A stretch of 33,348 bases of DNA from Rhizobacter sp. (GTDB taxonomy: Bacteria > Pseudomonadota > Gammaproteobacteria > Burkholderiales > Burkholderiaceae_C). This document shows, one piece after another, positions 1-33,348 of the stretch (within the stretch, counting starts at the first letter, position 1; each line of letters begins with the position of its first letter). Where the stretch lies: the NCBI GenBank assembly GCA_021732645.1, contig JAKFUQ010000073.1, positions 1-33,348 on the forward strand, in the 5' to 3' direction. Both the position numbers and the translations under genes were made by a program. The notes below the pieces were generated by a model. The model was given only the letters and a program-made list of their open reading frames with translations. It did no database searches and was not told the DNA's origin.

Positions 1-1185
1 GCCCTGCGCCGCCGCTTCCTCGTAGCCGGTGGTGCCGTTGATCTGCCCGGCGAAGAACAGGCCGCGGATCGACTTGGTCTCGAAGCTGGCCTTCAGAGCG
101 CGCGGGTCGAAGTAGTCGTACTCGATCGCATAGCCCGGCCGCAGGATGTGCGCCTGCCCCAGACCGACCATCGAATGCACCGCAGCCAGCTGGATGTCGA
201 ACGGCAGCGAGGTCGAAATGCCGTTCGGGTAGAACTCGTGGGTCGTCAGCCCCTCGGGCTCCAGATAGATCTGGTGCGAGGTCTTGTCGGCAAAACGATT
301 GACCTTGTCTTCGATGCTCGGGCAGTAGCGCGGCCCGACACCCTCGATCACGCCGGTGAACATTGGGCTGCGATCGAAGCCCGAGCGGATGATTTCGTGC
401 GTGCGCTCGTTGGTGTGGGTGATCCAGCAGGGCACCTGCTGCGGGTGCTGCGACGCATCGCCCAGGTAGCTGAACACCGGCATCGGCGTTTCAGGTGCCG
501 CGCCATCGGGGCCGGGAACGCCGTCGCCGTGCTGCGGCGTCAAACAGCTGAAGTCAATGCTGCGCCCGTCGAGGCGCGGTGGCGTGCCGGTTTTCAGGCG
601 ACCTTGGGGCAGCTTCAGTTCCTTCAACCGCGACGACAGCGTGATCGCTGGTGGGTCGCCCGCGCGACCTGCTGCGTGGTTGTCCAGGCCCACATGCACC
701 TTGCCATTCAGGAAAGTGCCAGCCGTCAACACCACGGCGCGAGACTTGAAGCGAACGCCCACTTGCGTGACAACGCCCGCCACAGCATCACCTTCAACGA
801 TCAAATCATCGCAGGCGCCCTGGAACAGCCACAGGTTCGGCTGATTTTCGAGCCTCCGCCGGATCGCCGCGCGGTACAGCACGCGATCGGCCTGGGCGCG
901 GGTTGCGCGCACCGCAGGGCCCTTCGAGCCGTTCAGGATGCGGAACTGGATGCCGGCCTCGTCGGTCGCTGCGGCCATCGCGCCGCCCAGCGCATCGATC
1001 TCCTTGACAAGGTGGCCTTTGCCGATGCCGCCGATCGACGGGTTGCAACTCATCTGACCCAGCGTTTCGATGTTGTGCGTCAGCAGCAAGGTGGCGCAAC
1101 CCAGCCGAGCCGAGGCCAGCGCCGCTTCGGTGCCGGCATGGCCACCACCGATCACAATCACGTCGAAGACTTGCGGGAACCACAT
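1..1185 (-). CDS. mnmG: tRNA uridine-5-carboxymethylaminomethyl modification enzyme MnmG (GidA), 3' end off the window
   Basis: MnmG is the FAD-binding partner of MnmE; together they install the carboxymethylaminomethyl group on the wobble uridine of certain tRNAs in the cytoplasm. The visible part is residues 1-395 of a protein usually near 630-650 residues. Seen in sequence: an N-terminal dinucleotide-binding fold ([14 protein letters not shown], residues about 9-22), the conserved block [10 protein letters not shown] with its catalytic-type cysteine, and the FAD-region motif [16 protein letters not shown] at the window edge. The reading frame is open from the ATG at 1185 down to base 1. 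A modest AGG lies 9 bases before the ATG. It follows the peptide-exporter gene in the same direction with a gap of 72 bases. Family assignment is very secure; co-transcription with the upstream locus is only possible. Confidence 0.97.
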
Positions 1186-1257
1186 GGCGTTGCCTGTTTT
1201 TTGAGCAATCTCCGATTGTAGGGAGCACGCCGCCTGAGCGGGTCACCGCAACTGCCC

Positions 1258-3423
1258 TCAGCGGCTCATGCCACTGGCCGGCACGCTGCGCAGGTCCTGT
1301 GCAAGGCGCCCTTCATGGAGCACGATCACGCGGCTGGCGGTGGCAATGGTCTCCGGCCGGTGCGCGACGATCACCCGCGTCAGGTCGAGTTGCCGCACCG
1401 CTTGGTTGACCAGCCGCTCGCGGTCGACATCGAGCGCACTGGTCGCCTCGTCCAAAAACAGGATGCGCGGGCGCTTGTACAGCGCACGGGCCAGCAGGAT
1501 GCGCTGCTTCTGGCCGCCCGACACGCTGGTGCCCATGTCGCCGATGAGCGTGTGAAAGCCCATCGGCATCGCCTCGATTTCCTCGTGAACGGCGGCCAGT
1601 CGGGCACATTCCTCGACCCACGCGGTGTCGGGCGCCGCGTCGAAGAAACTGATGTTGTCGATGATCGAACCCGCAAACAGCTGGTCGTCTTGCATCACAG
1701 CGCCGATCATGTCGCGCCACGCACGCGCGCCGAGCCGCGCCAGAGGCAGGCCACCGACACGCACCTCACCGGCCTGCGCCTCCAGCGTACCCAGCATCAG
1801 TTTCAACAGCGTCGTCTTGCCGCAGCCCGAGGGGCCCGCGATGGCCACCGACTCGCCCGGCTCGATGGTCAAGCTCAGTCCATCGATGACCCAGGGCTCG
1901 CCATCCGAATACCGAAAGCGGATGCCGCTGAGCTGGATCTGTGCCCCGACCTTGGCGACATCGACCGGGGCGGCCTCATCGGCTTCGGGCGCGGTCAGCA
2001 CGATGTCGGCCAGCCGCTCACCCTGCAGCTTGAGCATGCGCAGCTCGACCAGCTTGTCGATCAAGCCACTGACGCGCAACGCGAACTGTTCCTTGTAGGC
2101 GAAAAACGCGAACAGCATGCCGACCGAGAAGCTGCGGTCCAGCACCAACAGCGCGCCGACCCAGATCACCGCCACGCGCTCCAGACCGAACACCAGTTTG
2201 TGCGACACCGACAAGGTCAGGTCGAGCTTGCGCATCACGATGTGGGCGTTCAGCGCATCGACCGCGCGGTTCATGTACTGGCCCTGCCGCTGCTCTTGTC
2301 GGTTGAACAGCTTGATAGCCTGCACACCGCGTAGCGATTCAAGGAAGTGAGTGTCCGCTTTCGCGTCGTGAACGATGGATTCTTCAGTTGCATCACGAAG
2401 GGGGCGAAAAAACGCCCAGCGCAGCAGTGCGTAGGCGGTCACACCCGCCAGCGCAATCAGGGTCAACTTGACGCTGTAGAACGCCATCATGGCAAAGGTC
2501 AGTACCACCAGCAGGCCATCGAGCACCACCTCGATGAAGCTGGTGGTCAGCGTTTGCTGAATTTTCTCGACAGCGGCGAAGCGCGACATCACATCGCCGG
2601 TGTGGCGCTTCTCGAACCACGCCACCGGCAGCCGCATCAGGTGTGCAAACACGTTCGACAGCCACTGCAGGTTCAGCGTCGCCGACAGGTACAGCACCGC
2701 CCACGAGCGGATCGCGCCAGTGGCCACCTGCACCAGCACCAGCAAGGTGAAGCCCAACCCGAGGGTGACCAGCAGGTCGCGGTCGGCGCTGACCAGCACG
2801 CTGTCGACCACCCACTGCATGAAAAACGGCGACAGCAGCATGAACACTTCGAGCGCCAGCGCCAGCACCAGGATCTGCAACAGAGAGCGCTTCAGGCCAC
2901 TGACCTGCCCGAGCAGCTGCCGTACCGTCACCGACTGCCGCTCCACGCGTGGCTGAAACTCGGGGGTCGGTGTCAGCTCCAGCACCACGCCCGTGAAGTG
3001 GTTGGACACCTCGGCCATCGACAGCCGTCGAACGCCACGCGCGGGGTCGTGCAGCACCGCCTTGCCACCGCGCAGCGCGACCAGCACGACAAAGTGGTTC
3101 AAGTCCCAGTGCAGCACGCAGGGCAGCTGCAACTGCGGCAGGTGTTCGAGTTCGGCACGCAGCGCGCGCGGCGTCAGTTGCAGCTGGCCGGCGATGCGCG
3201 TCAAGTCCATCATCGTCGCGCCCTTGAGCGACAACGAGAAGCGCTTGCGCAAGGTCGGCAGGTCCGTCTTCAGCCCGTGGTGCGTGGCCACCATGGCCAA
3301 ACACGCCAGACCGCATTCGGCCTCCTCGGTCTGCAGCAACATCGGGACGCGCGAGGGGCCCAGGCCCACGCGCAGGGCCGACAAGGCGGCGGCACCCAGT
3401 CCCGGCTCGTCCGCGCGCTTCAC
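1258..3423 (-). CDS. Peptidase-containing ABC transporter (C39 leader peptidase + exporter + ATPase)
   Basis: This inner-membrane protein would cleave double-glycine leaders and export the released peptide using ATP. Three parts follow in order. The first is an N-terminal C39 peptidase with catalytic Cys (EAECGLACLAM, about residue 37), His (LNHFVVL, about 110) and Asp (LHDPARG, about 126), plus the preceding Gln. Next is an ABC exporter membrane domain (about 175-460). Last is an ATPase with Walker A GPSGCGKTT, signature VSGGQKQR, Walker B ILFLDE and an H-loop His (VIVAHRPE). I chose the GTG at 3423 because it overlaps the stop of the HlyD gene (GTGA) and has a GGGG stretch before it; a GTG at 3462 in the same frame would add 13 residues. 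With the intact triad the protease should be active, unlike the degenerate C39-like domains of haemolysin-type exporters. Family known; substrate inferred from the neighbouring peptide gene. Confidence 0.95.
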   Translation of the reverse strand: MKRADEPGLGAAALSALRVGLGPSRVPMLLQTEEAECGLACLAMVATHHGLKTDLPTLRKRFSLSLKGATMMDLTRIAGQLQLTPRALRAELEHLPQLQLPCVLHWDLNHFVVLVALRGGKAVLHDPARGVRRLSMAEVSNHFTGVVLELTPTPEFQPRVERQSVTVRQLLGQVSGLKRSLLQILVLALALEVFMLLSPFFMQWVVDSVLVSADRDLLVTLGLGFTLLVLVQVATGAIRSWAVLYLSATLNLQWLSNVFAHLMRLPVAWFEKRHTGDVMSRFAAVEKIQQTLTTSFIEVVLDGLLVVLTFAMMAFYSVKLTLIALAGVTAYALLRWAFFRPLRDATEESIVHDAKADTHFLESLRGVQAIKLFNRQEQRQGQYMNRAVDALNAHIVMRKLDLTLSVSHKLVFGLERVAVIWVGALLVLDRSFSVGMLFAFFAYKEQFALRVSGLIDKLVELRMLKLQGERLADIVLTAPEADEAAPVDVAKVGAQIQLSGIRFRYSDGEPWVIDGLSLTIEPGESVAIAGPSGCGKTTLLKLMLGTLEAQAGEVRVGGLPLARLGARAWRDMIGAVMQDDQLFAGSIIDNISFFDAAPDTAWVEECARLAAVHEEIEAMPMGFHTLIGDMGTSVSGGQKQRILLARALYKRPRILFLDEATSALDVDRERLVNQAVRQLDLTRVIVAHRPETIATASRVIVLHEGRLAQDLRSVPASGMSR

Positions 3424-4706
3424 AGCCGCCCCGTCACGCTCAACAGGGGCTCGAAGATCCACTCGATGAGCCGACGGCGGTCGAGCAGCACATCGGCCTC
3501 GAGTTGCATGCCTGCGACCAAGGGCTGCGCGACACCGTAGGCCTGCACCGTTTGCGCATCGAGTGCCACGGTGATGCGGTACAGCGGCTCCGTGACACGC
3601 GCGTCATCGTCTGCATGGGCGCCGACGACCGTACCCGCCGACAACGGCAGGTTGGCCAGTTCAGCCGCCTGCAACGGCGTGCGCGACACCTGCAGCACCT
3701 GCCCCGGGTGATGGCCGAACTTCTGGTACGGAAACGCCTGGTAGCGCAACTGCACCTTCTGCTCAGGTCGCAGAAAGCCGACCGCGCTGGAGGGGGCAAA
3801 CAACTGAGCCTGCATCTTCGCGCCCTCGGGCAAGAGGCTGGCCAGCGCAGCCGACGGGGTGACGCTGTCACCAGGCGCCGCGAGCACGGCAGTGACCACG
3901 CCTGATCGGGGCGCTCGAACGACGATGCGCTGCAAAGCGCCGCTCTCGGCCGAGGCCTGCGTCAGCTCGGCAAGGCTGCGCTCAATGCCGCCTCGCTGCG
4001 ATTGCGCCTGCGAGGTGCGCTCGCTTCGCTGCGCTTCAAGCACGCCGATTTCACGCTGCTGCGCGAGGCGTTGGCGCACCAGCGCTTGCGCCTGCGCGCG
4101 CAGGCCGAGGATTTCTTCCGCCTTTGTCTGTACGTGGGCGCCGGAGACGAAGTTGTCGGCCTGCAGGGACTGGAGTTGGGCCCAGGCTTTTTGTGCCAGC
4201 GCCAGGCGCTCCTGCTGGAGCTCGCCCTCTGCATCCATTTGCTTGAGTTCGCGGCGCATGTCAGCGATCTGTCGCGACAAGGCGGCGAGCTGCTCGGCTT
4301 CGAGCCGCTCGCTCTGTCGGCTTGCCTCGTTGAGGCTGCGCGCGCGCACGTCAATGCTGTCTTGCACCGCGGACTGCGCGTCACCCGACGCTGTCGACCG
4401 GTCTGTCGAGATGACGAACAGAATGTCGCCGGAGCGAACCGCGTCGCCCTCAGTCACGCGCCGCTCAACGACCGTGCCAGCCTGCGGCGTCGGCAGACGC
4501 AGCACACCCTGATCAGGCAACAAGACACCCACCACATGGGCTTTGCGGGTGTATTCGCCTTGAAACAGGAACCATCCCGTGGCCAGAGCGGTGATGGCCA
4601 CCAGTCCCGTCAAGACCGAAAAAGAAACTGGCCGGACCAGTTGAATCCGGCCCAGCCAAGTGTTTTTGTGGTGTTCCAGCGCCTCAATGCGAAACAGATC
4701 GCTCAT
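3420..4706 (-). CDS. HlyD-family periplasmic adaptor of a type I peptide secretion system
   Basis: The product (428 residues) is a membrane-fusion protein linking the inner-membrane ABC transporter to an outer-membrane channel. It has a short cytoplasmic N-terminus, one membrane segment (about residues 28-48, beginning SFSVLTGLVAITALATGW), an early beta-barrel/lipoyl half (VVGVLLPDQGVLRLPTPQAG), a long Gln/Glu/Arg-rich helical hairpin (about 95-240) and a second lipoyl half (IVVRAPRSGVVTAVLAAPGD). ATG at 4706 is preferred: the conserved-looking start MSDLFRIEALEHHKN follows it, while the longer frame begins with a TTG at 4739. The gene ends in a GTGA overlap with the ABC transporter and begins 62 bases after the double-glycine peptide, so one operon is likely. 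No TolC-like gene is in the window; the outer-membrane partner must be elsewhere. Confidence 0.93.
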   Translation of the reverse strand: MSDLFRIEALEHHKNTWLGRIQLVRPVSFSVLTGLVAITALATGWFLFQGEYTRKAHVVGVLLPDQGVLRLPTPQAGTVVERRVTEGDAVRSGDILFVISTDRSTASGDAQSAVQDSIDVRARSLNEASRQSERLEAEQLAALSRQIADMRRELKQMDAEGELQQERLALAQKAWAQLQSLQADNFVSGAHVQTKAEEILGLRAQAQALVRQRLAQQREIGVLEAQRSERTSQAQSQRGGIERSLAELTQASAESGALQRIVVRAPRSGVVTAVLAAPGDSVTPSAALASLLPEGAKMQAQLFAPSSAVGFLRPEQKVQLRYQAFPYQKFGHHPGQVLQVSRTPLQAAELANLPLSAGTVVGAHADDDARVTEPLYRITVALDAQTVQAYGVAQPLVAGMQLEADVLLDRRRLIEWIFEPLLSVTGRL

Positions 4707-4768
4707 TGTTGCGAGTGTCGTCGCCAGCGAGGCGACCAAGCAGGGTCACCACCAACAAAGTATCACGT

Positions 4769-4933
4769 TCACCACCGGCGGCCTGGGGCCCCGCCGCTGA
4801 CTTCACGCAATTCGTCTGATTTCAGCTCACGTGGGCCATTGGCCGACTCACGACGCGTCTTGACTTGGGTATCGACGGTCTTGGCGACAGGGGTTTGGCG
4901 AGACACCGGCGCGTTGAAGGGCAATTTCCGCAT
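4769..4933 (-). CDS. Double-glycine leader precursor peptide with a six-residue predicted product
   Basis: This small ORF encodes 54 residues. The C-terminal part reads ELKSDELREVSGG followed by APGRRW and a stop. Counting back from the glycine pair, it has L at -12, E at -8, L at -7, V at -4 and G at -2/-1, which is the established recognition pattern of C39 leader peptidases. Cleavage after GG would release only APGRRW, a short, basic peptide with a C-terminal Trp. The start is well supported: AGGAG (4940-4944) lies six bases before the ATG at 4933. A longer frame to 5005 exists but lacks such a site. The gene directly precedes the HlyD and C39-ABC genes, which strongly suggests it is their cargo. 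It could be a signal peptide, a tiny bacteriocin-like product, or a leader whose product is modified; nothing in the window encodes an obvious modifying enzyme. Confidence 0.8.
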   Translation of the reverse strand: MRKLPFNAPVSRQTPVAKTVDTQVKTRRESANGPRELKSDELREVSGGAPGRRW

Positions 4934-4939
4934 TTGAAA

Positions 4940-4944
4940 CTCCT
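4940..4944 (-). promoter_or_regulatory. Strong ribosome binding site of the double-glycine peptide
   Basis: On the minus strand the sequence AGGAG is followed by six bases and then ATG at 4933. This decides the start of the 54-residue peptide against the longer in-frame starts upstream. Confidence 0.8.
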
Positions 4945-4960
4945 GAGAGGGATGGGTCGC

Positions 4961-4977
4961 ATGCACACCATGTGCAT
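4961..4977. promoter_or_regulatory. Perfect 7-3-7 inverted repeat in the leader of the peptide operon
   Basis: ATGCACACCATGTGCAT is a perfect palindrome of two 7-base arms around a 3-base centre. It lies 27 bases before the peptide start codon and just upstream of its ribosome binding site. It could be an operator near the transcription start or a small mRNA hairpin affecting translation. The repeat is directly visible; its role is unknown. It does not fit the CTG-N10-CAG pattern of the two lux-box-like sites, so a second regulator may be involved. Confidence 0.6.
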
Positions 4978-5010
4978 AACGACATTCCAGCAGCTCCCCG
5001 GCCATTTCAT

Positions 5011-5030
5011 AACTGTCAACTCTTACAGCT
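5011..5030. promoter_or_regulatory. lux-box-like dyad upstream of the peptide-export operon
   Basis: AACTGTCAACTCTTACAGCT has the CTG-N10-CAG core of LuxR-family binding sites, with five of six outer bases of each arm symmetric. Its centre is 87 bases upstream of the peptide ATG. On the minus strand it contains a TTGACA hexamer. If the site sat near -42 to -45, as in LuxR-type activated promoters, transcription would begin close to 4975-4980, where a poor -10 (GAATGT) can be placed. By eye it matches the other dyad (5837-5856, opposite orientation) at 14 of 20 positions. Confidence 0.55.
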
Positions 5031-5071
5031 TGTGCTCAGCCCAAGAGCCGACTACGAATTCACGTTGTCTC

Positions 5072-5785
5072 TCAAAAAATCAGTTTCAGCCGCAGCGCCT
5101 TCAGCACGGCCTGGTGCTTGTTGACGCATTCGAGCTTGTGCGTGGCGTTGGTCAGGTGAAGCACGGCGGTGCGCTCGCTGATGCCCAGGATGTTGCCGAC
5201 CTCCCAGGCGGTCTTGCCCTCCATGGTCCAGCGCAGGCTCTCCAGTTCGCGCGGTGTCAGAGACACCGTGCTGGCATCGGGAACGGTCGGCAACAGCACG
5301 CGGGAGGCCGCATCCTGGGCCAGCACCGCAAACAGCTGCAGGTCGGCGACCATGCGGGTGAGCTCCTGCGGCGCATGGGGCAGCGGGCGATCGCGGTCCA
5401 CGCCGAGCACAAAGTGTCGCCCTTCCGGCAGGTGCAGCGCCAGGCAGATGCCCGTGCGGTAGCCGTAGCGGGCCTGCGCCTCCCACATCTCCGATTGGCC
5501 GGCCGAGATGTAGGTGGTCTGGTCCCAGATGATGGGCACGCTCTTGCGCTTGCAGTGCTGCATCACCGGGTCATTCATGCATTTCGCGCCTTCTTCGAGC
5601 GCCGCACTGAAGGCCGGTGGTGCGTTGTCGATGGCGATGAATTCGGGGTCGCCCAGGAAGTGGTCTATGACGGTGATGGCCGACACGGTATCGAACCCCA
5701 GGCCACGGGCGAAGCCGACGATTTCAGAGTGAAGATCGTCCCGGCTTTGCGCCTCGAACACCGATGAAAAGCCACCCTGAAGCAT
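5072..5785 (-). CDS. LuxR-family transcriptional regulator with autoinducer-binding domain (LuxR solo)
   Basis: The protein has 237 residues, the usual length for quorum-sensing LuxR proteins. Residues about 15-165 form the autoinducer-binding domain; about 172-237 form a GerE/LuxR helix-turn-helix (LTPRELESLRWTMEGKTAW, then ISERTA and the C-terminal NKHQAVLKALRL). In TraR numbering D70, P71 (NDPVM), W85 (VPIIWD) and G113 (TGICLAL) are kept, and the DNA-binding-domain E178, L182 and G188 are present. W57 and Y61, which contact the acyl-homoserine lactone, are F and L here, judged by spacing from the DP pair. No luxI is in the window, so it is a solo locally. It lies upstream of, and in the same direction as, the peptide-exporter operon, with 138 bases between its stop and the peptide ATG. 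ATG at 5785 is the first start; no strong ribosome site precedes it. Ligand unknown. Confidence 0.93.
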   Translation of the reverse strand: MLQGGFSSVFEAQSRDDLHSEIVGFARGLGFDTVSAITVIDHFLGDPEFIAIDNAPPAFSAALEEGAKCMNDPVMQHCKRKSVPIIWDQTTYISAGQSEMWEAQARYGYRTGICLALHLPEGRHFVLGVDRDRPLPHAPQELTRMVADLQLFAVLAQDAASRVLLPTVPDASTVSLTPRELESLRWTMEGKTAWEVGNILGISERTAVLHLTNATHKLECVNKHQAVLKALRLKLIF

Positions 5786-5810
5786 CAGAAACCGATCACT
5801 CCCGAACGCC

Positions 5811-5825
5811 AGACAGTCGCTGTCT
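5811..5825. promoter_or_regulatory. 6-3-6 inverted repeat between lux-box-like site and luxR-type gene
   Basis: AGACAGTCGCTGTCT is a perfect 6-base inverted repeat around TCG, 26 bases upstream of the regulator's ATG. It could be part of the promoter/operator or an mRNA hairpin. Only the symmetry is seen; no function can be assigned. Confidence 0.35.
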
Positions 5826-5836
5826 CACCGCCGCAC

Positions 5837-5856
5837 ACCTGCAAACATTGACAGGT
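5837..5856. promoter_or_regulatory. lux-box-like dyad upstream of the LuxR-family gene
   Basis: ACCTGCAAACATTGACAGGT has perfectly symmetric ACCTG/CAGGT ends separated by ten bases, the same architecture and outer arms as the classical Vibrio fischeri lux box. One further base on each side (C and G) extends the symmetry. Its centre is about 61 bases upstream of the regulator's ATG, in the gap shared with the divergent gene at 5990. The position suggests autoregulation and possibly control of the divergent gene. Confidence 0.65.
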
Positions 5857-5989
5857 GGCAAGCTCGACAAACCCGCAGACACTGATGTCAGAGGCAGTTT
5901 GGTGACTGCCCGGTGAAAGGCGGAAACCCATGACTCCCCCGTGGACAGTGCGTGCATGGCCCCCTCTATTGTGGCAGGCGGACTCTACG

Positions 5990-6304
5990 ATGGATTTGTG
6001 TCTGACACACATGCACACCCGTGTCGTCCATTCCGGTTTGTCCGACTCGCCCTGCTGTGGACAGACCTTGTGGGCACGCACCAGCGATGAAACGACCGCC
6101 GGTGTGGCCTGGGATTGGGTGCAACTGCACCAAGGCGTGGTCGCGATGGCCGACCCGATGGGCCTGGTGACCAACCTGATGCTGCTGGACGCCCATGGCG
6201 AACCGATTCCCACGCTGCAAGCGACGCTGCACCTGAACGAGATCGTGCACGCGCTGCCCTGGCAGACCGAGGTCGAACGCGCGCTGGCGCGGCTGGCCGC
6301 CTGA
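5990..6304 (+). CDS. Conserved hypothetical protein (104 residues)
   Basis: A small soluble protein with no signal peptide or membrane segment. The C-terminal two thirds (AWDWVQLHQGVVAMADPM, then LHLNEIVHALPWQ) look like a compact conserved domain that I associate with uncharacterised betaproteobacterial proteins; I know no function. ATG at 5990 is chosen because the coding character begins there; the frame is open from 5930 and an inner ATG at 6011 is also possible. It is divergent from the LuxR-type regulator, sharing the intergenic region that carries the lux-box-like dyad, and convergent with the acetyltransferase gene, leaving 41 bases between stops. Confidence 0.7.
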   Translation: MDLCLTHMHTRVVHSGLSDSPCCGQTLWARTSDETTAGVAWDWVQLHQGVVAMADPMGLVTNLMLLDAHGEPIPTLQATLHLNEIVHALPWQTEVERALARLAA

Positions 6305-6345
6305 CGGCTGCGGGCGTTTCGCCATGCCGCCGCGTGCGGCGCCGG

Positions 6346-6819
6346 TCAACCGGGTCGGCACATTTCAATGTGCGGGATGCCATCTTCGAAGTAGCCCTCG
6401 CCGACCGCCTGAAACCCTTGCGCGGCGTAAAAGCGCTCCAGATGGCTTTGCGCCGAAAGCCGGATGCCCTGGCCCGGGAAGGCCGTCACAAGCTGCGCTA
6501 CGGCGCGTTGAACCAGCTCCCGCCCGAGTCCTGTGCCACGGCCCGCACCGAAGGTGAGCACGCGGCCGATCGCCGGCTCGGCGTACTTGATGCCAGGGTC
6601 GAGGAGACGGGCATACGCCAAGGGCATGCCCTGTTCGCCTGGCCACGCGGCCAGGTGGCAGGCGGCCTCATCGCGCCCATCGACATCGAGGTAGGCGCAA
6701 CGCTGCTCGACGCAGAACACCTGCTGACGCACCATGTAGATGTATTGCAGCTCGTGCACGCTCAACGCGTCGAAGCGACAGCTGCGCCAGCGGGGGGTGG
6801 GGGCGGCAGCGGTCAGCAT
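6346..6819 (-). CDS. elaA: ElaA-type GNAT N-acetyltransferase
   Basis: The product (157 residues) belongs to the GNAT superfamily, which transfers an acetyl group from acetyl-CoA to an amine; the substrate of ElaA is not established. Family features seen: LSVHELQYIYMVRQQVFCVE at the N-terminus, AYLDVDGRDEAACHLA, then the acetyl-CoA-binding region IGRVLTFGAGRGTGLGRELV and the ending GYFEDGIPHIEM. The ATG at 6819 overlaps the stop of the preceding ABC permease gene, consistent with translational coupling as the last gene of the hydrolase-ABC operon; earlier in-frame starts would lie inside the permease gene. Confidence 0.9.
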   Translation of the reverse strand: MLTAAAPTPRWRSCRFDALSVHELQYIYMVRQQVFCVEQRCAYLDVDGRDEAACHLAAWPGEQGMPLAYARLLDPGIKYAEPAIGRVLTFGAGRGTGLGRELVQRAVAQLVTAFPGQGIRLSAQSHLERFYAAQGFQAVGEGYFEDGIPHIEMCRPG

Positions 6820-7985
6820 GTGGCGGCATCGTTCAAGCGACGGGCCACCCACCACCCGCCCAACACGGTCAGGACGACGCAAACCACCAGCGGTGCCGCC
6901 ACATCAACCGGCCCGAGGGCTTCGCCCTTGAGCACCCGCGCCATCAGCGTCGACTGTGCCAGGGCCGGCACCCACAGGTACCAGGGCGATTCGCCGCTCT
7001 GGTCGAACACCGACACCAGGGGAAGCAGCGAGACGGCGGCCAGCACCACGGTGCTGCTGGCCTGGGCCTCCTTGAAGCTCTTGCAGCGGATGGCAATGGC
7101 CATCAGCAGCGCCGACATCGCCGCGGCAAACGGCAGCAGCAGCAGCACAAACGCCAGCGCCTCCGGCCAACCGTACTGAAACATCGCCTGCAAGGTGTCG
7201 CTGCGCAGCAACCACTGCGCCGGGATGAAGCTGAAGCAGCTCAGCGTCGCGATCAGCACCGCCACGCTGGCGACCGCGCCCCACTTGCCCAGCACGATCG
7301 CACTGCGACGCGCCGGGTTCATCAGCAGCGGCTCCAGCGATCCGCGCTCGCGCTCGCCGGCGGTCGTGTCCAGGGCAGCGTTCAAGGCACCGTACAGCAC
7401 CGCCATGATCACGAAGAACGGCAGCATGCCGGTGATCTGGGCGGCACGGGTGCGGGCGCTGGCCAGGTCGCGCTCCTGCACCTCGAACGGCTCCAGCAGC
7501 TCAATGGCCACGCCGCGCAGCGCCAAGGTCAGCGTCGTGCGCTCCTGCGCATAGGCCGCGAGCAGCCGCTGCACACGGGCCGCGCCGGCCTGCGCCTGCG
7601 CATTGCCGCTGTCGCTGACCACCTCGATCGCAGGGGCCTCGCCACGATGCACGGCCGCATCGAAGCCCTTGGGCACGACCAGCACCGGGTCGGACCATTT
7701 GCGCGCGCGCAGCTGCGCTTCGTAGTCGACCGGTGGCGCTTTCACGATGTGCGTCTGCCGCTGCAGAAAATTCACCAGGCCCGGCGCGTGCGCTGCCCCG
7801 TCGAGATACACGACGCGGTTCTCGGCACGGGTCTCAAAGCTGGCCAGCAGTGCCGACAGCGCGACCAGCAGCAGCGGGCCCATCAGCACGCTGCTGAACA
7901 ACACGACCATCAGCGTGCGGCGGTCGCGCAGCGCATCGACGATCTCCTTGCGGTAGACGGCCCAGGCCACGCGCGGGGTGCTCAT
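6813..7985 (-). CDS. ABC-2 type transporter permease (NatB-like)
   Basis: This 390-residue inner-membrane protein has one membrane segment near the N-terminus (about residues 25-48), a large extracytoplasmic region (about 50-185) and five or so membrane segments at the C-terminal half, ending WWVARRL. The layout and the motif ERERGSLEPLLMNPARR in the cytoplasmic loop are those of ABC-2 permeases of the NatB group, members of which export sodium or unknown substrates. Its ATG overlaps the stop of the ATPase gene (ATGA), so the two form one transporter. The actual substrate cannot be inferred. Confidence 0.9.
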   Translation of the reverse strand: MSTPRVAWAVYRKEIVDALRDRRTLMVVLFSSVLMGPLLLVALSALLASFETRAENRVVYLDGAAHAPGLVNFLQRQTHIVKAPPVDYEAQLRARKWSDPVLVVPKGFDAAVHRGEAPAIEVVSDSGNAQAQAGAARVQRLLAAYAQERTTLTLALRGVAIELLEPFEVQERDLASARTRAAQITGMLPFFVIMAVLYGALNAALDTTAGERERGSLEPLLMNPARRSAIVLGKWGAVASVAVLIATLSCFSFIPAQWLLRSDTLQAMFQYGWPEALAFVLLLLPFAAAMSALLMAIAIRCKSFKEAQASSTVVLAAVSLLPLVSVFDQSGESPWYLWVPALAQSTLMARVLKGEALGPVDVAAPLVVCVVLTVLGGWWVARRLNDAATC

Positions 7986-8779
7986 AACGCCAGCTCGTGC
8001 AGCGGCGGAAAGGCCAGTTGCACGAACGCTTCTTCAAAATCGGTCTGCCCGGTCTGCGCCAGCAGCTCGTCCACCGTGCCCGCAGCCACGCTGCGGCCAT
8101 GCGACACCACGACGACCTGGTCGCACAACCGCTGGACCTCTTGCATGATGTGCGTCGAGAACACGATGCACTTGCCACCGCCCTCGGCCGTGCGCAGAAA
8201 GCGCAGCGACTCCCGCAGGCTGCGCGTGGCGGGCACATCGAGGCCGTTGGTCGGCTCATCCAGCACGATGTTCGCTGGGTCGTGCACCAGCGCGCGGGCC
8301 AGCGCGATCTTCATCCGCTCGCCCTGGCTGAAGCCCTCGGTGCGGCGATCGAGCAACGGCTTGAAGGCCAGCATGTCGGCCAGCGCATCGGCGCGCGTCT
8401 CGGCCTGGTCACGGCCCAGGCCTTGCAGCGCGCCGTAATAGACGATGTTCTCGCGCGCCGTCAGCCGTGGGTACAAGCCGCGCGCGTCGCTGAGCACGCC
8501 CATGCGCGCCAGCGCCTCGCGCGGACGACTCGCCACGTCGATGCCATCCACCGTCATTCGGCCCGCGTCGGGTGCGATCAAGCCGGCCAGCATCCGCAAG
8601 GTGGTTGTCTTGCCCGCACCGTTCGGGCCCAGCAGGCCGGTGATGCAGCCATCGGCCGCGGTGAAGCTGAGCTGCCCGACCGCCACGATGCCAGCCTGCA
8701 CCGGCGCACCGGTCAGCGTCTCACGCAGGCTGCGCGCAGGTGCGGCGAACCGCTTCGCGAGACCTTCGACGACGATCAC
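7982..8779 (-). CDS. ABC transporter ATP-binding protein (NatA-like)
   Basis: A 265-residue ATPase subunit. Seen: Walker A GPNGAGKTTTLRML (about residues 52-65), Q-loop region, the variant signature FSQGERMKIALARAL, Walker B NIVLDEPTNGLD and an H-loop His in IVFSTHIMQE. This signature (SQGE rather than SGGQ) and the sequence GVLSDARGLYPRLTARENI are typical of NatA/ABC-2-partner ATPases. It begins with GTG at 8779, overlapping the stop of the hydrolase gene by four bases, and overlaps the permease gene at its end. It powers the permease encoded next. Confidence 0.93.
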   Translation of the reverse strand: MIVVEGLAKRFAAPARSLRETLTGAPVQAGIVAVGQLSFTAADGCITGLLGPNGAGKTTTLRMLAGLIAPDAGRMTVDGIDVASRPREALARMGVLSDARGLYPRLTARENIVYYGALQGLGRDQAETRADALADMLAFKPLLDRRTEGFSQGERMKIALARALVHDPANIVLDEPTNGLDVPATRSLRESLRFLRTAEGGGKCIVFSTHIMQEVQRLCDQVVVVSHGRSVAAGTVDELLAQTGQTDFEEAFVQLAFPPLHELAL

Positions 8780-10335
8780 CGGGCGCCCTTCTCGACCACC
8801 GGGGGCGATGGGTTCACCGGCTCGAATGTCAGGGGCTCAAATACCAGTGGCCGTGGAATGTCAGCAACGCACGACGCATCGACGGCCAGCGCTGCGACGT
8901 CGTCTGCCGCATCGATGAAGCGGAACATCAACTCACGCACGCAGCCAATGCCCATCAGGCCGTGGCCGGCGTTCGCCACCGTCACCTGGCGCGCTTTCGG
9001 CCCCAGCGCACGCGCGACCCGGTCGGCGTGGCGCGGCGGTGTGGCCGGGTCGAGTCCGCCGCTGAGCAACAGCGTTGCCGTCGACGCCACCGGGATCTTG
9101 TAGAACGCCGCGGGCACCGTCCCACGCGGCCAGAAGGCGCAGGCTTGTTGGTAAAGCCGCGCCGCATGGTCGATGAACGGCGCGGTCAGCGATACCGGGC
9201 TCGCGCCTGGTGCTTCGGCTGGCATCTCACGCGCAAGCCGCGGCCCGTCCTCGGCGCACAGCACACTGAAATGCATGCCCATGGCGAGCGTGCCACCGCG
9301 TCGACTGGCCAGCGCGTCGGCCAACCCCAACAGCGCCTCGTAGCGCCCCTGCGCCGCCTCGCCGATCGCCTGCGGCAGCCCGGCCGCCAGCGACGGCGCA
9401 TACAGCGGCCCACGAACCGCGCCGAGCACCCGGTCGGCATCCAGCGTGAAGGTCTCGCGCTGGCCGGTCAGCGGATGGATCGCACTCACCGGCTTCGGCA
9501 GGCTGGCCAGCAGCGCCGCCCAATCGGCACGCAGCGTCGGATGCGCACGCTGGCAGGCCGGGCTGCGCTCGCAGTCGGCCAGCATCGCGTCGAACGCAGC
9601 CTGGGTGTCGATGCCCCCGCTGGTCGGCAGCACCATGTCGGGCGGCGCGACGCCATCGAGCACGCTGCGGCGCAGCCGCTCGGGGAACTGCCGCGCGTAC
9701 TCCAGCGCCGCGCGCGTGCCGTACGAGGCGCCGACCAGGTTGATGCGCTCGGCACCCAGCCGGGCGCGCACCGCGTCGAGGTCTTGCATCGCCATCGCCG
9801 TGGTGAAAAAGCGCAAGTCGTCGGTCGAGGTCAGCGGTGCGGCAGTCGACAACCGCGCCAGGCATTGCCGCAACTGCGCCAATTGCGCGGCCAGACCGGC
9901 CGGTTCCGCCAGCGGCGCGTGCCGGCGGTCTTCGCATTCCAACGACGCCGAGCGGCCCGTGCCGCGCTGGTCCACGAAGACGATGTCACGCCGGTTGTTC
10001 AGCCGGGCGAACAGCGGCAGCACCGCAGGCGCCAGCGCGATCGCGCTCTGCCCCGGCCCGCCGGCCAACAGAAACACCGGGTCCGGCAGTCGGCGGCGCG
10101 CCACGGCGGGCACCACCATGTAGTGAATGTCGATCTGCGGCCCATCCGGCCGCGCCGCATCCAGCGGCCGCCGCAGCACGCCGCAGCGCACCTCGTTGGC
10201 CAGCCCGGGCACGCGGCATGACGTGGTCACCGCGTCGGCTTGCGCGCGCAGCGCGGGCGCGCAGGCCAGCACCAGCAAGGCGACCCCGGTGGCGCGCCAA
10301 GGCAATGTCACCTTCAAGCCAGCCGCCGTTTCCAC
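8776..10335 (-). CDS. Secreted alpha/beta hydrolase, TAP-like/proline iminopeptidase group
   Basis: The 519-residue protein begins with a signal peptide (hydrophobic core GVALLVLACAPALRAQA), so it should act in the periplasm or outside. The fold markers are clear: oxyanion-region FLLAGGPGQSA, DQRGTGRS, nucleophile elbow GASYGTRAA (Ser), acid GGLDPATPP (Asp) and C-terminal AGHGLMG (His). This combination marks the tripeptidyl-aminopeptidase/proline-iminopeptidase-like hydrolases. It starts with GTG at 10335 after a G-rich site, and its stop overlaps the start of the ABC ATPase gene. Linkage to an ABC exporter and an acetyltransferase suggests a shared but unknown substrate. Confidence 0.92.
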   Translation of the reverse strand: METAAGLKVTLPWRATGVALLVLACAPALRAQADAVTTSCRVPGLANEVRCGVLRRPLDAARPDGPQIDIHYMVVPAVARRRLPDPVFLLAGGPGQSAIALAPAVLPLFARLNNRRDIVFVDQRGTGRSASLECEDRRHAPLAEPAGLAAQLAQLRQCLARLSTAAPLTSTDDLRFFTTAMAMQDLDAVRARLGAERINLVGASYGTRAALEYARQFPERLRRSVLDGVAPPDMVLPTSGGIDTQAAFDAMLADCERSPACQRAHPTLRADWAALLASLPKPVSAIHPLTGQRETFTLDADRVLGAVRGPLYAPSLAAGLPQAIGEAAQGRYEALLGLADALASRRGGTLAMGMHFSVLCAEDGPRLAREMPAEAPGASPVSLTAPFIDHAARLYQQACAFWPRGTVPAAFYKIPVASTATLLLSGGLDPATPPRHADRVARALGPKARQVTVANAGHGLMGIGCVRELMFRFIDAADDVAALAVDASCVADIPRPLVFEPLTFEPVNPSPPVVEKGAR

Positions 10336-10555
10336 GCACCCCCCGCCGCAGGCGAGCGAGGTTCGTTGAACACAGGTCGGGACATGGGTGGCTCCATCAC
10401 GCGCATTGAGGTTTGCGAGCGTAGCCGAGTGCGCGCGTCATCGAAAGCCGGGCGCGCTTCGTTACGCCAGTTCTCGTAGAAAATTTCTGCGCCGCAGCGC
10501 TGGCTACGCGCTGAGCGGCTTCGATGGCACCCCGACACGACAAGGATCCCTCACC

Positions 10556-11668
10556 ATGCGCACTCCCTTCAAGACGTTCAGCCTCGCCCTGGTCAGCCTG
10601 CTCGCCCTGGGCGGCGTCACCGGCGCGCAGGCCGCCGAGCCCAAGGTGCTCAACATCTACAACTGGTCGGACTACATCGCCGACGACACGATCAAGAACT
10701 TCGAGAAAGAGACCGGTATCAAGGTCAACTACGACAACTACGACAACAACGAGGTGCTGCACGCCAAGCTGGTGGCGGGCAAGACAGGCTACGACATCGT
10801 CGTGCCCGGCGCGCACTTCGCGAAGACGCAGATCGAAGGCGGCCTGCTGCAAAAGCTCGACCGCAGCAAGCTCACCAACTGGGGCAACCTCGACAAGGGC
10901 TTGCTTGAACAGCTTGCCAAGGTCGACCCGGGGAACGAGCACTTGGTCGACTGGATGTGGGGCTACATCGCGGTGGGCATCAACACGGCCAAGGTGAAGG
11001 CGGCCTTGGGCGACATGCCGATGCCCGACAACGCCTGGAGCCTGGTGTTCGATCCCAAGTACGCCAGCAAGCTCAAGAGCTGCGGCATCAATGTGCTGGA
11101 CTCGGCGTCCGAGGTTCTGCCGATCGCGCTGCTCTACGCCGGCAAGCCGCCGTTCAGCAAGGAAAAGGCGGACTACGACGAGGCCGCCAAGGTGCTCAAG
11201 GCCGCGCGCCCCTACATCACCCGCTTCTCGTCGTCGGGCTACATCAACGACCTGGCCGCAGGCTCGGTGTGCGTGGTGATGGGCTATTCGGGCGACATCA
11301 ACATCGCCCGGGCGCGGGCGATCGAGGCCAAGGGCAAGGTCGAGGTGCAAGCCCTGGTGCCCAAGGGCGGCTCGACCTTGTTCTTCGACACGATGGCGAT
11401 CCCGAAGGACGCAAAAAACGTCGCGAATGCGCACCTGTTCATCAACTACATCCTGCGCCCGGAGGTGCATGCCTCGCTGACCAACAAGGTGTTCTATGCG
11501 AACCCGAATGCGGCGTCGCTGAAGTTCGTCAAGCCGAATGTGGCGCAGAACACCACCATCTTTCTGAGCGACGCCGACAAGAAGATCATGACCGCGCCGG
11601 ACAGCGTGCCGCAGGCGATACGGCGCGTGCAGACAAGGGTGTTCACGGCCTTCAAGGCTGGGAAGTGA
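10556..11668 (+). CDS. potF: Putrescine/polyamine ABC transporter substrate-binding protein PotF-like
   Basis: A periplasmic binding protein (370 residues, the same length as E. coli PotF) that would capture putrescine or a related polyamine. It has a signal peptide (FSLALVSLLALGG, cleavage probably after AQA at residue 26), the family start VLNIYNWSDYI with the binding-site Trp-Ser-Asp, SSGYINDLAAGSVCV and the region FFDTMAIPKDAKN. ATG at 10556 follows AAGGA at a good distance; the frame is open further upstream (10388) but lacks coding character there. No permease or ATPase genes of a Pot system adjoin it; the other subunits may be elsewhere. PotF-type specificity is by similarity; spermidine or another polyamine is possible. 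Confidence 0.93.
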   Translation: MRTPFKTFSLALVSLLALGGVTGAQAAEPKVLNIYNWSDYIADDTIKNFEKETGIKVNYDNYDNNEVLHAKLVAGKTGYDIVVPGAHFAKTQIEGGLLQKLDRSKLTNWGNLDKGLLEQLAKVDPGNEHLVDWMWGYIAVGINTAKVKAALGDMPMPDNAWSLVFDPKYASKLKSCGINVLDSASEVLPIALLYAGKPPFSKEKADYDEAAKVLKAARPYITRFSSSGYINDLAAGSVCVVMGYSGDINIARARAIEAKGKVEVQALVPKGGSTLFFDTMAIPKDAKNVANAHLFINYILRPEVHASLTNKVFYANPNAASLKFVKPNVAQNTTIFLSDADKKIMTAPDSVPQAIRRVQTRVFTAFKAGK

Positions 11669-11724
11669 GCCTATCCCTGCCTTGAGGCCCGGCGGGCGGG
11701 GTTTGCCTTGCGTGGCAGCGCGCC

Positions 11725-12095
11725 GGGTTTCGGCCCGGCCGCCGAGTAACTTTCTTCTGCTGGCACAGAAGAAAGTCACCAAAGCAAAGGGCCTGAACAC
11801 CAGCCATTTGGTCTGCTCGCTGCGGCTACACGCCTACTTCAGAGGCTCTGGCCCGAGAACATTCAGCGAGCTACCGCCTCGGTTTCCTCGCTCAGGTTCA
11901 AACATGCGGTATCGACACGCCTCGACCCTTCGGGTCCTCGGTTTGAGTTCTTGTGCCAGAGCCTCTGCAGTCCACCTGTAGCCGTAGCGTGGTCACCAAA
12001 TGGGCTGGTGTTCAGGCCCTCTTTTTTGGTTACTTTTTTCTGGGCCAGCAGAAAAAAGTGACTCGCCCGCCGGGGCGAATACCCGGCGCGGTGCA
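11725..12095. repeat. Long imperfect palindrome (about 370 bp) with terminal hairpins
   Basis: The gap between the convergent genes potF and opgD (449 bases) is filled by a large inverted repeat centred near 11904. Matching arm pieces include the hairpins 11749-11776 and 12032-12059 (each an 11-base perfect stem with a 6-base loop), the tract around GGGCCTGAACACCAGCC (about 11789-11806) against 12003-12018, and a 13-base pair 11840-11852 against 11955-11967. GC-rich flanks (about 11725-11748 and 12060-12095) pair imperfectly too. Short ORFs on both strands translate the same peptide (LLLAQKKVTK) because of the symmetry and are not genes. I associate this type of sequence with dispersed repeats in Burkholderiales genomes, from memory. 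Confidence 0.8.
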
Positions 12096-12117
12096 ACACA
12101 AAGCGAGCCGACGTCAG

Positions 12118-13728
12118 TCAGTACAAAGTACGCTCAGCCATCGGCGGCGGCACCCACTGATAAAGCCAAGTTTCTGTCAGCGACTGCCCCTCACAGCTGA
12201 GGTACAGCCGCAACTCGATCGGCTCGGTCGAGGCGGTCGGCACGACATCGAACAAGGCCCGGTAGCCGCGCACCGCGTGCAATGGCCGCGCCGAGGTGGT
12301 TTCGATGCGGGCGCCGGCTGACGCCGTAATCACCGCCGTCACCGCCGCGTTCGCACCGATCAGCGCCAGGTCGCCGCCGGAAAAATCGACCGCGAAGCGC
12401 CACGAAAAATACGTGCGCTTCTTGCCGACGACCCCGCCCAGGCCGGTGCGAGTGGCCACGCACTTCGCCAGCGGCGGCTGCGCGGGTGCCTGCGCACCCC
12501 AGTAGAGCCGGTAGCCCAGCAGCAACTCCTCGCCGGCCTGGGGCTTGCGCGCCGGGTTCCAGAACGCGACGATGTTGTCGAAGGTTTCGTCCACCGTCGG
12601 GATCTCGACCAGCTGCACCGAGCCCGCGCCCCAGCCCGATTTGGGCTCGACCCACAGGCTGGGCCGCTTCTCGTAGAACACGCCGTCGTCCTGGTAGTGG
12701 TCGAACGCGCGGTCTCGTTGCAGCAGGCCGAAGCCGCGCGGGTTGTTGTCTTGGAAGGCGTTGAAGGCGAGCTGGCGCGGGTTGGTCAGCGGGCGCCAGA
12801 TCCACTCGCCGTTGCCGGTCCACATCGCGAGGCCGTCGCTGTCGTGGATCTCGCCGCGCCAGTCGTAGCCCATGCGGCGGTCGTTCTCGCCGGTCTGGAA
12901 CATGCTGGTGCAGGGCGCGATGCCGAGGCGATCGATGGTTGTGCGCGGGTACAGCGCAACATCGATGTCCATCACCTGCGTGTCGCCCGGCGTGATGACG
13001 AAGCGGTAGGCGCCGGTCACGCTGGGCGAGTCGAGCAGCGCGTACACCGTGATGCTGTTCGAGCCCACGGCCGGGCGTTCGAGCCAGAAGCCTGTGAAGT
13101 TCGGAAACTCCTCCGGCGTCGGCGCACCCGTGTCGATCGCCAGGCCGCGTGCCGACAGGCCGTACTGCCACTCGCCACCGACCGCGCGGAAATAGCTGGC
13201 ACCCAGGAAGGCGGTGATGTCGCGCTGCAAGTCGGTATGAAAATTCAGCCGGAAGCCGGCGAAGCCGAGGTCGCGCGGCAGTTTCGCGTCGGCCAGGCCG
13301 CTTTTGCCCTGATCGAACATGTCGGGCACATAGGCCAGTTCCTGCGCCACGCCGTCGGCCAGCTCGTACAGCCGCACCGGCGACTTGAAGTACAGCCCGA
13401 GGTGAAAGAACTGCGCCTGAAAGCGCCGTTTGTCGCCGCGCCACAGCGCCTGGTCGGGGCGGAATCGGATCGACTGGTACGCGTCCCAGTCGAGCGCCTC
13501 GACCGCTTGGGGCAGCCGCGTGCTCGGTGGCGCGTAGGGCTTGCGCGACAGCGAGAGCGCCTGCCCCTTCAAGCCCGCGTAGTCAAAGCGCTGCGGCGCG
13601 GCGATGGCCTGCAGCTTCTCGGCCCAGGCGGGCACGGCAGCGCTGCCCGCCAGCGCCGCGAGGCTGGTGATGAACTGCCGGCGTGGAAGGGGCCGGTGGG
13701 CGCTCGCCGTCACGCGACCGTTCGTCAC
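12118..13728 (-). CDS. opgD: Glucan biosynthesis protein D (OpgD/MdoD), Tat-exported
   Basis: OpgD is a periplasmic protein that shapes osmoregulated periplasmic glucans. The product (536 residues from this start; E. coli OpgD is about 551) carries a twin-arginine signal (PRRQFITSLAALAG, Arg16-Arg17, cleavage likely after VPAWA). It then shows typical blocks such as FDYAGLKGQA, FHLGLYFKSPVRLYE, LGFAGFRLNF, SMFQTGENDRR, ENDRRMGYDWRGEIHDSDGL and NNPRGFGLLQRDR. The Tat signal separates OpgD from the Sec-exported OpgG. The GTG at 13728 overlaps the stop of the DUF427 gene (GTGA) and is preferred; another GTG lies at residue 6. No opgH glucosyltransferase gene is near. Confidence 0.93.
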   Translation of the reverse strand: MTNGRVTASAHRPLPRRQFITSLAALAGSAAVPAWAEKLQAIAAPQRFDYAGLKGQALSLSRKPYAPPSTRLPQAVEALDWDAYQSIRFRPDQALWRGDKRRFQAQFFHLGLYFKSPVRLYELADGVAQELAYVPDMFDQGKSGLADAKLPRDLGFAGFRLNFHTDLQRDITAFLGASYFRAVGGEWQYGLSARGLAIDTGAPTPEEFPNFTGFWLERPAVGSNSITVYALLDSPSVTGAYRFVITPGDTQVMDIDVALYPRTTIDRLGIAPCTSMFQTGENDRRMGYDWRGEIHDSDGLAMWTGNGEWIWRPLTNPRQLAFNAFQDNNPRGFGLLQRDRAFDHYQDDGVFYEKRPSLWVEPKSGWGAGSVQLVEIPTVDETFDNIVAFWNPARKPQAGEELLLGYRLYWGAQAPAQPPLAKCVATRTGLGGVVGKKRTYFSWRFAVDFSGGDLALIGANAAVTAVITASAGARIETTSARPLHAVRGYRALFDVVPTASTEPIELRLYLSCEGQSLTETWLYQWVPPPMAERTLY

Positions 13729-14003
13729 TCGACGGTGACGCCTTTGGCGAACGCGACCCGGCCCTTGATGTTGGAGGCGGCCTCGGTCGGCTCGGGGTAG
13801 TACCAGACCGCGTTCTCGTTCATGTCGCCTTCGACCATCAGGCTGTAATAGTGCGCTTGACCCTTCCACGCGCAGCCGGTGCGGTGGTTGCTGAAGGTCA
13901 CATGCTGGCGCTGCAAGCTGGCTTCGGGGAAATAAGAGTTGCCTTCGACGGTCACGATGTCGTCGCTCTCGGCAATGGTCACGCCTTTCCAGGTGGCTTT
14001 CAT
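13725..14003 (-). CDS. DUF427 domain-containing protein
   Basis: A 92-residue single-domain protein of the DUF427 family (beta-rich, function not established). Family landmarks: KATWKGVTIAESDD, GNSYFPEASL, GCAWKGQAHYYS and a C-terminal NIKGRVAFAKGV. An AAAGGA ribosome site precedes the ATG at 14003. It overlaps opgD by four bases and follows the WYL regulator gene by 73 bases in the same direction, so the three may be one transcript. Confidence 0.9.
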   Translation of the reverse strand: MKATWKGVTIAESDDIVTVEGNSYFPEASLQRQHVTFSNHRTGCAWKGQAHYYSLMVEGDMNENAVWYYPEPTEAASNIKGRVAFAKGVTVE

Positions 14004-14076
14004 CGGTTTCCTTTCAGCTTCCTTTGCGAGAACTATGGCGGCAGCGGCCCAACCGGCGGCAGCAGCAGACGACCCG

Positions 14077-15087
14077 TCAAGCGTACAACGCCGCGGCGTG
14101 CTGCAAGCGGCGGCCCACGGCGGTGGCCAGCGCCTTGTCGCCGGTCACACGCACGCTGTCGCCATGCCGCAAGATGTCCATCATCAGCTCGGTCGCGTCG
14201 ACGTACGGCACTTTCAGTTCGTAGCACCCGTCGCCATCGGCCGGACCCAGCCAGCGCGAGGTTTGCTGCGGGTGCCATTCCTCGTTGGCCACCCACTGCG
14301 CGGCATCGGGCTCGAACACCAGCGTGGCCCATTTCACTCTTTCGCCCGCACCGCCATAGATGCCATAGCCCGCATCAAGCGCGGTCTCCAGGTCTTTCAG
14401 CGCCACCGACTTGGCGCGGCTGTCCAGCGAGCGCGCCGCCTTGACCGCATCGAGTGCAAACCGGCGCAGGCCGTCGCTGGCGTGGCACCACGCGTCCAGG
14501 TACCAGGTGTTGCGGTAGTTGACCAGCCGCTGCGGTGACACCTCACGTTCGCTGGTCGTGCGGTCGCTGCGCTTGAAGTAGCGCAACCACACCCGCTTGC
14601 GCTGCACCAGCGCGCTGCCCAACAGCTCGAAATGCTGGCTCGGCACGCGGCGCCGCGCCGTGCCGATCACCTTGACGCGTCGCACCAGCTCGCGGGCCTC
14701 GGACTCGTCGGCACCCAGCAGGCCCTGCAGCCGGTCCATCATGGGTTGCAGGTGCCGCGCCAGCACGCCATCGTCGTCGAGCCCGGCCATCAGCTGGTGC
14801 ATGGTCAGCAACGCATGCAGCTCGCGTTCGCTGAACCAGATGCCCGGCAGCTCGTGATGTGCCGATTTCGTCGCTGCGTTGGCACCGACCGGGGGACCGT
14901 CGAGGCGGTAGCCGTTGTCGGCGCGGGTGTAGGTGATCGGTGCGCCCAAGCGGTCGCGCAGGTACTGCAAGTCACGCTTCAGTGTGGCGGGCGACACCGC
15001 CAGCTCGGCTTGCAGCGTGTCGAAGCTGACGCAGCCACGGCCGCGCAGCAGCAACTCGATCTTGTAGAAGCGTTCGGTTCGGTCCAT
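14077..15087 (-). CDS. WYL-domain transcriptional regulator (YafY-like)
   Basis: A 336-residue regulator with an N-terminal winged helix (residues about 1-60: MDRTERFYKIELLLRG, recognition part VSPATLKRDLQYLRD), a central WYL domain (about 150-225, with NTWYLDAWCH giving the family motif) and a C-terminal WCX-type extension. Such proteins bind nucleic-acid or nucleotide ligands and often control DNA-damage or defence genes; this group, lacking such neighbours, has no known target. The ATG at 15087 has GGAG seven bases upstream; the frame is open far upstream only because of high GC. Two palindromes at 15124-15142 and 15187-15205 lie just upstream and are candidate operators. Confidence 0.93.
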   Translation of the reverse strand: MDRTERFYKIELLLRGRGCVSFDTLQAELAVSPATLKRDLQYLRDRLGAPITYTRADNGYRLDGPPVGANAATKSAHHELPGIWFSERELHALLTMHQLMAGLDDDGVLARHLQPMMDRLQGLLGADESEARELVRRVKVIGTARRRVPSQHFELLGSALVQRKRVWLRYFKRSDRTTSEREVSPQRLVNYRNTWYLDAWCHASDGLRRFALDAVKAARSLDSRAKSVALKDLETALDAGYGIYGGAGERVKWATLVFEPDAAQWVANEEWHPQQTSRWLGPADGDGCYELKVPYVDATELMMDILRHGDSVRVTGDKALATAVGRRLQHAAALYA

Positions 15088-15123
15088 GGGTGACTCCGCG
15101 GTGGTTTCGCGATAACACACAGG

Positions 15124-15142
15124 TGGCTCACCCGATGAGCCA
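15124..15142. promoter_or_regulatory. Palindromic site 1 upstream of the WYL regulator
   Basis: TGGCTCACCCGATGAGCCA is a perfect 7-5-7 inverted repeat, 37 bases upstream of the regulator's ATG. A near-identical copy lies exactly 63 bases away (15187-15205). Candidate operator for autoregulation; not proven. Confidence 0.55.
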
Positions 15143-15186
15143 GCATTTGCCGAGCATACGCGAAATAGTTTTGCATCAGGCTCAGC

Positions 15187-15205
15187 TGGCTCACCCCATG
15201 AGCCT
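15187..15205. promoter_or_regulatory. Palindromic site 2 upstream of the WYL regulator
   Basis: TGGCTCACCCCATGAGCCT repeats the first site with two changes and has a 6-base perfect dyad. It is nearer the divergent HNH-like gene (start 15265). Two same-facing copies 63 bases apart would lie on the same side of the helix. Confidence 0.55.
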
Positions 15206-15264
15206 GTGGCTGCACACACTGCATCCTTCGCGGCATGTCGCTGCGCCCCCAAGGAGCCCCCGCC

Positions 15265-16476
15265 ATGACCACCCACCTGTCCGCCCGAAGCGGGACCGCC
15301 ACAGACCTTGCCACCCCCGACCTGTTCGCCCTCGACCTCGCCGCGGTCAACCTCCCCAGCGCGCCGCTGCGAGCCCGCCCACCGGCCGCCTTGCTGACCA
15401 CGCACGAACACATCGGGTTCGAGCTCGGCTGGGACCACGCGCACCACGGCGTCACGCCACCCGCGCCCCACGCGCAGGATCCGTCGCCGCTGCGCCATGG
15501 CTGGATGGCAGGCGTTGCGGCCTTCGATGCGCGCACGCTCGCGCCCACCCCCGCGGTGCGTCAGTGGTTGCAACTGCGGCTGCACGCCTGGCTGCACGGG
15601 CGCAACGTCGAGTTGTTCCAGGTCACGCCGCGGCAATTGCAGCGGCTCGCCGTCAGCCACTGCCCGATCACCCGCCTGGCGCTGGACCACCCGGGCGACG
15701 CGGGCCAGCGCGCGTCCATCGACCGCGTGCGCAACGACGCCGGCTACGCTGCGGGCAACCTGGTGGTGCTGAGCGCGCAGGCGCAGCTGGCGAAGGCCGC
15801 CCACGGCTTCGAAAGCGCCCTCGGCATGGCGCGCCGCCTTGAGGCCAGCGGCGAGCACCGCAACAGCGGGCCGCAAACACACGACGGCTTGGGCGCGCAG
15901 CCCTGGGGCCGCCTCGCGGTGCTGTGCAGCTTTGTCGAGCCCCTGCCGCATGCCCGCGCCGCCTCGCTGCCGCTGCTGGTGCTGCCACCGAACCGGCTGC
16001 GGCTGTTCAACCCGGTGCAGGCCTTGCAGGCGTTCATCAGCCGACAGTTGCTCAACGCCGGCTGGAGCCAGCGCATCAACGCGTTCGAAGCGCTGCTGCC
16101 GAGCGCGCCCGTGCGTCGCGCCTTCCGCGGGTTTTTTCAGGCGTGGCTGCCGCGCGTGCTTGAAGCCGGGCGCTCCGTTGACCCGCAACAGGCGCGCTGG
16201 GCGATTGAAGACGCCTGGCGCCACGCGCCAGTGATGCAGCGCTGGGTGCGCTTCGCAACGCTGCTCGACGCCCCGCAGTGCGAGGCCCTGTTGTCGCGTG
16301 CGGTGGCCCATGGTCTGCTGCCCGGTGGCCTGCGCGTCGAGGTGGTGGCCGATGACCTGGCGACCGAGGGCTGGTGCCTGAACACCAAGGGCTGTGTGCC
16401 GCACGGCCGCGTGATGCGCCCCTCGCGCAGGCGGGCATCGCCAGACGACGCACCGGTTGCCCAGACGGTGCATTGA
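15265..16476 (+). CDS. Hypothetical protein with an HNH-like motif
   Basis: A 403-residue protein I do not recognise as a whole. Residues about 131-170 resemble the core of HNH-type folds: SHCPITRLAL, then SIDRVRNDAGYAAGNLVVLS, which parallels the SxDRxxNxxGYxxGNxxxVS pattern of small HNH proteins. Only one of the usual metal-binding cysteines is visible (Cys133), so nuclease activity is doubtful. The C-terminal half is rich in Arg, Ala and Leu, with no membrane segments. AAGGAG precedes the ATG at 15265 with nine bases between. It is divergent from the WYL regulator and shares the intergenic region with the two palindromes, so it may be that regulator's target. Confidence 0.75.
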   Translation: MTTHLSARSGTATDLATPDLFALDLAAVNLPSAPLRARPPAALLTTHEHIGFELGWDHAHHGVTPPAPHAQDPSPLRHGWMAGVAAFDARTLAPTPAVRQWLQLRLHAWLHGRNVELFQVTPRQLQRLAVSHCPITRLALDHPGDAGQRASIDRVRNDAGYAAGNLVVLSAQAQLAKAAHGFESALGMARRLEASGEHRNSGPQTHDGLGAQPWGRLAVLCSFVEPLPHARAASLPLLVLPPNRLRLFNPVQALQAFISRQLLNAGWSQRINAFEALLPSAPVRRAFRGFFQAWLPRVLEAGRSVDPQQARWAIEDAWRHAPVMQRWVRFATLLDAPQCEALLSRAVAHGLLPGGLRVEVVADDLATEGWCLNTKGCVPHGRVMRPSRRRASPDDAPVAQTVH

Positions 16477-16530
16477 GCTTTGCGCCCGGGAAGTGCCCCG
16501 CGCAACGCGGCAGCGTGCGCCGCAGGCGGA

Positions 16531-16968
16531 TCAGCGGTCGGTGATCGCCATGCCGCTGGCATCCCACAGGGGCGCGAAGCCGCTGGGCGTCGCCGTCGCC
16601 GACCGCAGCAAACGCAGGGTCACCAGCTCTTGCGACACCGCAGGTGGAAAGCCGGTGCGCTGGCGGCGTCGGCCCAACACCAGGTCGTCCAGCACCCGCG
16701 ACACCAACGCCGGGTCGTTCCAGCACAGCGCGAGCCGGTTGGCCACGCGGGGGTACAGCGCACACAGCTGGGTGGGCCGATGACGCGGACTCAGCGAGTC
16801 ACACCAGGCTTTGGTCAGCGGCGACAACACCATGTCCTGCGGCCGCGCCTGTTCGCGCAGGCGTTGCCAGCCCGACTCGCTGGTCGGCTCCACCGCCACA
16901 CGGCGTGCCGGGGTCGCCTTGGTGGCCGTGCTTCGGGGGCTGTGCGCACCCCATCCGAAAATGCTCAT
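16531..16968 (-). CDS. Conserved hypothetical protein (145 residues)
   Basis: A small soluble, basic protein without recognised domain. The core ALYPRVANRLALCWNDP followed by VLDDLVLGRRRQRTGFPP and a helical VSQELVTLRLL resembles uncharacterised proteins I associate with betaproteobacteria. The N-terminal 30 residues are low-complexity (Thr/Ala/Arg). GGAG lies ten bases before the ATG at 16968. It is convergent with the HNH-like gene. No function is known. Confidence 0.7.
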   Translation of the reverse strand: MSIFGWGAHSPRSTATKATPARRVAVEPTSESGWQRLREQARPQDMVLSPLTKAWCDSLSPRHRPTQLCALYPRVANRLALCWNDPALVSRVLDDLVLGRRRQRTGFPPAVSQELVTLRLLRSATATPSGFAPLWDASGMAITDR

Positions 16969-17191
16969 GGCGTGAGTGCTCCGCGCACCCGTGGCGGCGC
17001 TGACGCGGCGCAGGCATCACGGCCATCGATGGCTTGGTAACAGTAGGTATCCATGGCAAGCAGTGTGGGGCCGAAGGCCGTCGGAAACCCGCCTCTTTCC
17101 AGGCGCTCCCCCGACTTGCGGGTGTGCTTCCTTCACGCCCGCGGCGGCGTTGTGACACGTCGCTGCCTCAGGCACCCCCTACGATCGTCAA

Positions 17192-17917
17192 ATGGCGTTG
17201 ATGGTGTCGATGGTTTTGTGGAATGGCGTCACCCGACTCGGCGAAGCGCAGATCCTGCTGCCCGCCGCATTGCTGACCGCCCTGTGGTTCGTTTGGCGCG
17301 ATCGCTCGCCTCGGCTGGCGGCGGTGTGGCTGGGCGGCATCGTGGTCGCCACGCTGGTCACCACCGCGTCGAAAGTCGCCTTCATCGGCTATGGGCTGGG
17401 CTGGGCCGCGCTGGACTACACCGGCGTGTCGGGCCATTCGATGTTCGCGGCCGCCATCTATCCGCTGACCGGTGTGGCCCTCGTCAGTGCCGCCGCCGGC
17501 TTGCAGGCCGCGCGCTGGGAGCCGCTGGGCTTGCTCTCGGGCGCGGCACTCGCCACCGTGGTGGGCGTGTCGCGGGTGGCGATCGGGGTGCACTCCTGGA
17601 GCGAAGTGGTGGCCGGCTTGCTGGTCGGCGGTGCGGTGACGCTGCTGGCCACGCGAGCCCAGCGCGCGCCACCGGCGCGGCATTCGCTGTGGTTGCCGGT
17701 GGTGGTGTGCGTGTGGCTGGGCAGCGCCCTGCCGTATGCGCCGCCGTCACCGACGCACGGCTGGGTCACGCAGCTGGCACTGGCGGTGTCGGGGCGTTCG
17801 CAGCCCTACACCCGCGCCGACCTGCTGGCTCCGCGCGCCGCACCCCCAGACAGCGCAGGCCCCACCAGCAGCACCCCTCAGCGGCGAGGGGACAGCGACT
17901 TCGCCAACCCCGTTTGA
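17192..17917 (+). CDS. PAP2-superfamily membrane protein with degenerate first motif
   Basis: A 241-residue membrane protein of the phosphatidic-acid-phosphatase type 2 superfamily. Seen: motif 2 as VSGHS (residues 79-83, catalytic-type His82) and motif 3 as SRVAIGVHSWSE (127-138, nucleophile-type His134, Asp replaced by Glu). Motif 1, normally KxxxxxxRP, is reduced to a single Lys61 without the RP pair. Several membrane segments alternate with these. Activity on lipid phosphates is possible but uncertain given the altered motif. The last 40 bases overlap the convergent Lon-domain gene on the other strand. ATG at 17192 has no clear ribosome site; ATGs at 17201 and 17210 are alternatives. Confidence 0.82.
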   Translation: MALMVSMVLWNGVTRLGEAQILLPAALLTALWFVWRDRSPRLAAVWLGGIVVATLVTTASKVAFIGYGLGWAALDYTGVSGHSMFAAAIYPLTGVALVSAAAGLQAARWEPLGLLSGAALATVVGVSRVAIGVHSWSEVVAGLLVGGAVTLLATRAQRAPPARHSLWLPVVVCVWLGSALPYAPPSPTHGWVTQLALAVSGRSQPYTRADLLAPRAAPPDSAGPTSSTPQRRGDSDFANPV

Positions 17918-18567
17918 TCGAGCACGTCGGACACCAATTCCAGCCGCAGCAGCGGGTTGTCCAGCGACATCAGGCGCTGCTTGTGCTCGGCGCCCATGGG
18001 CAACAACTCGCACCAGCGGTTGGCGACCCAGCCGCAGTCGCCCCAGCGGTAGGGCGGTTGAAACGGCAGTTCCGCCGCGTCGCCCGCCCGCTGCGTGTGG
18101 CTGTGCACCGCCTCGCGCAAGGTGGCCGACACCGACGCCAGATCGCTGGGCACGCCCACCTCGGCGTCGCCGTTCAGCAGCTCGACGTCGGCGACCCACA
18201 GGCCGTGCTTCAGCTGCTCGCGCGAGCGGATGCGAAAGCGCTGGGTGCCCGTGCAGCCTATCGTCATCAGGCCGGGATTCGGCCGCTCCAGGTGGGCTAT
18301 GCGGGCCAGCGTACCGATCTCGTGAAACGCCTCGGGCGCGCCGGGGTCGCGCAGGCCCTCGGGACCGCTTTGCGACGGTGCGCTGCGCACCTCACGGCCC
18401 TCGGTCAGGCAGACGACGCCGAACGGGGTGCCCGCCTTGTGCGCCCGCCCGATCATGTCCAGGTAACGCACTTCAAAAATGCGAAGTGGCAGGTAACCCC
18501 CAGGGAACAGCACGCATCGCAGCGGAAAAAGCGGCAACGCGGTGATTTGGGTCGGTGGCATCTCCAT
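17878..18567 (-). CDS. Lon-protease substrate-binding-domain protein (stand-alone)
   Basis: A 229-residue cytoplasmic protein consisting of the LON N-terminal (substrate-recognition) domain only, without ATPase or protease parts. The start LPLFPLRCVLFPGGYLPLRI and the following FEVRYLDMIGRA are hallmarks, and FGVVCLTEGREV matches the next family block. Related stand-alone proteins are common; their role is not established. ATG at 18567; a second ATG lies two codons on. Its 3' end overlaps the convergent PAP2 gene by 40 bases. Confidence 0.92.
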   Translation of the reverse strand: MEMPPTQITALPLFPLRCVLFPGGYLPLRIFEVRYLDMIGRAHKAGTPFGVVCLTEGREVRSAPSQSGPEGLRDPGAPEAFHEIGTLARIAHLERPNPGLMTIGCTGTQRFRIRSREQLKHGLWVADVELLNGDAEVGVPSDLASVSATLREAVHSHTQRAGDAAELPFQPPYRWGDCGWVANRWCELLPMGAEHKQRLMSLDNPLLRLELVSDVLDQTGLAKSLSPRR

Positions 18568-18624
18568 CTGCGGATTGTCACGCCACCCCGACCCGGCTGC
18601 GGGACAGGGATTGCCCTTGTCTTG

Positions 18625-19932
18625 TCAGCCGTGCGGGGTCAGCGCGGCACCCGGTGCGCGGCCCTCGGCACGCAGCAGCGCCTCAAGGCACTGGTCGCGG
18701 ATGCCGTAGAAGCGCTTGATGTCGTCGATCTGCGCCCACACCGCGTCAGTTGGCTGCGGCTGTGCTCGCTTCACGGCCAGGATCATCTTGTTCTTCTGCG
18801 TGTGCTCCAGCGCCACGAACTCGAACACCTGGGTGTCGTAGCCACAGGCGTCGAGCAGCATCGCGCGCAGGCCGTCGGTCAGCATCTCGGCCTGCTGCCC
18901 CCTGTGCACGCCATGCTGCAAGATCGGCCGCAAGGGATGCGGGCTCAGCAGCTGCGGGCGCAGCTCCTTGTGGCAGCACGGCGAGCACAGGATGATGGCC
19001 GCGCCGCCGCGCAGGCCCAGGTGGATGGCGTGGTCGGTGGCGGTGTCGCAGGCGTGCAGCGCGATCATCACGTCGAGGGGCTGCAGCGCACGGCTGCGCA
19101 CATCGCCTTCGTCAAAGCGCAGGCCGACCAGGCCGAGCTGCTGCACCACCGCATTGCCCAGGCGCACCATGTCGCTGCGCAACTCGACGCCGCTCACCTG
19201 TGCTTCGATGCCGGGCTGTTGCAGCAAATGGTCGTGGACGGCAAAGGTCAGGTAGCCCTTGCCTGCGCCGAAATCGACGACGCGCAGCGGACGCTTCTCG
19301 GCAGGCTGCGCCGGGTCGGTATCGAGCAGGCGCGACGCCTGCAAGGCACCGGCAAACACCTCGACGAACTTGTTGATCTGCTTCCACTTGCGCGACATCG
19401 CAGGCACCACCGCATGGTGCGCCGTGGTGACGCCGAGCGCGGTCAGGAACGGCCGGGTCACGTCGACGGTGCGGTGCTTCTCACGGTCGTGCGCGGTGGC
19501 CTGCCCACGCGCCTCGGGCTCGCCGGTCACGGCCGCCTCGCCCGCCGCGTCAGCGATCACCGGCCGTCGGCGCAGCGTGCAAACGCCGCGCTGGCTGATC
19601 ATCAGCTCGACCATGGCATCACGCGTGTGCAGCTGGGCGTGGCGAAACACCGGCCCGAGCAGCTTCCGCAGCCACTGCAGCGCGTCGGCGATCGGCAGGT
19701 TCTTCGTCTCGTCGCGGGTGGCGTAGCGGTACACGAACGACAGGCAGGGCGAGCCGCGCAGCACGATGGGCCGCACGCTGACACGCTTCAGGTCGGCCTC
19801 GGGCCCGCAGTGCCTGGACAGCAGCAGCGACTCGAAGCCCCCGCCATCGAGGCTCGCCGCGCACAGCGCGGCAAAGCGGGCCAGCGTGGCCGCGCCCGGG
19901 GTGGTTGCGGGCAGCGTGTCGCGGGCGGTCAC
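18625..19932 (-). CDS. Class I SAM-dependent methyltransferase (methyltransferase 32 group)
   Basis: A 435-residue protein. The SAM-binding motif VVDFGAGKGYLTFAVHDHL is in the middle (about residues 217-235), followed by GVELRSDMVRLG and ALHACDTATDHAI and a Cys-rich stretch ILCSPCCHKEL. This arrangement fits the family of large methyltransferases thought to act on RNA or other nucleic acids; the substrate is unknown. The N-terminal third (YRYATRDETKNLPIADAL) is typical of the bacterial members. It starts with GTG at 19932, overlapping the stop of the small secreted protein upstream (GTGA), which implies an operon of two. Confidence 0.9.
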   Translation of the reverse strand: MTARDTLPATTPGAATLARFAALCAASLDGGGFESLLLSRHCGPEADLKRVSVRPIVLRGSPCLSFVYRYATRDETKNLPIADALQWLRKLLGPVFRHAQLHTRDAMVELMISQRGVCTLRRRPVIADAAGEAAVTGEPEARGQATAHDREKHRTVDVTRPFLTALGVTTAHHAVVPAMSRKWKQINKFVEVFAGALQASRLLDTDPAQPAEKRPLRVVDFGAGKGYLTFAVHDHLLQQPGIEAQVSGVELRSDMVRLGNAVVQQLGLVGLRFDEGDVRSRALQPLDVMIALHACDTATDHAIHLGLRGGAAIILCSPCCHKELRPQLLSPHPLRPILQHGVHRGQQAEMLTDGLRAMLLDACGYDTQVFEFVALEHTQKNKMILAVKRAQPQPTDAVWAQIDDIKRFYGIRDQCLEALLRAEGRAPGAALTPHG

Positions 19933-20324
19933 GGGCGGGCGCGATCGCGGCCGTGGCGCTCGCCGCAGTTGGCGCGCTCGGTGGCGTCGACCAAGGCGCT
20001 GCAGCGCGCGGCGCTGTCGTCGATGGCGGCAGGCGGGGTGCCGCGGGCCGCCGGGTCGCGGCTCCGTTCGAGCTTCAACGGCGCGGCCGAAGGCTTCGGG
20101 CCGAGCGGGATGTTGATCTGTGGCGTGACCGTGCCTTCGTGCCGGGCGTTGTCAGCGGGCGACGCGTTGTCGCGCTTTTCCTCCGGCGTCAGCAAACGCG
20201 GCCCAGTCGCGCCCGCCGGGGCCGACGCACTCGCGGCGGGCGGCGGCGGGCCCGGCTCGGCGCGGACAACGGCGCAAGGCAACAGCGCCAGTGCAACCAT
20301 CAACGGCAGGCATCGAATCTTCAT
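19929..20324 (-). CDS. Small secreted hypothetical protein
   Basis: A 131-residue protein with a signal peptide (MKIRCLPLMVALALLPCAVVRA, cleaved probably after VRA), followed by a Pro/Ala-rich stretch and a short C-terminal region with two cysteines (AARCSAL and RANCGER) that could form a disulphide. No domain recognised. The ATG at 20324 has AGAGGA upstream; a GTG one codon earlier is also possible. It overlaps the methyltransferase gene by four bases. Confidence 0.72.
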   Translation of the reverse strand: MKIRCLPLMVALALLPCAVVRAEPGPPPPAASASAPAGATGPRLLTPEEKRDNASPADNARHEGTVTPQINIPLGPKPSAAPLKLERSRDPAARGTPPAAIDDSAARCSALVDATERANCGERHGRDRARP

Positions 20325-20408
20325 CACCTATCCTCTGCGGGCTGAAAGGCGCCTCGCGGTGCCCCGGTGTAGCACGTTCGGCCGCTGCGGTCGCCAGAAG
20401 ATGTCCTC

Positions 20409-20915
20409 ATGACCCCCCACAACGTCACTGCCCTCACCGATCCACCCGACGCCGACGAGGCGATCCACGAACCCCGGCTGTGGCGCGACCACGGTTGGAC
20501 CGCTCGCGTCATCAAGAACGAGGACGACGAGGGCTGGGCGGTCGAGATGCTGAAGCAGGGCGAGGCCGAGCCCGCGCTGGTCGGCCCGTGGACGATGGGG
20601 CGCGACAAGAAGAACCCGAAGCCGCTGGACACCGCCGCCTTCAACACATTGGTAAAAACGGCCGCCGAAGTGCTGCGCCGGCACGAGCAGGCACTCGACG
20701 CACAGCTGCACCAGCGCGTGGTCGTCGATGGTGATGCCGGCCGCATCACCGTCACGCTCGACATCGTGGCCGACGACGACGATCCCTCTGCCCTGCTCAG
20801 CGCCACCACCGCGGCCGGCGACACGCTGGCGCAGGTGCGCGTGTCGGCCGGCTTTCGTCTGAGCGCCGGCAGCGCCCGCCGCTGGATCGCCGACGACTTT
20901 CGCCGGCCGGACTGA
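20409..20915 (+). CDS. Conserved hypothetical protein (168 residues)
   Basis: An acidic cytoplasmic protein with no signal or membrane segment. Features: RLWRDHGWTARVIKNEDDEG, a segment with several Asp/Glu (VADDDDPS) and the ending GSARRWIADDFRRPD. I do not recognise a domain with known function; similar proteins are annotated as hypothetical. ATG at 20409 follows a weak AGAAGA. It is divergent from the small secreted protein and convergent with the YgjP-like gene. Confidence 0.75.
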   Translation: MTPHNVTALTDPPDADEAIHEPRLWRDHGWTARVIKNEDDEGWAVEMLKQGEAEPALVGPWTMGRDKKNPKPLDTAAFNTLVKTAAEVLRRHEQALDAQLHQRVVVDGDAGRITVTLDIVADDDDPSALLSATTAAGDTLAQVRVSAGFRLSAGSARRWIADDFRRPD

Positions 20916-20934
20916 GCGCGCAGGCTGGGCAGAC

Positions 20935-21438
20935 TCAGCCGACCTCGGGCACGTCGAGTTCGCGCGCGGTCAGCCACAACCGCGCGTCGAACTCGAGCTG
21001 GTGGTAGTCGGGCGCCATGTGGGTGCACAGCGCATAGAACGGCTTGTCGTGGTCGCGCTCCTTCAGGTGTGCCAGCTCGTGCACCACGATCATCTTCAGG
21101 AACGGCGCGGGCGCGTCCTTGAACAGGCTGGCGATGCGGATCTCGCGCTTGGCCTTCAGCCGGCCGCCCTGCACCCGCGACACCGTCGAATGCGTGCCCA
21201 GCGCGTTGCGCAGCACCTGCAGCCGCGGGTCGTAAGCCACCTTCGCGATCGGCGGCGCGCTGCGCATGTGGCGGGTCTTCAGGTCCATCACATAGTCGTA
21301 CAGCGCCGGATCGCTGCGCACCGCGTGGGCCTCGGGGTAGCGCTGCTGCAGGTGCAGGGCCAGCCGACCTTGCGCGATCAGTTCGGCAACGCGCGACAGC
21401 ACATCGGGCGCATAGCCAGCCAGATATTTCAGGCTCAT
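20935..21438 (-). CDS. YgjP-like metallopeptidase (M48/DUF45 group)
   Basis: A 167-residue cytoplasmic protein with the zinc motif VVHELAHL (His120, Glu121, His124) and a third ligand His130 in ERDHDKPFY, typical of YgjP/WLM-type minimal gluzincins. The region SAPPIAKVAYDPRLQ and the beta-strand IRIASLFKDAPAPFLKM precede it. Proteolysis has not been established for most relatives. ATG at 21438 overlaps the stop of the DUF938 methyltransferase gene (ATGA), so the two are co-translated. Confidence 0.92.
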   Translation of the reverse strand: MSLKYLAGYAPDVLSRVAELIAQGRLALHLQQRYPEAHAVRSDPALYDYVMDLKTRHMRSAPPIAKVAYDPRLQVLRNALGTHSTVSRVQGGRLKAKREIRIASLFKDAPAPFLKMIVVHELAHLKERDHDKPFYALCTHMAPDYHQLEFDARLWLTARELDVPEVG

Positions 21439-22058
21439 GCGGTGAGCTTCGTTGCCGCGCGTTCCAGCACCAGCAACAGGTTGTTCGCCGGCATCGCCAC
21501 CCGCTCGCGCAAGTGCAGGCCGACCGCATGCGCCTGCGCCAGCACGTCTTCCCGCCGGCGCAGGCCCCAGGCGGGGTGGCGCTCACGCAGGTCCGCATCG
21601 AACGCCTGATTGCCCGGCGAGGTCGGCACCTCGTCTTCGAGGTACGGGCCGTAAAGCACCAGCCGACCGTCGGGCGACAGCACCCGCGCGGCCAGTTGCA
21701 TCAGCGCGGGGCAGGTGGCCCATGGCGAGATGTGCAGCAGGTTGGCGCAAAACACCGCGTCGACCGGGATGGGCAGGCCGACCGCGGGCGCGGCCAGCAC
21801 GTCCAGGTGCAGCGCGGGCCGCACGTTGGCCAAGCCCTCGCACCACGCATCGATCGACGCCAGCGCGAGCGGCTCGGCATCGGTGGGCTGCCAGCGCCAG
21901 CCGGGCAGCCCGGCCGCGACATGCGCCGCATGCTGGCCGGTGCCGCTGGCGATTTCCAGCGCCGTGCCCGACGCCGGCAGCACGCGCTGCAGCTGCGCAA
22001 AGATAGGTGCGCGGTTGCGTTCTGCGGCCGGGCTGTGCTGTCGTGAATCAGAGATCAT
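21435..22058 (-). CDS. DUF938 SAM-dependent methyltransferase-like protein
   Basis: A 207-residue protein of the DUF938 family. The start RQHSPAAERNRAPIFAQL and the SAM-binding motif ALEIASGTGQHAAHVA are diagnostic; FCANLLHISPW and GRLVLYGPYL follow. The family has a methyltransferase fold but no proven reaction. I used the ATG at 22058 since the diagnostic N-terminus begins there; an in-frame start 75 bases upstream lacks coding character. Operon with the YgjP-like gene. Confidence 0.92.
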   Translation of the reverse strand: MISDSRQHSPAAERNRAPIFAQLQRVLPASGTALEIASGTGQHAAHVAAGLPGWRWQPTDAEPLALASIDAWCEGLANVRPALHLDVLAAPAVGLPIPVDAVFCANLLHISPWATCPALMQLAARVLSPDGRLVLYGPYLEDEVPTSPGNQAFDADLRERHPAWGLRRREDVLAQAHAVGLHLRERVAMPANNLLLVLERAATKLTA

Positions 22059-22155
22059 GCGAGGATGGTGCACGAAGTCGCCGCCACCTCGAAGTGGCGC
22101 CGCAGGCGCGGGTCTTGCGTACCGCGCACTCACTCAGGCCTCCCGGAGATGCACC

Positions 22156-22485
22156 ATGCCCTCACCCGACCTGGAATCGCTGCGCACCTCAGTGCACACC
22201 GCGTTCTCGCTGGCTCATCTGCTCGAACGCATCGAACGCAGCGGTGGCGCGGTCGACGCACACAGCTACCGCCATGTCGTTGCCCGGCTGCAGGATGCCT
22301 TGTCGGGCCCGCTGCCCGAGTCGGCATTGGCCGCGGTGCTGCGCAGCTATCCGTCGGCGGCGGAAGTGTTCGAGAACATGAACTACGCGCACGCCGGGTT
22401 GTCGTGCGCCTCGCTGGAATGCAAGGTGGCGTCCGAGGTGCAGGCCGCCCAGGCGTTGCGGCGCGCGGCGCAGCGCCGCGCGTAG
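22156..22485 (+). CDS. Small conserved hypothetical protein (109 residues)
   Basis: An alpha-helical protein without signal or membrane segment. Sequence runs from LESLRTSVHTAFSLAHLLER through SYRHVVARLQDAL and ALAAVLRSYPSAAEVFENM to an Arg/Ala-rich tail. GGAG lies eight bases before the ATG at 22156. No function known. Divergent from the DUF938 gene with 97 bases between. Confidence 0.72.
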   Translation: MPSPDLESLRTSVHTAFSLAHLLERIERSGGAVDAHSYRHVVARLQDALSGPLPESALAAVLRSYPSAAEVFENMNYAHAGLSCASLECKVASEVQAAQALRRAAQRRA

Positions 22486-22573
22486 GGTGCACTGTCCTTC
22501 GCTACTGCGGCGACCCGGGCAAGGCGGCGGGCGCCATCGGCTGCATCAGCTGACCACGCGCACCACGAAGGCA

Positions 22574-23434
22574 TCAACCTGCTGGCGCAGGCATCGCGGT
22601 CAGTTCACGCAACCGCTGGTGCGCCGCGTCGTCCCAGGCGATGGGCAGCTGATTCCTGGCCTGCAGATAGTGGTGGGTGAACACGTCGAGGTAGGCTTCC
22701 AGCGTTTGCTCGGCCCGGTGTTCACCGGCCAGGTTCAGGCACAGGGCCGCAACCTCGCTGGTGCAGAAGTGGTCGTTGCGGCGGGAGCGCCGCAGCCTGT
22801 ACTGCGAGACCTGGTCCGGCTGCAGGCTGAGCACCGGCAGGTGGTCGAGGTAGGGGCTTTTGCGGAACATCTTGCGGGCCTCGGCCCAGGTGGCGTCCAG
22901 CAGGATGAACAGCGGGCGTTTGCCGACCACACCATCAGCGGCGCTGTACGATTGAACGCTGTGCACCACGCGCTCGGGTGACACATATTCCCCCGGAAAC
23001 ACCACGTACGGTTGCCACTGCGGGTCGCGCAGCAGGGCCAGCAAGGCCGGGTCGGTCTCGGTGCGGGCCCAGCCGAAGGCAAAGGTGTCGGCCACCACAT
23101 CGGCGATCAACCAGCCGGTGTTGCTGGGCTTGAGCGGCTCGATGTCGGCCATCAGCAGGCACACGCCCGAAAGCGTGGGCACGTTCGGGCGCAAGGCACA
23201 CGTGCAGTGGCTGGGCAGCAGCCGGCAGCCCGCACACCGCTCGCGTTTGAAGCCCCCGCGGGCGAGAAAGGGTTTGGCGCTGCGCGCCAAGCGGGCGGCA
23301 CGCAGAAGTGAGACCGCGTGGGCGGTGGCGCAAGTCAATTCGGTGGCTTCTAGGTTTCGTTCGATGTTCACACACTCTGCAGTCGCGAGCCGCGTTGCAC
23401 CCTCGTGCCGGCGCACGGCATCATCGGGCGCCAT
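22574..23434 (-). CDS. tapT: DTW-domain tRNA-uridine aminocarboxypropyltransferase (TapT)
   Basis: DTW-domain proteins such as E. coli TapT transfer an aminocarboxypropyl group from SAM to a tRNA uridine (acp3U47). Seen: the N-terminal LARSAKPFLARGG and cysteine cluster CAGCRLLPSHCTC, the DTW-type motif LLDATWAEARKMFRKSPYL and RLRRSRRNDHFCTSEVAAL. ATG at 23434 is used, but its CATG is shared with the start of the divergent gene, leaving no room for promoters; the true start may lie closer to the cysteine cluster, for example at a GTG near 23371. Family assignment is solid, start is not. Confidence 0.9.
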   Translation of the reverse strand: MAPDDAVRRHEGATRLATAECVNIERNLEATELTCATAHAVSLLRAARLARSAKPFLARGGFKRERCAGCRLLPSHCTCALRPNVPTLSGVCLLMADIEPLKPSNTGWLIADVVADTFAFGWARTETDPALLALLRDPQWQPYVVFPGEYVSPERVVHSVQSYSAADGVVGKRPLFILLDATWAEARKMFRKSPYLDHLPVLSLQPDQVSQYRLRRSRRNDHFCTSEVAALCLNLAGEHRAEQTLEAYLDVFTHHYLQARNQLPIAWDDAAHQRLRELTAMPAPAG

Positions 23435-23825
23435 GACGCCTCCGGCCGACAACCCTCCGCAAGCACCGGCGTCGAAGTGCGCAACGCGGGCTACGCGCCG
23501 CACTGGCAAGCATCGTCACCATGTGTATGTCGTCGAACTCGACGACCGCGTGTGGAACGAACCCCGCTTCCGCAAGGCGAACCCCGACCACCAGCTGGGC
23601 AAGCCCTTCGTCTACGTCGGCATGACCGGCCTCGGCCCCGACCTGCGCTTCGACAAGCACAAGGCCGGCATCCAGGCCAACCGTTATGTGTTCGAGTACG
23701 GCCTACGCCTGCTGCCCGCTCTGTACGCCGTCTACAACCCGATGCCCTACGAAGCCGCGCGCGAGATGGAGGTGGAGCTGGCGATCGGGCTGCGCGAGGC
23801 GGGCTATGGTGTGTGGCAAGCGTAA
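23433..23825 (+). CDS. GIY-YIG-like protein
   Basis: A 130-residue protein. HHVYVVELDDRVW followed by FVYVGMTGLGPDLRFDKHKAG corresponds to the two strands and the Arg-helix of the GIY-YIG nuclease fold, with VYV and YVG in place of GIY and YIG. The end (YNPMPYEAAREMEVELAI with a Glu near the usual catalytic position, then GYGVWQA) also fits. Nuclease activity is not proven for these small relatives. ATG at 23433 overlaps the start codon of the divergent TapT gene; a GTG at the HVYVV position is an alternative start. Confidence 0.72.
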   Translation: MTPPADNPPQAPASKCATRATRRTGKHRHHVYVVELDDRVWNEPRFRKANPDHQLGKPFVYVGMTGLGPDLRFDKHKAGIQANRYVFEYGLRLLPALYAVYNPMPYEAAREMEVELAIGLREAGYGVWQA

Positions 23826-24014
23826 CAGGCGCAGCCTGGCTCACTCACGCAGCTCCCGCTTTATTTCGTTCGTAACACGGGCAGCGCGTTTTCAGATCGC
23901 AAGCTGTAGGCGCCGGGCCGCAACCCCACGTTGTGGATGCATGACCAGCCCATGCTGGCGTGCTCAAGATGCTCGGAGCCTATGCGAGCGTCGCTTGAAA
24001 TGAAAGACTGAATC

Positions 24015-24203
24015 ATGAAGAAGAACCTGCTCATCGCTGCCGTGCTGACCACCTTCGCTGCCGTGTCGTTCGCCGCGACACCGGCGCCAACGGCGGCCGC
24101 CTCTGCGGCCACACCGGCCGCGAAGCCGGTGCACAAGGTCAAGCACGCGCACACCGTGAAGAAGGATGCCGCGCCTGCCGCTGCCACGCCGGCGGCCAAG
24201 TAA
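24015..24203 (+). CDS. Small exported Ala/Lys-rich protein (62 residues)
   Basis: The product has a clear signal peptide (MKKNLLIAAVLTTFAAVSFA, cleaved after SFA) and a 40-residue mature part made of Ala, Pro, Thr, Lys and His (HKVKHAHTVKKD). Similar low-complexity periplasmic peptides are common in Burkholderiales; some resemble acid-shock proteins, but no function is established. A strong intrinsic terminator follows 22 bases after the stop, showing it is a single-gene transcript end. Confidence 0.75.
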   Translation: MKKNLLIAAVLTTFAAVSFAATPAPTAAASAATPAAKPVHKVKHAHTVKKDAAPAAATPAAK

Positions 24204-24225
24204 GCACACAGCGCTTGCGGTAACA

Positions 24226-24252
24226 GGGCCTGAGGACACTCAGGCCCTTTTT
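24226..24252 (+). terminator. Rho-independent terminator after the small exported protein
   Basis: Perfect 9-base stem GGGCCTGAG / CTCAGGCCC with loop GACA, followed directly by five T. Confidence 0.9.
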
Positions 24253-24316
24253 GCGTTCCGGCAATTCGGCCGCGAGGCACGTCTGCCTCGTGGGTGCGGC
24301 TGAGCGGCCAGCGTGT

Positions 24317-25237
24317 CTATGTCGCAGGGGTCTGCGGGCCGGCCGGAACAATGACCTGCAAAACGCCGGGCCGCGTTGAATACCGCAGCGGCGTGTTCAT
24401 CATCGAGACCTCGCCGTCGGTTGCCACGCGGAGGTGCCGATGGTGGGTGTGCACCGTGAACTGCTGCGCGGCCACGACGTCGAAATCGCGGGCCTGCTGA
24501 AGGCGGTGCAGCAACGCCCGCACCGCCAGCTGGAGCAGGCCGAAGCGGCCCATGCGATGGGTCAGATAAAGAGACAGCAAGCCCTGATCGAGCGCGCGCC
24601 GCTCACCGATCTCGAAGCCCTCCATCGTGTAGGCGTTGTTGCCGATGAAGACGAAGGGCGTGCGCCGCGCCAGGGTTTGGCCATCGAGTTCGACCGTCAC
24701 GTCGAGCACAGGGTAGCGGCGTGCTGCGTTGATGCTGGCATCGAGCAGCGCGCGCCACTTGCCGTGACCCAGCCGGTGCTGGCGATGGTTTCGCTCGCGC
24801 ACGATGTCCGGGTACAGGCCCAGGCTCGAGTTGATGATGAACACGCGGCCGTTGACGTCGCCAACGTCGACGGCCTTGCGGTGGCCTGCCGCGACGTTGG
24901 CGATCGCCGCATCTTCATCCAGCGGAATTCCGAGGTCCTTCGCGAAGTGGTTGAGCGTGCCCATGGGCAGAACGCCCAACGGCGTGGTCGTGCCGCACAG
25001 CATGGCGGCAACGGCGCTGACCGTGCCATCTCCGCCACCCGCCACGACGGCGCCGACGCCTGCCGCCACCGCATTGCGCGTCTCGGCGTGAATCTGCTCG
25101 CCGGAGACCTGCAGCACGTTGGGCTGGAGCCCTGCCGCGGCGAGCTTGCCGCGCAGTCGCTCGACGGCTTCCGGTGCGTGCCCGCCGCCTGCGCCCGCGT
25201 TGAGAATCACCGTCACGCGGGGGTCAGTCTTGCGCAT
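24317..25237 (-). CDS. Diacylglycerol kinase family lipid kinase (YegS/DagK-like)
   Basis: A 306-residue cytoplasmic/membrane-associated kinase of the DAGK-catalytic superfamily, which phosphorylates lipids such as diacylglycerol using ATP. Seen: VTVILNAGAGGG (nucleotide-binding start), AVVAGGGDGTVSAVA (GGDGT motif), PLGVLPMGTLNHFAKDLG and FVFIGNNAYTMEG, then a C-terminal beta domain ending VRVATDGEV-like (LRVATDGEVSMMN). ATG at 25237 overlaps the end of the PAP2 phosphatase gene; an ATG at 25252 is possible. The pair suggests interconversion of phosphatidate and diacylglycerol or of related lipid phosphates. Confidence 0.92.
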   Translation of the reverse strand: MRKTDPRVTVILNAGAGGGHAPEAVERLRGKLAAAGLQPNVLQVSGEQIHAETRNAVAAGVGAVVAGGGDGTVSAVAAMLCGTTTPLGVLPMGTLNHFAKDLGIPLDEDAAIANVAAGHRKAVDVGDVNGRVFIINSSLGLYPDIVRERNHRQHRLGHGKWRALLDASINAARRYPVLDVTVELDGQTLARRTPFVFIGNNAYTMEGFEIGERRALDQGLLSLYLTHRMGRFGLLQLAVRALLHRLQQARDFDVVAAQQFTVHTHHRHLRVATDGEVSMMNTPLRYSTRPGVLQVIVPAGPQTPAT

Positions 25238-25784
25238 TGGCAGTCTCAACATCAGCGCGGTGGCGCGTAAATCTTCTCAGAAAAGCAACGCACAAGGCCA
25301 GCCACAGCACGCCTTCCAGCATCGCGGCGAGCACGTCACTGAGGTAGTGCGCACCGAGGTAGACGCGGGAGGTTGCCACGAGCAGCACCATCACCACCGC
25401 ACCGACAACGATGGCGCCGCGCCGCAGCGCACTTTGCCCAGGCCGCCGCAGCAACAGCAGCACCAGGAAGCCGTAAAACACCGTGGTTGCCGCGGTGTGG
25501 CCACTTGGGAAGCTGTAGCTGGCCAGGGTCACCAGAGGATCTTCGAACTGCGGCCGGGGGCGTTGAAAGACCTGCTTCAGCGCCGCATTGACCAACATGC
25601 CACCCACGACCGACAAGACCAGCAGGCGCAACCAATGATGCTGTTGGCGCAGGTACAGACGCACGCTCAGCGCTGCCGTCATCACCGACACCCCCAGGAT
25701 GCTGTGCCAGTGAGTGATCAGCAGCATGAACTGCGTGAGCACCGGATGGTGGTGGGCATGAAAACCAGGCACTGACAGACACAT
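25224..25784 (-). CDS. PAP2-family phosphatase
   Basis: A 186-residue membrane protein with all three motifs of the PAP2 superfamily: KQVFQRPRP (residues 70-78), FPSGHT (92-97) and SRVYLGAHYLSD (139-150). Several membrane segments surround them. It would dephosphorylate phosphatidate, undecaprenyl pyrophosphate or a related lipid phosphate. The N-terminus is short (FHAHHHPVLTQFMLL) and ATG at 25784 has no obvious ribosome site. It overlaps the diacylglycerol-kinase gene by 14 bases. Confidence 0.92.
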   Translation of the reverse strand: MCLSVPGFHAHHHPVLTQFMLLITHWHSILGVSVMTAALSVRLYLRQQHHWLRLLVLSVVGGMLVNAALKQVFQRPRPQFEDPLVTLASYSFPSGHTAATTVFYGFLVLLLLRRPGQSALRRGAIVVGAVVMVLLVATSRVYLGAHYLSDVLAAMLEGVLWLALCVAFLRRFTRHRADVETANAQD

Positions 25785-25933
25785 CGGACAAGCTTGAATC
25801 CATGGGCGCTAGGCTACGCGAAGGGCCATGAAATGACGTTGGGTGGGTGCGAAGCGCGGCGTCGGCGCAGGTTTCCGGCGGTCCTTAAATTGGGGCTTCG
25901 GCCGCAGGCCAACTTGGGCGTTCGCCGGCGGGT

Positions 25934-26074
25934 TCAGTTGGCGCGGGCGAGCCAGGAAAGAATGTCGTAGCCCTCTTGGTCGCCGCGAACTTGAGAGTTG
26001 TGTTCGATGCGCCCGGCCAATACTTCTTGACCTGCGTGGATCAGCAGCTTCGTCTCCCTCAGGCGCTTAAGCTG
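25934..26074 (-). pseudogene. Fragment of a DUF3883 (NO VEIN-type) domain
   Basis: An open frame of about 46 codons without a start, ending in TGA. It reads ETKLLIHAGQEVLAGRIEHN followed by SQVRGDQEGYDILSWLARAN. This closely resembles the N-terminal part of the DUF3883 domain (pattern AG..xLAxRVEHxS..RGDGxGYDILSF), from a restriction-endonuclease-like family often found in defence proteins. The rest of the domain, including the expected IEVK region, is absent, so it is a remnant. It begins just past the stop of the UDG-like gene in another frame. Similarity is from memory. Confidence 0.5.
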
Positions 26075-26678
26075 TCACAAGATCACGCCACGCTGCCTGC
26101 AGCGTATCTGGTGTGCAGGCGTAGCGCCCGCCGAGCATCCAGTTGTTTTTCCCACTCGGGTGGTACACCCATCGCCACGGGACCCCTCTTGCGTCAAGAA
26201 AGGCGCGTGCCGCTTCGCGTGTTTTGGCACCCAGGACGAGTACACCACCCGGCTGCAGCCGATCTAGGAGCGTACCTAGCCGTGGTAGCCCGGCGCGAAG
26301 TTGAGCCGAGGTCACAACACTTTGCGTATTAGGGCCAATGCTGCCAAGACAAAGATTCGTATACGCGATTTCGGGCCACCACTGGGAAGCGGTAATTCCG
26401 AGCTTGCTTTCGAGGGTGTCGAATAAAAGATCCGTACGCAGTCCATCCAGGCACTGCTGCCAGTAGACATCGTCGTACTCGGATTCGGCATCGTATGTCC
26501 CTGCATAGCTCTCGCCGAGTACAAATATTGAGCGCGTCTTCTGAAACGCCTCGCCGACCCACGGTCGATCAGGATCGATTGCCCGGGTGGGGTGCGCGCT
26601 GTGGTCTATCTGCAAGTACAGGATCTCCGACGTAGGGCGCCTAGTTAACTGCTTCGGCGCGCAAGCGCTGACAAGCAC
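26067..26678 (-). CDS. Uracil-DNA-glycosylase-superfamily-like protein
   Basis: Up to 203 residues. FVLGESYAG, then EIAYTNLCLGSIGP, LQPGGVLVLGAK and WVYHPSGKNN follow the spacing of UDG-fold proteins (motif 1 loop, central strand, and the HPS-type motif 2 loop). Such proteins of unknown function are widespread; catalytic identity cannot be assigned. No ATG is near the start. The frame opens at a GTG (26678); a TTG at 26615 with GGAG nine bases upstream is another option. Base composition is lower in GC than the surroundings, in keeping with an acquired patch. Confidence 0.6.
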   Translation of the reverse strand: MLVSACAPKQLTRRPTSEILYLQIDHSAHPTRAIDPDRPWVGEAFQKTRSIFVLGESYAGTYDAESEYDDVYWQQCLDGLRTDLLFDTLESKLGITASQWWPEIAYTNLCLGSIGPNTQSVVTSAQLRAGLPRLGTLLDRLQPGGVLVLGAKTREAARAFLDARGVPWRWVYHPSGKNNWMLGGRYACTPDTLQAAWRDLVTA

Positions 26679-26806
26679 TTAGCGCAGTCGGCACCACGGG
26701 GCTCCGCCGCAAGCGGCAGAAGTTGATGCGACTGGCTGTTCATCGCGCCAAATCTACCGCTCAAGCTAAGCCGAGCCCACGCCAAGGACTGCCCGGCTGG
26801 CTCGGT

Positions 26807-28048
26807 TCAGCGCCCTGAATGCAGCAACCCGGCGCGCTGCTCGCGCAAGAACGGCCGATCGATCGCCGCCCCCAGTCTCTCGACGAGTTCCGCGGGCACC
26901 CCGGCCTCAGTGAAGTGCGCCCGCCACCCCTCGACCACCCTGGCCACATCGGCAGCGTGCGCAAGCGCGGCCTTCGGCTCGAGCCAGAACTGGCGCGACA
27001 GCGACAGCGCGTTGTCGATGCTCGACTCGGCGCCACGCTCGCCCACCACCATCGACTGGTAGCCCAATGACTGTCCGGCAGGTACCACGTCAAAGGCAGG
27101 CGACAGCACGAGCTGCTGATCCGGGCGCACGAGCAGCACATGGTTTTTCTCGTGATCGTCGGTGTTGTCGATCAGGATGTTGAAGACCATGCGCCTGAAC
27201 AACTCGGCCATTTGCAGGCGGTTCAGATCACCTTCCGTTGGCCCGCGGCGGCGCAACAGCTGCGCGAGCTCCGGATAGGACAACTCCGCGGCGGCCGCGC
27301 GCAACGCCACGTGCGCCGACATCGCATGCACCCGCCGGCCCCCAGCGTCGCGATCGAAGCGCTGGACTGCGACCGCTGCGCCACCGCGGCCGAACGGCAC
27401 TGGGCGCGTGGGCGCAACGTCGATTCCTGCGCGAGCGGCCAGGGTCATGGCCGCATGCTCGGCCAACGGCTCGGCAGACATGGCCTCCTCGGCGAACTTC
27501 AGGACCCACTGCGCGCCTTCGATCTCAACGAGCGCCTTGGGCCGCGCCCCGCCCAGCGTTCCGGGCGCCAGCAGTCGACGCTGCGCCTCCTTGACCGGCA
27601 AGCCACTCAGCACCTGCTGCACGAGCTGGTGCAAAGCGTCAACGTCGGCCAGATGCGGCAGTGCGCCGCGGTAGCGCGGCACGTACTCGGCGTCCGAGAC
27701 CGACACCCCGAGCGCACCGAAACGGTCGTCGCCCGCAAAGTACAGCATCTCGAGCGTCGACAACCGCGGCGGCCGGTCGATGTGCCGGATGACGCGCTCG
27801 CCCCATCGGTCCGGCCTCGCATCGTCGACCGCACCCGCGGCCGCATCCTTCTCCCTCGGCAAATGCTCGAGGTCGCTCAGCGGCAGATCCTCGCTGAGCG
27901 CGAAACCGTTCCTGCGCCACGCCGCCGCGTACGTCAGGGACACGCCCCGTGCGCCCGTCTTGACGAGGTTGATCTCGCCCACGAGTGCGGGCTGCGCTGG
28001 ATCGGCAAGCCACCACAGGTAGAGCCGATCGACGACCTCATAGTCCAT
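26807..28048 (-). CDS. hipA: HipA-type serine/threonine kinase toxin
   Basis: HipA toxins phosphorylate targets such as glutamyl-tRNA synthetase and induce dormancy when not held by HipB. The product (413 residues) has the N-terminal HipA subdomain (YLWWLADPAQPALVGEI), the ATP-loop region LGGARPKALVEIEG with WVLKF, AVQRFDRD, the catalytic block RMVFNILIDNTDDHEKNH and the metal-binding LSPAFDVVPAG. ATG at 28048 is preceded by GAGG seven bases away. The hipB stop lies three bases upstream of that ATG; a TTG two codons earlier would overlap it. All key residues look intact. Confidence 0.93.
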   Translation of the reverse strand: MDYEVVDRLYLWWLADPAQPALVGEINLVKTGARGVSLTYAAAWRRNGFALSEDLPLSDLEHLPREKDAAAGAVDDARPDRWGERVIRHIDRPPRLSTLEMLYFAGDDRFGALGVSVSDAEYVPRYRGALPHLADVDALHQLVQQVLSGLPVKEAQRRLLAPGTLGGARPKALVEIEGAQWVLKFAEEAMSAEPLAEHAAMTLAARAGIDVAPTRPVPFGRGGAAVAVQRFDRDAGGRRVHAMSAHVALRAAAAELSYPELAQLLRRRGPTEGDLNRLQMAELFRRMVFNILIDNTDDHEKNHVLLVRPDQQLVLSPAFDVVPAGQSLGYQSMVVGERGAESSIDNALSLSRQFWLEPKAALAHAADVARVVEGWRAHFTEAGVPAELVERLGAAIDRPFLREQRAGLLHSGR

Positions 28049-28050
28049 GC

Positions 28051-28383
28051 TCAAGCCTCGTCCTTGGCGGCACGCGCGACGCGCCCGCGCCTGGATCTCA
28101 GCTGGCGCTCCTGCGCTGCAACGCGCACGTCAGCTTCCAGTGCGCCCAGATCTTGTTGCGGGTCAGCCAGGTCGGGTAGCGCGCCGGCGCGGCCCATGAT
28201 CCAAAGCGCCGTTGCGTACACCCCCATGCTCACGCCCGGCTCGCCGCGCTCCATGCTGGCCAGCGTCGGCACCGACACCCCCAGTCGCTGTGCCCAGGCG
28301 CGCTGCGACTGCTTGCGCCGCAGGCGCGCCAGCGCGAGCCGCTCGCCCAGCTCGGCCAGTGCCTTGGCCGCCTGTGGTGGCAT
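28051..28383 (-). CDS. hipB: HipB-type helix-turn-helix antitoxin
   Basis: A 110-residue DNA-binding antitoxin with an XRE-type helix-turn-helix (LARLRRKQSQRAWAQRLG, VSVPTLASMERGEPGVSMGV) and a basic C-terminal tail. It directly precedes hipA. ATG at 28383 is used: the in-frame TTG at 28449 would lie upstream of a likely promoter (AT-rich, 28411-28449). A GTG at 28413 is also possible. Antitoxins of this type repress their own promoter. Confidence 0.88.
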   Translation of the reverse strand: MPPQAAKALAELGERLALARLRRKQSQRAWAQRLGVSVPTLASMERGEPGVSMGVYATALWIMGRAGALPDLADPQQDLGALEADVRVAAQERQLRSRRGRVARAAKDEA

Positions 28384-28410
28384 GCTGGACAGGGATGGGG
28401 ATGCCTTTGA

Positions 28411-28449
28411 CACAAAATAAATTTTATCTAATATGTATATAAAGAGCAA
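28411..28449 (-). promoter_or_regulatory. AT-rich promoter region of hipBA
   Basis: An AT-rich stretch in a GC-rich chromosome. On the minus strand TAAAAT (28426-28421) makes a good -10, with TTGCTC (28449-28444) 17 bases upstream as a weak -35. The short palindromic tract ATAAAATTTAT is a possible HipB operator element. Confidence 0.5.
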
Positions 28450-28532
28450 GTTTATATGATGTCACTGGTTCTGTGAGAAGGTGAGACCTTCAACGGCGAC
28501 TGACCGCAACGCTCAAAAAGGAGCACACCAAT

Positions 28533-28806
28533 GCCTACCCAACGACGGACAAACTCATCGATTTCGGGCCCCGTGTCTGCGGTTTGCGCCAGCCTAGGCT
28601 GTTGCCCGAGCAGATTTCCGAAGGGGTGTCGCAGGCGCTGATCGATGCCTTGAGGAACATAACGAACCGCGCGGCCTATCTGAGCGCTGTGCTTGAAAAT
28701 GGAGACCAGGAAGAAGTGTTGCCCGCGCTGCGTCGAATCACAGCCGCTTTCGGTGGCGCGCCGAAACTGGCTGAGCAAACTGGCGCCCTACGCGTATCCC
28801 AACGCA
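28533..28806 (+). pseudogene. Decayed HI1420-family antitoxin remnant
   Basis: One plus-strand frame reads RAAYLSAVLENGDQEEVLPA, then LRRITAAFGGAPKLAEQTG (about 28671-28785). It matches the start of addiction-module antidotes of the HI1420 family (YLxxALExGD...ALxxIAxAxGGxxxLAxxTG). The following recognition helix (LSRESLY...) is replaced by unrelated sequence that runs into the end of gyrB. A very good ribosome site with ATG (28531) upstream is in a different frame, and no partner toxin is visible. The gene therefore appears frameshifted and truncated. Confidence 0.5.
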
Positions 28807-31353
<2,547 letters not shown>

Positions 31354-31382
31354 TTAGAGGGCCCGCGGGCCCGGGTGTGCTT

Positions 31383-31412
31383 CAAAACAGAACCCCCCCG
31401 CTCGGCGGGGGG
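31383..31412 (-). terminator. Probable intrinsic terminator between dnaN and gyrB
   Basis: On the minus strand a GC-only 8-base stem (CCCCCCGC / GCGGGGGG, loop of three) is followed by GTTCTGTTTTG, a T-rich stretch. It would end or attenuate transcripts from dnaN before gyrB. Confidence 0.6.
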
Positions 31413-31437
31413 CAGGGGGGAGCCCAGCAACCGCGCA

Positions 31438-31470
31438 GCGGATATGAACCGCCACGCGGTTCATATCCGC
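31438..31470. repeat. 14-base perfect inverted repeat at the dnaN stop codon
   Basis: GCGGATATGAACCG and its exact complement (31457-31470) flank five bases. The dnaN stop codon (31461-31463) and the last two codons are inside one arm. There is no T-run next to it. It could be mRNA end protection or part of termination with the hairpin downstream. Confidence 0.75.
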
Positions 31471-32579
31471 ATGGGCATGACCACGTACTTGAAGCCCGCC
31501 TGCTCGGGCACCGTGATCAGCACGCTGGAATTGGTGTCTTGCAATTCCAGCTTGATCATCTCGGCGCTGATGTTGGCCAGCGCGTCCATCAGGTAGGTGA
31601 CGTTGAAGCCGATCTCGATGCTGTCGCCCGCATAGTCGATCTCGATTTCTTCCTTGGCCTCTTCCTGTTCGGCATTGCTCGACGCGATGCGCAAGGTGCC
31701 GGGTTCGATGTTGACGCGCACCCCCTTGAACTTCTCGCTGGTCAAAATCGCCGCGCGTTGCAGGCTGGACAACAACGCCACGCGCCCCAAGGTGATGTGG
31801 TTTTTGTGATTCTTCGGGATCACCCGGTTGTAGTCGGGGAACTTGCCTTCGACCAGCTTGGTGACGAACTCCATGCCGCTGAAGCTGAACTTCGCCTGGT
31901 TGCCAGCAAAGCGCAACTCGATGGTGCTGTCCTGGTTGCCCTTGTCGTCTTTGAGCAAACGCTGCAACTCGAGCACCGTTTTGCGCGGCAGGATCACCTC
32001 CTGTTTGGGTATCTCGCTCTCCAGCGTGGCATGGGCCAGTGCCAGACGATGCCCATCGGTGGCCACCAAGGTCAGCGTCTTGCCTTCAGCGACAAACAAG
32101 ATGCCGTTCAGGTAGTAGCGGATGTCGTGCACCGCCATCGCAAAGTGCACCTGGTTGATCAGGTTCTTCAGTGTCGCCTGGGGCACCTTGAACACCGGGC
32201 CGAAGTCGGCCGCTTCCTGCACCAACGGGAAGTCATCGCTGGGCATGGTCTGCAAGGTGAACCGGCTCTTGCCCCCTTGCAAGGTCAGCTTGTTCTGGTT
32301 GGCGCTCAGGGTGACGGTCTGGTCGACGGGCAAGGCGCGCAAGATGTCGATCAGTTTGCGGGTGCCCACGGTGGTTGCGAAGCTGGCCGCATCGCCATCA
32401 AAGGTGTCGCGGGTTCGCACCTGGATCTCGAGGTCCGAAGTGGTGAATTCGATGTCGCCAGCGTTCTTGCGCAGCAACACGTTGGCAAGGATAGGCAAGG
32501 TGTGTCGCCGCTCGACGATGCCCGACACCGACTGAAGCGCACCCAGCAATTTTTCTTGCGTCGTCTTCAAGACAATCAT
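31461..32579 (-). CDS. dnaN: DNA polymerase III sliding clamp (beta subunit)
   Basis: DnaN forms the ring that holds the replicative polymerase on DNA. The 372-residue protein (E. coli 366) has the three clamp repeats: N-terminal LLGALQSVSGIVERRHTLPI, the middle IRYYLNGILFVAEGKTLTLV region and the C-terminal YVVMPMRI, the universal end of the protein. AGAGG lies six bases before the ATG at 32579. It lies between dnaA and gyrB as in most bacteria. Confidence 0.98.
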   Translation of the reverse strand: MIVLKTTQEKLLGALQSVSGIVERRHTLPILANVLLRKNAGDIEFTTSDLEIQVRTRDTFDGDAASFATTVGTRKLIDILRALPVDQTVTLSANQNKLTLQGGKSRFTLQTMPSDDFPLVQEAADFGPVFKVPQATLKNLINQVHFAMAVHDIRYYLNGILFVAEGKTLTLVATDGHRLALAHATLESEIPKQEVILPRKTVLELQRLLKDDKGNQDSTIELRFAGNQAKFSFSGMEFVTKLVEGKFPDYNRVIPKNHKNHITLGRVALLSSLQRAAILTSEKFKGVRVNIEPGTLRIASSNAEQEEAKEEIEIDYAGDSIEIGFNVTYLMDALANISAEMIKLELQDTNSSVLITVPEQAGFKYVVMPMRI

Positions 32580-32817
32580 GTGAACCTCTCAGATTAGCCG
32601 TAGTAGTAGGGGCCCCGAGGCCCTGTGTACAACCCTATTTTCTGCCTTTAGATCAACACTTTAGAGGTGGATCAACCCTGTGTACCCATGCCCGCGATGC
32701 GCGGGACTCAGGTGCAACAACTTGTCCGCTGCGGCGAACGATGTGGATAACGCTCGCTTGTTCGAAAGTTGTCCCCAGTGTTGTGCGTTGACAGGGATCA
32801 AAAGGCAGTCGCAAAAC
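32580..32817. other. dnaA-dnaN intergenic region, candidate origin of replication
   Basis: The 238-base gap has one perfect DnaA box (TGTGGATAA, 32742-32750), a near box TGTGTACAA (32624-32632), other loose matches (TTGTCCCCA at about 32769-32777), two copies of CCCTGTGTAC (32621-32630, 32676-32685) and a relatively AT-rich tract (about 32632-32665). Origins often lie beside dnaA, but some relatives use the other side of the gene, outside this window. Confidence 0.4.
32742..32750. promoter_or_regulatory. Consensus DnaA box
   Basis: TGTGGATAA is the complement of TTATCCACA, the perfect DnaA-binding 9-mer. DnaA bound here could start replication, regulate dnaN, or both. Confidence 0.75.
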
Positions 32818-33348
32818 TCAGCCTTTGAGTGTTTGTTCCAGCACATGCAGTTGCTGGTTCAGCTCGGGGTTCTTTTGCCGTTCGGCCGAGATCTTGCGCA
32901 CGGCATGCAGCACGGTCGTGTGGTCACGGCCACCGAACAGCTCGCCGATCTCGGGCAGGCTTTTCTGCGTCATTTCCTTGGCCAGGTACATCGCTATCTG
33001 GCGTGGCCGCGCGATGCTGGCGGGCCGCTTCTTCGAGTACATGTCGGCGACCTTGATCTTGTAGAAGTCGGCCACGGTCTTTTGTATGTTCTCGACGCCG
33101 ACCTGCCGATTTTGGATCGACAACAAGTCTTTCAGCGCGTCGCGGGCCAGGGCGATGCTGATGTCCTTCAGGCTGAAGCGCGAATAGGCCAATATCTTGC
33201 GCAGCGCGCCTTCGAGCTCGCGCACATTGGCGCGCACGTTCTTGGCCACGAAGAAGGCCACGTCCTCGGGCATGGTCGCGCCTTCGGCCTCGGCTTTTTT
33301 CATCAGGATCGCCACCCGCATTTCCAGCTCGGGCGGCTCGATGGCGAC
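32818..33348 (-). CDS. dnaA: Chromosomal replication initiator DnaA, N-terminal part off the window
   Basis: DnaA opens the origin. The window holds the last 176 codons. Seen: end of the AAA+ domain ([20 protein letters not shown], then [16 protein letters not shown], with sensor-2 type Arg) and the DNA-binding domain IV with [20 protein letters not shown] and the signature [15 protein letters not shown]. The frame remains open at the window end. It is followed by the possible origin and dnaN. Confidence 0.98.

Follow-up and report, generated by a model that had tools for sequence, protein, structure and literature searches.

The window, which is the whole stretch of 33,348 nucleotides of Rhizobacter sp. 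DNA that was analyzed, contains a gene for a WYL regulator, P0001, and a divergent gene for an HNH-like nuclease, P0002. Two palindromes, referred to as sites 1 and 2, are found between them (Table 1). All three domains of the HTH-WYL-WCX regulators were present in P0001, with an N-terminal HTH domain (HTH_11, 28.1 bits, cutoff of 25) followed by the WYL (70.6 bits, cutoff of 21.8) and WCX (37 bits, cutoff of 23.9) domains of Pfam. The PDB relatives of the WYL protein (profile A1) included PafBC (5.7e-28) and DriD (8.2e-10). Of the ligand arginines R201 and R204 of PafC, the first is kept in P0001 (R208) and the second is replaced by Ala211; Ala or Ser was also found at this position in the orthologues of A1. 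Given that the arginine pair is only half conserved, the ligand of P0001 may differ, and ssDNA sensing may not carry over to P0001. The single-sequence structure model of P0001 was poor (pLDDT of 45) and was left out of the analysis.

P0002 had no match in Pfam, and its orthologues matched the PHROG annotations "endonuclease" (2e-10) and "HNH endonuclease" (5e-5). The structure model of P0002 was good (pLDDT of 87) and matched no PDB fold. Downstream of the WYL gene, a MdoG/OpgG-type glucan biosynthesis gene and a DUF427 gene (positions 12118–14003 of the window) showed no sign of regulon membership. PADLOC matched the neighbours in the window to no named defence system.

Table 1. Genes, predicted operators and candidate promoter elements of the WYL/HNH locus (window positions).
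Feature	Position	Strand	Basis or remark
WYL regulator gene (P0001, 336 amino acid residues; HTH_11, WYL and WCX)	14077–15087	-	Pfam
TGTTATCGC, TGnTA extended -10-like element, +16 to +24 from site 1; candidate WYL promoter	15109–15117	-	Conservation
Site 1, predicted WYL-proximal operator, TGGCTCACCCGATGAGCCA	15124–15142 (centre 15133)		Sequence; twin position kept in orthologues
TATGCT, second candidate -10 of the WYL gene	15153–15158	-	Alignment of 13 twin loci
Additional GGCTCA half-site adjoining site 2	15179–15184	+	Window sequence
Site 2, predicted HNH-proximal operator, TGGCTCACCCCATGAGCCT	15187–15205 (centre 15196)		Site in all 61 divergent-HNH loci
CACACTG (conserved nAnACTG), spanning +19 to +25 relative to the site 2 centre; probable HNH -10 element	15215–15221	+	Conservation
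Divergent HNH-like nuclease gene (P0002)	15265–16476	+	Start at 15265 preferred over 15235

The preliminary description had placed two palindromes, 63 bp apart, between the WYL regulator and the divergent HNH-like gene, and both their positions and their distance were confirmed. The arms of site 1 are complementary at 7 of 7 positions and those of site 2 at 6 of 7. With up to three mismatches allowed, the palindrome pattern matched the window five times, compared with 0.04 matches expected from shuffled sequences, which excludes chance. The genome scan for further copies that the description had called for identified seven copies of the 12-base core GGCTCAN5TGAGCC in the whole assembly (G000, 2.78 Mb), five of them beyond this locus. 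The promoter-like element was absent from all five, and at least two of them fall inside genes (pps and uvrA).

A WYL orthologue was common among 100 relatives. A contig scan yielded 80 orthologous WYL loci, from Rhizobacter, Piscinibacter, Ideonella, Roseateles, Rubrivivax and others. If the palindromes were an operator of the WYL regulator, as had been proposed, they should recur upstream of its orthologues, which they did: GCTCAN5TGAGC with no more than one mismatch was found within 300 bp of the WYL start in 71 of the 80 loci, and perfect cores numbered 89 in the 24 kb upstream of the 80 WYL genes vs. 1 in the other 654 kb. At up to one mismatch, there were 103 sites in the 24 kb upstream of WYL vs. 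37 in the 654 kb elsewhere. Every examined genome of the same genus that had a full-length close orthologue also possessed twin palindromes upstream of WYL, some of which carry one or two mismatches. The predicted operator is kept across dozens of Burkholderiales, and site 2 is conserved more widely than site 1. Conservation upstream of the orthologues supports the predicted WYL-regulator operator between the regulator and the divergent gene.

The predicted operator was also associated with the HNH-like gene. Each of the 61 loci whose divergent gene is HNH had it vs. 9 of the 17 loci without HNH, the other 8 lacking it (Fisher p = 1e-6). The HNH-like gene was confined to WYL-bearing genomes and its full-length copies adjoined WYL; the exceptions were fragments, distant homologues or displaced copies. 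In Pelomonas Root1237 (L122), for instance, the HNH gene has moved ~1.4 kb away from WYL, with the site and CAAACTG still next to HNH. In three Paucibacter-like loci (L117, L119, and L126), the divergent gene encodes a SRAP protein (YedK/HMCES-type, Pfam E-values down to 3e-24) instead of HNH, and WYL and the site remain. In G022, G036, and G045, alignments of the HNH-like homologues run through in-frame TGA stops. The HNH-like gene may therefore be decaying in some lineages, with the operator and WYL persisting.

The distance between the operator and a promoter-like element was fixed. Counted from the operator centre on the HNH strand, 45 of 58 non-redundant loci had ANACT beginning at +20, and the other 50 offsets together accounted for just two occurrences. 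A+20, A+22, C+23, and T+24 did not vary among 23 non-redundant twin loci, and their conservation in 39 single-site loci was 82–92%. With nAnACT read as the -10 element, the operator centre lies at about -31, over the -35 position, and transcription of the HNH-like gene would start near 15227. The would-be -35 element agreed with TTGACA at 0–2 of 6 positions throughout the 72 loci. On the WYL strand at site 1, G+17 was conserved in 84% and A+20 in 92% of 25 non-redundant sites, and an outward TA was found at +19, in the same register, in 15 of 23 twins. Moreover, TATGCT or TAAGCT was present in the twin class with a spacing of 63–67 bp, at a position that floats relative to both sites. The -10 element on the WYL side is thus ambiguous between TGnTA and TATGCT. 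In some orthologues the WYL start codon is too near for the register to hold, and in two genera (G026 and G032) the ANACTG form points outward from both twins. Given that each operator is constrained to its own outward -10 element, the twins are best read, from the aligned sequences, as two back-to-back promoter units in which an operator would take the place of the -35 element.

The preliminary description had placed the twins exactly six helical turns apart, on one face of the DNA, and had considered this spacing suited to cooperative binding or looping. The distance of 63 bp in the window, 64–67 bp in many orthologues, and 55–56 bp, about one turn less, in others would agree with this idea. 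However, the centre-to-centre spacings in 39 twin loci were 43, 55–56, 63–67, 74, 79, 90, 108, and 116 bp, with modes at 64–65 and 55–56 bp, and about half of the WYL orthologues have a single site. When each spacing mode was counted once, helical phasing was not significant (Rayleigh p about 0.2), and looping or phasing was rejected as the main reading on this test. The variable spacing, in which values such as 79, 90, and 116 bp occur, disfavors a precise loop, and the outward -10 elements account for the pair without one. Thus, the figure of six turns did not hold across the orthologues, and it is highly improbable that the twin operators cooperate by looping or same-face binding.

The composite of operator and -10 element, GCTCAN5TGAGCN12ANACTG, was searched in 101 genomes with up to one mismatch, and the reversed composite served as control. 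About 95 matches were found vs. 3 for the control; a looser composite gave 46 matches vs. 0 in 18 genomes. The composite matched the window's own genome at this locus only, and a genome-wide regulon within that genome was rejected for this reason. Away from WYL/HNH, 46 matches were found in 46 WYL-bearing genomes vs. 9 in 55 genomes without WYL (p = 1.4e-6), with means of 1.0 and 0.16 per genome, respectively. Genes downstream of composite matches included recC in four genomes of the same genus, rmuC, SRAP, and a gene for an RNase_H_2/AAA helicase-nuclease, as well as the defence genes for DISARM DrmD (6e-97) and Cas3e (8.7e-157). A retron-type reverse transcriptase gene (RT_XIII, 1.7e-73) followed the composite in two species of the same genus, both with a WYL paralogue. 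The remaining matches were upstream of unknown genes or IS1595-type transposases or were positioned inside genes, so the functional picture of the regulon is a strong tendency and not a full list.

A perfect palindrome was also found upstream of recA in six WYL-bearing genomes of six genera (G028, G045, G049, G052, G070, and G099), with about 0.02 expected, and in none of the examined WYL-lacking genomes; of about 44 genomes with WYL, only these 6 have recA as a putative target. No recA was present in the window's assembly. The recA promoters of the same genus have a LexA-like box and no WYL site, and a connection to LexA was rejected. Different from the family, most sampled order-level relatives (L284–L303) lack the LexA-like box CTGTN8MCAG upstream of recA, and two order-level relatives (G070 and G099) have the WYL palindrome there.

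G008 and G014 (L164–L167 and L217) possess a WYL paralogue with 48% identity and a related palindrome nearby. Besides the retron-type reverse transcriptase gene, the composite precedes an unknown 349-residue gene and a VWA-domain gene there, which suggests that a further WYL regulon exists and is linked to a retron-like system. In three genera (L214, L241, and L249), the composite is before or near IS1595-type transposase genes; it is possible that these transposons are hitch-hiking on the regulon.

Given that the palindromes are conserved, lie at a fixed distance from the promoter, and recur before repair and defence genes in relatives, both are almost certainly binding sites, as predicted, of the adjacent WYL regulator itself. 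It is extremely improbable that they are targets of a different transcription factor or serve as hairpins or terminators at the RNA level. Hairpins can form from inverted repeats that have 5-base loops, and two Roseateles-like genomes are enriched in plain palindromes: G043 and G028 (L132–L147) contain 45 and 35 perfect GGCTCAN5TGAGCC palindromes genome-wide, respectively, far above other relatives and with neither a -10 element nor T-runs. However, the occurrence of composite matches follows that of the WYL gene, and where SRAP replaces HNH, the site is retained beside WYL. A terminator or hairpin was rejected because no T-run follows the sites.

Another reading of the same sites is that the WYL protein is a repressor of the BrxR/CapW type, which would cover the HNH and WYL promoters until released by a signal. 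BrxR, a WYL repressor, binds inverted repeats of 11 bp separated by 5 bp (PMC9122601). Overlap with the -35 position is also possible for a repressor, and in the 63–67 bp class site 1 could sit just downstream of a TATGCT promoter. An activator, however, fits better with the rigid distance from operator to -10 over unrelated targets that have no recognizable -35, and the PDB profile ranked PafBC and DriD, which are HTH-WYL-WCX activators, above BrxR and CapW. Repression is considered rather unlikely.

Cryo-EM of DriD showed a WYL dimer that sits over the -35 position, with the distance to a weak -10 kept constant, and that activates a divergent gene, and DriD promoters have poor -35 elements (PMC12340889). 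We regard a DriD-type activation of the HNH-like gene, combined with autoregulation and with DNA damage or invading DNA as the signal, as fairly likely. A homodimer of the WYL protein would bind TGGCTCAN5TGAGCCA. At site 2, whose centre would precede the start of the HNH transcript by ~31 bp and lie over the -35 position, the dimer would contact RNA polymerase and substitute for the missing -35 element, by which the HNH-like nuclease gene would be switched on. Site 1 would be a second such unit that faces the WYL gene and mediates autoregulation. By analogy with the family and from the targets in relatives, DNA damage or invading DNA may be perceived by the WYL domain in the form of a nucleic-acid ligand. 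Thus, P0001 most likely represents a new WYL activator of Burkholderiales with its own predicted operator code, and by the same analogy it is probably damage-responsive. We give an even chance to the wider proposal of an undescribed Burkholderiales regulon in which a homodimeric WYL activator, bound to TGGCTCAN5TGAGCCA 19 bp from a weak -10, would control repair (recA, recC, rmuC, and SRAP) and defence genes (drmD, cas3, retron-type RT, and HNH-like) beside LexA and would be re-wired between lineages.

Neither this operator nor a WYL damage regulon of Burkholderiales was described in the open-access literature searched, and plasmid searches returned distant relatives only. The palindrome provides a testable DNA code, tied to repair and phage-defence genes, for a WYL subfamily without an operator in the literature searched. 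If the proposed activation is true, the SOS-independent WYL damage responses of Caulobacter and actinobacteria would reach a large environmental group of beta-proteobacteria, and an orphan nuclease family would be a core target of a WYL regulator.

Among the known systems, DriD of Caulobacter crescentus (PMC12340889, PMC4211646) also belongs to the family of HTH-WYL-WCX homodimers. Similar to the predicted arrangement here, its palindrome of ~20 bp overlaps the -35 position and keeps a constant distance to a weak -10, and its site is in the intergenic region shared with the divergent gene that DriD activates. DriD also has a small damage regulon with nuclease and recombination genes. Different from DriD, whose operator is ATACGACAGTAACTGTCGTAT / CGACAGTNACTGTCG, the operator here is TGGCTCAN5TGAGCCA; sequence similarity is limited to WYL-WCX and the partner genes differ. 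SiwR of Mycobacterium smegmatis, a WYL activator in genotoxic stress, recognizes a 19-bp palindrome between the -35 and -10 elements in the promoter of neighbouring genes (PMC10693628), but it is actinobacterial, has DinB/YfiT-like targets and uses another operator. PafBC (PMC11804915), the best PDB relative of P0001 (5.7e-28), is a damage-responsive WYL activator as well; it is, however, a heterodimer with sigma adaptation, and the second ligand arginine of PafC is not kept in P0001. BrxR and CapW (PMC9122601, PMC9122588) share a link to phage defence and, ahead of the regulator, inverted repeats spaced by 5 bp, but they are repressors, the arms are 11 bp in BrxR, and their similarity to P0001 is weaker. 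Judged from its sequence, the WYL protein would thus belong to the WYL activators, with a predicted operator and regulon that are new.
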